The notes beneath the pieces are model-generated. The model was given only the letters and a program-made list of their open reading frames with translations. It searched no databases and was not told where the DNA came from. Shown here one piece after another: positions 1-53,441 of a DNA stretch of 53,441 nt (position 1 is the stretch's first letter; every line of letters begins with the position of its first letter). Origin of the DNA: Cyanobacteria bacterium SW_9_44_58 (GTDB lineage Bacteria > Cyanobacteriota > Cyanobacteriia > Cyanobacteriales > Rubidibacteraceae); contig PXPI01000086.1 of assembly GCA_003021905.1 (NCBI GenBank), positions 1 to 53,441 of the forward strand. The letters run 5' to 3'. Both the position numbers and the translations under genes were made by a program.

Positions 1-95
1 AAGATTTAGTTGATGCGATTACAGAGGCGATGCTAAAAGTAACTAATCAAGATATTCGGAATTGGTTTACTCACTGTTGTTACTGTACCTCATGA
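1..95 (+). CDS. IS630-family transposase, C-terminal end (partial, begins before window)
   Basis: Reading from base 3, an open frame of 30 codons ends at a TGA at 93-95. It finishes with NWFTHCCYCTS, the cysteine-rich ending I associate with cyanobacterial IS630-type transposases. The start and the DDE catalytic core lie outside the window. The stop codon falls inside the right terminal repeat of the element (about 85-112), which resembles the right end of the MITE at 41379-41500. The family call rests on this short tail plus the terminal repeat. Confidence 0.65.
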   Translation, partial: DLVDAITEAMLKVTNQDIRNWFTHCCYCTS

Positions 96-112
96 ATTCT
101 AGAATTCTTATA
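85..112. repeat. Right terminal inverted repeat of the IS630-type element
   Basis: The sequence starting GTACCTCAT and ending AGAATTCTTATA aligns with the right terminus of the MITE at 41471-41500 (GTACCTCAT ... AAGAATTGCTATA). It directly follows and overlaps the transposase stop codon, as expected for the outer end of an IS630/Tc1-type element. Several bases differ, so this end may be decayed. Confidence 0.5.
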
Positions 113-262
113 TTTGATCTTATCAACTTGTTACAGTTGAAGCCGGTTTTCTCTCTAACCTCTGCAATGACTCATAATGGTACGGTCTATGGTAAGGTTA
201 GGATAACTCCTGGAAGAGATTGCTAAGACTATTCAAACCATTAATGAGAACCCTTCTGTAAC

Positions 263-1141
263 ATGTTTAAGCGTTGTCTAATTTGTACGGATTTTACGGA
301 CGGCTTAGACCGTTTTGCATCTTATGTTCCCAGTTTAAGTGCTTCGGGATTAAACTATATCGTCTTTCTTCACAGCGTTCCCTATAGGGAAGAATCAGAA
401 CTCCCCCAAGTTAATGAAGAGCAAGTAGCTGCCGCCAAACAACGGCTTGCTGTTGCCACAGAAAATGTCCCAGCGGGAGTAGAAGTCAAAGTGGAAGTTC
501 CCAATGGGCGACCCAGCGATACCATTCCTCGGATTGTCAACCAAGAAACGATTGATGTTGTCATCACAGGAACCCCAATTCGCAGTTTTTTACAAGAGAA
601 AATGTTCGGGAGTACCAGTATGGGTTTAGCCAGCGCTATATCGGCTCCCTTAATGATTTTTCGCCCCAATCACATTTCAGTTTACACCAGAGAAGAATTA
701 GACTTACGCTGTCAACATTTATGGCGATCGCTGCTTATTCCCTATAACGATACCGAAGCGGCTAAACAGCTAGTGGAACAAATTAAACATTGGCGTGGCA
801 ATGACAATCAATCCAACTTACAAGACTGTATCCTCCTTTGGGTAATCAGTGAAGGGGGACGGAGGCCCCAACAAACGAAGGAAAAGCGTCAAAACGAAGC
901 AGAACAGCGCCTTAATGAGGTCAAACAGGAGCTAGAAAGGGTGGGACTCAACGTAGAAACCCAAGTGCGAGTGGGAAATCCCACGGTGGAAATTGTTCAT
1001 GCAGTCATGACACAAGATGTTAGCGCGATCGCGGTTGGCGCCAATGATCGAAGCAACTTACTGCAATGGACCGTTCCCAGTCTTGCTAATGAAATTCTCC
1101 GTAGCAGTTGGTATCCGGTGCTATTTTTCTCCCAAGCGTGA
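263..1141 (+). CDS. Tandem universal stress protein (two UspA domains)
   Basis: This 292-residue protein has two UspA-like halves. The first, about residues 1-135, begins MFKRCLICTDFTD, where the Asp near residue 10 is the usual adenine-contacting position, and contains VVITGTPIRS. The second, about 150-290, begins LWRSLLIPYNDTE and ends in the nucleotide-loop-like AIAVGANDRSNLLQWTVPS. Such proteins are soluble and typically bind ATP or help survival under stress. It lies between an IS630 end and a convergent Ser/Thr kinase gene 15 bp downstream. Nothing in the sequence gives a specific partner or stress. Confidence 0.85.
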   Translation: MFKRCLICTDFTDGLDRFASYVPSLSASGLNYIVFLHSVPYREESELPQVNEEQVAAAKQRLAVATENVPAGVEVKVEVPNGRPSDTIPRIVNQETIDVVITGTPIRSFLQEKMFGSTSMGLASAISAPLMIFRPNHISVYTREELDLRCQHLWRSLLIPYNDTEAAKQLVEQIKHWRGNDNQSNLQDCILLWVISEGGRRPQQTKEKRQNEAEQRLNEVKQELERVGLNVETQVRVGNPTVEIVHAVMTQDVSAIAVGANDRSNLLQWTVPSLANEILRSSWYPVLFFSQA

Positions 1142-1156
1142 TAATCAATTGCTTAT

Positions 1157-2695
1157 CTAGAGTCCCGAGATATTGCTGGGAGCATCCGTCCCCATAGACT
1201 CTAGCTTAAATTGAATCTTGGGTTTTAAAGTTTCAAACTCTTGCCGCAAGAGTTGCTTGCTCATTTGAGGGCTGGCATGGGATTCCCAAGTTTGACTGGA
1301 GTTGGCCCAATCGTGAAGTTTTTGTCGCTGTCCCCCCGCGATCGTGGAAGTCAGAACATGTTGGCAGGTATTGGGAGAGTCAAGGGCAAAAAATAAAATG
1401 CGATAATAGCCTAATTCTCCTAAGGCGCGGGCTGTACGTTGTCCTGTACTAGTCTTTAAATCCAAATAGCAAGGAAGCCAACGTGTACCATGTTCAACAT
1501 TATGTAAAGCCGTAATCCACAATACCATGGGATGGGGAGACATAATAAACAAAAACTGATTGTAACGGGTACTCAACAACCGATTTTCAATATCTTGTTT
1601 ATCTAACATTACCCATAAAGAGGGAAATGACCCCTGAGAAGAATTAAGCAGACGGGGAAAAACAATTTTTTGACGGGGTTTATCCGCAGGCCAAGCTGCA
1701 TTTAAATAAGACTCCTCCTCATTTCCGGCGATACTGCCTGTCGCCCTTTGTGTGGGATAAGTCGTGCGATCTTCTAGAGAGGTTTTGCCAAACTCATCAA
1801 CAGAGGTTTTGCTTTCTTCCAGTTCCGCTTCGATCGCGCTAAACCCTTGTAAGATTTCTTCCATGGCTTGGGGACGCTCTTCCCGATCTTTGGCTAAGCA
1901 CTGAAAAATCAAATCTTGCAAGGATTTGGGAATTCTTAGGTCTTCTCGAAACGGTTCCGGCGGAAAATAACGATGGGCTTGATACCAGGCGCCAAAGGAA
2001 TTATTTTTAGGAAGAACCGGCATTTCCCCGCTAATCATCTCATACATCATCACCCCTAAACTATAGATGTCAGAGCGATTATCCAGTTCTTTTCCTTCAA
2101 TTTGTTCGGGAGAACAATACGCCAGAGTTCCTTGAAAAGAATGGGTTTGATCGCTATCAGCTTGGATCAGCTTGGCAATCCCAAAATCAAGAATTTTCAC
2201 CAATTCTCCCAATGTGGAATCTTGGACAATTAAGATATTGCTGGGTTTGATATCCCGATGAATAATGGGACAAAGTTCTCCTCGAAAATAAATTCCTTGG
2301 TGGGCACACTGCAATCCCAAACAAATTTGACGGCTTAAACGCAAGAAACGCCCCAGAGAGAGAGTACGACGCTTGATGGCTTCATTGAGTCCTTTTCCCT
2401 GTAAGAACTCCATGGCATAAAACGGGATATCGTATTCATCCACCCCATAATCTCGAACTTGTACAATATGAATGCTTTTTTCTCCGAGTAAAGCGCAAAC
2501 AGTTGCTTCTTGTTCAAAGCGAGTCTGTCGTTTCTCGTTAAGCAGGGCTTGGGCAACAAATTTGACAGCAACGGTCAATCCTCCAAGAACTGTGTCTTCT
2601 GCACGATAAACTTGCCCCATTGCCCCCTTGCCCACTAGTTCGATAATGCGATACCGATTTGCGAGTAAACGACCCTTATTATGGTCTTCAGTCAT
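1157..2695 (-). CDS. Serine/threonine protein kinase (Hanks type)
   Basis: The 512-residue protein has a complete bacterial Hanks kinase domain at about 15-290: glycine loop GKGAMGQV (22-29), VAVK lysine at 45, catalytic HRDIKPSN (146-153), DFG (170-172) and a PEQIEG-type APE equivalent. It should phosphorylate Ser/Thr on unknown targets. The C-terminal 220 residues have no PASTA, FHA or obvious transmembrane segment and I do not recognise the fold; the kinase therefore looks cytosolic. It is convergent with the universal stress protein gene and transcribed alone. Confidence 0.92.
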   Translation of the reverse strand: MTEDHNKGRLLANRYRIIELVGKGAMGQVYRAEDTVLGGLTVAVKFVAQALLNEKRQTRFEQEATVCALLGEKSIHIVQVRDYGVDEYDIPFYAMEFLQGKGLNEAIKRRTLSLGRFLRLSRQICLGLQCAHQGIYFRGELCPIIHRDIKPSNILIVQDSTLGELVKILDFGIAKLIQADSDQTHSFQGTLAYCSPEQIEGKELDNRSDIYSLGVMMYEMISGEMPVLPKNNSFGAWYQAHRYFPPEPFREDLRIPKSLQDLIFQCLAKDREERPQAMEEILQGFSAIEAELEESKTSVDEFGKTSLEDRTTYPTQRATGSIAGNEEESYLNAAWPADKPRQKIVFPRLLNSSQGSFPSLWVMLDKQDIENRLLSTRYNQFLFIMSPHPMVLWITALHNVEHGTRWLPCYLDLKTSTGQRTARALGELGYYRILFFALDSPNTCQHVLTSTIAGGQRQKLHDWANSSQTWESHASPQMSKQLLRQEFETLKPKIQFKLESMGTDAPSNISGL

Positions 2696-2888
2696 TTTTC
2701 AAAACAAACCCGAATGTGTAGAACCAAAACACTCCAGAGACAAATCAAGTTACCGAAATGGAGTGGATATTCCAATTTCAAAATAAAAACGGCTCTGGCT
2801 TAATTTTAATGCGCTTATTGTCTATTATGATCCGCTTTTGATCACGAATGCTTTAGGAATTTATCCCTGATTCCGTTATTTTTGAGCC

Positions 2889-3099
2889 ATGACTGAACTG
2901 CTTGAGAAAGCGATTGAACGACTGAAGAGACTAGAAGCTAGTGAACAAAACGCGATCGCGGTACACATTCTGGAAGAATTGGAAGATAAAGAAAAGTGGG
3001 ATACTGCCTTTGCCCAATCCCAAGATAGCCTTCCTTGCTGAACTCGCGGAAGACTATCATGCAGGTCAAACTGAGGCGTTAGATCCTGATAAACTGTGA
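2889..3099 (+). pseudogene. Frameshifted antitoxin-like gene
   Basis: An ATG at 2889 opens a 50-codon frame starting MTELLEKAIERLKRL that stops at TGA 3039-3041. From about 3030 a second frame continues the same protein family (LAELAEDYHAGQTEALDPDK, stop 3097-3099). Read together they give a typical roughly 70-residue antitoxin of the kind paired with RelE/ParE toxins in cyanobacteria, with LEELEDKEKWDTAFAQSQD in the middle. A small indel near 3030 explains the break. The antitoxin comparison is from memory of family sequences. Confidence 0.6.
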
Positions 3100-3104
3100 A
3101 ATAA

Positions 3105-3150
3105 TGCACTACTCCCCTTTCCGCTTCAGTCTCGGGCACGGCAAGCATAA
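3105..3150 (+). pseudogene. Possible remnant of a RelE/ParE toxin start
   Basis: Immediately after the broken antitoxin, a frame reads LPFPLQSRARQA before a TAA. This resembles the early LPxxVQxxARxAY segment of small RelE/ParE-type toxins normally encoded next to such antitoxins. No further toxin sequence follows; the region runs straight into the convergent glutamate dehydrogenase gene. The match is only about a dozen residues and could be chance. Confidence 0.25.
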
Positions 3151-3174
3151 AAGATTCATTGCGCTATTAGAACC

Positions 3175-4467
3175 CTAATCATGGCTGCTATAAAAATCCC
3201 TAGTTCCCATAGCATCCATTGCCTCGCCAATTCGTTGCAGGGCATGAATATAAGAGGCAGTTCGCATGGATACGTCAAACTCGTCTGCCATCGCCCATGT
3301 TTTTTCCGTTTCCAGAGTAATTCGTTCTTTGAGGCGTTGATTTACTTCCTCGCTTGTCCAATATAAGCCACTGCGATTTTGCACCCACTCAAAATAGCTG
3401 ACGGTGACGCCTCCTGCGTTGACTAAAATATCAGGGAAAACAAAGATGCCTTTTTTCTCTAACACTTTATCGGCAGCCGAAGTCGTTGGGCCATTAGCCA
3501 CTTCAAAGATATATTTGGCTTGGATACTGTGGGCATTGTCAACGGTAATTTGTTTTTCCAGGGCAGCGGGAATTAAAACATCCACATCCAATTTGAGTAA
3601 GTCAGCATTGCTAATCACTTCATGTTCCACAATATTGCAAACACTGCTTTCGCAATACACGGCTTGTAAGGCTTTACTGGCCATTTTATAGCGACGGATG
3701 CTGGGAATATCTAGCCCTTGCGAGGCATAAATGCTGCCTTGGGAATCACTGATAGCAACCACACAATAACCGACTTGCGACAGGAGTTGCGCTAGCATAG
3801 CGCCCACATTGCCAAACCCTTGGATGGCAACTGTCGTTCGATGGGGCGGTTGATCAAATTTCGGCAAAAGGGTATTGATAACGTGAAATGCCCCAGTTGC
3901 GGTTGCAGTTTCTCGGCCTTGGCTTCCTCCCATACTAATAGGTTTTCCCGTAACCACGCCTGGGGTGATGCGGCGTTGGATAATGCTATACTGATCCATC
4001 ATCCACCCCATAACGGTGGCATTGGTGTACATATCCGGGGCAAGGATATCCGCATCGGGACCGATAAAATCGGCAATGGTATCAATATAACTGCGGCTGA
4101 GACGTTCCAGTTCATGTTTGGATAGGGCTTTGGGATTGAGGGTAATGCCGCCTTTTGCGCCGCCGTAGGGTAAATTGAGTAAGGCGCATTTAAAAGTCAT
4201 CCAAAAAGCTAGGGATTCCATTTCATCTAGAGAAACGTTGGGATGATACCGAACCCCCCCTTTTGCCGGTCCTCTGGTGTCATCGTAGCGCACCCGATAC
4301 CCGCGAAAAATTTCTAGGGAACCATTGTCTCGACGTAGGGGAATGGATACAGAGACACTGGCTTTTGGGTATTGCAGCCGCGCGATCGCGTCTTCTGAAA
4401 TCGCCACATACATTAATGCTGTTTCTAAGCGAGTACTTGCATCTGCTAACAGAGAGGAGTCAGCCAT
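3175..4467 (-). CDS. gdhA: Glutamate dehydrogenase (Glu/Leu/Phe/Val dehydrogenase family)
   Basis: It catalyses reversible oxidative deamination of glutamate to 2-oxoglutarate with NAD(P). The substrate motif GPAKGGVRYHP (about residues 66-76) and the catalytic-lysine motif PYGGAKGGI (about 100-108) are intact, followed by a Rossmann domain with GFGNVG (about 217-222) and the C-terminal ANGPTT segment. I chose the ATG at 4467, with AAGGA about 10 bp upstream, over the TTG two codons earlier, giving 430 residues, normal for the family. It is monocistronic and divergent from the next gene. The coenzyme preference cannot be read from sequence here. Confidence 0.93.
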   Translation of the reverse strand: MADSSLLADASTRLETALMYVAISEDAIARLQYPKASVSVSIPLRRDNGSLEIFRGYRVRYDDTRGPAKGGVRYHPNVSLDEMESLAFWMTFKCALLNLPYGGAKGGITLNPKALSKHELERLSRSYIDTIADFIGPDADILAPDMYTNATVMGWMMDQYSIIQRRITPGVVTGKPISMGGSQGRETATATGAFHVINTLLPKFDQPPHRTTVAIQGFGNVGAMLAQLLSQVGYCVVAISDSQGSIYASQGLDIPSIRRYKMASKALQAVYCESSVCNIVEHEVISNADLLKLDVDVLIPAALEKQITVDNAHSIQAKYIFEVANGPTTSAADKVLEKKGIFVFPDILVNAGGVTVSYFEWVQNRSGLYWTSEEVNQRLKERITLETEKTWAMADEFDVSMRTASYIHALQRIGEAMDAMGTRDFYSSHD

Positions 4468-4545
4468 TCCCAATGTTCCTTATACTTAACCAGTGGTCTT
4501 ATTCAAATTATCATTGATCTTGTTTGTTCTAATATAGATTAAAAG

Positions 4546-5586
4546 ATGGCAGAGATTCCGGAAAATACGTCTGAAATTGCAGCAGCGTTAGAAACCCCCA
4601 CTGATTTAGAGTTTCAACTTCCCGATCCTGAAGATGAGGAACTGGAAGAGAGTGAATTTCAGCAACGTTTGGATCAAGCCTGGTTGGTTTGTGAACGCTT
4701 TGATTTGCAAACGGATATCTGGCGCGGGAGAATTCTAAGAATTGTGCGCGATCGTGAAAAGAAAGGCGGAGAAGGACGGGGCAATGGCTTCCTCAACTGG
4801 CTGAAACAACGGGAAATCAGTAAAAGTCAAGCCTATTCCTTGATTCAACTCGCTGACAGTGCCGATACCCTTCTCGAAGACGGACAACTGCAAGCCAGTT
4901 CCATTAATAATTTTAGTAAGCGGGCCTTTGTGGAAACGGCTAAATCCGACCCGGAAGTGCAAAAATTAGTTTCAGAAGCCGCAGAAAACGGCGATCGCAT
5001 CACCCGTCGGGAAGTGAAAGATTTATCCGATCAATGGACAGCCATGAATTCGGATTTAATCCCGGGCAAAGTTAAGGAACAAGCGGAAAGCGGGTCTCTG
5101 TCGCCGCGTTATATTGCCCCCTTGGCTAAAGAAATGGAGAAACTGCCGGAATCGCATTTGAAGCCGATTCAGCAGGAAACAGAAGAACATCCGGATGTCG
5201 ATACCGTCAAAAATTTAACGTCGGAAGCCAAAAATCTTTCCAAATACTTAGATGCGGCGGCGCAAGTCCAAGCCATTGCTAATGCTGACCTTGACATGGA
5301 AATGGCCTTAGAAGAAGCCCTGCGGCTTGACTGTCTCAATACTGCCTCTGATTTAGTCAAACAAGTTGCGAATTTAGAACAAGCGGCGGCAAAACTTTAT
5401 ACTACCTGGAAGCGAGTGGAAAGTTTAGCAGATCGGCTTTATGTGGAAACTGGTGCCAGCAATCCCCATCTGCGCGGCTTGTTGACTGCTTTAGAAAAAC
5501 TCAGCAGTGATACGATTGAAGTGCCTTTAGATGAAAGTAGCGATCGCGTAGTGCGTTTGAAAATCATCGATGAGGATAATCAATAA
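4546..5586 (+). CDS. Conserved hypothetical protein, possible ParB/DUF3102-like helix-turn-helix
   Basis: This 346-residue, strongly acidic and helical protein has no signal peptide or membrane segment. Residues about 80-110 (FLNWLKQREISKSQAYSLIQ) look like the FxxWlxxxlxiSxsxAYxlIxlA motif of DUF3102/plasmid-type DNA-binding proteins; the rest is predicted helical with a region rich in Glu, Ala and Leu (about 215-310) that may form coiled coil. It lies divergent from gdhA, with an IS605-type end just after its stop. I do not know its function; DNA binding is an inference from the short motif. Confidence 0.7.
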   Translation: MAEIPENTSEIAAALETPTDLEFQLPDPEDEELEESEFQQRLDQAWLVCERFDLQTDIWRGRILRIVRDREKKGGEGRGNGFLNWLKQREISKSQAYSLIQLADSADTLLEDGQLQASSINNFSKRAFVETAKSDPEVQKLVSEAAENGDRITRREVKDLSDQWTAMNSDLIPGKVKEQAESGSLSPRYIAPLAKEMEKLPESHLKPIQQETEEHPDVDTVKNLTSEAKNLSKYLDAAAQVQAIANADLDMEMALEEALRLDCLNTASDLVKQVANLEQAAAKLYTTWKRVESLADRLYVETGASNPHLRGLLTALEKLSSDTIEVPLDESSDRVVRLKIIDEDNQ

Positions 5587-5613
5587 CTGACCGATAACAA
5601 TGGCTTATAAACT

Positions 5614-5654
5614 ACAGAAAACCAGTCAGAGAGCCATCGGTTTCGAACCGATGG
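5614..5654. repeat. IS200/IS605-type terminal hairpin (end beyond tnpA)
   Basis: A stem CCATCGGTT / AACCGATGG with a 3-nt loop (5634-5654) is preceded by ACCAGTCAGAGAG. The same block occurs inverted at 22260-22302, with a compensating G-C to C-G change in the stem. Subterminal imperfect hairpins are what TnpA recognises at IS200/IS605 ends. It sits downstream of the tnpA reading direction, so it is probably one end of the 5.6-7.5 kb element. Confidence 0.6.
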
Positions 5655-5687
5655 ATGAATGGCACATTAAGGCTTTGGCCTTCTGTG

Positions 5688-6087
5688 TCATTTTCCTCTT
5701 TGATTCTCAATATACTTCTGAATCGTATCAGAACGAACATTTCCTGCCGTACTTACAAAATAACTTGGAGCTCGTCGGGAGTTTTTTAAGTTCTGGAAAC
5801 TCTTTCCTTAAATAGTGAGAAGCTCTTCCTTTGATTCTTTTTATTACCACGCTAGGGGCATAGGTCGGGTCTGTATTTAAGAAAAGATGAACATGGTCTG
5901 GCATAATCTCACAAGCGATTAGCCTCCAATTATTCTCTTTACACAAACCAAAAATGATTTCTTGAAGACGATGTTCTATTTGTCCAACTAGAACTTTTTT
6001 TCTTCTTTTAGGGCAAAAAACAAAATGATAGTTAAGGAGGGTTACAGACTGGGGGTTCCTTCTATATTCATCTGGCTGGTTTTTCAT
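5688..6087 (-). pseudogene. tnpA: IS200/IS605 transposase TnpA, frameshifted
   Basis: The Y1 HUH transposase begins with the core strand LLNYHFVFCPKRRKKVL and has the HUH metal motif HVHLF at about residues 65-69. The frame then shifts near 5775: the in-frame version ends as TSSKLFCKYGRKCSF (stop at 5728), while the neighbouring frame restores YFVSTAGNVRSDTIQKYIEN, ending at 5688. The second part contains the YIxxQ helix with the catalytic tyrosine. A conserved Trp-containing segment also seems to be missing at the join. The gene is divergent from tnpB, 54 bp away. As written it cannot make an active enzyme. Confidence 0.82.
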
Positions 6088-6141
6088 AGATAATTTGTTG
6101 ATTTAGAGTATATAATCAATACATTGAAACAAATAAAGGTA

Positions 6142-7521
6142 ATGTCATATCAAACGACAAAACTGCTTCTGACAGGAAACATAACCGACCAAACCAGGGA
6201 TATCTTAGTCTTCCTTTGCCATGAAGCAAATCGCTTATGGAACACGGCGGTCTATCAAGTCAGACAAGCTCATTTTTCCACTTGTGGCATTAGAGAATTT
6301 TTTGATCAAAATGACTTACTTCGTCGCCAATTCAAAGATAAAAAGGTAAAAGTTAGTTACTCAGGGCTTTGTAAAGAATTTAAGGAGAATCCTCATTATC
6401 AGTGGCTTGGTGGTCAACAAGGTCAGCAAGTTCTTAAATCAGTGATAGAGGCTTTTAAGTCTTATAATAAGCTTTTAGAAATGTGGTTTAACGGCGAGAT
6501 TGATCACAAACCAAAACTTCCTAGTTATCGAACTAAAGGTGGCTTATGTGAGTTTAGCTTTCCCGCTCAAAGTCTTCGCTTAAATTATGAAAATGGATGT
6601 TGGCTTCTGCCAATGAGTCACTTAATCAAGGATTATTGGATAGAGGAAGAGTTCTCAATTCCTTCGGTTAATTATATTGGTGAAAGGAACATCGCAGAAG
6701 TTAGAATCTTTCCTCAACATGGAAAACTCTGGGCAGAATTAGTTTATCAAGTCAAAGAAAAGCAAGCTGTGGGATTAGATTATTCTCAGGCTTTAGGATG
6801 TGATCCTGGGGTGAAAAACCTATTAACTTGTGTCTCCACCTTAGGCAAGAGTTTTATCGTTGATGGACACAAGATTAAGGGTGCTAATGCAGAGTACAAC
6901 AAGAAAGTTGCCAAATACAAGCAAGGAAAGACCGATTTCTATTGGGATGAATACTTGGATGAACTAACCCATAAACGTTCGTGTTTGATGCGTGATGCAA
7001 TTAATAAGGCAGCAAGATTGATTATTAATTACTGCCTCAAGCATCGTATTGGAAACATCGTCTTTGGTTGGGGACAAGCCGTTAAGACCAATTGCAATCT
7101 CGGTTCTAAGAATAACCAGAATTTTGTCCAGATTCCCACAGCTAGATTGAAAAACCGAATTAAAGAGTTAGCTGAATCAGTCGGAATTAAGTTTACCGAG
7201 ACTGAGGAGTCATACACCTCCAAGTCTAGCTTTTTGGACTGTGATGAGTTACCAGTGTTTGGCGGCGAAAAACCTGCTAGCTGGAAACCATCAGGAAAAA
7301 GAGTAAAAAGAGGGTTGTACCAGACCCGTAACGGTCAGTTGATCAATGCTGATGCCAACGGCGCGGCTAACATTTTAAGAAAGGTAAGTACACAGCTAGG
7401 CTTAGGTCTAGCCGAGGTGCGTCGGGAAGTTTTGAGTCTTCCCAAGCGGTATGATGTTTTCAGTTCGCTGAAGAAATTATATCGTAAATGTGGAGAAACG
7501 AGATTAAATCTCGTTTCGTAA
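6142..7521 (+). CDS. tnpB: TnpB-type RNA-guided nuclease homologue, zinc-finger-less variant
   Basis: The ATG at 6142 with AAAGG 4 bp upstream is preferred over the TTG at 6124, giving 459 residues. The RuvC-I Asp lies in GCDPGVKN (D221) and the RuvC-III Asp in NADANGAANIL (D405). Where canonical TnpB has the RuvC-II Glu (IVxEDL), this protein reads IVFGWG (Gly at 310); Glu residues at 354, 356 and 357 precede YTSKSSFLD. The usual CxxC...CxxC finger is absent, replaced by about 40 residues without paired cysteines. It is divergent from the broken tnpA. Whether it cuts DNA cannot be told from sequence. Confidence 0.85.
   Translation: MSYQTTKLLLTGNITDQTRDILVFLCHEANRLWNTAVYQVRQAHFSTCGIREFFDQNDLLRRQFKDKKVKVSYSGLCKEFKENPHYQWLGGQQGQQVLKSVIEAFKSYNKLLEMWFNGEIDHKPKLPSYRTKGGLCEFSFPAQSLRLNYENGCWLLPMSHLIKDYWIEEEFSIPSVNYIGERNIAEVRIFPQHGKLWAELVYQVKEKQAVGLDYSQALGCDPGVKNLLTCVSTLGKSFIVDGHKIKGANAEYNKKVAKYKQGKTDFYWDEYLDELTHKRSCLMRDAINKAARLIINYCLKHRIGNIVFGWGQAVKTNCNLGSKNNQNFVQIPTARLKNRIKELAESVGIKFTETEESYTSKSSFLDCDELPVFGGEKPASWKPSGKRVKRGLYQTRNGQLINADANGAANILRKVSTQLGLGLAEVRREVLSLPKRYDVFSSLKKLYRKCGETRLNLVS
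7495..7517. repeat. Perfect palindrome at the tnpB 3' end (element right end)
   Basis: GAAACGAGATT and its exact complement AATCTCGTTTC flank a single base, overlapping the last codons and stop of tnpB (7519-7521). Hairpins overlapping the tnpB 3' end mark the right end of IS200/IS605 elements and the guide-RNA region. It may also work as a terminator-like structure for tnpB. Confidence 0.55.
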
Positions 7522-7550
7522 CCACGTTTAGAATCCATGTTTTTCAAAAC

Positions 7551-8027
7551 GTGGAGAACTCAATCTTTGTCTGTCTCGGCAATATTTGTCGGTTTCCCGC
7601 AGCGGAAAACATCATGCGCCATCAAGTGCAACAAGCAGGGTTAAGCAAGGAAATTATTTGCGATTCTGCTGGCATGATTGATAAGAACATTGGCAAATCC
7701 CCAGATCCGCGAATGATAGACGCTGCTGCCGCCAGAGGAATCAAATTGCAAGGGCAAGCGCGTCAATTTCACCAACAGGATTTTGAGAACTATGATTTGA
7801 TTTTAGCGATGGATCGAGACAATTATTGGTCGTTAATTTCTTTAGATCCGTACCGGAAATATCGGGAGAAAATCCAGATGATGTGCGATTACAGTCGTCG
7901 CTATTGGGAAACAGAAGTTCCGGATCCTTATGAGGGCGGACAAGAAGGGTTTAATCATGTCATTAATCTCCTGCTGGATGCTTGCGAGGGATTATTAGAC
8001 AGCATTAAATATACCGAGAAAAATTAG
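7551..8027 (+). CDS. Low-molecular-weight protein tyrosine phosphatase family
   Basis: From a GTG at 7551 the protein is 158 residues, the normal LMW-PTP length; the open frame extends upstream only into transposon sequence. The P-loop reads CLGNICRF (8-15), so the nucleophile Cys8 and Arg14 are kept, but the Ser/Thr that normally follows the Arg is Phe. The general-acid loop VPDPYEGG is present near residue 123. The IS605-type element ends about 30 bp upstream, so the native promoter and perhaps the original start have been displaced. The enzyme would dephosphorylate tyrosines if active. Confidence 0.85.
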   Translation: MENSIFVCLGNICRFPAAENIMRHQVQQAGLSKEIICDSAGMIDKNIGKSPDPRMIDAAAARGIKLQGQARQFHQQDFENYDLILAMDRDNYWSLISLDPYRKYREKIQMMCDYSRRYWETEVPDPYEGGQEGFNHVINLLLDACEGLLDSIKYTEKN

Positions 8028-8089
8028 AGAACTAAAGCAAGACTTGAAATAAGCAGGCTTTGTCAATATTCCAAAACGCGGTAAAGGAA

Positions 8090-8120
8090 TTGACACTCCC
8101 CAGCCTAAAGGCGTGGGGAT
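8090..8120 (-). repeat. IS605-type right-end hairpin (solo)
   Basis: TTGACACTCCCC leads into an imperfect stem CCCCaGCC / GGCgtGGGG (8098-8118) followed by ATTCTTCG. The same layout (TTGACxxxCC, stem, GGATTCT or GGGATTCC) occurs at 41824-41855 and next to the decayed tnpB at 48404-48450. Read on the minus strand this is the 3' end after a tnpB or guide-RNA region. No tnpB frame is found beside it; sequence up to about 8215 may be leftover guide-RNA scaffold. Confidence 0.5.
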
Positions 8121-8233
8121 TCTTCGTTCTGCGACTGCCCTTGCCCTAGCAGGACGTGTCCAACTAGAGTAGAGGGGCCGAAGGGAAAATTTTCTACCAA
8201 GTTAAGTCGCAGCTGTTTGCTAAATAATTTTCC

Positions 8234-8263
8234 AAAAAAAAAGAGGGCGTAACCCTCCTTTTT
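8234..8263. terminator. Bidirectional rho-independent-like terminator
   Basis: A GAGGG / CCCTC stem (8243-8247 with 8253-8257), loop CGTAA, is flanked by nine A residues on the left and five T residues on the right. It could end transcripts from both directions: the phosphatase gene on the plus strand, and readthrough on the minus strand after rpsA. Confidence 0.6.
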
Positions 8264-8301
8264 AACAGCTATCATTGATTTAACTAGCCGTTGTCAGAAG
8301 T

Positions 8302-8541
8302 CTCCCATCAGGGGTCTTTGATTTGATGGGTAGACGGGGCGTTCCTGGGGAACACTTTCGACAAAAACCAAGCCAAGAGTAAAAAAGAATTTTGATTCTA
8401 TTCCATCCGATTATCTATAAAGCTCAGGAGCTGGGCTGTTCACCTATCGCCTTGGTGTAAGACTTCTCTATTCCTAGGAGTAGAAAAGCACGCCCATTGG
8501 GTAGGAAGCTCCCATCAGGGGTTTTCGATTTGATGGGAGTA
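8302..8541. repeat. Duplicated hairpin sequence downstream of rpsA
   Basis: CTCCCATCAGGGG followed by TTTGATTTGATGGG occurs at about 8302-8331 and again at about 8509-8539, the second forming a clean CTCCCATC / GATGGGAG stem. The bases between (about 8330-8508) contain no credible reading frame. The arrangement resembles IS605-type end hairpins and may be a decayed non-autonomous element. The second copy ends 9 bp from the rpsA stop codon and could also stabilise or end that mRNA. Confidence 0.45.
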
Positions 8542-8548
8542 GCTCACC

Positions 8549-9781
8549 CTACTCATTGGTAGCAGAGACAATCTCTTCTTCTTCAGAAACAGAAGAAGAT
8601 TCATTTTCTTCGGTACTGGTTGCCTCTGGGGATTCTTCTTCTGCCATATTTTCAGCAGCAGCGGTCTCTTTTGTTTCTTCTTCGGCAACAGCGGCCTCGG
8701 CTTCTGCTGTTTCTTCGCTAATGGCTTCAGTTTCAGCAGTAACTGTTTCAGCTTCCCCTGACTCAGCAGTTGCGGTTTCCTCAGTACTTTCTGAGCTTTC
8801 TTGTTCGCTAGGACGTTGGCCAATGGGTCCAAACTCTTCATTGAGCTGGGCCTCAATATCTTCACTAGCCAACCCTTGGGTTTGCAGTTGCAGCTTGCGG
8901 CGGAAGCGTTGTGCCATGCGGTCAGCTTGGTCAACCACCAGTTGACGATTATTGAGCATCGCCCCGGCAATGGGTTCTAACTGTTTGGTAGACAGCGAAA
9001 TTCGTCCCCGTTCTGCATCTAAATCAATGATCATCACTTTCAGTTCATCATTGATATCAAAAACGCTGCTGGGGGTATCAATGTGGTCATGAGAAATTTC
9101 CGAAATGTGGAGCAACCCGCTGACCCCACCGATATCAATAAAGGCACCGTAGGGCTTGATACCGCGAACTGAGCCAATAACAACTTCTCCGACTTTTAAG
9201 CCGCTCATCTTCCGTTCCACTAATGCTCGTCGGTGGCTGAGAACCAAGCGATTGCGCTCTTCATCCACTTCTAAGAATTTCAAGGGCAGTTCTTGGGCTA
9301 CTAAATCTTCTTTGGGTTGGCGCGTGCTAATGTGAGAACCGGGAATAAAGCCTCTGAGTCCTTCAATGCGAACTAAAGCACCGCCTCGGTTCGTGGCAAA
9401 CACCCCGGAGCGTACTGTGGCATCTTCGGCTTGAAGTTGACGAACCCGTTCCCAAGCCCGCATGTACTCGATGCGTCGAATGGAAAGGGTTAATTGGCCA
9501 TCTTCATTCTCGTCAGTCAGAATGAAAAATTCTCTTGTTTCATCTGGTTGGAGAACTTCGCTTGGCTCCTCCACACGATTAATCGACATTTCCTGAATGG
9601 GGATATAGGCAGCGGTTTTTGCCCCAATGTCAATCAATGCGCCCCTGGGTTCGACGCTAAAAACCACCCCTGGAACGATATCACCGGGGTTGAAATGATA
9701 ATCGTATTCATCTAGGAGGACAGCAAAATCCTCGTGAGTAAAACCAATGTCTCGATTCGATGTTGCGTTCTGACTGACCAT
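8549..9781 (-). CDS. rpsA: 30S ribosomal protein S1 with long acidic tail
   Basis: Three S1 RNA-binding repeats are visible, at about residues 15-85, 100-170 and 185-260, with family phrases such as TLSIRRIEYMRAWERV and SVRGIKPYGAFIDIGG. Cyanobacterial S1 normally has three repeats and about 300-340 residues. I prefer the ATG at 9781 (MVSQNATSNRDIGF, matching the family start) over one 18 codons upstream; length is then 410. The last roughly 90 residues are a low-complexity run of Glu, Ala, Thr and Ser, longer than I expect for this family. The protein delivers mRNA to the 30S subunit. Confidence 0.93.
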   Translation of the reverse strand: MVSQNATSNRDIGFTHEDFAVLLDEYDYHFNPGDIVPGVVFSVEPRGALIDIGAKTAAYIPIQEMSINRVEEPSEVLQPDETREFFILTDENEDGQLTLSIRRIEYMRAWERVRQLQAEDATVRSGVFATNRGGALVRIEGLRGFIPGSHISTRQPKEDLVAQELPLKFLEVDEERNRLVLSHRRALVERKMSGLKVGEVVIGSVRGIKPYGAFIDIGGVSGLLHISEISHDHIDTPSSVFDINDELKVMIIDLDAERGRISLSTKQLEPIAGAMLNNRQLVVDQADRMAQRFRRKLQLQTQGLASEDIEAQLNEEFGPIGQRPSEQESSESTEETATAESGEAETVTAETEAISEETAEAEAAVAEEETKETAAAENMAEEESPEATSTEENESSSVSEEEEIVSATNE

Positions 9782-10020
9782 GTGTGTTTCAGTTCCTATG
9801 TTTTGATCTCCGTTTTGTTGATAATTGTTCCTCAAATCAGATGTACACTTCAGTTTACTGAGTAAAAATATGGTACAAGCACCTTATTATAACTGATTTT
9901 AATTTTATTTTAATTGATCAATCTTGATATTGAAAAACCCGAGCCAAACTGCCATCCCTTTTCTGTGAAAGGAACAGCAGAACCCTGGCTCAGGTGTTGT
10001 ATTAAGGTTAACAATCCCAA

Positions 10021-10116
10021 TTATTTATTAATGCGGGGAGGTTCACGAAATGCGACGGCGAAAAACAAAGTCGCGATCGCGCAAGCCAAAATCAGAATAT
10101 ATGCAACAGCTTCCAT
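10021..10116 (-). CDS. psbT: Photosystem II protein T
   Basis: A 31-codon frame encodes [18 protein letters not shown] followed by [13 protein letters not shown], an unmistakable PsbT: one membrane helix and a short cytoplasmic tail. It lies 119 bp downstream of psbB on the same strand, the standard cyanobacterial and plastid order. The protein sits at the PSII dimer interface near D1 and CP47. The hairpin between the two genes may alter how much psbT is made from the psbB transcript. Confidence 0.97.
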
Positions 10117-10172
10117 AATCTTAAAATTTGTTGATCCCTTCACTTAACAGTTTATCAGCAAAAACAAACATT

Positions 10173-10206
10173 GGGAGAGGGAAGCTTAAAACAACTCCCC
10201 TCTCCC
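10173..10206 (-). terminator. Intercistronic hairpin between psbB and psbT
   Basis: A perfect 9-bp stem GGGAGAGGG / CCCTCTCCC (10173-10181 with 10198-10206) lies 30 bp after the psbB stop. On the minus strand it is followed by AATGTTTGTTTTTGC, a weak U-rich tail. It could act as a partial terminator, a processing site or an mRNA stabiliser between psbB and psbT. Confidence 0.6.
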
Positions 10207-10235
10207 ATGTTCCAATGAGCTTTAATTAAGTCAAA

Positions 10236-11765
10236 CTAAGCGCGATTGGGGTTGCGAGTGGTTTCGTCTCCCACTTTCTGGAAAGCGCCCCATTCCACTT
10301 GTTCATCTAAGTCAGCTTCAATACCGGCGAAGACATCGCGATAGAGGGTACGGGAGCCGTGCCAAATATGGCCAAAGAAGAACAAGAGGGCAAATACAGC
10401 GTGACCATAGGTAAACCAACCGCGAGGACTGGTACGGAATACCCCGTCCGAATCCAGGGTTTCTTTGTCAAACTCAAAGACTTCTCCCAATTGCGCCTTC
10501 CGCGCATATTGCTTAACTTTATAGGGATCTTCAAAGGTTTGACCGTCTAAGGCACCGCCATAGAAACTGACGGTAACTCCCATTTGCTCAATGCTGTATT
10601 TGGATTCAGAGCGACGGAAGGGAACATCCGCCCGAACGACGCCATTTTCGTCTTCCAAGATAATGGGGAAGGTTTCAAAGAAGTTGGGAATCCGACGAAC
10701 CGTAAGTTCGCGGCCTTCTGCATCTTTAAATACGGGATAGCCTAACCAAGCTTGGGCAATGCCATCTCCTTGGTTCATGGGACCAACCCGGAATAAACCG
10801 CCCTTGGAGGGGTTATTGCCAACGTAGTCGTAGAATGCCAGTTTTTCCGGAATTTGCGACCAGGCTTCAGAACGGCTATATCCCTGCGCCATGTAGTTAT
10901 CCACACGACGTTCAATTTCTTCTTGGAAATAGCCTTGGTCCCACTGATAACGGGTGGGGCCAAATAGTTCAATGGGGGTGGTGGCGCTGCCATACCACAT
11001 GGTTCCGGCCACAACAAACGCCGCAAAGAAAACGGCTGCAATGCTGCTGGAAAGGACGGTTTCAATGTTCCCCATCCGCAAAGCTCGATACAGTCTTTGC
11101 GGGGGCCGTACTGCCAAGTGGAAAATCCCGGCAATAATGCCGACAATTCCTGCGGCAATGTGGTGAGCGACAACCCCACCGGCATTAAAGGGATTAAAGC
11201 CTTCCGGTCCCCATTCTGGGGCCACGGGTTCCACATGCCCTGTCAAGCCGTAGGGGTCCGATACCCACATTCCTGGGCCAAATAAGCCCGTCAGGTGGAA
11301 AGCGCCAAAGCCAAAGCAGAGTAATCCTGCTAAGAATAAGTGAATGCCGAACATTTTGGGCAAGTCAAGGGCAGGCTCGCCGGTGCGGGGATCGTAGAAT
11401 AAGTCTAAATCCCAATACACCCAGTGCCAGCAAGCCGCTAAAAACAGCAATCCCGAGAGGATAATATGCGCGATCGCGACCCCTTCAAACGACCAGATAC
11501 CTGGATCAACTGCCGTTTCGCCGGTGACACTCCAACCGCCCCAAGATTCTGTGACACCTAAGCGCGCCATAAACGGCAACACAAACATGCCTTGTCGCCA
11601 CATGGGGTTTAAAACTGGATCACTGGGATCAAAGGTAGCTAATTCAAATAACGCCATTGATCCTGCCCAGCCTGCAACTAGCGCAGTGTGCATTAAATGC
11701 ACAGAAATTAGTCGTCCTGGATCATTTAAAACAACCGTGTGAACTCGATACCAAGGTAGTCCCAT
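10236..11765 (-). CDS. psbB: Photosystem II CP47 chlorophyll apoprotein
   Basis: The 509-residue protein begins [19 protein letters not shown] and has the six membrane helices and large lumenal loop E typical of CP47. His residues in [39 protein letters not shown] and [16 protein letters not shown] bind chlorophyll. It is the inner antenna of PSII and is located in the thylakoid membrane. A strong AAGGAGGA ribosome site lies 9 bp before the ATG. Length and motifs are normal; it heads the psbB-psbT unit. Confidence 0.98.
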
Positions 11766-11939
11766 AGACTACGCTCCTCCTTAATAAATGAGAGCCAACG
11801 TTTACAAAAATTTTACTTCTTTCTTTATAACGAACTTGCTCCTTTTATGGGAACGCGATTTTTAATCCACAGCTAGCGACTCAGCAAAATAATTTTTTCA
11901 GAGAATCGCTAACTTGCTTCCCTTTTTTTTAACAAGTTG

Positions 11940-12130
11940 TGAATGGAGCTAGCGACCAATCCCAACAGGATTGCCGCTGCTTCCGTTTAGCCATCTTATC
12001 AGACTAAACCCGCCATTCTCGGTTGAGTTGGGGAATCCCCCATAATTTTCTTTTAGGAAACAAGGCCGTACCGCTCACGATTGAGGGTCGTCCCTCATTG
12101 CTAGTCGAACCGAGCCGGTCTGACTAACTG
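11940..12130. ncRNA. Unassigned structured region (candidate ncRNA or psbB leader)
   Basis: The 443-bp gap upstream of psbB is rich in nested complementarity. A closing helix GAATGG / CCATTC (11941 with about 12013) encloses CAATCC / GGATTG and GTTTAG / CTAAAC hairpins. After it come GGGGAATCCCC and a GAGGG / CCCTC hairpin inside further GAGC / GCTC pairing (about 12072-12115). No reading frame fits. It could be an independent RNA on either strand or part of the psbB 5' leader. I could not match it to SRP RNA, tmRNA, RNase P RNA or a known riboswitch; 6S RNA remains possible. Confidence 0.4.
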
Positions 12131-12208
12131 AGTTCAAGAAAACTGAAGATTATCTTAAAAAGTGTAACTTTTGTTAGAGCAGTCTTGCAATTGTCCCGTT
12201 TTCTAATG

Positions 12209-14779
12209 TTAGACAATCAGTTGCCAAAACAGAACAGTTAACGCCAATATCGCTAAATGTTGTGGCAAAAGCGACCAAAACGAACGACGAAGAATTTTTT
12301 GCGTCAAAATGACGGATAAAGAACTGCCAACAAACAAGGTGACCCCTTGTAAAAATTGAAGGACTGCCGGATGGGCCACTGCAATAGGCAACCCTTCGCC
12401 GCTAAAGCCAAACGTTGCAAATGCCACTGGAATAAGACGCCCCCCTTCACCTAAACCTAAATCCAGATAATGGGCTAAGTTTCCCACTAAAACCAGGGGT
12501 AAATAACCGTAAGCGCTTTCTACAAACGGACGCGGTCTAATGTGAAGCCCTTTGGGATTAATCCAGGTTTGGAACTGATGGAGCAGCCCCATGGTTACTT
12601 GCGCCAATAGCGGCAGCAAAGCGGGTAAACTCAATAAAGCAACAGACACTGTCGCATGAACCCAGAAATTCTCTAAGTTCCAATTGAGGCCCAAATCACT
12701 TTGAATTTCGGGGAGACGGTGTAAAAAGACCAAATCCAATAATAGGAGCAATAACGCCACTTCATAAGAGCGCGGTTTATGGGTAGTCCATAATTCAATA
12801 CCAGGGGGCCGTAAATTCACTTCCACTGAACGATGGGGACAAGCTTTGAGACAAGTCATGCACAGAACACAGTCCCGGTTATCGTCCAGTTGCGCAGGGT
12901 GGGAATATAAGGGACACCCCCAGGTTTCTTGTCCTTCCCCTTTGGCAGGACCGCCTTTATAACATTGGTAGGTGGTGCATTCTGCGGAACAAGTGCCCTG
13001 TTGCGCTCGCAGTTCGGTCATGGACAGCTTGGCAAACATGCCGTTCATGCCGCCGATGGGACAGAGATAGCGACACCAAAACCGGCGTTCAAACAGCAGC
13101 GAAAAGATAATTGCCCCAGCAGTAATGAGAAGCAGTAAGCAAGCGGATAAGTAAGCAGTATTTTGCAAATTCCAGAGTTCTTCCCATAGTAAAATGAGAG
13201 CAAATAACCCGAATAAGAACCAACCGCCCCAACGTTCTGCCGATTGACGGGGCCAACGTTTCAGTTCTCGGGGAAACAACCACAGGGAAATTTTCTGCAC
13301 TAATTCCCCGTAAATCATAAAGGGACAAACGGCGCACCATAAGCGTCCCACAAATGGAAAAGCCATGAGTACCCCTGGCCACCACCAGGCCCAGAATAGA
13401 TTGAGAGCAAAGTTTTCCGAACGGGTTTGCGGGCCTAGAAATAAAACAGCTACCACAAAGGTAAACGCGGGCAAGACAAACCAGTAATTCAAACGGTCCG
13501 GCCACCAAGGGCTGCGGAGAAACCGGCGGAATCGAGGGGAAATATTTAATAAGTTTAAGCGCAGTTGTTTTTTCTTGCTTTGGGAAGGCCAGAGAATTTC
13601 TTCAGTGAGGGCTTGTCCTTCCGGCAGCTGCAAAATTGCGCGTCGGATAAGATTTTCTAATTCCGTGAGGTTATTGGGAAAATCGTAGGCTTGTAGGCGA
13701 CGAATCGCTTCTAGGGTGACTTGTGGCTTCGGCAACCCTTTACTACGACAGGTTAAACTAATGTAATACTTAACTTGGTCTTCTAAGTCCCGTTTGCGCA
13801 CCCGTAACGGGGGAACTTTAATCCGTTGTTCCACTACCGAATCCAATTCGGGAACGGTTTTTTCCGAAATGAGAATGATTCGGGCTTGAGAAGTTTTTGG
13901 CGGCGGTGCGGGTTCATCGGCGCGGGGAACCGGGGTATAGGTGTTATTTTTAAGGAGTTGCGCGATCGCGGGACGCAATTGTTCATCTAGTTCTTGTACG
14001 TTATTCAAAACTAGCGTCCCCTCTCCTAAGGCCTCGATTAACCCAAATTTGCCGTTGGCACGGCCAAATAATTCGGCACCGCTAACTTGTAGAGTACTGC
14101 AATCGATTTTAATAATGGGTTCTCGCCGCCAGGAGGAACCAAAATGAATCAGGGCAGCAGCGTTGTCTTTGCCTAAGCCCGGTTCTCCAAAAATTAAGAC
14201 AGATTGGCGGTTGTCTGAGGCTTGTTTAATTTGTTGCCGCAACCGCACTGCGTAACGGCTTCTGCCAACAATTCCCCGCCTGGCTTTGGTCACTAAGTAG
14301 GGACGCAGAATATAGGCACGTTCTTGTTCAAAATCTAATTGTGAGGAAACTAGGGCCAATTCTTCCGCTAACTGTTGCGAAAATACTTGTGTAATTTCGG
14401 GATATTTTGCAATTAAAGCCCGCATTTTTTCGCTATTGATAAACCAAAACCGACACTCGCTTTGGGTAATGACTGTTTCCCGCGTCGGCTGATTGAGAAT
14501 TAGCGATTGCAGATTGATAATACTACCGGGAAGTAAACTTAAATTCGGCGATAACTTCCCAGCCGTTTTGGTTGTCAATTTTGGCGAGGGTTGACTTTCA
14601 ATTTGTCCTGATTGGAGAATGTAAATTCCTAACGGTTGCGTTTCTGCTTTAACTAAAACTTGGTCGGGACCGGCGATTCGTTCTTCCAATAGAGGCGCGA
14701 TCGCGCTCAGCACATTTTCCGATAAAACCGTCAATGGGGTCCTTTCTTGCAACCAAGTTACTAATTGGGGAACATCCAT
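12209..14779 (-). CDS. CNB domain - AAA+ (sigma54-activator-like) - membrane 4Fe-4S fusion protein
   Basis: Numbering is from the upstream ATG at 14809; the ATG at 14779 is preferred for its GGAGGG site. Domains in order: cyclic-nucleotide-binding-like (about 20-160); NtrC-type AAA+ (about 180-410) with Walker A GEPGLGKD (208-215); membrane segments (about 445-575) with NapH/CcoG-like CAVCP (492) and CRYLCP (579); a CxxCxxCxxxCP cluster (647-657); and more membrane helices to the end. The AAA+ part has ELFGRANGKFG where GAFTGA belongs, and VLNN instead of a Walker B with Asp-Glu. It may be a redox or ligand sensor rather than a sigma54 activator. It stands alone. Confidence 0.85.
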   Translation of the reverse strand: MDVPQLVTWLQERTPLTVLSENVLSAIAPLLEERIAGPDQVLVKAETQPLGIYILQSGQIESQPSPKLTTKTAGKLSPNLSLLPGSIINLQSLILNQPTRETVITQSECRFWFINSEKMRALIAKYPEITQVFSQQLAEELALVSSQLDFEQERAYILRPYLVTKARRGIVGRSRYAVRLRQQIKQASDNRQSVLIFGEPGLGKDNAAALIHFGSSWRREPIIKIDCSTLQVSGAELFGRANGKFGLIEALGEGTLVLNNVQELDEQLRPAIAQLLKNNTYTPVPRADEPAPPPKTSQARIILISEKTVPELDSVVEQRIKVPPLRVRKRDLEDQVKYYISLTCRSKGLPKPQVTLEAIRRLQAYDFPNNLTELENLIRRAILQLPEGQALTEEILWPSQSKKKQLRLNLLNISPRFRRFLRSPWWPDRLNYWFVLPAFTFVVAVLFLGPQTRSENFALNLFWAWWWPGVLMAFPFVGRLWCAVCPFMIYGELVQKISLWLFPRELKRWPRQSAERWGGWFLFGLFALILLWEELWNLQNTAYLSACLLLLITAGAIIFSLLFERRFWCRYLCPIGGMNGMFAKLSMTELRAQQGTCSAECTTYQCYKGGPAKGEGQETWGCPLYSHPAQLDDNRDCVLCMTCLKACPHRSVEVNLRPPGIELWTTHKPRSYEVALLLLLLDLVFLHRLPEIQSDLGLNWNLENFWVHATVSVALLSLPALLPLLAQVTMGLLHQFQTWINPKGLHIRPRPFVESAYGYLPLVLVGNLAHYLDLGLGEGGRLIPVAFATFGFSGEGLPIAVAHPAVLQFLQGVTLFVGSSLSVILTQKILRRSFWSLLPQHLAILALTVLFWQLIV

Positions 14780-14847
14780 CTCCTTCCCTCCATCTTCGTT
14801 GTAGTTCATATTTTAAAGTGACTCTTTCAAACTAGGGATTAAGTTTT

Positions 14848-14937
14848 ATGATAGAACCAATAAATTTTTTAGTTCCCCTGGGGTTACTTGGTTTAATTAT
14901 TTTAGCCGCAATTTTTTTTGCATCTCGCTCTCGCTAA
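14848..14937 (+). CDS. Small single-span membrane peptide (29 aa)
   Basis: An ATG at 14848 encodes MIEPINFLVPLGLLGLIILA and nine more residues ending FASRSR: one hydrophobic helix and a basic C-terminus. AGGGATTAAG upstream could be a weak ribosome site. The size and shape resemble the tiny subunits of photosynthetic or NDH-1 complexes. Only the MIEP start recalls PetG and the rest does not match, so I leave it unnamed. It is divergent from the AAA+ fusion gene. Confidence 0.45.
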   Translation: MIEPINFLVPLGLLGLIILAAIFFASRSR

Positions 14938-15240
14938 ATCAAGTTATCTCTAAATTACTTACTTATCTATTCATGCCTGCGATACAATCAATTTTATCGA
15001 TAATTAATTAATTTTTTATTCAATAAAAATTAGGAATATTCTGAGTTATTTTTTCAAATTGAGAATTAATTGATAGACTTTTTCATGACAATTAAGAGCC
15101 GCAATCTGATCTTGATTTGTAATCTTTAATGCGCGATTTTATTTAAATGAGGGGACTGTAACAACCCTGGGTTAAAAATACGTTATAGTGGGAACGCGCA
15201 AACATTGGGAATTATCCCGCAATGAAAAAGGCTTTTACTT
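14938..15240. other. AT-rich intergenic region, no gene seen
   Basis: About 300 bp with no credible frame. Near the right end GTTATAGTGGG (about 15182-15192) could be a -10-like element for the following methyltransferase gene, with GGTTAAAAATA upstream. Nothing else stands out. Confidence 0.3.
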
Positions 15241-16659
15241 TTGGAATCGACTGTGATTGCCCAACAGCTACTCCAGCGTTACCACTCTCTAATTGACGAT
15301 CCCCAGGCGTTTCTGAAGTGCATGGAACAGCCGCCTCCCACTTGCATTTGGGCTAATCCCGAGAAAGCAAGCCCGGAAGCAGTGGCCAAATTTCTACAAT
15401 CGCAGGGCATTTCCTGTGAACCTTTGTCTTGGTATCCCCATGCTTTTCGCATCCCCCATTGGAACAAACCAGGGTCTACCCTTGCCTTTGCCACAGGATG
15501 GTATAATACTCAGGAAGAAATTTCCTTGACTGCCGTCAATGCCCTAAATCCGCAATTCAGCGATCGCGTTCTGGATTTATGTGCCGCGCCTGGGGGAAAA
15601 ACAGCTCAAATCGCAACACAGTTACAGGGAACTGGGACGGTAGTCGCCAATGAAGTGCAAGTGCCTCGCCTTTCTAGTTTGCGGGCGATGCTCGATCGCT
15701 TAGGCATCTTAAATGTCGTCGCTACCAATTACGATGGTCGCGTTATCCCACTGCCCAATCATTCCTTTGATCGCGTTCTGGTGGATGTTCCTTGTTCCGG
15801 GGAAGGGTCCCTTCGTAAAACCAAAGCGAGCTGGAACCAAAAATATCCTGATTACAGTTCCCGAATTGCCAAAACCCAACAAAAATTGCTGGATCGGGCT
15901 TTGCAACTAGTTAAACCGGGAGGGACGGTGGTCTATAGTACCTGCACCTTTGCCCCGGAAGAGAACGAAGCGGTTATTGATGCGGTTTTAGGCGATCGCG
16001 GCTGGCTGGAATCCGCAAAAATCCCCCAAATTCGAGGGATGGATGGCTTACGACAATGGGAAGGCCATTCCTTTCGAGAAGATTTAGCCCATGCCCAACG
16101 CTATTTTCCCCATTTCAACAATACCGGCGGCTTTTTTGTCGCCCGCATCCGTCGTAGTGATGTTGGCTTAAAATTCGCTGCCCAGAAAAAAGAACACACT
16201 TCTCTTCACCCTATCCCGCAACCATTGCCGGAGTCCCAAGTTTTTCAGTGGTTTTGCTATCGCTTTGGGATGGATCCCAACCTGTTTGCCAATTGCCGAC
16301 TTTGGGCAAAGGGGAAGGATAAACTTTGGCTCACCAATGCTGGTTGTGAACCGCCTCCCCGGGTCTTTATCCAAACGTTGGGTATGCCTGTGCTGCGGGT
16401 GGAATATAAACCTACTACTTATGCCCTGCAACGGTTTGGTCCCCATATTACTCGCAACGCCATTGCACTAGACGATTTTGATGCTGTGCAACAGTTTTTA
16501 CTGGGAAAATCGCAACCGTTGACGGCTTCCGTGGAACCGGGCTATGTTCATGTTCATTATGGGGACTATCATCTGGGTTGCGGGTTGTATAAGTCGGGAT
16601 TGCTTCGGTCGCAAATACCTAAAAGCATCCGGACAATGGTAGGGCTTGTTAATGGTTAG
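15241..16659 (+). CDS. RsmB/RsmF-type RNA m5C methyltransferase (NOL1/NOP2/Sun family)
   Basis: The 472-residue protein uses SAM to methylate cytosine C5 in RNA. It has LDLCAAPGGKT (SAM site), VDVPCSGEGS with the releasing Cys, and YSTCTFAPEENE with the catalytic Cys. The C-terminal extension after about residue 320 resembles the PUA-like part of RsmF/YebU rather than the N-terminal NusB domain of RsmB. No ATG fits: a TTG at 15241 (AAAAAGG about 10 bp upstream) or a GTG at 15253 must be used. A true RsmB is encoded at 34888-36237. Confidence 0.85.
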   Translation: MESTVIAQQLLQRYHSLIDDPQAFLKCMEQPPPTCIWANPEKASPEAVAKFLQSQGISCEPLSWYPHAFRIPHWNKPGSTLAFATGWYNTQEEISLTAVNALNPQFSDRVLDLCAAPGGKTAQIATQLQGTGTVVANEVQVPRLSSLRAMLDRLGILNVVATNYDGRVIPLPNHSFDRVLVDVPCSGEGSLRKTKASWNQKYPDYSSRIAKTQQKLLDRALQLVKPGGTVVYSTCTFAPEENEAVIDAVLGDRGWLESAKIPQIRGMDGLRQWEGHSFREDLAHAQRYFPHFNNTGGFFVARIRRSDVGLKFAAQKKEHTSLHPIPQPLPESQVFQWFCYRFGMDPNLFANCRLWAKGKDKLWLTNAGCEPPPRVFIQTLGMPVLRVEYKPTTYALQRFGPHITRNAIALDDFDAVQQFLLGKSQPLTASVEPGYVHVHYGDYHLGCGLYKSGLLRSQIPKSIRTMVGLVNG

Positions 16660-16733
16660 GCCAAAACGCAATCAGGAAACGACCCATCGATGACCCCCAT
16701 AATAATCATCGATTATTGAGTTTTCTTTTCTAA

Positions 16734-18203
16734 TTATTCAGGATTTTGCAACAGGGAAGAATCAACTTCAATTCCCAGTGCTTGGGCAACCCGTTGGCCA
16801 TAATCGGTATCGGCGCGGAAAAAATGACACAGCTGGCGTTTTTGGATTTCTTTGTCCGCTTCTCCCAATTTGGACGCGATCGCGTTGGCAGTGCGATTTT
16901 TATGATCCTCATCTAAAACGCGCCATAGCATGCCGGGTTGGGTATAATTATCTTCTTGTTGGGAATCATAGCGGTCAGCACTAACATTTCCCAATGGCAG
17001 GGCTGGTTCTTTATATTCCGGCGCTTCTTTCGGGGTATCTTCGTAGCTGTTGGGATAATAGTTCGGGCTGTTGCCGCCATATCCAGTTGACATTGCCCCA
17101 TCCCGTTGATAGTTCATCACCGGGCAGCGCGGTTGATTCACTGGAATTTGATGATAGTTGGTACCCAGGCGATAGCGATGGGCATCGCCATAGGACATGA
17201 GACGGGCTTGCAATACCTTATCCGGACTTGCCCGAATTCCTGGAACAAAAGCAGAGGGGCTAAAAGCAGCTTCTTCCACTTCCGCAAAATAGTTTTCGGG
17301 GTTGCGATTTAACTCTAACGTCCCAATATCCATCAAGGGAAATTCATCATGGGGCCATACTTTTGTCAAATCAAAGGGATTCCAACGGAAATTTTGCGCT
17401 TGCTGTTCCGTCATAATTTGAACACAGACACGCCAGCTAGGATAATTTCTCCGTTCAATCGCTTCATATAAGTCTTTCTGATGGGATTCGCGATCAATCC
17501 CAATCGTATTGGCCGCTTGTTCATCGCTTAGGCATTTTACCCCTTGCCGGGTTTTGAGATGAAACTTGCACCAAACCCGTTCCCCATCGGCATTAATAAA
17601 GGAAAAGGTGTGGCTGCCGTAGCCGTTCATATGGCGATAGCTAGCAGGAAGACCGCGATCGCTGAATAAAATGGTAATTTGGTGCAGCGATTCCGGATTC
17701 AGCGACCAGAAATCCCACTGCATATTGGGATCGCGAAGATTGGTTTGAGGATGGCGTTTTTGCGAGTGAATCAACTGTTGGAATTTATAGGGATCGCGAA
17801 TGAAGAAAACCGGGGTATTGTTCCCAACTAAATCCCAGTTGCCTTCCTCAGTGTAGAATTTAATCGCAAAGCCGCGAACATCTCGTTCGGCATCAGCTGC
17901 CCCGCGTTCTCCAGCCACTGTGGAAAAGCGGACAAATACATCTGTTTGTTGACCAGCTTCTGACAGGAATTTAGCTTTGGTATATTGAGGAATGGGATTG
18001 GTAACAGTGAATGTGCCATAAGCGCCGGACCCTTTTGCGTGAACCACTCGTTCGGGAATTCGCTCCCGGTTAAAGTGCTGCATTTGTTCTAGGAGTTGGA
18101 AATCCTGCATTAAAACAGGTCCGCGTTCTCCAGCAGTGAGGGAATTTTGATTATCTCCAATGGGACAACCATTGGAATTTGTTAAGTGTTTCTGTTCACT
18201 CAT
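16734..18203 (-). CDS. Monofunctional haem catalase
   Basis: A 489-residue small-subunit catalase that breaks H2O2 into water and oxygen. The catalytic His55 lies in [12 protein letters not shown], the distal Asn in [12 protein letters not shown] (about 128), and the proximal haem Tyr338 in [14 protein letters not shown] with Arg334. Length and motifs fit clade 3 enzymes that bind NADPH. Many cyanobacteria rely on KatG instead, so this type is less common. A GAAGCGATC-type leader precedes the ATG; the gene is monocistronic and divergent from the next oxidoreductase with a 267-bp AT-rich gap. Confidence 0.95.
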
Positions 18204-18470
18204 GAAGATCGCTTCCTTATTGAGTTGGCTAAATGAGTTGAATTCAATTATTTGAACGAATGAGCTAATAGCTATGACAACATAACTGGACTTTTTTCAT
18301 CAAATAGATTTTGGAATAGATCTTAATTGTTTCCCATTTTTATATTAAGAATTGCTATTGTAGCATAAGTACTTAAATTGATTTTTGTTAATAGTTAATG
18401 AATCAATCAAGTATTGTCTCTGATTTTCCAATGTTATATTAATCAAAAAATCAGCATTTTAAATTAAACG

Positions 18471-19592
18471 ATGACAATTTATGATTGGCTAGTTATTGGC
18501 GGCGGAATTACCGGGGCAGCATTAGCTTACGAATTGCAAGCCCAAGGCAACAAGGTTTTATTGTTAGAACCCAATTCTAATCTGAACAATGCAACGCGCT
18601 ATAGTTATGGGGGACTTCCTTTTTGGGCAACTTCTCCAGAGACTAAAGAACTTTGTGCCGAGGGAATGAGCATCCATCGTCAACTTCCAGAAATCTTGGA
18701 TTGCGATACTGAATTTCAAGAAATCAATCTATTATTAACTATAAAAAAAAATGAGTCTCCTGAAAAAATTCTCAAACAATATCAAAGCTGTGAAATTCCG
18801 CCCCAATTATTAAGCGTTGCCGAAAGTTGTGAATTAGAACCGTTATTAAATCCTAGCGCGATCGCGGGAGCGATTTATTTTCCCCATGGTCATATTAACC
18901 CTGTTAAAACCAATGAAGCTTATCTTAAAACCTTTACCCGTCTCGGCGGCACAATGATCCATGAATCGGTCAATTCCTTTCAGTTTCATCAAGAAACAGT
19001 TGTCGGCGCCAAAACCGATCAAAATACTTATCGTGCTGACAAAACAGTGGTTTGTGCTGGGGGATTGACCCGTCGCTTATTAAAACAATCGAGCGTGACA
19101 GTGCCTGTTTATTTCACTCACGCCGAATTACTAGAAACACCGCCCCTTGATTTAAAATTAAATACTTTAATTATGCCTGCCCATGACCAACGCTTGCGCT
19201 TAGAAGCCAAAGCAACGGCACTGGAACAAGAATCTTTATGGGATCAACCGGAAGAAGATCTTGGATCCGCCGTTATTGATCCAGGGGCAATTCAGTTTCG
19301 CGATGGCCATTTGTGTATCGGTCAAATTAGCCGTACCTTAACCGATCCCAATTCCAAAGTTGATGCCACTGCCAGCGAGGCTTGGTTGCGTGAGGAAATT
19401 GGCACCTTATTGCCAGCATTAAAAGATGTTCCTGCCCAATGGCACAGTTGTTTAATTGCCTTTAGTCCCAATCGGGAATCAACAATCGGTAAACTAGAGG
19501 AGTATGATGGGATTTATGTGTTTTCCGGCTTTACCAGTCCCCTTCTATTGGCCCCTCCTTTAGCCAGACGATTCGCGCGATCGGTTAGCTGA
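18471..19592 (+). CDS. FAD-dependent amine oxidoreductase (DAO family, glycine-oxidase-like)
   Basis: The 373-residue protein begins with a classical dinucleotide motif, IGGGITGAALAYELQAQG (about 9-26), then LLLEPN. The C-terminal segment GIYVFSGFTSPLLLAPPLA is the usual second FAD-contact region of the DAO fold. Substrate is probably an amino or imino acid but cannot be fixed from sequence. No signal peptide is seen. It is divergent from catalase; catalase could remove the H2O2 such oxidases make, though this link is inference. Confidence 0.82.
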   Translation: MTIYDWLVIGGGITGAALAYELQAQGNKVLLLEPNSNLNNATRYSYGGLPFWATSPETKELCAEGMSIHRQLPEILDCDTEFQEINLLLTIKKNESPEKILKQYQSCEIPPQLLSVAESCELEPLLNPSAIAGAIYFPHGHINPVKTNEAYLKTFTRLGGTMIHESVNSFQFHQETVVGAKTDQNTYRADKTVVCAGGLTRRLLKQSSVTVPVYFTHAELLETPPLDLKLNTLIMPAHDQRLRLEAKATALEQESLWDQPEEDLGSAVIDPGAIQFRDGHLCIGQISRTLTDPNSKVDATASEAWLREEIGTLLPALKDVPAQWHSCLIAFSPNRESTIGKLEEYDGIYVFSGFTSPLLLAPPLARRFARSVS

Positions 19593-19608
19593 AAGTAAAC
19601 TACCTTAC

Positions 19609-20013
19609 TTAACGAGCAACTGTCCCTCGACTAGAACGGTATGTATACTCGCTCACCGAAGGATTGGGATGATTGGGATCAATCAGTTTTGTTCCTTGTT
19701 TCCAATGATTCGGTTCAGCAAGAATTGCTTGGTAAGTGCCATCCTTTTGTTTAGAAACCAGCATCCACATCTTACTGTGCTCACTACAGAAAAGTTCCTC
19801 TAGCCAAGAGCTGGTATCGAGATATTCTCCTTTCATGGCAAGGAATTTTGCTTTTTTACTAGAAATCCCAAGATGCTTTTTGATGTTAGCAGCACCTTCG
19901 TAAAAAACACGATGTTTCTCACTTCCAAAACGCCATAGTCTTTCTCCACAGTAGGGACAATAAAACTTGGGGGTTTTTTTGTAACGGCTGCGTTTGTTAG
20001 GCATTTGCGACAC
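19609..20013 (-). CDS. Hypothetical zinc-ribbon protein
   Basis: A basic 134-residue protein with FYCPYCGERLW near the N-terminus, a CxxC zinc-ribbon half; later cysteines at LFCSEH could complete the site with a His. The region KKHLGISSKKAKFLAMKGEY is very basic. I recognise it only as a type of unknown protein found in cyanobacteria. An alternative ATG three codons in (20004) is equally good. It is convergent with the FAD oxidoreductase, 16 bp apart. Confidence 0.65.
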   Translation of the reverse strand: MSQMPNKRSRYKKTPKFYCPYCGERLWRFGSEKHRVFYEGAANIKKHLGISSKKAKFLAMKGEYLDTSSWLEELFCSEHSKMWMLVSKQKDGTYQAILAEPNHWKQGTKLIDPNHPNPSVSEYTYRSSRGTVAR

Positions 20014-20423
20014 TCCTCTAAAATACTCCAGTATTTTTTAAGTAATAAAACGTAAATTTGCACAAAAAGGGATACGTGATTACGTGATAATTTTTCTTCC
20101 CTGATCAGAGATAATTCTTGGCACTTCCTATCGAAATAGAAAGTTGCTCTTTTATGGAGTTCAAGCTGCTTTTGAATTTTATAACACCTGTGTAGAAACG
20201 CAATACGCCCTACACAAAGTATTAGTTAGTATTTACTTGATGACTCTGAACGATTGCTTGGTTTCCGGAATTATGTAAATAATAACATTTAAATGCTAGG
20301 GTTGCAATTACACGTTATTAGTAAAATAAATTGTATGACAAAAAGTAATAAGTTTAATTAAATAATATAACCCATAATTAGTTTGGATCTCCCACACTTT
20401 CTTATCAATTTACCAAAAATGAA
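20014..20423. other. AT-rich intergenic region, no gene seen
   Basis: About 400 bp with no plausible coding frame on either strand. The part beside the zinc-ribbon gene likely holds its promoter. It borders the IS605-derived element to the right. Confidence 0.3.
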
Positions 20424-20609
20424 GGGTCTAAAGCCCCGCCGTTTACGGCGTTCTGTGATATAATGAAAGCTAAGTAAGGACAGGCAGTCTTGAATAAGGC
20501 TCGTAGAGGGTAAAGAAGCGGGGACAAGGTCTGGATTAAGTGACCTATTGTCTAGTTTCTCCCGGTGAAGCGAGAATCTCTTTCCTTCTAGGGAAGAGAG
20601 TGTCAATTA
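20424..20609 (+). mobile_element. Non-autonomous IS605-type element (about 186 bp)
   Basis: The left side has GGTCTAAAGCCC then a stem CGCCGT / ACGGCG (20437-20450). The right side has GAGAATCTC, an imperfect stem CTCTTTCC / GGGAAGAG (20578-20598), then AGTGTCAATTAG, the reverse complement of the TTGACAC pattern at 8090. The interior has no transposase frame but resembles a tnpB 3' guide-RNA segment in position. It fits a MITE-like deletion derivative; the autonomous parent is not identified here. Confidence 0.55.
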
Positions 20610-20650
20610 GCGTTGGCAATTAATGGGAAAGAGTTCGTCGCCGGAGTCGC

Positions 20651-20953
20651 TTATCCGGCCCAGGATTTTAAAAGCCAGCCGAGAATGATTCCTAAACCGC
20701 CAAATCGCACTGCTAACCAAAACGGTTCCAGCAGATCTTTCCAGCTGACAAGACGGCTTTCTAGGTTATAGTCTAACGTCTCTAATTCTGATTGCAGACG
20801 TTGCAGTTTTGCTTTTAGTTCCTCTTTTTGCGTTCGATCGCGCTGAATTTGATAATACCGCCGTCGCAGATCAATCAGCGCTTGTTCCAGTTCCTGCAGG
20901 CGAGTTTCCCATTGGTCATCGTTTGGTGGCGGCTGAGAATTAGAAGGAGACAT
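20651..20953 (-). CDS. Hypothetical coiled-coil protein with C-terminal membrane anchor
   Basis: A 100-residue protein: a polar Pro-rich start, a heptad-like coiled coil at about 15-70 (LEQALIDLRRRYYQIQRDR), and one C-terminal hydrophobic segment (about 75-98) ending in LLKSWAG. It looks like a tail-anchored small protein of the type widespread in cyanobacteria, with no known function. It is divergent from the next gene, 58 bp away. Confidence 0.72.
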   Translation of the reverse strand: MSPSNSQPPPNDDQWETRLQELEQALIDLRRRYYQIQRDRTQKEELKAKLQRLQSELETLDYNLESRLVSWKDLLEPFWLAVRFGGLGIILGWLLKSWAG

Positions 20954-21011
20954 TATACAATAGACTTAACAGGCTCCTTAGTTATTGTACCCTTGTGAGG
21001 AAAGCAAATTC

Positions 21012-21290
21012 ATGTCACAACTTAGTCCATCGGCCACTCGTGATGAACTCTCAGAAAAAAGTACTTTAGAGTTGGCGCAATTGTTGGCCCAAAAATGCGC
21101 GATCGCGCCCAACGATTGGCATCGTCTCAAAGCCAACCGCAAAGCCCAAGCCAATCAGCATATTACTGCGGCTCTGGTGTATTTACAATCCGACCAAACC
21201 GAAGAAGCCCTAGCCCACCTTCAACAAGCAGCGGGCTGGCTGGATCGCTCAATTTCAGCGCCCCCATGTCCGACGCACGGCAACCATTAG
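21012..21290 (+). CDS. Conserved cyanobacterial hypothetical protein (DUF6439-like)
   Basis: I place the start at the ATG at 21012, with GAGGAAAG 9 bp upstream, rather than the TTG at 20985; this gives 92 residues. It is helical, with an N-terminal LAQLLAQKCAIAPNDWHRLK and the ending GWLDRSISAPPCPTHGNH. It looks like a family restricted to cyanobacteria; the DUF number is from memory. Its last codon overlaps the end of the convergent gene by 4 bp. Confidence 0.72.
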   Translation: MSQLSPSATRDELSEKSTLELAQLLAQKCAIAPNDWHRLKANRKAQANQHITAALVYLQSDQTEEALAHLQQAAGWLDRSISAPPCPTHGNH

Positions 21291-22234
21291 ACACTGGCAT
21301 GCATTTTTAACTGTTCCCAACCTTTTCCTTCATACCCATAAGGAAACTGTTGGGGATCGAGAATTTCGGCGAGAATTTCGATCGAATCCACTAAACGGGG
21401 ACCCGGGCGGTTAAAGTAAGCATTGCCGTCAGCCACATAAACTCGGTTCTCTTGTACTGCCTTTAACTGGGACCAACCAGAACGTTGGGTTAAACTTTGG
21501 GCTTCTTGGCGAGTCCGTTCTAGATCAAAGCCACAAGGCATAATTACAATAACATCGGGATTGGCATGATGCAGCTCTTGCCAGTCCACATAGCGCGATC
21601 GCGCCCCGGTTTCATCCAAAACTGGAGTTCCCCCGGCAATTTTAATCAATTCCGGAAGCCAATTTCCCCCCGACATTAGCGGATCAATCCATTCGATGGT
21701 GGCAACGCGAGGGCGATCATGGGTTGCAATTTCATCTGTAATGCGAGTGCATGCATCAACGCGGCTTTGAAGCTCGCTGAGGGCTTGTTGGGAATCCACT
21801 CCGAGACGGGTGGCAACACGCTTCATATCTATCCAGACTTCCGTTAAGACATTTCCCTGTAGAGAAATAATTTCCGGTTGACTGGCTATCAGCTGTGCTG
21901 TTGCTTGTTGCACTTGAGCCATACTAACGGCGCAAGCATCGCATTGATCTTGCGTAATAATATGAGTCGGTTGCAATTGTTCTAAAACATCAGTTTTAAG
22001 TTCGTAAATACTTAATGCTGACTGCATTAATGCTTGGACATCTTCATTAATCCCAGCGCTGCTTTTTTGGGAATTTAACTGGGCTTCGGTGCAAACTGGC
22101 AAAGATTGAATCTCTGGAGGATAATCGCATTCGTGAGAACGACCAACGAGACAATCGGTTAAGCCTAAAGCAGCCACTGTTTCCGTTGCACTAGGCAATA
22201 AGGAAACAATTCTTAAAGAGTTGGATGTTGTCAT
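21287..22234 (-). CDS. BtuF/FecB-type substrate-binding protein (cobalamin-like), apparently without signal peptide
   Basis: The 315-residue protein has the periplasmic-binding fold of the vitamin B12 / iron-siderophore class: RIVSLLPSATETVAALGL near the start, VGRSHECDYP, and later WIDPLMSGGNWLPELI and NPDVIVIMPCGF. Such proteins normally feed an ABC importer, but there is no signal peptide and no transporter gene nearby, so it may be cytosolic or act on another ligand. The IS605-type hairpin at 22260-22302 lies in its 5' region, 26 bp from the start. Confidence 0.75.
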   Translation of the reverse strand: MTTSNSLRIVSLLPSATETVAALGLTDCLVGRSHECDYPPEIQSLPVCTEAQLNSQKSSAGINEDVQALMQSALSIYELKTDVLEQLQPTHIITQDQCDACAVSMAQVQQATAQLIASQPEIISLQGNVLTEVWIDMKRVATRLGVDSQQALSELQSRVDACTRITDEIATHDRPRVATIEWIDPLMSGGNWLPELIKIAGGTPVLDETGARSRYVDWQELHHANPDVIVIMPCGFDLERTRQEAQSLTQRSGWSQLKAVQENRVYVADGNAYFNRPGPRLVDSIEILAEILDPQQFPYGYEGKGWEQLKMHASV

Positions 22235-22259
22235 AATAACCTAAAGAAGTAAGCCCCGT

Positions 22260-22302
22260 CCATCCGTTTGAAACGGATGGCTTTCTGACTGGTTTACTGT
22301 AA
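22260..22302. repeat. Solo IS605-type end matching 5614-5654
   Basis: This is an inverted copy of the end of the 5.6-7.5 kb element: stem CCATCCGTT / AACGGATGG, then CTTTCTGACTGGTTTACTG. Relative to the copy at 5634-5654 the stem carries a paired change that keeps the base pairing. No transposase gene accompanies it. Confidence 0.6.
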
Positions 22303-22453
22303 ATTGGCAATAGAGGAGAAAAAAACACGCGGCGAAAACGGAATCTTAATTCTTTTGTAACGAATTTGAGAGATAATGATCAATTTTTTCTATCGACAGA
22401 AATAGATTTTCATGGGACTTGTTAAACTTTAATTAGATTAAAAAGAAATATCA

Positions 22454-22795
22454 ATGAAAGATCATTCCCGTTCACCACAATTAATCCTTTACCTAATTCC
22501 CATTTTCGGAACTCTTCCTGCTGTATGGACACTTTGCCGTAAAAACGGAACTCCTCAACAACGTGCTGTCAGTCGTTTATCTGTGATGCTTGCTTTATCC
22601 TGGTTCCTTGCTTATAGTTTGCTGGGAGCAGGCGGCAGTTTAACACCCTCCACGATTTGGTCTCTCCGGTTACTGTATCTTGATGGATTAATTACTTCCG
22701 GTTACTTTATTAGTTGCTTAGTCTTGCTTATTCGCATCTGGCAAGGGAAATCTCCAAAACTTCCCGGCATTAGCCCCCTCTTAAGCAATCATTAG
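22454..22795 (+). CDS. Hypothetical membrane protein
   Basis: A 113-residue protein with three hydrophobic stretches, at about 9-24 (LILYLIPIFGTLPAVW), 43-61 and 72-92, separated by a basic loop (CRKNGTPQQRAVSRLS). It looks like a small inner-membrane protein; I do not recognise the family. AAAGAAAT precedes the ATG but no strong ribosome site is seen. Confidence 0.65.
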   Translation: MKDHSRSPQLILYLIPIFGTLPAVWTLCRKNGTPQQRAVSRLSVMLALSWFLAYSLLGAGGSLTPSTIWSLRLLYLDGLITSGYFISCLVLLIRIWQGKSPKLPGISPLLSNH

Positions 22796-22830
22796 AATCC
22801 GCGTCGATTGATCGCACCGAGTGTCCAAGG

Positions 22831-23079
22831 CTACTTTTTCGCCGACACTAGCAAGGTATCTCGTCGAACAACTAATTCACCTCTTTTGAGGGCATTACGC
22901 CATTGTTGACCGATTTTCCACGCGCGAAATTTGCTCACATTCCAGCGCGGGTTGGGCGGATAACCGGCAAACCCGGAACGCAGAGCAGGATAGTTGCTTT
23001 CGGGAAGGGTTGTGCTAACGGAGACGTTCTGAGATAATTCGACAATTGGTCCTTGTTCCCGTTGCCGTGTTTTTAACAT
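22831..23079 (-). CDS. Conserved hypothetical protein
   Basis: An 82-residue basic protein containing TTLPESNYPALRSGFAGYPP and WNVSKFRAWKIGQQWRNALK. The unusual, information-rich sequence suggests a genuine cyanobacterial gene of unknown function. It has no signal peptide, membrane segment or catalytic motif. It is convergent with the gene to its left. Confidence 0.68.
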   Translation of the reverse strand: MLKTRQREQGPIVELSQNVSVSTTLPESNYPALRSGFAGYPPNPRWNVSKFRAWKIGQQWRNALKRGELVVRRDTLLVSAKK

Positions 23080-23270
23080 TGCGTTACCCCCTATTTTCTA
23101 TCAAATGGATCAAAGTTTGCGACAAATTGCTCAGGGAGAAGGGGAGGAGATTCTTAATATATCGCAATCAACAGCATGAACTGATTGAGCAATGGTCTGG
23201 TTAATGGCGTGAGTTCTCCACAAGCACTAGGTAATGCTGTATGATAGAATTCTTGAGACATTACTGAGTA

Positions 23271-24002
23271 ATGGCAATGCTTCCTGAGTTCAGAAGCCTT
23301 TGGGAAAACACATTGGGATGGTCTCCCTCTCTCCAACAGCAGCAACAATTGGAATCGCTTTATCAAGGGATTTCAACAAAAAATCGTCAATTGAATCTAA
23401 CTCGCTTGAGTGAGCCGGAAGCGTTCTGGGAAAAACACCTTTGGGATTCTTTGCGAGGAATCATTCCCCTAGGCTGGGAGAGAATCACGACCGCTTCCTT
23501 TATTGATATTGGTTGCGGGGCTGGGTTTCCAGGCCTTCCCATCGCGATCGCGCTCCCTGAAGCTAGAGTAACACTCTTGGATGCGACCCGAAAAAAAATG
23601 GTTTACCTCAACAAGTTGATTGCGCAATTGGGGTTATCTCAAGTCAATACCGTCACTGGGAGAGCAGAAACCTTAGGGAAAGATTCCCAACACCGAGAGC
23701 GTTATGATGTTGCCCTGTTAAGAGCTGTGGCCGCTGCGCCTGTTTGTGCTGAATATGCATTTCCTTTCCTCAAAGTGGGAGGAATAGCAGTGCTGTATCG
23801 CGGTCGCTGGAACGAACAAGAGCAAGCTGCCTTAAATCAAGCTTTAAACCAACTCGGCGGAATGATTTGGCAAGTAGAAGCGTTTTCTACTCCCCTAACC
23901 GAGAGCAAGCGCCATTGTCTTTACCTAAAAAAGACGGAACCAACCCGAGATTTGTTCCCTCGCGCTGTGGGAATGGCTAAGCAAGCCCCTCTCGGCAACT
24001 AG
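23271..24002 (+). CDS. rsmG: 16S rRNA (guanine-N7) methyltransferase
   Basis: The 243-residue protein has the GidB/RsmG signature: LNLTRLSEPEAFWEKHLWDS, then the SAM loop FIDIGCGAGFPGLPIAIALPE (about 84-104), LLDATRKKMVYLN and VTGRAETLG. It methylates the N7 of the 530-loop guanine in 16S rRNA. Length fits the cyanobacterial form. The ATG at 23271 follows GACATTACTGAGTA with no strong ribosome site. Confidence 0.95.
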   Translation: MAMLPEFRSLWENTLGWSPSLQQQQQLESLYQGISTKNRQLNLTRLSEPEAFWEKHLWDSLRGIIPLGWERITTASFIDIGCGAGFPGLPIAIALPEARVTLLDATRKKMVYLNKLIAQLGLSQVNTVTGRAETLGKDSQHRERYDVALLRAVAAAPVCAEYAFPFLKVGGIAVLYRGRWNEQEQAALNQALNQLGGMIWQVEAFSTPLTESKRHCLYLKKTEPTRDLFPRAVGMAKQAPLGN

Positions 24003-24103
24003 TCCTTTAAGAACGCGATCGCTGATTCTTCCTTTCAGAAGCGAAAAAGAACCTATCACAAATTGGTTTGAGAATTAGAAAAATAACGATGAAAAAGCCC
24101 CAG

Positions 24104-24140
24104 GGAGTCTTGCCTTGTTTCGACCCCTGGAGCCTTCCCG
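24104..24140. terminator. Hairpin downstream of rsmG
   Basis: CCCCAGGG and CCCCTGG (about 24104 and 24125) can pair imperfectly around AGTCTTGCCTTG. There is no clear T-run. It lies between the convergent rsmG and sqdB genes and may end or stabilise one of the transcripts. Confidence 0.3.
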
Positions 24141-24290
24141 TTCGATTACTCCTCACTCACCACTAGTCATAAACTAACGAGTTTCTCATGAAGCAACAAG
24201 AGAGTAAGTGACAATTTTCTAATTGACCGATAATTATTTTATTAGGGTATCAAGCCCCTCATTGGGCGAATTAAATTGAAGCCCCAGTCC

Positions 24291-25514
24291 CTAACTCTTG
24301 TTGGAACTGGAAGCAAATTCCTGATTAACCTCTGGAATGCCTGCTTTTTGTTCTTTTGTCCAAACTGAGGTGCAAGGAATTTTTGCCAAATCCGCATTGT
24401 GGGCATATTTTTTGGCAATTTCCGTGACTTCGTAGAGCAATCCTTCCTCTAAGGTAGTGGGTTCTAACCCCATTTCTAAGAAACAATTATTTTCTACTTG
24501 CAGGTCATTTTCCGCTGCTTCTTTTCGGGGATTGTCCACATAAGCCACCTCGGTTCCTGTCAAGCGAGCGATTAAGTTCGCTAAATCCCGAATCCGATGG
24601 GTTTCTGTCATTTGGTTGAGAATTTTTACCCGTTCCCCTTTTTCAGGAGGATACTGAAGGGCGAGTTCGATGCAGCGAACCGTATTTTGAATATGGATAA
24701 AAGCACGGGTTTGACCCCCCGTTCCATGGACAGTCAAAGGATAGCCAATGGCCGCCTGCATGAGAAAGCGATTCAAAACTGTTCCATAATCGCCATCATA
24801 ATCAAAGCGATTAATCAATCGTTCATCCAACTTGGTGTCTTCCGTATCGGTTCCCCATACAATTCCCTGGTGCAAATCAGTCACCCGCACGCCATCATTT
24901 TTGTTGTAATAGGCAAACAACAACTGATCCTGGGTTTTGGTCATGTGATAGATACTGCCCGGATTTGGGGGATACAGAATTTGTTGCGGAATGCGTTCCC
25001 CGTCTTCGTTGACCACTTCAACATCCAGATAGCCTTCCGGGATCTTCATCCCAGCAGTACCATAGCCATAAACGCCCATGGTTCCTAAGTGGACAAGATG
25101 AGTATCTAATCCCGCTTCCGCGATCGCGCAGAGGATATTATGAGTAGCATTGATATTGTTATCCACCGTATAGCGGCGGTGACGCGGCGTTTTCATCGAA
25201 TAGGGGGCTGCCCGTTGTTCCGCAAAATGAACGATCGCGTCCGGTTGTTCCTGATTTAGCAACTGCAGCACGCGATCGTATTCTTGCGCGAGATCAATGT
25301 TATGAAACGCCATGTCTTTGCCGCTTACCTCTTTCCAGGCTTTGAGGCGAACTCCCATGGGCGAGATCGGGGTAAGAGACCCTGCTTCCAATTCATTATC
25401 AATGTTGCGTCGAGACAAATTATCAACAATAATCACCTCATGGCCTACTTTTGACAAATGTAGGGAAGTGGGCCATCCACAGAAACCATCGCCGCCAAGA
25501 ATAACTACTTTCAT
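24291..25514 (-). CDS. sqdB: UDP-sulfoquinovose synthase
   Basis: It converts UDP-glucose and sulfite to UDP-sulfoquinovose, the headgroup donor for the thylakoid sulfolipid SQDG. The NAD loop ILGGDGFCGWPTSLHL is near residue 5-20, followed by VDNLSRR, the catalytic TMGVYGYG with Tyr, and the YHMTKTQD lysine motif. The AEQRAAPYSM segment is typical of SqdB. Length of 407 is normal. No sqdX-type glycosyltransferase lies next to it here. It is probably monocistronic. Confidence 0.95.
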   Translation of the reverse strand: MKVVILGGDGFCGWPTSLHLSKVGHEVIIVDNLSRRNIDNELEAGSLTPISPMGVRLKAWKEVSGKDMAFHNIDLAQEYDRVLQLLNQEQPDAIVHFAEQRAAPYSMKTPRHRRYTVDNNINATHNILCAIAEAGLDTHLVHLGTMGVYGYGTAGMKIPEGYLDVEVVNEDGERIPQQILYPPNPGSIYHMTKTQDQLLFAYYNKNDGVRVTDLHQGIVWGTDTEDTKLDERLINRFDYDGDYGTVLNRFLMQAAIGYPLTVHGTGGQTRAFIHIQNTVRCIELALQYPPEKGERVKILNQMTETHRIRDLANLIARLTGTEVAYVDNPRKEAAENDLQVENNCFLEMGLEPTTLEEGLLYEVTEIAKKYAHNADLAKIPCTSVWTKEQKAGIPEVNQEFASSSNKS

Positions 25515-25632
25515 AATTCAGCCTATATTAACTCACTGCATCAGTCCGAGTTTTTTAAACCCGTAACTCTGATTCTCTCATTCCTTTAAAGCGTTAATTA
25601 TACCATTTCACTGGCAATTGCTAATTGCCCGC

Positions 25633-25947
25633 TTAATCTTCCACAATCCATTCCGAAGCGCGATCGCCCAGCTCCAGGGGAATATTCACTGCTTTGCCCA
25701 ACCGAGGCCGTTCCTTGGTTTGTGCAATATATTCTTGCACTTGCGCGATGCTTCCCCAAGCTTGGAGATAACTGGCAATGGCATTGAGATGTTCTAAATA
25801 CTCCGTTTCACTTAAGGGAAAAGAAGCCTGTTCTAAATACCGCCACATCACTTGCAGAAAAATTTTATTCCGGAAGCGGCGCAACTGAACATCAAATGAA
25901 CAACCCCATTTATTCACAATCAGTTGCTGTAGTTCCTGTCCGGTCAT
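25633..25947 (-). CDS. DUF3067 family protein
   Basis: A 104-residue protein found in cyanobacteria and plastids, with MTGQELQQLIVNKWG, FLQVMWRYLEQASFPLSE and RPRLGKAVNIPLELG near the C-terminus. The biochemical role is unknown to me. It lies 8 bp after the stop of the upstream gene, so it is most likely the last gene of the ndhS cluster. Confidence 0.82.
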   Translation of the reverse strand: MTGQELQQLIVNKWGCSFDVQLRRFRNKIFLQVMWRYLEQASFPLSETEYLEHLNAIASYLQAWGSIAQVQEYIAQTKERPRLGKAVNIPLELGDRASEWIVED

Positions 25948-25955
25948 AGATAATC

Positions 25956-26624
25956 TTAAAAATGAACTTGACTGAGAATATAGCGCAACCGATCATAATC
26001 ATCCTTCAGCAAAGTGCTTAATTGGCGCCCAGCTTCTACTAACCACTCTCGGTCGGCTTGACGCAAGCGATAAATTTCTCGCAAAACAGCTGCCACCAGC
26101 GAATCCACAGGAACCGTTTTCACATCCAGCAGTGTCCGCAGAAAATCTAACTTTTCCGTAAAGCGCATGATTTCGCTGCTTTCACAATGATAAACCCCCT
26201 GATGGATTTGGGGGGGACGCGGCGGAAGATACTGATAACATCGTCCCTGATTCGCGCCGTTACCATTATTTTCCCCTTCTGGGGCAAAAAAGCCGAGAAT
26301 ACTGACCCGAAACTCCGTTTTTAACATGGCAAAAATTTGGGGTTGTTCTTCCCGCAAGTCGCTTAAGGAGAGTCCTAAGGCACGGGCACGGTGCACGGAG
26401 TCGATGGGCGTTGTTGTGACATAAGTAACCACGGCTAACACTTCATTGCCCGATTGTTCATCAAAAGACTTGACCCAACTGCCAAAGGCAGGCATAGACG
26501 GAAAAGAAAGATCCTCCGGTTCTAAGCATTGGGCTAAAAAGTCCGTCGTCGTGGTTTCAATAACTTCAGCAAAGTGATTGGGATGGAGATTTTCGGTAGA
26601 AAATTGAGGAAGCGGAATTCGCAT
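25956..26624 (-). CDS. HAS-barrel domain protein
   Basis: The 222-residue protein starts MRIPLPQFSTENLHPNHFAE from an ATG at 26624; a GTG at 26633 directly after the ndhS stop is the alternative. The first half resembles the HAS-barrel of HerA-like and ATP-synthase-like proteins (SVHRARALGLSLSDL), and the second half is helical. No ATPase domain is attached. It sits between ndhS and the DUF3067 gene on the same strand with almost no spacing, suggesting one transcript. Confidence 0.7.
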   Translation of the reverse strand: MRIPLPQFSTENLHPNHFAEVIETTTTDFLAQCLEPEDLSFPSMPAFGSWVKSFDEQSGNEVLAVVTYVTTTPIDSVHRARALGLSLSDLREEQPQIFAMLKTEFRVSILGFFAPEGENNGNGANQGRCYQYLPPRPPQIHQGVYHCESSEIMRFTEKLDFLRTLLDVKTVPVDSLVAAVLREIYRLRQADREWLVEAGRQLSTLLKDDYDRLRYILSQVHF

Positions 26625-26633
26625 GGGCGCCAC

Positions 26634-26828
26634 TTATTTCTTTTTACGACCTTTACGAGGAGTGACTTCTTCTAATTCTGAGAACTTAAAGGTCACTAGT
26701 TTATCCCAATTTCCTCCTTCAAATAAGACCGCAACGTTATCATCGGTAATCCGTTGTACCATTCCTTCAAAGCGATAGTAAATATCATCCGCGTTGGTAA
26801 CGGTGACTTTGCTTCCTGGCAGAATCAT
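26634..26828 (-). CDS. ndhS: NAD(P)H-quinone oxidoreductase subunit S
   Basis: The 64-residue protein has the SH3-like fold sequence [20 protein letters not shown], then [21 protein letters not shown] and a basic tail. NdhS forms part of the ferredoxin-binding site of photosynthetic NDH-1 and supports cyclic electron flow. The length fits. It heads a tight minus-strand cluster with the HAS-barrel and DUF3067 genes. Confidence 0.92.
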
Positions 26829-26987
26829 AGGCGTTATTCCTAATTATCTTGTTTTAAGCAACTTTTATTAATCTACAGCTTAGCAACAATCATGGAGAAT
26901 GGACAATAACGGCGACAGTAGGGTGAGGATTGTTGAATCCCCACCTACGGTTAGCGATTAAGTTTTCACGGTTTGTTGCGCTTCACT

Positions 26988-27635
26988 TTAACCGGGGAAA
27001 GGCACTTGGGTTTTTCCCAATCCACAATAACCTTTGGGATTTTTATGCAAATATTGCTGATGATAATCCTCGGCGTGGTAGAATTCCGGGGCATCAATAA
27101 TTTCGGTCGTGATATTGCCGCAGCCTTTTTCCATTAAGGCTTTTTGATACACTTGTTTAGACGATTCCGCTAACTGGCGCTGCTGGTCGTTATAAACATA
27201 AATGCCCGAGCGATATTGCGTTCCCACATCATTGCCTTGGCGCATCCCTTGAGTGGGATCATGGTTTTCCCAAAAGGTTTTCAACAAGGTTTCATAACCA
27301 ATTTGGCTAGGATCATACACCACACGCACCACTTCATTATGTCCGGTCATGCCGGTGCAGACTTCTTGATAAGTGGGATTGGGCGTGATTCCGCCAGCGT
27401 AGCCTACGGCAGTACTAAACACACCGGGCAGTTGCCAAAAGGCTTTTTCTGCCCCCCAAAAACAACCCATACCAAATAAAGCCAATTCCATTCCTTCGGG
27501 AAAAGGGGGCTTGATGGGATTGCCATTAACATCATGACGATTTGTCACCGGCATTGGTTCATCTCGCCCAGGCAATGCTTCTTCCGGGCTAGGAAGACTC
27601 AGTTTTTTACCGAAACCGAATAAACCCATAATCAA
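26988..27635 (-). CDS. msrA: Peptide methionine sulfoxide reductase A
   Basis: It reduces methionine-S-sulfoxide in proteins. The catalytic motif [11 protein letters not shown] starts at about residue 57; [17 protein letters not shown], the HDPTQ segment and [10 protein letters not shown] are all present. The C-terminal GYCGLG carries the resolving Cys. The N-terminal 45 residues are a short extension with no clear targeting signal. Start codons at 27635 and 27629 are both possible. It is divergent from the iron-sulfur protein gene. Confidence 0.95.
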
Positions 27636-27759
27636 ATGACGTTTGCTTAATATTGGTTTGCATTTCTATTGTGACGTACTTTCGGTTGAGAAGTTGGACT
27701 TAAACAACGTCAAGTTTGCTAAAGTGGAAGGTAGGAAAACGCTGGTTAAAATCGGGAAT

Positions 27760-28116
27760 ATGACACAAGCAACTCAGTCCCAACAACAAGGAATTCAACT
27801 CTCAGAAACAGCATTAACCCATTTGAGGAAATTGCGGGAAGAACAAGGAAAAGACCTTTGTTTGCGCGTCGGCGTTCGCAACGGCGGTTGTTCCGGAATG
27901 TCCTATATGATGGATTTTGAAGAGCCTGATAATATTCGCGAAGACGATAAAGTCTTCGATTACGACGGCTTTCAAATTATTTGCGATCCCAAAAGTTTAC
28001 TCTACATTTATGGACTGGAACTAGACTATAGCAATGCCTTAATTGGCGGCGGTTTCCAATTTACCAATCCCAATGCCTCACAAACCTGTGGCTGTGGCAA
28101 ATCCTTTGGCGTTTAA
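27760..28116 (+). CDS. Iron-sulfur cluster assembly protein, IscA/SufA (A-type carrier) family
   Basis: I use the ATG at 27760; the frame is open to 27643 but the extra 39 residues do not look like the family. The 118-residue product has the A-type carrier layout: [15 protein letters not shown] with the first ligand Cys, then QTCGCGKSF with the CxC pair at the C-terminus. It carries Fe-S clusters or iron to target proteins. It lies 5' to a TPR gene on the same strand with 80 bp between them. Confidence 0.93.
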
Positions 28117-28196
28117 AAGCATTTTTTGGTAAGGTAATCTCTGGGCAGGCAATCTAGTTGTCTGCCTTTGGTTTGATTAGAAACAGAACAGCAGTG

Positions 28197-28613
28197 ATGA
28201 GTGAATCCGTTAATGAACTGTATGACAAAGGCTTAGAAAAGTATCAAGCTGGGGAACCTATTGAAAATTTAATTGCGTATTTTCAAGACTTACGCGATCG
28301 CGCCCCGAAAAATTCTGCCATTTGGTGCAGTTTAGCTTGGCTATATTTACTGGGAGATAAGCCCAATGCTGCCGTCAAAGCGGCACAAAAAAGTGTCAAA
28401 CTGGATAAAAAAGCCCCCCAAGCCCGGATCAATCTCGCGATCGCGCTTTTGGAATCGGGAAAATCGGGCGTTCGGGAACAAATTGAAGCAGCGCAGGAAA
28501 TGCTGAATTTAAGTTCCGAAATTAAACAAGAAGTAATCAAAAATTTAGATGACGGTTTAGCGAGAAAGCCGGATTGGAAATCCGTCAATCGTGTTAAAAG
28601 CTGGATTAGTTAA
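28197..28613 (+). CDS. TPR-repeat protein
   Basis: The start at the ATG at 28197 gives 138 residues. Two or three tetratricopeptide repeats are visible at about 30-100 (SAIWCSLAWLYLLGDKPNAA and PQARINLAIALLESGKSG). TPR proteins act as protein-binding scaffolds; the partner is unknown. It lies between the A-type carrier gene and a DUF29 gene, the latter 23 bp downstream. Confidence 0.8.
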   Translation: MSESVNELYDKGLEKYQAGEPIENLIAYFQDLRDRAPKNSAIWCSLAWLYLLGDKPNAAVKAAQKSVKLDKKAPQARINLAIALLESGKSGVREQIEAAQEMLNLSSEIKQEVIKNLDDGLARKPDWKSVNRVKSWIS

Positions 28614-28636
28614 TTGCTTATTCATTAATAGGAATC

Positions 28637-29122
28637 ATGACAGAAGTAACCGAAAATCTCAAGCATTTATATGAAAAAGACTATAATCTCTGGATTTTGA
28701 AAACTGTTAACAAATTAGAAAGTCGAGAGTTTAGTAAATTGGATTTAGACAACTTAATTGAGGAAGTTGCTGATTTGAGCAAGCGGTCTAAACGAAAATT
28801 GCAAAGTCTTTTAATTAAACTAATTGAGCATTTATTAAAATTAACTTATTGGGAAAATGAAAATCAAAAAAGTAAAGGACATTGGCGAGCAGAAATTCGT
28901 AATTTTAGACAACAAATCAACTTAGAATTGGACGATAGTCCCAGTTTAAAGCCTTATCTTTTAGAAATTTATAATGATTGTTATCACAAAGGGAGAGCGA
29001 TTGCAGCTGATCGATCGCAACTTCCCCTGGAGACCTTTCCTGAAACGCCAATGGCTGATCTGGAAAACATCTTAGACGAAAATTGGTTTCCCTTTGATTC
29101 AACTCAAAAAAAATCAAATTGA
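28637..29122 (+). CDS. DUF29 family protein
   Basis: A 161-residue helical protein with the DUF29 pattern: LYEKDYNLWILKTVNKLESR, LDLDNLIEEVADLSKRSKRK, LLKLTYWE, HWRAEIRNFRQQI and the final ILDENWFP. It is a divergent paralogue of the three DUF29 genes at 49760, 50339 and 52523 and lacks their shared leader. The function of DUF29 is not established; many cyanobacteria carry numerous copies. Confidence 0.9.
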   Translation: MTEVTENLKHLYEKDYNLWILKTVNKLESREFSKLDLDNLIEEVADLSKRSKRKLQSLLIKLIEHLLKLTYWENENQKSKGHWRAEIRNFRQQINLELDDSPSLKPYLLEIYNDCYHKGRAIAADRSQLPLETFPETPMADLENILDENWFPFDSTQKKSN

Positions 29123-29193
29123 TTGGAAACTCCTCTACTGACAAGGCAAGGGAAAAATTGGTTAACCTAGTGACTAGCTAATGCAAATTTAAT

Positions 29194-30069
29194 ATGACTG
29201 CCGTGAAGCAAAATTTAATCGGACTCAAAGCTAAGGAATTTCGGCATCCTCTCGATTTAGAAGCCACAGAAGCCCTAAAACAGTTTCCGGGCTGGGATAT
29301 TGCAGTTAGAAGCCTGTTAGGCGGTGTTGCTGAACAATTTTTTTATCTTGATAATGTTGCCAGCAGTGTTCAAGTCAATGAAAAGCAACTTCCCCATATC
29401 CATAAACTTTTAGTGGAAGCTTGTCACCGACTGGATTTAGAAGTCCCGGAATTATACATTAAACAAAACCCTGCCCCTAATGCTTACACCTTCGCCATGC
29501 AGGGCAAAAAACCGTTTATTGTTTTACATACCTCTTTAATTGAACTGCTCACCCCAGAAGAAATTCAAGGGGTAATTGCCCATGAATTAGGGCATCTTAA
29601 ATGCGAACATGGCGTGTATTTAACCCTGGTTAACTTATTGGTATTAGCAACCCAATTATTGCCGAGTTGGGGAGTCATCTTAGCGCAATCCTTGCAAGAC
29701 CAAATGTTGGAGTGGATTCGCTGTGCTGAATTTAGTTGCGATCGCGCCGCACTTTTAGCTGTACAAGATCCCAAAGTGATCATGTCGGTGTTAATGAAAC
29801 TTTCCGGCGGTTCTCCCACTCTTGCCCCGCAATTGAATTTAGATGCCTTTATTGAACAAGCCAGGGCTTATGACAAAATGAGCGACTCCCAACTGGGAGA
29901 ACTGTTGAAAAATGCTCAAACTCAACAACTTAGCCATCCGGTTCCTGTCATTCGTGCCCAAGCCATTGATCGTTGGGCGAGTTCTGCAGCGTATCAACGC
30001 TTGCTAGAAAATCATCAAACCAGTTATAATAGACAGATGGAAAATATGGGCAAGTGGCGGAATTGGTAG
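29194..30069 (+). CDS. M48-family zinc metallopeptidase
   Basis: The 291-residue protein has the zinc motif HELGH (130-134) and a downstream Glu region (CAEFSCDRAAL) that gives the third ligand. Hydrophobic stretches flank the motif (LVNLLVLATQLLPSWGVIL), so it is probably membrane-associated. Its last 22 bases, encoding the GKWRNW end and stop, lie inside the tRNA-Leu gene. I believe WRNW is a family-conserved ending, which would mean the overlap is old rather than a truncation, but this is from memory. Confidence 0.9.
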   Translation: MTAVKQNLIGLKAKEFRHPLDLEATEALKQFPGWDIAVRSLLGGVAEQFFYLDNVASSVQVNEKQLPHIHKLLVEACHRLDLEVPELYIKQNPAPNAYTFAMQGKKPFIVLHTSLIELLTPEEIQGVIAHELGHLKCEHGVYLTLVNLLVLATQLLPSWGVILAQSLQDQMLEWIRCAEFSCDRAALLAVQDPKVIMSVLMKLSGGSPTLAPQLNLDAFIEQARAYDKMSDSQLGELLKNAQTQQLSHPVPVIRAQAIDRWASSAAYQRLLENHQTSYNRQMENMGKWRNW

Positions 30070-30129
30070 ACGCACCACACTCAAAATGTGGCGGCCTCCG
30101 GCCATGAGAGTTCGAGTCTCTCCTTGCCC
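30048..30129 (+). tRNA. trnL: tRNA-Leu (CAA)
   Basis: The acceptor stem GGGCAAG pairs with CTTGCCC. The D-arm includes GGAATTGGTAGACGC, the anticodon stem is CCACA / TGTGG with loop CTCAAAA (anticodon CAA), a long variable arm GGCCTCCGGCC follows, and the T-arm has GTTCGAGTC. The long variable arm and anticodon fix it as leucine. CCA is not encoded. It overlaps the 3' end of the M48 peptidase gene by 22 bp. Confidence 0.95.
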
Positions 30130-30173
30130 ACTTTCAGGTTATAAGGGGAAACTTCAAGGTCGCCCGAGGCTGA

Positions 30174-30869
30174 TTAATTATTGCGCATTTCCTGGGCCGT
30201 TACCCCGGCAACCGTATTATTGGCATACTTCTCGTACTCGGCAATATAGAATTGCGAGGGATTTTGAATGCTTTGCACTGACGCCCGTTGCGACAGATTG
30301 TGCCACCACTGTTGGAGAAACTGACAATCCTCAGGCAAGGAAACATTGCGATAATGCTCTAAAACGCACAACCGCTCAAACCAAGGATAGAAGGTTAAAT
30401 CAACTAGAGAAAGGGTATTTCCTAACCAATAATTGCCATTTTCACTCAGTTGACCAATGCCTTCTTGTTCCATAAAGTGCAAATGTTCTAGAAATTGACG
30501 CTTCCATTTTTCCTGTTTTGCAACATCTTGTTCTAGCAACATTTTATAAAAAACCGGAACGAATTTCGTGTTGGCAAAGTCAATCCAAATTTTTGCTAAT
30601 GCCCGTTCTCCTGGCGTTTTTGGCATTAAAGGCGGATGGGGAAAGGCTTCATCAAGATATTCATTAATAATCGCTGATTCCCAAATCCGATAGTTGCCAT
30701 GTTTAATAACAGGTACTTTGCCATAAGGAGAGACATCAGAAAACCAATCCGGTTTATTATTTAAATCAATTTCAGTTAGTTGGAAATCAATTTCTTTTTC
30801 CATTAAGGTAAGCCGAGTGCGATGGGCGAACGGACAAACACTGGCACTGTAGAGGTCAACCGTCATCAA
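30174..30869 (-). CDS. Glutathione S-transferase family protein
   Basis: The 231-residue protein has an N-terminal thioredoxin-like domain (about 3-80) with SVCPFAHRTRLTL, in which Cys10 could be catalytic as in omega-class or glutaredoxin-like GSTs. The PYGKVPVIKHG and WESAIINEYLDE segments are the glutathione site, and a helical C-terminal domain follows. The substrate is unknown. Its stop lies 45 bp beyond the tRNA, convergent to it. Confidence 0.88.
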   Translation of the reverse strand: MMTVDLYSASVCPFAHRTRLTLMEKEIDFQLTEIDLNNKPDWFSDVSPYGKVPVIKHGNYRIWESAIINEYLDEAFPHPPLMPKTPGERALAKIWIDFANTKFVPVFYKMLLEQDVAKQEKWKRQFLEHLHFMEQEGIGQLSENGNYWLGNTLSLVDLTFYPWFERLCVLEHYRNVSLPEDCQFLQQWWHNLSQRASVQSIQNPSQFYIAEYEKYANNTVAGVTAQEMRNN

Positions 30870-30979
30870 AAACTTGCTCCTAGAGTGATCAATTGGTTCT
30901 AATTTAATGGTAGGCTAGATGCGATGTTCCCTACGGGAACCGGCGAAGCCATCCATCGCGTTGCCAAAAAGCCTTAACA

Positions 30980-31876
30980 ATGGGAATTGTTATTAGTACC
31001 GTGAATATGAAAGGAGGCGTGGGCAAAACCACCCTCACTGTCAATCTTGCCACTTGTTTAGCGAAACATCATCAAAAACGGGTTTTAGTGGTGGATTTAG
31101 ACTCACAAATTAGTGCCACGCTGAGTTTAATGCCGCCCCAAGAGTTTAGCAAAATCCGCCGCAACCGACGCACCTTGAGTTATTTAATTGATAAAATTGT
31201 TCGTCCCAATATTCGCCGCAAATACGATACGCCGGATTTAATTAATTCACAAATTAGCAACATTAGCGGTTTAGAATTGCTAGCGGGCGATATTGAACTC
31301 TACGATGAATATTTAGTCTCGAAAAAACTTCACGAAGAAGCCATTTCTGATTCCGAACAAGATTTTAATCAAGCTTGGGATAACTTTGAAACCAGTCTCG
31401 TACGGCGCATTATTGACCCCGTTATTAATGATTATGATTTTATCATTATGGATTGTGCCCCAGGCTATAATTTATTAACTCGCAGCAGTGTTGCAGCGAG
31501 TGATTTTTATTTAATGCCGGCCCGCCCAGAACCCTTATCTTTAGTGGGCGTTCAACTGTTAGAAAAACGAGTAGCCCGTTTAAAGCAAAATGATAAAAGC
31601 AATTCGGAACAATTAAAACAATTACAACTGTTGGGAATTGTCTTTATCTTATCCGGCGGCGGCTTATTTGGGCGTTATTATAAGCAAGTTATGCAACGCA
31701 TTGAGCAAGATTTTGAACCGGATCAAGTCTTTAATCAACAAATTCCCATGGATATTAATGTTGCCAAAGCCGTGGATATGTTCACTCCTGCTGTTTTAGC
31801 CATGCCCAATTCTTCCGGTTCCAAAGCCTTTGTTAAATTAACAGAAGAACTCCTCAGCAAGTTGCAAGGAACTTAA
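30980..31876 (+). CDS. ParA/MinD-type ATPase
   Basis: The 298-residue protein has the deviant Walker A KGGVGKTT (about 12-19), a Walker A' at VVDLDSQ and a Walker B-like IIMDCAPG. It belongs to the ParA family that positions plasmids, chromosomes or protein bodies on the nucleoid. No parB follows and the neighbours are unrelated, so it is an orphan; carboxysome positioning or another cargo is possible but unsupported. It overlaps the convergent dipeptidase gene by 4 bp. Confidence 0.88.
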   Translation: MGIVISTVNMKGGVGKTTLTVNLATCLAKHHQKRVLVVDLDSQISATLSLMPPQEFSKIRRNRRTLSYLIDKIVRPNIRRKYDTPDLINSQISNISGLELLAGDIELYDEYLVSKKLHEEAISDSEQDFNQAWDNFETSLVRRIIDPVINDYDFIIMDCAPGYNLLTRSSVAASDFYLMPARPEPLSLVGVQLLEKRVARLKQNDKSNSEQLKQLQLLGIVFILSGGGLFGRYYKQVMQRIEQDFEPDQVFNQQIPMDINVAKAVDMFTPAVLAMPNSSGSKAFVKLTEELLSKLQGT

Positions 31877-32562
31877 TTCTCGCTCACTCTCCCATAATAA
31901 GCCATGACCTCCTGGGGAACTTCTTGGCGTTTTAACCAAGCCCACATTTGATCCCCGCAGGAAAAATGCCACCATTCTTGGGGATGTTGACGAAAACCAG
32001 CTTCTACCATCACCGCTTTCAATAACGCTCGCCGTTGCTGATAAAGTTGTTCCCAATGTCCGGTTGCCGCTTGATAAAAATCAGGATAAGAGCGAGAAGA
32101 GAGTTCATCAATTTCCGACCCCAAATCCAAGGTTTCTCCCTGTTCATTAACAAGGGCAATATCAATGGCAGCGCCAGTGCTGTGAGGGGGAGGCGTTTCC
32201 GGATTTTCGCTCGGTTGTGCCCAAAATTGCGCCACCTGTTGCGCAATTGCTTCCTCAGGTTCATGAGGCAGTTGTTGCCGCAACGTCTGGAATGTATAGT
32301 CCACCATAAATTGCTGTACCGCTACCGGACGATAAGCATCAAAAATTTTAATCCGCCAACCCGGTTGTTTGATTTGCAGTTGCTTTTGCGCCTGTTTTAA
32401 CGCTTCCAATACGCCTTGACGCAACATATAAGGAGAAACTTCCTTGTAAGGGGCGCCCAACTTTTGATAGGGGTGAGGGATTTCAAAAGCAAAGTGCTGT
32501 TCGGGAATGGCAACTAAGGGGTCTCCACAGTCTTGAATGGGAATTTTTTGATAAGGTTTCAT
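31873..32562 (-). CDS. D-alanyl-D-alanine dipeptidase (VanX/DdpX-like, M15D)
   Basis: The 229-residue protein has the zinc motif HSTGAAIDIAL (His, Asp) and the C-terminal EWWHFSCGD with catalytic Glu and third ligand His, both signatures of M15D peptidases. The arginine segment FDAYRPVAVQQFM also fits. It cleaves D-Ala-D-Ala, for cell-wall turnover; there are no vanHA genes nearby, so glycopeptide resistance is not implied. No signal peptide is present. Confidence 0.9.
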   Translation of the reverse strand: MKPYQKIPIQDCGDPLVAIPEQHFAFEIPHPYQKLGAPYKEVSPYMLRQGVLEALKQAQKQLQIKQPGWRIKIFDAYRPVAVQQFMVDYTFQTLRQQLPHEPEEAIAQQVAQFWAQPSENPETPPPHSTGAAIDIALVNEQGETLDLGSEIDELSSRSYPDFYQAATGHWEQLYQQRRALLKAVMVEAGFRQHPQEWWHFSCGDQMWAWLKRQEVPQEVMAYYGRVSEN

Positions 32563-32688
32563 GTTAGGACGTTTTGTAGCCTCTCATACAAATTTTTTCT
32601 ACTGTTTCGGTGACAATTTTAAAATGGTATTTTTCATGGAAAACGCGATCGCGCTTTGCGTAGCCAACGTCACAGCAACTTATGTCTT

Positions 32689-33678
32689 ATGACTGGTCTA
32701 ACGTGTTCTGTCACTTACTCGACCATTGCCCAAGAAGCAGTAGCAACGGCACTCTTCTACCACTATAATTTGGGCCAAATCAAGAACTGTCAATTTTGGT
32801 ACCACGGATTGAGCGATATCTACCGCCTTGAAACAAATCATGCCCGTTATATTTTTCGAATTTCCCATCACCATTGGCGATCGCGCACTGAAATCGAATT
32901 TGAACTGGAATTTCTCACCTTCCTCCGCCAGCATCATCTCCCAGTGGCATCTCCCATTCCCACCAATACCGGGGAATTATGTTTAGAAATCACAGCACCC
33001 GAAGGCAGTCGCTACGGCACCCTATTTGAATATGCTGAAGGGTCTGTTCCCATGGGGGATGTTGACTGCAGCCAAAGCCATAAACTGGGAGAAACCCTTG
33101 CCAAACTCCATCAAGCGAGTCATTCCTTTCAACCGGTGAGTGAACGCGCTTCCCTAACACCGCAATTAACGATTGATGATTCAGTTGCCATCATTGCGCC
33201 CTTTTTAGAAAAACGCTGGTGGGACCGACAAACCTTGCTTGCCATTGCTGAAACCGCGAAAGAAAAATTAGCAAAACTTCCCAAAACCCCGCCGTTTTGG
33301 ACGGTTTGTTGGGGAGATCCTCACAGTGGGAATACCCATTTTACCGAGAATAATCAACTCACCCTCTTCGATTTTGATCAATGCGGTTATGGTTGGCGTG
33401 CCTTTGATTTGGCCAAGTTTCGCCAAGTTTCCATGCAAGCGGGATGCAGCCATAAAGTGCGGGAAGCGTTTTTACAGGGATATCAAACTGTCGCTTGTCT
33501 CAGCCAAACGGAATTGGATTGTTTGCAACCGTTAACCATTGCAGCCTTGATTTGGGGATGGGCGATTCATCTTAACCGCGCGATCTGGTTTAACTATAGC
33601 CGTCTCGACGATCATTATTTTACCCGGCGCTTAGAACATCTCAAGCAGTTGCATTCTCAGTGTTGGCAGTCTTTTTAA
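32689..33678 (+). CDS. Aminoglycoside-phosphotransferase-fold kinase
   Basis: From the ATG at 32689 the protein is 329 residues; the frame upstream to a TTG passes through a HIP1 site and looks non-coding. The kinase-like fold shows CWGDPHSGNTHF (Brenner motif with catalytic Asp) and LFDFDQCGYGWRAFDLAKF (metal-binding Asp). Family members phosphorylate small molecules or proteins; SrkA/YihE-type stress kinases and homoserine-kinase-like enzymes are candidates. Nothing here points to antibiotics. Confidence 0.82.
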   Translation: MTGLTCSVTYSTIAQEAVATALFYHYNLGQIKNCQFWYHGLSDIYRLETNHARYIFRISHHHWRSRTEIEFELEFLTFLRQHHLPVASPIPTNTGELCLEITAPEGSRYGTLFEYAEGSVPMGDVDCSQSHKLGETLAKLHQASHSFQPVSERASLTPQLTIDDSVAIIAPFLEKRWWDRQTLLAIAETAKEKLAKLPKTPPFWTVCWGDPHSGNTHFTENNQLTLFDFDQCGYGWRAFDLAKFRQVSMQAGCSHKVREAFLQGYQTVACLSQTELDCLQPLTIAALIWGWAIHLNRAIWFNYSRLDDHYFTRRLEHLKQLHSQCWQSF

Positions 33679-33815
33679 TGGATAAGTTGGATTGCCTCAT
33701 GAACGGGAAATTTGGAAGGTTTTAGGCGGAAAACCGGTTTCGTTGCGCCAAAATTTGCGAGGTTACAGTCAAATTGGTCTAATAGGGATAGATAGAACAA
33801 TTATATTAAAACAGA

Positions 33816-34808
33816 ATGGACGTTAAACAAGGCTTTGTCGGTACAGTGGGAAATACTCCACTCATTCGTCTCAACCGTTTAAGCGATGAAACCGGTTGCG
33901 AAATTTTAGGAAAAGCAGAATTTCTCAATCCCGGCGGATCCGTTAAAGATCGCGCTGCCCTCTATATTGTTAAAGATGCCGAAGAAAAAGAGATGCTCAA
34001 ACCAGGGGGCACCGTTGTTGAAGGAACAGCGGGAAATACTGGTATTGGGCTAACCCATATTTGCAATGCCAAGGGCTATAAATGTTTAATTATTATTCCC
34101 GAAACACAATCGCAAGAAAAAATTGATGCCTTGCGAACGCTTGGGGCCGAAGTGCGCACGGTTCCTGCGGTTCCCTATCGCGATCCCAATAACTATATTA
34201 AAGTCTCAGGACGCATTGCTGAAGAAACCGAAAATGCCATTTGGGCCAATCAATTTGATAATGTGGCCAATCGACGGGGGCATTATGAAACCACCGGTCC
34301 TGAAATTTGGCGGCAAACCGATGGTCAAATCAATGCTTGGGTGGCTTCCACCGGCACCGGCGGCACCTATGCCGGGGCTTCCATGTTTTTCAAAGAAGTG
34401 AACCCTGATATTAAGTGTATTGTGGCTGATCCCACCGGCAGCGGCTTGTATAGCTATATCAAAACCGGCGAAATTAGCACCGAAGGCAGTTCCGTTACCG
34501 AAGGTATTGGCAATAGCCGCATTACTGCCAATATGCAAGGGGCACCTGCTGATGATGCCATCCGCATTGATGACCCCACCTGCATTAAAATGATCTATGA
34601 GCTGTTGCATAAAGAAGGACTATTTATGGGCGGTTCTGTGGGGATTAATGTCGCCGCCGCTTATTCGTTGGCCAAAGATCTAGGACCAGGCCACACGATT
34701 GTGACAGTACTCTGCGATAGCGGCACTCGTTATCAGTCCCGTCTCTACAATAAGGAATGGTTAGCTGAAAAAGGATTATTGTCAGGGGTGGAACAGTTTT
34801 TTGCCTAA
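33816..34808 (+). CDS. cysK: Cysteine synthase A (O-acetylserine sulfhydrylase)
   Basis: This PLP enzyme makes cysteine from O-acetylserine and sulfide. VGNTPLIRLNR, the lysine motif NPGGSVKDRAA (PLP Lys in VKDR), EGTAGNTGIG and GTGGTYAGA phosphate loop are all intact, as is VLCDSGTRY near the C-terminus. The length of 330 fits the family. It lies upstream of rsmB on the same strand but is separated by a hairpin at 34826-34849, so the two are probably not a tight operon. Confidence 0.92.
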   Translation: MDVKQGFVGTVGNTPLIRLNRLSDETGCEILGKAEFLNPGGSVKDRAALYIVKDAEEKEMLKPGGTVVEGTAGNTGIGLTHICNAKGYKCLIIIPETQSQEKIDALRTLGAEVRTVPAVPYRDPNNYIKVSGRIAEETENAIWANQFDNVANRRGHYETTGPEIWRQTDGQINAWVASTGTGGTYAGASMFFKEVNPDIKCIVADPTGSGLYSYIKTGEISTEGSSVTEGIGNSRITANMQGAPADDAIRIDDPTCIKMIYELLHKEGLFMGGSVGINVAAAYSLAKDLGPGHTIVTVLCDSGTRYQSRLYNKEWLAEKGLLSGVEQFFA

Positions 34809-34825
34809 CTGACCTTTGGACGTTT

Positions 34826-34849
34826 CTCCCCCACGCCGTTGGGGGTGAG
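34826..34849. repeat. Hairpin between cysK and rsmB
   Basis: CTC CCCCA pairs with TGGGG (GT) GAG around CGCCGT. It is followed by GACACTCA rather than a T-run, so it recalls an IS605-type right end (hairpin then AGTGTC-like sequence) more than a terminator, but it may end the cysK message. Confidence 0.35.
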
Positions 34850-34887
34850 GACACTCATAATTAACGACCGGCAAGCAACCATCTATA

Positions 34888-36237
34888 ATGAATGAGTCTA
34901 ATCCTCGGCAAGTTGTTTTGAATGCCTTAGGGGAGGTTATCTTCAAAGATGCCTATGCTGAGGCGGCATTGCATCGCGCTTTTGCCAAACACTCCCTTTC
35001 CTCGCAAAATTCCCGATTGGTCAGCGAATTAGTCTATGGCATCGTCCGCCGACAACGCACCCTAGATGCTTTAATCGATCAATTTGCCAGTAAACCCGCT
35101 TTGCAACAACCGCCCAAACTGCGGCTGATTCTACAACTGGGGTTCTATCAGTTGCGCTATCTCACCCAAGTGCCTCCTTCTGCCGCAGTTGATACCAGTG
35201 TTGACCTGGCTAAAAGCAATGGCTTAGGTAAACTGGCCGGCGTGGTTAATGGCATTTTGCGCCAATATATTCGTCAAACGGAAACCGGTGATGACCCTTT
35301 AAAATTGCCCCAAGATTCCATTCAGCGATTAGGGGTTTTGCATAGCTTCCCCAATTGGCTTGTTCAACTGTGGTGCGATGAATTGGGAGAGGAAACGGCT
35401 AGCCAGTTAGCCCTCTGGTTTAATCAAGCGCCGCATATCGACCTCAGAATCAATCCATTGTTAACCACCCGAGCGACAGTGGAAAAGGCATTGCAAGAAG
35501 CTAAAATCGGTTATACGGTTGTTCCTTGGATCCCTTGGGGAATCAGACTTGCTAGCGGGGGCGGCAATATTCAACAGCTTCCCGGTTTCCAAGCGGGATG
35601 GTGGACCGTACAAGATTTTAGCGCCCAACTGGTCAGTTATTTATTGAACCCGCAGCCGGGAGAAACCGTTATTGATGCTTGTGCCGCACCAGGGGGAAAA
35701 ACTACCCATATTGCCGAATTAATGCGCGATCGCGGAATTATTTGGGCCTGCGATCGCGCTGCCAATCGCCTGAAAAAAGTTGCCAGCAACACGCAAAGAT
35801 TACAGTTGCAGTCTATCCAAACTTGTGTCGGGGATGTGCGGGAATTATCCCAGTTTGAAGAAACTGCCGACCGCGTTTTAATTGACGCCCCTTGTTCCGG
35901 GTTAGGCACACTACACCGACGGGCTGATTTACGCTGGCGACAAACCCCGCAAAATTTAGTCGCGTTAGCGCAGCTGCAGCAGGAAATTCTAAGTTGCGCC
36001 GCCAATTGGGTAAAACCGCAAGGCACCATGGTCTATGCTACTTGCACCATTAACCCCTTAGAAAATGAAGATGTCATTCAGACGTTTTTGACCAATCATC
36101 CCCAATGGGAAATTGCATCCCCTCCTAACAATTTTCCTGCCTTATCTTTCGTCTCGGAGAAAGGCTGGCTAAAAATGATTCCCACCGAACACGATAGCGA
36201 TGGTTTTTTTATGGTGCGATTAAAACGCAAGCGTTGA
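34888..36237 (+). CDS. rsmB: 16S rRNA (cytosine-967-C5) methyltransferase
   Basis: The 449-residue protein has an N-terminal NusB-like RNA-binding domain (about 5-140, beginning NPRQVVLNALGEV) and a C-terminal Rossmann methyltransferase: DACAAPGGKTTHIAE (SAM), LIDAPCSGLGTLHRR (releasing Cys) and YATCTINPLENED (catalytic Cys). It methylates C967 of 16S rRNA. Length is normal. It is convergent with the orthocaspase gene, separated by only 2 bp. Confidence 0.93.
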   Translation: MNESNPRQVVLNALGEVIFKDAYAEAALHRAFAKHSLSSQNSRLVSELVYGIVRRQRTLDALIDQFASKPALQQPPKLRLILQLGFYQLRYLTQVPPSAAVDTSVDLAKSNGLGKLAGVVNGILRQYIRQTETGDDPLKLPQDSIQRLGVLHSFPNWLVQLWCDELGEETASQLALWFNQAPHIDLRINPLLTTRATVEKALQEAKIGYTVVPWIPWGIRLASGGGNIQQLPGFQAGWWTVQDFSAQLVSYLLNPQPGETVIDACAAPGGKTTHIAELMRDRGIIWACDRAANRLKKVASNTQRLQLQSIQTCVGDVRELSQFEETADRVLIDAPCSGLGTLHRRADLRWRQTPQNLVALAQLQQEILSCAANWVKPQGTMVYATCTINPLENEDVIQTFLTNHPQWEIASPPNNFPALSFVSEKGWLKMIPTEHDSDGFFMVRLKRKR

Positions 36238-36239
36238 TC

Positions 36240-38504
36240 TCAGATAACCTGATAAACAAAACTTAGAGTTGCCCAACAGTTGACATTTAAGGCATAAACA
36301 CTGCTATCGGACCCTGTTACATCGCTAGGCACTTGACTTGCCCGTTGTAAATCGTCTTGCAGGGCTTTGACGACATTTAAGGGATTGGGCAAATCAATGA
36401 TCCGTTCTCCTTCTCCCTTCGATTGCGGAATCTGGGAAAGGACACTCAAGGTTTTGGTGAAGGGTTCCCGACTCGCTATCACATACATTTCCGATAATCC
36501 CGCCGGTCCAGGCACTTGCCACTTATAAGACGCTTCCGTTTTGGGAACAAGACGGGTTTCTCCCGGGGAAAGTTTGAGATCTTGCAACGGTTTCTTACTT
36601 TGCGAGGGATCAATCCCAGCAGAGGCATCGGGCAAATAAAACGCCAGCGGGTTAGCGCCGGAATCGACGCCTAATAGGAAACAATAAAGATCGCGATCGC
36701 TGATATTTTTTAAACGATATTGAATTTGACTGCCGCTGGCAATTTGGGGAAAGGCGCCTGCCAAGGCATAGGGCAAGGACTGGGTATCAAAGAAAAACTC
36801 TTTTCCTTGACGATAGCGAAACGTTTCTTGGCTAATAACAGGGGTAGTTTCTCCTGTAGGGGAAACGGTTTCTAAAGTGGCCCGCAACCCTAGCCGGGAA
36901 GACCCTTCATTAACAGTTAAGCGGCACAACTTCGTTGCCAATAGGGTTTGCAAGGTTGGTACCAAGCGCATGACAGCAGATTTTACTGCTTCGGTTTGGG
37001 ATCCCACTGTACTGGGAATGGGAATTCCCCCCACAGAGAATAGACCATAGCCATTGTCGGCAATGTTGTTTATGGGAGGATTGCTTTGCAGGGCTTGCCC
37101 TTTACTAAATAAATAATCAGCATTTCCGTCTCCGGCGCTAATGACAGAAGAAACTTCTCCCACATTGGAAAAGGCGCTGGTGGCATCAACCCGCTCAATG
37201 CGGCCTAAATTGGCCTCCAGCGCCACAATCAAGCCGGGATTGCGAGAAATGACGCGAATTTCTTCCTGCAACCCCTGTCCCACTGTTACCGGATCACTCG
37301 GCGCCAGCAGACGGGCTTTGGCCGTTAAGCCGTCACGACTGCTCAGTTTAACGTTCAACTGAGAACGGTCCCCATATTGAGACGGAACGGACAAGATGGA
37401 ATTGACGCCATAATCTTTTAAAACTGCCGGAGGAATCCCGGATAAGCGCAGTTTAACCCCATCGTCGGTTTCCACGCCGGTAATTACCCCTTCTGCGCCG
37501 AATAAATCGGAAAAGGCATAATAGGGAACAATGGTGGTTCCTTGATCGCCAAATAAGCGCGGTTGCTGTTGCGACCCTAATAAGCGTTCAATTTCTTGGG
37601 TGCTGCGAGTTAAGGAAATTTGAACATTACTGGCTGAGATAGCTTCCCAAAGGGAGTGGGTTAAAGTGTGGGTAAACACCCCGGCATTAAATCCGCCCCA
37701 GTCAGCTTCTGTGGCAATTTGCTGCGGCCCAGTTGCTGTTATGGCTATCCCTGGCAGGTTCTGTTGTTGCTTGAAAAGATTTTCTAGGGAAGGAGAAAGG
37801 TTATTGAATTGATCTTCTAGGCTTTGCGCAAAGTTAAAGTCTTCTTCGCTGAGGGAAAACTCACCGGAATTTTTCACTGAACGCACGCGCAAATTGCCTT
37901 GCAACTGTTGATTTGTCCCAAGATAGCTTGTATCAAGCACAAGGGTAACTTTATCAGTGGGCAGCGATCGCGCTAAGGTGGCTAAGCTGCTTTCTAGGAG
38001 TAAGCTGCTGTCGCGGAACCATTGTCCGGAACTGCCATTACTGGGAACTAGGGCATTAACAGATTGGGGAACATTTTCTTGCTGCCAGGAAGGGGGGATT
38101 TGGGCTTTAGCGCCATAGCCGCTGAAATGGAACACCACAATGTCTCCGGGTTGGGCTTGTTTCACTAGATGTTCCATGAAGGCGCTGACAATTTTTTCCC
38201 GAGTGGCAGACTGGTCGGTGAGGGTTACAATGTCATTGCTTTGAAATCCAAACCGATAGCGCAACAGTTCTTTTTGTTCTTCCACATCTGTCACACAGCC
38301 TTTGAGCGGCGTTTGCCGGCTATATTCATTAATTCCCACTAAAAGCGCAAGTTTCCCATTGCTGGAACTTGCTAAAGCCTGAGTATAATGATGAAGTTTC
38401 CTTTTGAAGCTGGGATTTAGAGCAAACGGCGATCCGCCATAAGCGCCCCAGGCGAGAACCGTTAATCCTGCTTGTTGTAGAAATTTACGCCGATCCATCC
38501 CCAT
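36240..38504 (-). CDS. Orthocaspase (metacaspase-like) with replaced catalytic dyad
   Basis: The 754-residue protein starts with a Tat-like signal (DRRKFLQQAGLTVLAWGA). A caspase p20 domain follows at about 50-320. Active orthocaspases have SGHG with catalytic His and D(S/T)CHSG with catalytic Cys. Here the first reads FHFSGYG (Tyr130) and the second DTSYLG (Ser193), so both catalytic residues are lost. The C-terminal 400 residues are beta-rich with no motif I know, possibly DUF4384-like. It is probably exported and non-proteolytic. ATGs at 38504 and 38498 are both possible. Confidence 0.88.
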   Translation of the reverse strand: MGMDRRKFLQQAGLTVLAWGAYGGSPFALNPSFKRKLHHYTQALASSSNGKLALLVGINEYSRQTPLKGCVTDVEEQKELLRYRFGFQSNDIVTLTDQSATREKIVSAFMEHLVKQAQPGDIVVFHFSGYGAKAQIPPSWQQENVPQSVNALVPSNGSSGQWFRDSSLLLESSLATLARSLPTDKVTLVLDTSYLGTNQQLQGNLRVRSVKNSGEFSLSEEDFNFAQSLEDQFNNLSPSLENLFKQQQNLPGIAITATGPQQIATEADWGGFNAGVFTHTLTHSLWEAISASNVQISLTRSTQEIERLLGSQQQPRLFGDQGTTIVPYYAFSDLFGAEGVITGVETDDGVKLRLSGIPPAVLKDYGVNSILSVPSQYGDRSQLNVKLSSRDGLTAKARLLAPSDPVTVGQGLQEEIRVISRNPGLIVALEANLGRIERVDATSAFSNVGEVSSVISAGDGNADYLFSKGQALQSNPPINNIADNGYGLFSVGGIPIPSTVGSQTEAVKSAVMRLVPTLQTLLATKLCRLTVNEGSSRLGLRATLETVSPTGETTPVISQETFRYRQGKEFFFDTQSLPYALAGAFPQIASGSQIQYRLKNISDRDLYCFLLGVDSGANPLAFYLPDASAGIDPSQSKKPLQDLKLSPGETRLVPKTEASYKWQVPGPAGLSEMYVIASREPFTKTLSVLSQIPQSKGEGERIIDLPNPLNVVKALQDDLQRASQVPSDVTGSDSSVYALNVNCWATLSFVYQVI

Positions 38505-38591
38505 CTCAGCAATTCTGTTTATGATGTGTCATTTGCTATTACTGTATAAGGTTTTGTACGGAAGTCAAATTTTGTTTCTCCCTCCTGACAA

Positions 38592-39269
38592 TTAATCTTG
38601 GTGGCTGGTGACAAAAGTTACATAGTTTTTTAGGTCTTGCGGGGAACCTTGTTTGGTAATTTTCCCATTTTCCAGGATAAAAGCGCGATCGCTGCCGTCC
38701 AGTTCGTCTAAGCGATGGGTTACCCAAAGGGCAGTAATGCCCCGCTCTTTCACCAAGGCACGCACCTGTTGCACCAATTCTTGTTGCATTTCGGGATCCA
38801 GCAAAGCTGTGGGTTCATCGAATAATAACACAGGACAGTTCCGCGCGATCGCGCCTGCAATGGCAATCCGCTGTTTTTGTCCCCCACTGAGGGCATAAAT
38901 CGGTCGATTTTCCCAACCGGCAAGATTAACCGCACTCAGGGCTTCTTGCACGCGATCGCGCACTTGTGTCCAATTTAGCTGTTCTGACACCAACCCAAAG
39001 GCCACATCGGCGCCCACGGTAGGCATCACTAACTGATGATCGGGATTTTGAAACACAAAGCCCAAGGGCTGTTCCACATAACATTCTCCCGTCTGCGGAC
39101 TCAACATTCCCGCCAAAATTCGCAGCAGGGTGGATTTGCCGCTGCCATTGCTCCCCAACAGCATCCAAAATTCACCGCGAGGAATTTCCAAGGAACAATT
39201 TTGCAATATCGGTTGTTGCGGTTGCCAAGCAAAGGTCAGATTTTTCAGCGCGATCGCGGGTTGTCCCAT
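38592..39269 (-). CDS. ABC transporter ATP-binding protein (ECF/CbiO-like)
   Basis: The 225-residue ATPase has Walker A GSNGSGKST (about 39-47), Q-loop VFQNPDHQLVMPTV, signature LSGGQKQR, Walker B VLLFDEP and H-loop VTHR. The NPDHQL Q-loop is characteristic of the energising subunits of ECF-type (cobalt, nickel, biotin) importers. No membrane or substrate-binding subunit lies beside it, so its partner must be elsewhere. A HIP1 site precedes the start. Confidence 0.92.
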   Translation of the reverse strand: MGQPAIALKNLTFAWQPQQPILQNCSLEIPRGEFWMLLGSNGSGKSTLLRILAGMLSPQTGECYVEQPLGFVFQNPDHQLVMPTVGADVAFGLVSEQLNWTQVRDRVQEALSAVNLAGWENRPIYALSGGQKQRIAIAGAIARNCPVLLFDEPTALLDPEMQQELVQQVRALVKERGITALWVTHRLDELDGSDRAFILENGKITKQGSPQDLKNYVTFVTSHQD

Positions 39270-39297
39270 ATTTGTGACTCAATATTGCTAAGTGAAT

Positions 39298-39328
39298 CGG
39301 GTTGGGTTGTTCCATGGAACTCAACCCG
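39298..39328. repeat. Nested palindrome between two minus-strand genes
   Basis: An outer CGGGTTG / CAACCCG pair (39298-39304 with 39322-39328) encloses the perfect palindrome GTTCCATGGAAC (39309-39320). It lies upstream of the ABC ATPase gene's 5' end and downstream side faces the small hypothetical gene. It could be an operator or an mRNA hairpin; no T-run follows. Confidence 0.4.
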
Positions 39329-39360
39329 ATAGTGATCGCAATGAAGCGAGATTCATTCGT

Positions 39361-39621
39361 TTAGGATTGCATGAAAAATCCTGCAGGGCGTCCTGCCGCA
39401 GTGCCATCTTTTTGCGATAAAATAACGGCACTAATTTGGTCGCTAAACACTGCCACCTTTTTTTCCGGGTCTTTTTCACAGGTTAATTCCACCAATTGAG
39501 GCTTTGCCGACTTTAGCGCATTCATCACATCTTGATACACTGCTTGGGCATCTTCAGATTCTTTTCTTTGAACCGTAATGGGAATTGGGCTATATTTCAA
39601 AGTCAGATCAATAGAGAACAT
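39361..39621 (-). CDS. Conserved cyanobacterial hypothetical protein
   Basis: An 86-residue protein, MFSIDLTLKYSPIPITVQRK at the start and GTAAGRPAGFFMQS at the end. The central LVELTCEKDPEKKVAVFSDQ is typical of a small family I associate with cyanobacteria. It has no membrane segment or catalytic motif. The gene lies just beside the second IS605-type element. Confidence 0.75.
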   Translation of the reverse strand: MFSIDLTLKYSPIPITVQRKESEDAQAVYQDVMNALKSAKPQLVELTCEKDPEKKVAVFSDQISAVILSQKDGTAAGRPAGFFMQS

Positions 39622-39671
39622 AGGTTAAAGAAGCATAAGTTTCCTTCCCAAATGTATCTTATATGAACTAC

Positions 39672-39728
39672 TCGCAAGCCGACTTACGTCTGAGCTTGCG
39701 GTTTCTGACGCTTCCTTGCGGCTTCCCG
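39672..39728. repeat. Hairpin at the tnpB end of the second IS605-type element
   Basis: CGCAAGC and GCTTGCG (about 39676 and 39697) form a stem around CGACTTACGTCTGA directly downstream of the tnpB stop at 39729. This is the expected location of the element right end and guide-RNA 3' part. The exact element boundary cannot be set without a second copy. Confidence 0.45.
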
Positions 39729-41039
39729 CTAAGGTGCGCTTTCCAATGCGGAACCAAGTTCCGCTTGGGTCGCACCTCTTTTCGCCCCTAGTTGCCTCAT
39801 GCTTGAGGATACGGATTCCGAGGTTTCCTCGGAATCGTGAGATGTCCGTCCGCACGAGGTAGAGCTAGGCGACTCCACGTCTAACGAGGCAGATTCCCCA
39901 CCCCGTAACGCCGACTCAAGCATTACCTGAGCTGCGTTAATGTCTCTGTTTTCGGAATGACCACAATGTTGACAGTTATGAACTCTGTCACTTAAGGTCT
40001 TTTTGGTAAGTTTCCAACACTTGGCACAGCGTTGGGTTGGTTTAACCGTTCGAGTAGGAATCTCGGTATAAATGCCACCAGCTTCCTCTACTTTGTACTT
40101 GATGTTATCTTTAGTCATTCCAATGGCAACATCAAGCAAATTACGGTTTAGACCTGTTTTCTGTTTCTTTCTCTTACCTTTAACCTTGCGAGTCATCCCT
40201 GTTAGATTAAGTTTTTCAGTAGCCACCATGCTATTACTGCTAACGATTTGTGAAGCTACTTGATGAGACCAATCATGTCTCTGATTAGAAACTTTACGTT
40301 TGACCCTGCTAATTTGCTTTTGGTGTTTCTTCCAACGGCGAGAGGCTTTAACTTTTCTTTTCTCAGGACGACGTTTCCGTCTGAGATTTTTAGAAAGTTG
40401 ATTCACCTTTTCTTGAGCCTTGGCTTGGAATTTAGGGGCTTCAATGAACTCACCTTCAGAGGTGGCTATCGCTACCTTGCATCCAAAGTCTAAACCAATT
40501 GCTCCACAACCCGTTTCTCTAGTTGGTTCACAGTTCACAGTTATGGAAGCGTACCAGTCTTTCCCATCAAAAAAGATGGTACAAGTGTTGGGATTGCCCC
40601 AAGTTCTAGCTTGACCTCGCATCCGAATTTTTAAGCCTAAGTCTTTAAGCTCAAAATATCCGTTTTTGCCATTAGAGTGAACTTTCCAACCTGCTTTGTC
40701 GGGATAAGTCCAACCACGATAATTCCTTCGTTTCTTAAACCGAGGGGATTTTCCTAACCCTTTGAAGAAACGCTGGTAAGCAAAATCGACTCTTTTTAAG
40801 GTAGCTTGGAGAGTATGACTCCCGAACTCTTTATATTCTGGTAATTCCTCCTTAAATTCTGGAAGACTATTTTGTTGGTCAAAATAACTTACCGAGCTTC
40901 CAAACTGTTGGTACTGCGTTTTTCGATGAGAAAGCGCAGCATTGTATAAGTCGCAATGAGCTTTTCTGGCATAATGGAGTTTTTGCTCGGTGGACTTTTT
41001 GGGATACAGTTTGAAGGTGACTCGACGGGTTGTTGCCAT
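39729..41039 (-). CDS. tnpB: TnpB RNA-guided nuclease, IS200/IS605 family
   Basis: Taking the ATG at 41039, the protein has 436 residues. The RuvC acids are intact: IGLDFGCKVAIAT (D184), MVATEKLNLTGM (E275) and NRDINAAQVML (D366). A four-Cys zinc finger, QRCAKCW...NCQHCG, precedes the last Asp. The C-terminal tail after about 370 is Ser/Glu-rich with a low-complexity look (SESVSSSMRQLG). TnpB uses an RNA made from the element's right end to cut DNA at donor or target sites. It is divergent from a truncated tnpA. Confidence 0.93.
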   Translation of the reverse strand: MATTRRVTFKLYPKKSTEQKLHYARKAHCDLYNAALSHRKTQYQQFGSSVSYFDQQNSLPEFKEELPEYKEFGSHTLQATLKRVDFAYQRFFKGLGKSPRFKKRRNYRGWTYPDKAGWKVHSNGKNGYFELKDLGLKIRMRGQARTWGNPNTCTIFFDGKDWYASITVNCEPTRETGCGAIGLDFGCKVAIATSEGEFIEAPKFQAKAQEKVNQLSKNLRRKRRPEKRKVKASRRWKKHQKQISRVKRKVSNQRHDWSHQVASQIVSSNSMVATEKLNLTGMTRKVKGKRKKQKTGLNRNLLDVAIGMTKDNIKYKVEEAGGIYTEIPTRTVKPTQRCAKCWKLTKKTLSDRVHNCQHCGHSENRDINAAQVMLESALRGGESASLDVESPSSTSCGRTSHDSEETSESVSSSMRQLGAKRGATQAELGSALESAP

Positions 41040-41096
41040 TGCCAACTTTCTTAAGAAGAGGATAGCCTAATGATAGCACAGGTATATCCCGAACAA

Positions 41097-41250
41097 ATGG
41101 AAATCAGAAAAGGGTCTCATCGTATTTTCAGTGTGCGACTGCACTTTGTATTCGTTACTCGCTATAGAACAAAAGTGATTACTGCCCAAATGTTAGAAAG
41201 ATTAAGAGAAATGAGTTGGCAAGTGTGTCAGACTAATTTCTGTGCTATCC
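41097..41250 (+). pseudogene. tnpA: IS200/IS605 transposase TnpA, truncated
   Basis: From the ATG at 41097 it encodes MEIRKGSHRIFSVRLHFVFV and TRYRTKVITAQMLERLREMS, a clear N-terminal TnpA core. After WQVCQTNF the sequence jumps into an IS605-type hairpin (about 41252-41277), so the HUH motif and catalytic tyrosine are missing. This is an internal deletion that joins the start of tnpA to an element end. The element cannot move without TnpA from another copy. Confidence 0.8.
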
Positions 41251-41251
41251 T

Positions 41252-41285
41252 TCCCCACTCCGCTACGCTGAGAGTGGGGACTGTC
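41252..41285. repeat. IS605-type end hairpin beside the truncated tnpA
   Basis: TCCCCACTC pairs with GAGTGGGGA around CGCTACGCT(GA), followed by CTGTCGCAC. This is the outer end of the second IS605-type element on the tnpA side. Confidence 0.55.
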
Positions 41286-41378
41286 GCACTTTCGTTCAAT
41301 CTTGGCTATTTGCTCTTTATTAGGTTTTAGACGGTATTGGTAGGAAGTTCGCATTGGTGTTGCTGTTAACTTTTGTTA

Positions 41379-41500
41379 TATAGCAGTTATTGGAATCACG
41401 AGGTACAGTAACAACATTGACTGAGTAAGGTTCATGACAAAATTTAATGACTTAATTGGTTCGGTGTCTAGCGTACCTCATTAGAGTAAGAATTGCTATA
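41379..41500. mobile_element. IS630-type MITE, about 122 bp
   Basis: It starts TATAGCAGTTATT with ACGAGGTAC further in and ends in the inverted form GTACCTCAT ... AAGAATTGCTATA, giving terminal repeats of about 29 bp with several mismatches. TA lies at both junctions, the target of IS630/Tc1 elements. The right end resembles that of the transposase-bearing element at 1-112, and the left part is repeated at 53346-53441. The interior has no transposase beyond an ATGACAAAATTTAA-type start. Confidence 0.7.
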
Positions 41501-41538
41501 GTAATTCTAGCACATTACTTTCAAAATGACATTACTAA

Positions 41539-41673
41539 ATGAAACAAATAACGATCAGATGCACTGAAGAGGAACATCAGCAACTTCTGTCTTACTGTAA
41601 ACATAAAGGAAGAAGCCAAAATGAAGTAATTAGGGAACAGATTAGGAAGTTATCAATTTCAGCCGGAGCGTAG
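41539..41673 (+). CDS. Small ribbon-helix-helix-like protein (44 aa)
   Basis: The frame encodes MKQITIRCTEEEHQQLLSYC and KHKGRSQNEVIREQIRKLSI followed by SAGA. The pattern of one beta strand (KQITIRCT) and two helices, with GRSQNEVIREQI in the second, matches CopG/MetJ-type ribbon-helix-helix regulators, often antitoxins or mobile-element accessory proteins. No toxin gene follows. Its place between a MITE and IS605 relics suggests an accessory origin. Confidence 0.5.
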   Translation: MKQITIRCTEEEHQQLLSYCKHKGRSQNEVIREQIRKLSISAGA

Positions 41674-42243
41674 TGAGGATATTAAACCCCCTTGATTGAT
41701 GGCGATTCATAAGGCGCCGTCGCCGGAATTTAGTTCCGGCGTCCCGTGAGCGCCGTCTACTGACTAAATCAAAGATTGTAGTCGTAGGATTCTCACCTAA
41801 GTTGCTAAATGAATAGCAACGCGTTGACGCTCCAACGGCTAAAAACGTTGGATTCTTAATTCATCGAGACACCTTAAAGTTTCCGGAAATTCAAATTCCT
41901 TCCACCGAGCGAGGGTATTTTCTCCAAAAGCGTTGATTATCCTGTTCGGGTCCGCCCGACCCTACAGTTTCAGAAATGAAAATGTTCTAGTTTTACTGGT
42001 ACTCTCGTTAGAGAGCTAACGTTTTTAGAGACCGTGGCGACGCAACGAAGTGAGGAAGTGAGGAGAGTGAGGATTGATCGCGCCTCTTGTTAATCATTTA
42101 ATTATAGCAGAAATTGATCGGTTTGCCCGGCTTCAAGATGTCGAATCTTTCAGCCCGGCGCGCCTTATATCCAACGTCTAAAAGACGCTTGGTTTTACGG
42201 CGCCCTTCTATAAAAATCAATCGGAAATACAAGGAAATCAAGA
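41674..42243. repeat. Intergenic cluster of solo IS605-type hairpins
   Basis: No credible gene occurs in these 570 bp. Hairpins are: CGCCGGAA / TTCCGGCG (41721-41741); TTGACGC leading to CCAACG / CGTTGG then ATTCTT (41824-41856), the same layout as at 8090; and CCAACGTCT / AGACGcTTGG (42171-42192). They look like relics of several element ends stacked together. The glpD promoter must lie in the right-hand part but no clear motif is visible. Confidence 0.5.
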
Positions 42244-43941
42244 ATGCGAGATTTGGAAACGATTCAAAATACCAACTATGAGTTAATCATCATCGGCGGC
42301 GGCGTTAATGGGGCGGCAACAGCCCGCGATGCTGCTTTGCGGGGCATCAAAACCATTCTACTGGAAAAATCGGATTATGCAGCGGGAACTTCAAGTTGGT
42401 CCACTCGCCTTATTCATGGGGGATTGCGCTATCTGGAGCATTTTGAATTTTCCCTAGTGCGGGAGTCGTTGCGAGAACGAGAAGTCTTGCTGCGCACCGC
42501 CCCTCATTTAGTCAAATCCTTAATGCTAACCGTTCCGGTTTACGGCGATCGATCGCGCCCCTATTGGAAAATTCAAGCTGGGATGCTGCTCTACGATCTC
42601 TTTAGCTATGATAAAACCTTGCCTTCCCACCGGATGTTGCCCAAGCAGAAATTCCATCAACTCTTTCGCTATCTTGACCAAGAGGGGTTAAAAGGCGGAG
42701 CGCAGTATTATGATGGGCAAGCGGTGTATGCCGAACGTCTCTGTTTGGAAAATATTACCGCTGCGACAGAGGCTGGGGCAACTTGTTTGAATTATGCCGA
42801 GGTTACCGGATTAATTTGCAATGGAGAGCGCATTGCCCAGTTGCAGTGTCGCGATCGTTTAAGCGGGGAGACTTTTACCGTTCAAGGCGGCGATCGCGCC
42901 GTGGTGGTAAATACCAGCGGCCCCTGGGTGGATAAAGTGTGTCAACGGGGACAACAAAACCATCAGCCCATGCCCATTGGCAAGGAACCTAAAATTGGCG
43001 GCACTAAAGGCAGCCATGTCATTGTACCGCCCTTTTCCGGGGCACCGGATACTGCTCTCTATGTGGAAGCGAAATCGGATGGCCGTCCCTTCTTTATTGT
43101 TCCCTGGTTGGGCATGTATTTGATTGGTACCACAGATTTGCCCTTCCAAGGAAATCTGGATCAAGTCAAAGCAGATAATGAAGAAATTGATTATTTGTTG
43201 CGGGAGACTAATTTAATTATCCCCAGCGCTCAACTGACGCGGCATGATGTGAAGTTTACCTACTCCGGCGTGCGTCCGCTTCCTCATTCCCAAGGAGAAA
43301 CCCCCGGCAGCGTAACCCGCAAACATATTATCCATAATCATCACTCCGAAGGCGTCAATAACTTAATCTCTCTCATTGGGGGAAAGTTAACTACCTTTCG
43401 CTGTGTGGGGGCAGAACTGGTGGATGAAGTCTGTCAAAAACAAAACCGCGCCGCTGTTGCCTCTCCCACCTTAAAAACACCTTTTCCCGGCGCGATTGTT
43501 CCCAGTGATGAACGAGTGACAGAAACCGTCGCCCAATATCGCGATCGCGTGTCTCTTGTCACTTTAAATCATTTATTCACCCTCTATGGAGCAAGAGCGA
43601 TTGACGTATTGAAATTAATTGATGAATCCCCCGATTTAGCCGAAGCAATCACGCCTCATCTACCGGATATTAAAGCCCAAATTGTATATGCGGTACGTCA
43701 AGAATTTGCTCATACCTTAGTTGATATTCTCCGCCGTCGAACCACCATTGCCATGCAGTTAAATTATGGCTTAGATGTGTTACCAGTGGTTAAGGATGTT
43801 CTGCAGAACTACTGCGGCTGGCGTCAGCAATACTTAGAAAAGGCAACCCAACAGTATCATCATTATATGACGGAAAACTGTATTCCTGACTATGTTTTAG
43901 CAGAACAAGCCAGTGTCGATAACACCTCCTTAACAAGCTAA
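42244..43941 (+). CDS. glpD: Glycerol-3-phosphate dehydrogenase (FAD, quinone-linked)
   Basis: It oxidises sn-glycerol-3-phosphate to dihydroxyacetone phosphate and passes electrons to quinone. The FAD motif IIGGGVNGAATARDAALRG is at about 15-33, followed by LLEKSDYAAGTSSWSTRLIHGGLRYLE, the substrate region of GlpD. GTTDLPFQG and LIGGKLTTFR are further signatures. The length of 565 fits; the C-terminal 130 residues are the usual helical cap. It is probably membrane-peripheral. It is monocistronic. Confidence 0.94.
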   Translation: MRDLETIQNTNYELIIIGGGVNGAATARDAALRGIKTILLEKSDYAAGTSSWSTRLIHGGLRYLEHFEFSLVRESLREREVLLRTAPHLVKSLMLTVPVYGDRSRPYWKIQAGMLLYDLFSYDKTLPSHRMLPKQKFHQLFRYLDQEGLKGGAQYYDGQAVYAERLCLENITAATEAGATCLNYAEVTGLICNGERIAQLQCRDRLSGETFTVQGGDRAVVVNTSGPWVDKVCQRGQQNHQPMPIGKEPKIGGTKGSHVIVPPFSGAPDTALYVEAKSDGRPFFIVPWLGMYLIGTTDLPFQGNLDQVKADNEEIDYLLRETNLIIPSAQLTRHDVKFTYSGVRPLPHSQGETPGSVTRKHIIHNHHSEGVNNLISLIGGKLTTFRCVGAELVDEVCQKQNRAAVASPTLKTPFPGAIVPSDERVTETVAQYRDRVSLVTLNHLFTLYGARAIDVLKLIDESPDLAEAITPHLPDIKAQIVYAVRQEFAHTLVDILRRRTTIAMQLNYGLDVLPVVKDVLQNYCGWRQQYLEKATQQYHHYMTENCIPDYVLAEQASVDNTSLTS

Positions 43942-44059
43942 TGTCTATCCATCACTTATCAAACCTGTGGAAACCCAATTAATATTTGGCGACCGGTTAT
44001 TGGCAATGGGTGTAACTCATAATCCATACCAATAACAAGCAATTCTTAATTCCCAACGG

Positions 44060-44398
44060 ATGTTCATTTTTGTTTTGATTTGCAATGGAATAATTGTTAT
44101 TTTTAACTGTTATTTAGTGTGGAAGTTATTACAACTTAGAAAAGCATTAAAACAGTTGGCAAATACCCTCGAACAATTAGAAAAAAAAACTCCCCTTTTT
44201 CTAAAAATCACTTTCTTCAATCTTCGCCAAAGAGAATATCAGGCCCTAATCTTTCGCCAAAAATATGCCGCCTTAAAGCAAAAATGGCAAAAACTGATCA
44301 TGTTCGTCCAATTGTTGAACTGGTTATACCGAACCTATCGCTCTTGCGGCTCATCTTCAATAGACAATCGAGGAATCATGGGAGATAATAGAGAATGA
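44060..44398 (+). CDS. Hypothetical membrane-anchored protein
   Basis: The 112-residue product has one N-terminal hydrophobic segment (FVLICNGIIVIFNCYLVWKL) and then a basic, coiled-coil-like region rich in Leu, Gln and Lys (LRKALKQLANTLEQLEKK). It resembles small anchored proteins seen in cyanobacteria, without known function. Its 3' end overlaps an opposite-strand frame by 64 bp. Confidence 0.6.
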   Translation: MFIFVLICNGIIVIFNCYLVWKLLQLRKALKQLANTLEQLEKKTPLFLKITFFNLRQREYQALIFRQKYAALKQKWQKLIMFVQLLNWLYRTYRSCGSSSIDNRGIMGDNRE

Positions 44399-44568
44399 TC
44401 TATCAAAAATGCAGGGGAAGAATAAAGCAAATGATGGTGACGACCTTTACCGTTAATGAAGTCTAAGCAATAATCAATCGGACTAAATTTAGCGTTTAGC
44501 GTCAAAAGCGTATCAAAAATACCAATCGTAAAATCATCACTCAAAGCAACATTTATTATGAGTATCAA
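44335..44568 (-). CDS. Possible small hypothetical protein (77 aa)
   Basis: A minus-strand frame reads FSPIDYCLDFINGKGRHHHL and ends LSPMIPRLSIEDEPQER. The composition looks coding, and it fills most of the gap between the two plus-strand genes. It overlaps the hypothetical gene at 44398 by 64 bp and the symporter start by 11 bp. A start at the TTG near codon 9 would remove the second overlap. It could be a shadow; a search for homologues would decide. Confidence 0.4.
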   Translation of the reverse strand: MILIINVALSDDFTIGIFDTLLTLNAKFSPIDYCLDFINGKGRHHHLLYSSPAFLIDHSLLSPMIPRLSIEDEPQER

Positions 44569-46111
44569 TTTAATTGATTCAGAGCAACTGCACCGTTTCT
44601 TGCTCGCCGCTTCAGAAAATCCCAGTATTTTTACACAACTGAATCAGGCCTTTGCTGATTTTGTTGAGATTTTGAAAACGATTTTCTTTTTTCCCATCTT
44701 TGGTTTTCCCATTATTGTTCTGTGGTTAATTATCGGCGGGGTTTATTTTACCTTGCGTATGGGGTTTATTAATTTGCGCGGGTTTACCCATGCCCTGGCA
44801 GTTCTCACCGGCAAATACCAAAGCAGCAGCGAGGATGATGATGAACAAGAAGGAGAAGTGTCGCCGTTTCAAGCAGCTTCCACGGCACTTTCGGCAACCG
44901 TTGGTTTAGGAAGTATTGCTGGGTCAGCGATCGCCATTCAAATGGGAGGCCCTGGTGCGGTGGTTTGGATGAGTATTGCCGGCTTTTTAGGCATGTCCAG
45001 TAAGTTTGTGGAATGTACCCTGGGCCAAAAATATCGGCAAGTGAAGCCTGATGGGAGTGTTGCCGGCGGTCCTATGTACTATATTTCCGGTGGACTTGCT
45101 GAGTTGGGATTGCGCCCTCTGGGCACCTTTTTAGGCGTTTTATTTGCCATTTTTTGCGTTTTAGGGGCTTTTGGGGCTGGCAATATGTTCCAGGCAAACC
45201 AATCTTATGCGGCCCTAGCTGGAGTATTGCCCTTTATTGACGATCGCAGCTGGTTTTATGGGTTAATCCTGGCATTGCTAGTCGGTGTGGTGATCATTGG
45301 CGGAATTAGTCGCATCGGTATTGTTACCAGCCGTTTAGTGCCCATTGTGGTGTTGTTTTATATTACCGGTTGTCTCTGGATTATTCTCAGCAATTGGGAA
45401 ATTATTCCCGAAGCAGTGGGAATAATCTTACAAGGGGCGTTTTCTCCCACCGCCCTCCAAGGCGGTTTAGTTGGGGTAATTGTACAAGGCTTTCGTCGCG
45501 CTGCCTTTTCCAATGGGGCAGGAATTGGTTCCGCGGCGATCGCGCACTCGGCCACTCGCAATGATCAACCCGTCAGAGAAGGCATTGTCGCTTCCATTGA
45601 ACCCTTAGTGGATACCTTAATTATTTGCAATTTAACCGCCATTTCCATTGTTATTACCGGGGTTTATCAAAGCTTTGCCGCCGGAGAAGCTAGCGGCATT
45701 CAACTCACAGCCGCCGCCTTTGGTACGGTGGTGGATTGGTTTCCCACGGTGTTAGCCATTGCTGTGATTTTATTTGCCTTTTCCAACATTATTTCCTGGA
45801 GTTACTATGGCGAACAGGCTTGGATGTATCTCTTCGGCGAAGGCAGTACCCTGGTTTATAAAGTCATCTTTATTGTGTTTGTCTTTCTCGGTTCAATCAT
45901 TAATCTCGGCCCTGTTCTCGACTTTAGCGATATTATGCTCATTGCCATGTCTGTTCCCAACTTGCTGGGCTGTTTCTTATTAGCTGGCAAAGTGGGAGAC
46001 GACTTAAAAGTGTATATGGAAAAATTGCGCCTGGAACGGGCAATGGCAGGAACGTCAGCAAGCGATGCCGAAGCAGGCCAACAAGAGTACACCGGTTCTC
46101 GGAAAAAATAA
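44558..46111 (+). CDS. Sodium:alanine symporter family protein (AGCS)
   Basis: The 517-residue integral membrane protein has about 10-11 hydrophobic helices. AGCS hallmarks are visible: FTLRMGFINLRGFTHALAVL, FQAASTALSATVGLGSIAGS, GPGAVVWM and GLGSAAIAH-like GAGIGSAAIAHSAT, and FSNIISWSYYGEQAW. It would import alanine or glycine with sodium. The acidic loop SSEDDDEQEGE at about 90 is cytosolic. The stop codon directly abuts the next gene's GTG, so the two are co-transcribed. Confidence 0.93.
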   Translation: MSINLIDSEQLHRFLLAASENPSIFTQLNQAFADFVEILKTIFFFPIFGFPIIVLWLIIGGVYFTLRMGFINLRGFTHALAVLTGKYQSSSEDDDEQEGEVSPFQAASTALSATVGLGSIAGSAIAIQMGGPGAVVWMSIAGFLGMSSKFVECTLGQKYRQVKPDGSVAGGPMYYISGGLAELGLRPLGTFLGVLFAIFCVLGAFGAGNMFQANQSYAALAGVLPFIDDRSWFYGLILALLVGVVIIGGISRIGIVTSRLVPIVVLFYITGCLWIILSNWEIIPEAVGIILQGAFSPTALQGGLVGVIVQGFRRAAFSNGAGIGSAAIAHSATRNDQPVREGIVASIEPLVDTLIICNLTAISIVITGVYQSFAAGEASGIQLTAAAFGTVVDWFPTVLAIAVILFAFSNIISWSYYGEQAWMYLFGEGSTLVYKVIFIVFVFLGSIINLGPVLDFSDIMLIAMSVPNLLGCFLLAGKVGDDLKVYMEKLRLERAMAGTSASDAEAGQQEYTGSRKK

Positions 46112-47035
46112 GTGAGTCACTGGGAACATCGACAAGTCACAGTTGATCAAGACAAACAACGGCTCGATCGCGCCCTTGCTAAGCAGTTGCCGGACTTATC
46201 GCGATCGCGCCTCCAAACGTTGATTGAACAACAGCAGGTGCAAGTCAATGGCGCGGTTTGCACCGACAAAAAATATCAAGTGCATGCCGGGGATACTATT
46301 TTCCTCGTTATTCCGCCGCCGCAACCGCTGAGTTTGGAACCGGAAGCCATTCCCCTCGATGTTCTCTATGAAGACGAGCATCTTATCATTGTCAATAAAC
46401 CGGCGGGATTAGTGGTGCATCCTGCTCCTGGCAACGAAACGGGAACCTTGGTAAATGCCTTGCTCGCCCACTGCGATAATTTAGCAGGCATCGGCGGCGT
46501 GGAACGTCCCGGCATTGTCCACCGTCTCGACAAAGAGACCAGCGGCGCTTTAGTCGCGGCAAAAACGGATTTCGCCCATCAGCATCTGCAATCCCAAATT
46601 CAAGCCAAAACAGCGCAGCGGGAATATTTAGGTCTGGTGCACGGGTCGCCCCAAGGAAAAGCAGGAACCATTGAACTGCCCATGGGCCGTCATCCCGTTA
46701 ACCGCAAAAAAATGGCAGTGGTGGAAAAAGGCGGCAGATCGGCCATTACCCATTGGCAGTTGGAAGAGCGTTTGGGCAATTATACGCTGTTGCTGTTTCG
46801 GTTAGAAACCGGGCGCACCCATCAAATCCGCGTTCACTGCAGCGCCATAGGGCATCCCATTGTCGGGGATCCGGTGTATAGCTCCGGCCATTCCTTAGGG
46901 GTGAATTTATCCGGGCAAGTGTTGCACGCGAGGCGATTGTGTTTAACCCATCCGGTTACTGAAGAAAGACTGTGCGCGATCGCGCCTCTGCCCACGGATT
47001 TTACGAAACTGTTGACTGTGCTGAAAAATCGGTAA
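46112..47035 (+). CDS. RluD-type 23S rRNA pseudouridine synthase
   Basis: The 307-residue protein starts at a GTG directly after the symporter stop. An S4 RNA-binding domain (about 10-70, LDRALAKQLPDLSRSRLQTL) precedes the catalytic RluA domain with HRLDKETSGALVAAK, where the Asp is the catalytic nucleophile, and GRTHQIRVHCSAIGHPIVGD near residue 235. It isomerises uridines in 23S rRNA helix 69 if a true RluD; RluC or another RluA member cannot be excluded. Confidence 0.92.
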   Translation: MSHWEHRQVTVDQDKQRLDRALAKQLPDLSRSRLQTLIEQQQVQVNGAVCTDKKYQVHAGDTIFLVIPPPQPLSLEPEAIPLDVLYEDEHLIIVNKPAGLVVHPAPGNETGTLVNALLAHCDNLAGIGGVERPGIVHRLDKETSGALVAAKTDFAHQHLQSQIQAKTAQREYLGLVHGSPQGKAGTIELPMGRHPVNRKKMAVVEKGGRSAITHWQLEERLGNYTLLLFRLETGRTHQIRVHCSAIGHPIVGDPVYSSGHSLGVNLSGQVLHARRLCLTHPVTEERLCAIAPLPTDFTKLLTVLKNR

Positions 47036-47208
47036 GGAATAAAATTTAAAGTGATATGAAATGGGTAAATGCTTGCTACCGATTAGCAGACTTGATCAAG
47101 AAGGAGCAAGGTACAAGGAACAAGGTTAAAGGTGCTCTCTTTACCCTTTACCCTTTTTCCCAATTACTCTACCCATTTGTAGCATTAATTAATCAAATCC
47201 GTATGAGC

Positions 47209-47466
47209 ATGAATCGCCAAATTGAAAACATGAATTTAGAAGACATCAAAGAACAAGTTCGTTACCTGACCAACCAACAAGGAAAAACAACAAACGTATT
47301 AGTTCCCCTAGAAACTTGGAACACAATTCTACAAGCACTCACTGAAGAAAATGACGAAACAGACAGCAAAAATGAACTGATTGCAGACCTTAAACAAAGC
47401 TTACTCGATGCCCAAAAAGGAAACACCTTTCCTCTGGAAGAACTTTGGGAAGGAATAGAAGAATAA
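47209..47466 (+). CDS. Antitoxin-like small protein
   Basis: The frame is open from 47056 but the first 50 residues look non-coding; I place the start at the ATG at 47209 (85 residues), with 47203 and 47230 as alternatives. It reads NLEDIKEQVRYLTNQQGKTT, VLVPLETWNTIL and ends FPLEELWEGIEE, the pattern of PHD/RelB-like antitoxins. There is no toxin frame before the BrnT gene, so it is an orphan. Confidence 0.6.
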   Translation: MNRQIENMNLEDIKEQVRYLTNQQGKTTNVLVPLETWNTILQALTEENDETDSKNELIADLKQSLLDAQKGNTFPLEELWEGIEE

Positions 47467-47618
47467 CTCTTCACTAGAACCACTAACCAAAGTTCCCGAA
47501 ATCGCAACTATAGAGCGGTAACTATTTAGTGCAATCTTTTTGGCAATTAGTATAAGGAAAATACGACAAAACAATATAATAAAGGTATAAGTATACAATA
47601 CTGATTGGATAAGCAGCG

Positions 47619-47879
47619 GTGGAATTTGAATATGATCCAGCTAAAAGTGAGAGTAATTGGTTCAAACATGGCATTAGCTTTGAACAAGCACAACAGCTTT
47701 GGTTAGATCCCCTTCGGGTTCAAATTCAAGCGAAATCAATGATCGAACCTCGATTCATGGTCATTGGTAAAATTCAAGACCAATACTGGTCTGCAATTGT
47801 TACTTATCGAAAAGAAACGGTTCGCATTATTTCAGTTAGAAGATCTCGTAAGGAAGAGGTGGAATTATATGAATCCTGA
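47619..47879 (+). CDS. brnT: BrnT family toxin
   Basis: The 86-residue protein begins at a GTG (47619) with MEFEYDPAKSESNWFKHGIS, the standard BrnT opening, and contains FMVIGKIQDQYWSAIVTYR and IISVRRSRKEEVELYE. BrnT is a RelE-like ribonuclease that stops growth by cutting RNA. The gene overlaps the start of the antitoxin gene by 11 bp, the usual toxin-first order of brnTA. All the core segments look intact. Confidence 0.88.
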   Translation: MEFEYDPAKSESNWFKHGISFEQAQQLWLDPLRVQIQAKSMIEPRFMVIGKIQDQYWSAIVTYRKETVRIISVRRSRKEEVELYES

Positions 47880-48117
47880 AGAATTAGAAAAAAAATTTGA
47901 TGCGGGTGAAGACGTGCTGGCGTATTTTGATTTATCAACCCTGAAACGCCCCGGACTGGAAGTCAAACGAGTGAATGTTGATTTTCCCCAGTGGATGGTA
48001 AATGCCTTAGATCAGGAAGCGCAACGGCTTGGGATTCACCGACAAGCAGTGATTAAAACTTGGATCGCGCAAAAATTAGATCACAAAACTGAATCAGCAA
48101 CCGATCGCGCTAGTTGA
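47869..48117 (+). CDS. brnA: BrnA family antitoxin (ribbon-helix-helix)
   Basis: From the ATG at 47869 it encodes 82 residues; the frame begins further upstream inside brnT but that part is the toxin's sequence. VKRVNVDFPQWMVNALDQEA and QRLGIHRQAVIKTWIAQKL are the ribbon-helix-helix DNA-binding part. It would bind BrnT and repress the operon. The pair is translationally coupled through an 11-bp overlap. Confidence 0.85.
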   Translation: MNPEELEKKFDAGEDVLAYFDLSTLKRPGLEVKRVNVDFPQWMVNALDQEAQRLGIHRQAVIKTWIAQKLDHKTESATDRAS

Positions 48118-48226
48118 TTTTTGGTTTGGACAACTTAATAAAGGATTGCGATCAACAGGAGCGCGATCGCGCCTCTATTAACTAATTGTAATGAACTATT
48201 AATAGTAGTGAAAAATTATCAATACC

Positions 48227-48413
48227 ATGGATAAAAATACTTATCAACTTCCTTTAAATTTCGAGCAAATTTTAGCGTTAGTAAAACAACTTCCTAGTAC
48301 TGAAAAGCGTAAACTGACCCAAGAATTAGAAAAAGAGCTCCGAAATTAAAAACTTACTGAACTTTTGGAGACCTTTCAAACTGATGAGCTATCGCTAGAA
48401 ACATTGACATCCT
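48227..48413 (+). pseudogene. Antitoxin gene with nonsense codon, cut by a tnpB element
   Basis: An ATG at 48227 opens MDKNTYQLPLNFEQILALVK and continues to ELEKELRN, then a TAA at 48347-48349. Beyond the stop the same frame carries on as KLTELLETFQTDELSLETLT, typical of the antitoxin family that begins this way, until the IS605-type end at about 48404. So it has a premature stop and is truncated by the element. No toxin follows. Confidence 0.6.
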
Positions 48414-48450
48414 CCCGCCGCTAATTGCTATCGCAATATAGCGGGGGATT
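48404..48450 (-). repeat. IS605-type right end of the decayed tnpB element
   Basis: TTGACATCCTCCCGC begins the end; CCCGC pairs with GCGGG (48414-48418 with 48441-48445), with an inner ATTGC / GCAAT stem. It is followed by GGATTCCC. The layout is shared with 8090-8120 and 41824-41856. Confidence 0.6.
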
Positions 48451-49531
48451 CCCAGCCTTGCGACTAAGATTTTCTGCTTCGTCCACACGACTTACACCAA
48501 AACTGTCTCCAGCTTCGGTGCAGCAGTCGTGGTGTCCACAGGCTTGAGTTTCCACGTGCCCCGTGGTACGGAGTCCTAACTCCAAAATGTTTCGTGCTGC
48601 ATTATGATCACGATCTAACTTACAACCACATTGACAAACGTGAGTTCGTTGGCTCAAAGTTTTCTTAACTACCGAACCGCATGAACGACATTTTTGCGAT
48701 GTGTAGTGAGGTGGAACTGCTACTGTGACCACACCAAACACTTTGCCAAAATACTCTACCCATTGCCGAAACTGATACCAAGCAGCATCAGAAATGGATT
48801 TAGCTAGGCAATGATTTTTGTGGCTCGATTCTTAGAACCTTTCTGCTTTTTGGATAATCGTCTTTGTTCCCGCTTCAGTTGTTTCTCAGACTGCCTTAAG
48901 TATTGCGGATAATCCATAATCCACTTGATTACCGTCGGAATCGGTGTAGAAATGAGAAATACCAACGTCTAAACCAACGGTATGGTTAGTTGGTTTTTTA
49001 GTGTTAGTCCGTTCTTGGTCAACCACAAACTGACAATAATATCCATCAGCACGGCGAACTATCCTCACTCTTTTGATTTGGGAAGGTTGGTAGAAATTCA
49101 GATCGTGACCGCCACGCATTTTGAAAGTTCCTGCTTTGAAACCGTCAGTAAAGGTGATTTCATTTCTGGTTTCCGACAGCTTATATCCGCTAGTCTTGTA
49201 TTCTGCAGATAAGCGGGTTTGATAACGCTTGTAGTTAGGATAGCCCCTTTTACCAGCCTTCCCAGACTTACAATTATCGTAGAACCGAGCAATCGCTGCC
49301 CAAGTTCTCTCCGCCATTGCGAGGGCGTGCCTGAGAATTGAGCTTTTTCGCCCAAGAGAACGATTCAGCAAGAGTTTTACAGTAGCGATAAAGGTCGTTT
49401 CGAGACTTAGCCTGCTTGTCTTCCCAGAGACGCAGGCACTTATTACGGATGAACAGAGCCGTTCTTAGAACTTCATCTAAGATGGCAAATTGCTCTTTAG
49501 TTCCGTATAATTTTGTCTCGAGTACCAGCAT
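48421..49531 (-). pseudogene. tnpB: TnpB gene, broken by frameshifts (IS605/IS1341 type)
   Basis: Three overlapping minus-strand frames spell one tnpB. The N-terminus is at 49531 (MLVLETKLYGTKEQFAILDE); the middle is at 49371-48886, with the RuvC-I motif HTVGLDVGISHFYTDSDG; the C-terminus is at 48741-48421, with HYTSQKCRSCGS, the second CxC pair VCQCGCKLDRDHNAARNI containing the RuvC-III Asp. At least two frameshifts, near 49320 and 48800-48886, separate them. No tnpA is present. The element lies within the antitoxin pseudogene, with its left end near 49540-49575. Confidence 0.85.
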
Positions 49532-49696
49532 TTATCACGTTGAACGTTGAACTCATGCTAAAATTATAACATATTATGATAGAATCTTCATCATTTGAAA
49601 GGCGCGATCGATGCTCCGCATCGGTGAGCCTTCGGCTCAATCAAATCTTCGATTCAGTGTCGCTTCGCGACAATCGCGCCGATATGACGCTTCGAC

Positions 49697-49759
49697 GATC
49701 GCGCTTGCAAGAATCCTCTAGAATAAGCAATAAGTCCCACTGCGATTCCAAACAGAACA
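49697..49759 (+). promoter_or_regulatory. Shared 63-bp leader, copy 1 (before DUF29)
   Basis: This 63-bp block from GATCGCGCTTGCAAG to CCAAACAGAACA ends exactly at the DUF29 start codon. It is repeated at 50276-50338 and 52460-52522 with one to three differences. Inside it, AGAATAAGC may be a -10-like element; no strong ribosome site is seen. Its core (AATCCtCTaGAATAAgCA and TCCCACTG) also resembles the Uma2 leader. Confidence 0.7.
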
Positions 49760-50221
49760 ATGCTAACCGAGTCACAGCAAAAGCAAAAACAACTCTACGA
49801 AACCGACTATCATCTCTGGGTGCTGGAGACAGTGAAGCAATTGCAAAATCAAAATTTAGATTCTCTGGATTGGGAGAATCTAATCGAGGAAGTTTTAGAT
49901 TTGAGCAAGAGAGAGAAAAGAAAACTGCAAAGTCTATTAAAACGACTACTAGAACATTTACTGAAGCTCAAATATTGGGACAATGAAATCCAAACCAATC
50001 AACGGCATTGGCGAGGAGAAATAGCAAACTTTCGGCAACAAATTAAATATCAATTAGAAGATAGTCCCAGCTTAAAGTCTTATCTGATGGAGATTTTTCT
50101 TCAATCTTATCAAGATGCCCGAATCATAGCATCTGAAAAATCTGGATTACCGCTTTCTACCTTTCCTGTAGAACCAATCGCGCCTTTAGATCAGGTACTT
50201 GATGAAAACTGGCTGCCGTAA
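49760..50221 (+). CDS. DUF29 family protein, copy 1
   Basis: A 153-residue helical protein starting MLTESQQKQKQLYETDYHLW, followed by LIEEVLDLSKREKRKL, LLKLKYWD, HWRGEIANFRQQI and ending LDQVLDENWLP. The first 29 residues are nearly identical to those of the copies at 50339 and 52523, while the middle differs. The function is unknown; the charged, all-helical make-up suggests a protein-binding role. Confidence 0.92.
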   Translation: MLTESQQKQKQLYETDYHLWVLETVKQLQNQNLDSLDWENLIEEVLDLSKREKRKLQSLLKRLLEHLLKLKYWDNEIQTNQRHWRGEIANFRQQIKYQLEDSPSLKSYLMEIFLQSYQDARIIASEKSGLPLSTFPVEPIAPLDQVLDENWLP

Positions 50222-50275
50222 ACTTGGGGCAGATGTATCGCTTCGCAACGATCGCGCCGGTAGTAACTATTAGAC

Positions 50276-50338
50276 GATCGCGCTTGCAAAAATCCTCTAG
50301 AATAAGCAATAAGTCCCACTGCGATTCCAAACAGAACA
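50276..50338 (+). promoter_or_regulatory. Shared 63-bp leader, copy 2 (before DUF29)
   Basis: It differs from the block at 49697-49759 by a single base in the part visible to me (GCAAGAATCC versus GCAAAAATCC) and ends at the ATG of the second DUF29 gene. Confidence 0.7.
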
Positions 50339-50827
50339 ATGCTAACCGAGTCACAGCAAAAGCAAAAACAACTCTATGAAACCGACTATCATCTCTGGGT
50401 GCTGGAAACAGTGAAGCAATTGCAAAATGGAGAGTTCGAGGCAATTGATTGGGAGAATCTAATTGATGAGGTATCCGATTTGAGTCGGCGAGAAAAAAGA
50501 AGATTGGAAAGTTTACTGACTCGCCTTTTTGAACATTTGCTGAAGCTCAAATATTGGGATGCAGAAAGACAATGGAACCAAAATCATTGGAAAAGAGAAA
50601 TCCGCAATTTTCGGAAACAAATTAAAAAGGAGTTAAAAGCAAGTCCTAGTTTGAAAAGTTATCTATCAGAACAATTGGGTGAACTTTATCAGGATGCAAG
50701 AGAGTTGGTTTCTGATGCTTCCGGGTTGCCGATTGATACTTTCCCTGAAGAGCCAATGTTGCTTTGCGACCGTCCAAAGGACATCGCGCCATTGGATCAG
50801 GTATTGGATGAAAACTGGTTTCCCTAA
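50339..50827 (+). CDS. DUF29 family protein, copy 2
   Basis: 162 residues with the same start as copy 1 and LIDEVSDLSRREKRRLESL in the middle. Near the C-terminus it carries an extra stretch, MLLCDRPKDIAPLDQVLDEN, about nine residues longer than copies 1 and 3. That insertion, rich in Cys, Asp and Arg, keeps the frame. Otherwise the family motifs (HWKREIRNFRKQI, LDQVLDENWFP) are intact. Confidence 0.92.
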   Translation: MLTESQQKQKQLYETDYHLWVLETVKQLQNGEFEAIDWENLIDEVSDLSRREKRRLESLLTRLFEHLLKLKYWDAERQWNQNHWKREIRNFRKQIKKELKASPSLKSYLSEQLGELYQDARELVSDASGLPIDTFPEEPMLLCDRPKDIAPLDQVLDENWFP

Positions 50828-50856
50828 ACTTCGGGCAGATGTGTCGCTTCGCAATC

Positions 50857-50899
50857 ATCCCCTAAAATAAACAGTAAATCCCACTGTGAGGTTTGCGTA
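50857..50899 (+). promoter_or_regulatory. Uma2 leader, copy 1
   Basis: ATCCCCTAAAATAAACAG followed by TAAATCCCACTGTGAGG and TTTGCGT ends at the Uma2 start. A near-identical block precedes the truncated Uma2 gene at 51690-51732. TAAAAT is a fair -10-like hexamer and GAGG a modest ribosome site about 8 bp from the ATG. Confidence 0.65.
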
Positions 50900-51571
50900 A
50901 TGAGTTCTCTCCCAATCAGCTCTGAAAAACTCCCAATCTTAGAAAACGGCGATCGCGTGACTCGTGATGAATTTGAGCAACGTTATCATCAAATGCCCAA
51001 CGTGAAAAAAGCTGAATTAATTGAAGGAACGGTTTACGTGCCATCGCCGCTACGCTATAACCAACACGGGTTACCCCATAGCCAAATCATGATTTGGTTG
51101 GGAAATTATGCCATAGCCAATTCTGGGCTGGAAATAGCAGATAACACCACAGTCAGATTAGATGCTGATAATGAAGTGCAACCGGATGCGTTGTTGCGTC
51201 TAGATGAATCAATGGGCGGGAACTCTCGGATTAGTGAAGATGATTATGTGGAAGGGGCGCCGGAGTTGATTGTAGAGATTGCTGGCAGCAGTGTCTTTTA
51301 TGATGTGCATGATAAGTTGCAGGTTAACCGCCGCAATGGTGTACGGGAGTATTTAGTTTGGTTAGTTCAAGATCGGGAATTTCGTTGGTATCTGTGGGAA
51401 GAGGGAAGGTATCGGCAACAACAGCCGGATGAGTCAGCAACTTTGAAAAGTCCTTTTTTTCCGGGATTGTGGTTGGATGTGCCGGCGCTATTGGCAGGGC
51501 AAATGCAACAGGTGTTGGCAACGGTTAATTCAGGCATCAATTCAGGGCAACATCAGGAATTTGTGGAGTAG
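50900..51571 (+). CDS. Uma2 (DUF820) family PD-(D/E)XK nuclease-like protein
   Basis: The 223-residue protein has the Uma2 layout: KKAELIEGTVYVPSPL, HSQIMIWLGNY, then the nuclease core with Asp in VQPDALLRLDE, Glu in PELIVEIAGSS and Lys in HDKLQVNRRNGVREYLVWLV. The fold is that of restriction-type endonucleases, but the biological target of Uma2 proteins is unknown. They are highly multiplied in cyanobacteria. It sits between two DUF29 genes and their relics. Confidence 0.92.
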   Translation: MSSLPISSEKLPILENGDRVTRDEFEQRYHQMPNVKKAELIEGTVYVPSPLRYNQHGLPHSQIMIWLGNYAIANSGLEIADNTTVRLDADNEVQPDALLRLDESMGGNSRISEDDYVEGAPELIVEIAGSSVFYDVHDKLQVNRRNGVREYLVWLVQDREFRWYLWEEGRYRQQQPDESATLKSPFFPGLWLDVPALLAGQMQQVLATVNSGINSGQHQEFVE

Positions 51572-51612
51572 TTAAGCAATGATTCCTAACTTGACCAGAG
51601 CGCGATCGCGCC
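51571..51612 (+). repeat. 42-bp direct repeat, copy 1
   Basis: GTTAAGCAATGATTCCTAAC followed by TTgAcCAGAGCGCGATCGCGCC recurs at 52427-52468 with two differences. Copy 1 leads into the tail of a DUF29 gene; copy 2 leads into a DUF29 leader. It marks a recombination joint within the array. Confidence 0.7.
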
Positions 51613-51649
51613 TTTAGATCAGGTACTGGATGAAAACTGGCTACCGTAA
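51606..51649 (+). pseudogene. DUF29 3'-end fragment
   Basis: In one frame this stretch reads IAPLDQVLDENWLP and then a stop, identical to the last 14 residues of DUF29 copies 1 and 3. The rest of the gene is absent; the Uma2 gene lies immediately upstream. It is a leftover of a DUF29 gene replaced or deleted by recombination. Confidence 0.75.
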
Positions 51650-51689
51650 TTTCACGCGGATTGAATTTTGGCGCGATCGCGCTTCAATA

Positions 51690-51732
51690 ATCCCCTAAAA
51701 TAAACAGTAAATCCCACTGTGAGGTTTGCGTG
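51690..51732 (+). promoter_or_regulatory. Uma2 leader, copy 2
   Basis: This is the same 43-bp block as at 50857-50899, ending at the ATG of a truncated Uma2 gene; only the last base differs. Confidence 0.65.
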
Positions 51733-51837
51733 ATGAGTTCCATTCCAGATCGCTCTCAAAAACTCCCTATCTTAGAAAACGGCGATCGCGTCACCTGTGA
51801 TGAATTTAAGCGACGTTACCAGCAAATGCCGCACTAA
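51733..51837 (+). pseudogene. Truncated Uma2 gene (N-terminal 34 codons)
   Basis: It reads MSSIPDRSQKLPILENGDRV and continues to RRYQQMPH, matching the first 34 residues of the Uma2 protein at 50900, then stops at TAA 51835-51837. The nuclease core is missing. The following bases lead straight into an unrelated toxin-like gene, so the 3' part was lost by deletion. Confidence 0.8.
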
Positions 51838-51868
51838 AACAAACAGAATTAAATAATTCAATAATGCT

Positions 51869-52174
51869 GTGACTGAAACTGCGATGTCTCAAAATGGTGT
51901 CATCATTCGATTGCCTGAAGAAAGATGGCAACATATTACAGAGAGACACCAAGATTTAACAGATAAAAAGGAATTAGTATTAAACACAATTACTGAACCG
52001 GATTACATTTTTGATGGTAACGAGGGGGCATTAATGGCAGTCCGGGAAATTACAGGGGGGAAATTGTTAGTTGTTATTTACAGGGAAAATTCGAGTTCGG
52101 ATGGCTTCATTGTGACAGCATTTCCCACTCGTCGCTTAAAGTCGTTAAAAAAAAGGAGACAGATATGGCCCTAA
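51869..52174 (+). CDS. Probable toxin, PBECR/EndoU-RelE-like nuclease family
   Basis: The 101-residue product (from a GTG at 51869; the ATG at 51884 is as likely) reads RWQHITERHQDLTDKKELVL, NTITEPDYIFDGNEGALMAV and ends DGFIVTAFPTRR. This pattern, with His in RH and a final DGFIxTAFxT strand, matches small phage-barnase/EndoU/RelE-like nuclease domains used as toxins. The following DUF2283 gene overlaps it by 10 bp, as expected for a toxin-antitoxin pair. Nuclease activity is inferred. Confidence 0.75.
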   Translation: MTETAMSQNGVIIRLPEERWQHITERHQDLTDKKELVLNTITEPDYIFDGNEGALMAVREITGGKLLVVIYRENSSSDGFIVTAFPTRRLKSLKKRRQIWP

Positions 52175-52404
52175 TACAAGAAGAAGCTCTAAATTATCTC
52201 AAGTTGGTTCCTCTAGTTCAACAGTTACCAAAACGTCCCTTCTCTTTGTTATATGATGCAGAAGCAGATGTTCTCTATATTGATTTTTATAATCCCCCTC
52301 GCTCTAGTGATGATACAGAACTAACTGATAATGATGTTGTAATTCGGTATGGAGATGGAGAAGAAATCGTTGGTTTAACTGTTCTCCATGCCAGCTCCCG
52401 TTAA
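52165..52404 (+). CDS. DUF2283 family protein, probable antitoxin
   Basis: The 79-residue protein has the DUF2283 core LLYDAEADVLYIDFYNPP, then NDVVIRYGDGEEIVGLTVL. Proteins of this family commonly follow nuclease-like toxin genes. The ATG at 52165 lies inside the end of the toxin frame, so translation is coupled. AAAGGAG is a good ribosome site about 10 bp before it. Confidence 0.8.
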   Translation: MALIQEEALNYLKLVPLVQQLPKRPFSLLYDAEADVLYIDFYNPPRSSDDTELTDNDVVIRYGDGEEIVGLTVLHASSR

Positions 52405-52426
52405 TTATGTTCTCGCGCTCTTGTCA

Positions 52427-52468
52427 GTTAAGCAATGATTCCTAACTTAATCAGAGCGCGATCGCGCC
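52427..52468 (+). repeat. 42-bp direct repeat, copy 2
   Basis: This second copy of the block at 51571-51612 runs into the DUF29 leader at 52460 and overlaps it by the HIP1-containing GATCGCGCC. Confidence 0.7.
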
Positions 52469-52522
52469 TGCAAGAATCCTCTAGAATAAGCAGTAAGTCC
52501 CACTGCGATTCCAAACAGAACA
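52460..52522 (+). promoter_or_regulatory. Shared 63-bp leader, copy 3 (before DUF29)
   Basis: The third copy has the same length and end point as the blocks at 49697 and 50276, with changes such as CGCCTGC for CGCTTGC and AGCAGTAAG for AGCAATAAG. It ends at the ATG of DUF29 copy 3. Confidence 0.7.
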
Positions 52523-52984
52523 ATGCCAACCGAGTCACAGCAAAAGCAAAAACAACTCTATGAAACCGATTATCATCTCTGGGTGTTGGAAACAGTGAAG
52601 CAGTTGCAACATGGAAATTTTGATGCCATTGATTGGGAAAATTTAATTGATGAGGTATCCGATTTGAGTCGGCGCGAGAAGAGGAAACTGAAAAGCCTAC
52701 TCAGACATTTATGGGAGCATTTGCTGAAATTAAAATACTGGCAAAGTGAACTGGAGAGAAATCAATCTCATTGGAAAGGTGAAATTCGCAATTTTCGCAA
52801 ACAAATTCGAGATGAATTAGAAGATAGTCCTAGCCTTAAAAATTATTTGAATGAGATTTCAGGGGAATGTTATGAAGATGCAAAAGAAATTGTTAGCGAC
52901 AAGTCACAACTGTCGTTAGAAACCTTTCCCAAAGAGCCGATCGCGCCCTTAGATCAGGTGTTGGATGAAAACTGGTTGCCCTAA
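52523..52984 (+). CDS. DUF29 family protein, copy 3
   Basis: 153 residues, starting MPTESQQKQKQLYETDYHLW and ending LDQVLDENWLP. The middle (LLRHLWEHLLKLKYWQSELE, HWKGEIRNFRKQI) has diverged from copies 1 and 2 while both ends are nearly identical, a mosaic pattern. The family function is unknown. Confidence 0.92.
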   Translation: MPTESQQKQKQLYETDYHLWVLETVKQLQHGNFDAIDWENLIDEVSDLSRREKRKLKSLLRHLWEHLLKLKYWQSELERNQSHWKGEIRNFRKQIRDELEDSPSLKNYLNEISGECYEDAKEIVSDKSQLSLETFPKEPIAPLDQVLDENWLP

Positions 52985-53278
52985 ACTTGAACAGATTTGA
53001 TTTTGGTGTTGCGATCCGCACCGGCTCCGGAGGGGCTTTACGCTACTAGAATTTCCTCTAAAATTGCAAGCTAAAATTGCAAGCGAAATGCGCTAATTAA
53101 AAAAGTGGTGCGTCAGCCGAAGGCCTCGTGCTAGAAAAAGATTTTTTAGAATTGCAAGATAAATGCTAGATTAATCCCCTACATTAAACTTAAGTTTCTA
53201 GACATGGTGGAACCTTATTATTAAGGATTGGAACCTAGCTTAAAATAACTAAAAGTTACCGAAAATTAATAAAATGAA

Positions 53279-53350
53279 ATGGCGCAAATTAATCCGCCTG
53301 AGTTAGACAAAATTGTTACAGCAATTCTAAAAGCTCAGAGTAAAATATAG
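53279..53350 (+). pseudogene. Small frame interrupted by the MITE
   Basis: An ATG at 53279 opens MAQINPPELDKIVTAILKAQ and ends SKI at a TAG supplied by the first bases of the MITE (TATAG, 53346-53350). The sequence looks coding but is too short to identify. The insertion probably cut off a longer gene whose remainder lies beyond the window. Confidence 0.4.
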
Positions 53351-53441
53351 CAGTTCTTGGACTCACGAGCTACAGTAGCAACATTGACTGATTAAGGCTT
53401 ATGACAAAATTTAATTACTTAATTGGTTCAGTTCAGAGCGT
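53346..53441. mobile_element. IS630-type MITE or IS end, second copy (runs off the window)
   Basis: From TATAGCAGTTCTTGG to the window end the sequence matches 41379-41474 with about a dozen differences, including CATTGACTGA and ATGACAAAATTTAAT. It is the left terminal repeat and interior of the same element family. The window ends before the right terminal repeat, so a full transposase-bearing copy cannot be ruled out. Confidence 0.65.

Follow-up and report, generated by a model that had tools for sequence, protein, structure and literature searches.

Activators of sigma54-dependent transcription are textbook motors bound to one partner. Among membrane iron-sulfur proteins, NosR is a polyferredoxin tied to regulation of the nos genes, and NapH is defined by two cysteine pairs of the form CxxCP/CxxxCP together with a ferredoxin-type motif. 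According to a published survey (PMC3162934), TyrR, DhaR and HupR, all without the GAFTGA motif of sigma54 activators, are sigma70-dependent activators, VpsR also lacks GAFTGA, and sigma54 and its activators are absent from all 29 cyanobacteria sequenced by 2011. A second study (PMC4877007) describes VpsR as binding promoters and as activating only when c-di-GMP is bound. In the family described here, the motor domain is widely retained within a bacterial class that lacks the partner sigma54: its catalytic parts are gone, its sequence is under selection, and it is joined to a membrane Fe-S protein.

The window (the whole stretch of cyanobacterial DNA that was analysed, 53,441 nucleotides) contains an intact open reading frame on the minus strand, at 12209-14809, that encodes 866 aa. 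Because 31 of 70 homologous reading frames begin their alignment at residue 11 of this longest frame, the favoured start is at 14779, the one first proposed, and the gene is delimited on the basis of homologue ends as 12209..14779. All features described below lie on this same strand. In-frame TGA codons were flagged in several homologue genomes and are assumed to lie upstream of the true start. At five other loci (L130, L165, L183, L188 and L199) the gene is spread over at least two reading frames with the break in or near the AAA+ part, which may reflect a frameshift, an assembly error or a true split.

Pfam models, each above its curated cut-off, identify a cyclic nucleotide-binding (CNB) domain (cNMP_binding, residues 48-136, 14402..14668, E 8e-9), the sigma54-activator-type AAA+ core (Sigma54_activat, PF00158, residues 180-297, E 7.5e-15, 55.5 bits against a cut-off of 20.2), the AAA+ lid (AAA_lid_14, residues 336-413, E 7.7e-9) and, in two stretches, Fer4_5 (E 8e-9). 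Core and lid together, also recognized by fold matches, span residues 180-413 (13571..14272). A simple hydropathy scan finds eight hydrophobic stretches in the membrane module, residues 440-861 (12227..13492). Within this module lies an Fe-S region with 12 Cys (12839..13336, from the homologue alignment), followed by a less conserved C-terminal helical region, residues 671-866 (12212..12799), which has no convincing solved match. The Pfam assignments and the 12 conserved Cys bear out the domain order originally read from the sequence: CNB, AAA+, membrane module, Fe-S. No Fis-type or other DNA-binding domain is found in the protein by Pfam at up to E 1.

A phmmer search of the PDB with the window protein puts VpsR at the top (E 5e-18), ahead of NifA and FleQ, and NorR- and NtrX-like activator models in NCBIfam match at no more than 80 bits, against cut-offs of 476 and 600. 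In an AlphaFold2 model of the whole protein (mean pLDDT 86.3, pTM 0.59), the AAA part compared with the solved activators FleQ, NtrC1, NtrX and PspF gives Z of 22-25 in the top rows. Six further PF00158 matches, at 21-35 bits, occur in the genome that holds the window.

The homologue set used to follow the motifs of this head comprises 152 proteins, 149 of them distinct, drawn from 70 loci, two plasmids and a further 80 loci kept from 565 confirmed in a contig scan with cyanobacteria-specific patterns. GAFTGA occurs in none of the 149, of which 143 cover its place; in the window protein that place is taken by ELFGRANGKFG (residues 246-256, 14042..14074), the replacement originally reported. 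The Walker B motif reads VLNN (residues 267-270, 14000..14011), again as originally reported, and the pair that would be acidic reads NN in 120 of the 143 rows and DE in none, the remaining pairs being DN (7), SG (4), DQ (3), TN (2), DC (2) and also SN, NK, ND, AN and EN. When the window protein is aligned with NifA and FleQ, the GAFTGA stretch is absent and NN faces their DE. A further stretch, not remarked on originally, which we take to be the arginine finger of sigma54 activators, has lost some 11 residues relative to FleQ, and its Arg is not conserved. Losses so consistent across the family, in the loop and in the acidic pair alike, are the product of neither chance nor sequencing error. 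An assembly artefact was also considered and set aside, full-length homologues being present in single-contig genomes.

Collecting homologues had been proposed as a check on the original prediction, and the outcome favours it: GAFTGA is in none of the 149 homologues, and none has both GAFTGA and DE. The expectation that normal ATP hydrolysis would not occur is likewise supported, by the absence both of acidic Walker B residues and of the arginine finger, and we infer from the sequences that the head is an apparently dead ATPase. Among the marks of a sigma54 activator, the PF00158-type fold is present by Pfam; the GAFTGA motif, the DE pair, an accompanying rpoN gene and a DNA-binding domain are not.

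The sigma54 DBD and CBD domains (PF04552, PF04963) are absent from the genome that holds the window, in a search that was positive in 4 of 14 control genomes, and no credible rpoN was found among 145 genomes of the class. Two partial DBD matches in those 145 genomes, one of 38 positions in a 94-aa frame and one of 33 positions in a 58-aa frame, are taken as spurious, the first of them scoring just above the cut-off. The absence of rpoN from this genome, which the original prediction had named for checking, is thus confirmed. Its more general statement that cyanobacteria lack sigma54 is upheld by the 145 genomes and agrees with the 2011 survey (PMC3162934). With no GAFTGA in any homologue and no rpoN in the genome, sigma54 activation is not to be expected, as had been claimed.

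Homologues are numerous within the class. In a survey of 292 genomes across the phylum, 123 have a match of any kind and 73 have one at E 8e-56 or better; all 73 belong to the window's class, one of them (G284) by way of a C-terminal remnant only, and the remaining 50 of the 123, in other classes, have weaker, partial matches. Among 291 genomes of the class itself, 209 match at E 0.001, 201 strongly (E <1e-100) and 8 weakly. No match was listed for eight genomes of genus g11 in the phylum survey, nor for two genomes of family f25, of 1.7-1.8 Mb, in the class survey. The family is therefore old and widespread in the cyanobacterial class. The search for relatives outside cyanobacteria covered plasmids and the scan with cyanobacteria-specific patterns, in which all 80 kept loci are cyanobacterial except L143, on a contig labelled Candidatus Gracilibacteria. 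The gene at L143 belongs to the window's own clade and is 67% identical to the window's, and the contig is probably a misbinned cyanobacterial one.

A quick tree of 111 proteins, based on the membrane module only, arbitrarily rooted and accompanied by a long-branch warning from the tool, separates three clades. Clade A, which holds the window protein, has SH-aLRT 84; clade B, whose members share 38-40% identity with the window protein, has SH-aLRT 100, as does clade C, which is made up of family f25 and lacks the CNB domain.

The tree bears on the fate of Walker A, which in the window protein reads GEPGLGKDN (residues 208-216, 14162..14188). The original statement that Walker A is kept applies well to the five proteins of the window's genus that were read (four have GEPGLGKDN and one GEPSSGKDN) and to the lysine (214 in the window protein), which all of the 142 rows have. 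It does not extend to the residue before this lysine, which is Gly in 43 of the 142 rows and something else in 99, with Glu in 89. On the tree, the Gly/non-Gly label changes at least 13 times. Clade B retains Gly in 10 of 10 tree rows, with an intact P-loop such as PPGSGKT, and has a Walker B Asp in 6 of the 10. From the motif counts and the tree, loss of the sigma54 loop and of DE extends to the whole family, and the P-loop change is repeated and patchy.

These observations cut both ways for the original suggestion of a nucleotide-binding sensor, by which the head would bind ATP, ADP or another nucleotide without hydrolysing it and report to the Fe-S module. The invariant lysine keeps binding possible, and could mean that nucleotide still binds; with their intact P-loop and, in 6 of 10 tree rows, a Walker B Asp, clade B proteins may bind it, and Gly is intact in the window's genus, as read, too. 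However, replacement of Gly in most rows, chiefly by Glu, should disfavour phosphate binding, and a position that has changed so often is unlike a constrained nucleotide site. Nor does clade A keep the residues by which FleQ binds c-di-GMP: in alignments made by eye, the position of the FleQ Arg that follows Walker A holds Ala in 109 of the 116 rows, and where FleQ has ExxxR the rows show Y (115) and L (108). VpsR (PMC4877007) binds c-di-GMP without having all of the FleQ residues, so proteins that lack them may still bind that ligand. Overall we regard a nucleotide-gated redox protein as an improbable reading.

The head is nonetheless under constraint. Mean pairwise identity in clade A, from random pairs among the 116 rows, peaks at 0.80 in the Fe-S region, the most conserved part of the protein, and is 0.60 in the AAA part, 0.56 in the C-terminal region and 0.41 in the CNB domain. 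In 11 of 11 pairs the AAA part has dN/dS of 0.03-0.14, rough values, as AAA dS exceeds 1 in five pairs. The head is under purifying selection and is not decaying. It also persists in lineages without a CNB domain, for which there is no room in the clade C reading frames, in L050 or in seven g62 proteins (L051 and L211-L216; g62 is a genus). All three proteins read from genus g128, each of 1121 aa (L208 343-3705, L209 346-3708 and L210 386-3748), have the AAA part twice; the extra AAA+ sits between the CNB domain and the usual AAA+ and has degenerate motifs of its own. A head that is kept, and even doubled, while lacking catalytic residues is read here as a binding module.

When the CNB domain is aligned to CRP by eye, the Arg of the phosphate-binding cassette is not conserved; position 102 is Glu in 76 of the 116 rows of clade A, which in this eye alignment could be the cassette Glu after a two-residue shift. 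A link with family 2B encapsulins was entertained on the strength of a match at E 1e-6 for the plasmid homologue L071, and was dropped as generic because eight N-termini score alike against CRP, FtrB and Pat models. One genome (G054) has two full copies of the gene (L081 and L084), which share 86% and 72% identity with the window protein. A 58-residue remnant lies near the second copy, and the copy adjoining psbB is the more divergent.

The 12 Cys of the membrane module (492, 495, 579, 583, 607, 611, 616, 632, 647, 650, 653 and 657) are each present in 148-149 of 149 homologue rows and would suffice for three putative 4Fe-4S clusters; they fit the redox role originally proposed. A NapH/MauN-like local match over residues 486-664 scores 46.7-48.5 bits, far below the TIGR02163 cut-off of 213, and the NapH-type Cys pattern is present, as the pairs C492/C495 and C579/C583 and the ferredoxin-type motif C647-C657. 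The membrane half, modelled on its own, reaches pLDDT 84.8 and pTM 0.84; residues 199-243 of that model, which hold most of the ferredoxin-type Cys, are at pLDDT <50. Searches for solved relatives of the membrane module gave a best Foldseek E of 0.5, a best Z of 5.1 (rmsd 3.9, 111 aligned) when VIA-align was run over the Foldseek list, and only ferredoxin-like pieces in a profile search; the absence of a solved match is no proof of a new fold. A stand-alone protein of Deinococcus ficus (WP_027463891.1) is 30% identical over 95% of the module and shares all 12 Cys with the window protein; unlike it, it has neither CNB nor AAA+. On the Deinococcus ficus plasmid (L073 5033-7323) the module follows a His-rich, secreted-looking protein without a Pfam match.

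Gene neighbourhood differs between the clades. Around the clade A genes no neighbour is conserved outside small groups of loci, and the commonest neighbour cluster occurs at 14 of the 122 loci holding a family gene, so genome context is silent on signalling for the window's clade. In the window, the next gene downstream is psbB (recognized by eye; 10236-11765, minus strand), across a 443-bp gap. This pairing was rejected as a general link: it is seen only in the window, at L082 and at the second G054 copy (L084), all of one genus. In clade B, 8 of the 12 informative loci carry a cysteine synthase gene downstream on the same strand, separated by 5-164 bp at seven loci and by 534 bp at the other; the enzymes are 66-78% identical to that of L071. 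The gene is missing at L104, L107, L108 and L112, and L174 ends too early to tell. Elsewhere a cysteine-synthase-like protein was seen near two loci only, in one case 1.2 kb away on the opposite strand and in the other 4.3 kb away and 37% identical. On a Pseudanabaena plasmid the clade B gene is surrounded by DsrE, rhodanese, glutaredoxin and katG genes, and on a conjugative plasmid of Aulosira laxa (L071 3019-14598) it is accompanied by the cysteine synthase gene, an extra petC, and psbA-type and DsbA genes. The clade B context hints at sulfur or redox stress, and carrying it over to the window's clade would be a guess.

This context speaks for a plain electron-transfer enzyme of sulfur assimilation or detoxification, whose membrane module would pass electrons to a sulfur substrate and whose head would help only in assembly or localization, and the existence of the membrane module on its own in Deinococcus ficus fits as well. 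Three of the eight linked loci, however, are from near relatives (Phormidium), as are two of the four unlinked ones (L107 and L108); clade A has no cysteine synthase link; and for such an enzyme the conservation of the head would be needless. We consider a plain enzyme unlikely.

A member of the family has probably already been deleted in Synechocystis. Gene order and annotation together suggest that slr1529 ("ntrX, nitrogen assimilation regulatory protein") is that member. The homologue at L100 has as neighbours genes for CTP synthase, a desaturase, pyridoxamine-phosphate oxidase, ScpA (scpA) and Ffh (ffh), an order assumed here for slr1529 in Synechocystis; the plasmid homologue L071 bears the same ntrX annotation. 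A lookup of the neighbouring locus tags in two papers returned nothing. When 32 putative transcription regulators were screened by deletion (PMC5318462), the slr1529 mutant grew and was set apart in metabolite PCA at 72 h, and was not among the top mutants named by a Euclidean measure. Two other studies list slr1529 at 0.29 after high copper (PMC4182526) and as negative in iron-deprived cells (the first two columns give -0.74 and -1.17; PMC3516471). The original description of the protein as possibly undescribed holds for the architecture, on which a literature search conducted mainly outside subscription journals found no paper; it does not hold for the gene, if slr1529 is a member, as that gene was already annotated and deleted (PMC5318462).

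The ntrX annotation implies a regulator working with the housekeeping polymerase, a GAFTGA-less activator of the sigma70 type like VpsR or TyrR. VpsR is indeed the best PDB match, TyrR, DhaR and HupR set a precedent (PMC3162934), and the metabolite PCA separates the slr1529 mutant (PMC5318462). Yet Pfam detects no DNA-binding domain, the head runs directly into the membrane module, and the deletion data, in which a second measure did not rank the mutant among the top ones, are no test of DNA binding. We think a sigma70-type regulator very unlikely.

To the reading that we prefer, a membrane redox protein with a pseudo-ATPase head repurposed for signalling or partner binding and not for sigma54 activation, we give about an even chance of being correct. 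Its redox half rests on the 12 conserved Cys, and its partner-binding half from a head that is selected yet without catalytic residues. The electron partners, the direction of signalling and the partner of the head are proposed as follows. The C-terminal half would be a NapH-like polyferredoxin trading electrons with a pool in the membrane or the cytosol, for which quinol, ferredoxin or thiol/sulfur compounds are probable. The cytosolic head, a presumed former sigma54-activator AAA+ usually accompanied by a CNB domain, would be past hydrolysing ATP and past touching RNA polymerase, and would serve as a conserved docking and conformational module. Either the redox state of the Fe-S core would alter the binding of the head to its partner, or a ligand of the head would gate electron flow. 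In such a protein, membrane redox state is probably linked to a signal without sigma54. Against signalling, the sole service of the head may be to assembly or stability.

A more specific version, in which the family is a widespread redox transducer whose polyferredoxin senses the plastoquinone, ferredoxin or sulfur/thiol state and relays it through the dead sigma54-type AAA+, is tentative and, in our judgement, rather doubtful. If true, the family would represent a kind of signal protein that arose by conversion of a transcription motor into a membrane redox relay. Membrane redox sensing in cyanobacteria is a long-standing question, and this family, conserved and unexplained in many of them, is widespread and, with a probable Synechocystis deletion in existence, testable at once.

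Compared with described systems, the protein combines parts that are separately familiar. With the activators NtrC, NifA and FleQ it shares the fold of the AAA+ core and lid, its model superimposing on FleQ (6jdi) with Z 24.6 and rmsd 2.4 over 227 aligned residues and on NtrC1 (1ny5_B) with Z 24.2 and rmsd 2.3 over 226; unlike them, it is without GAFTGA, Walker B acids, arginine finger and DNA-binding domain, and it has a membrane module. VpsR, the closest PDB entry by sequence, has likewise had the loop deleted and its Walker B altered (to ND), whereas the window protein has a membrane half and no DNA-binding domain in Pfam. To NosR there is a weak local match (16.8 bits, E 0.0016, against a cut-off of 1000 bits), and unlike NosR the window protein has no FMN domain by Pfam. 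The likeness to NapH/MauN is local, over the Cys region, to which the window protein adds what we take to be an extra set of four Cys and about 200 further aa at the C terminus relative to NapH.
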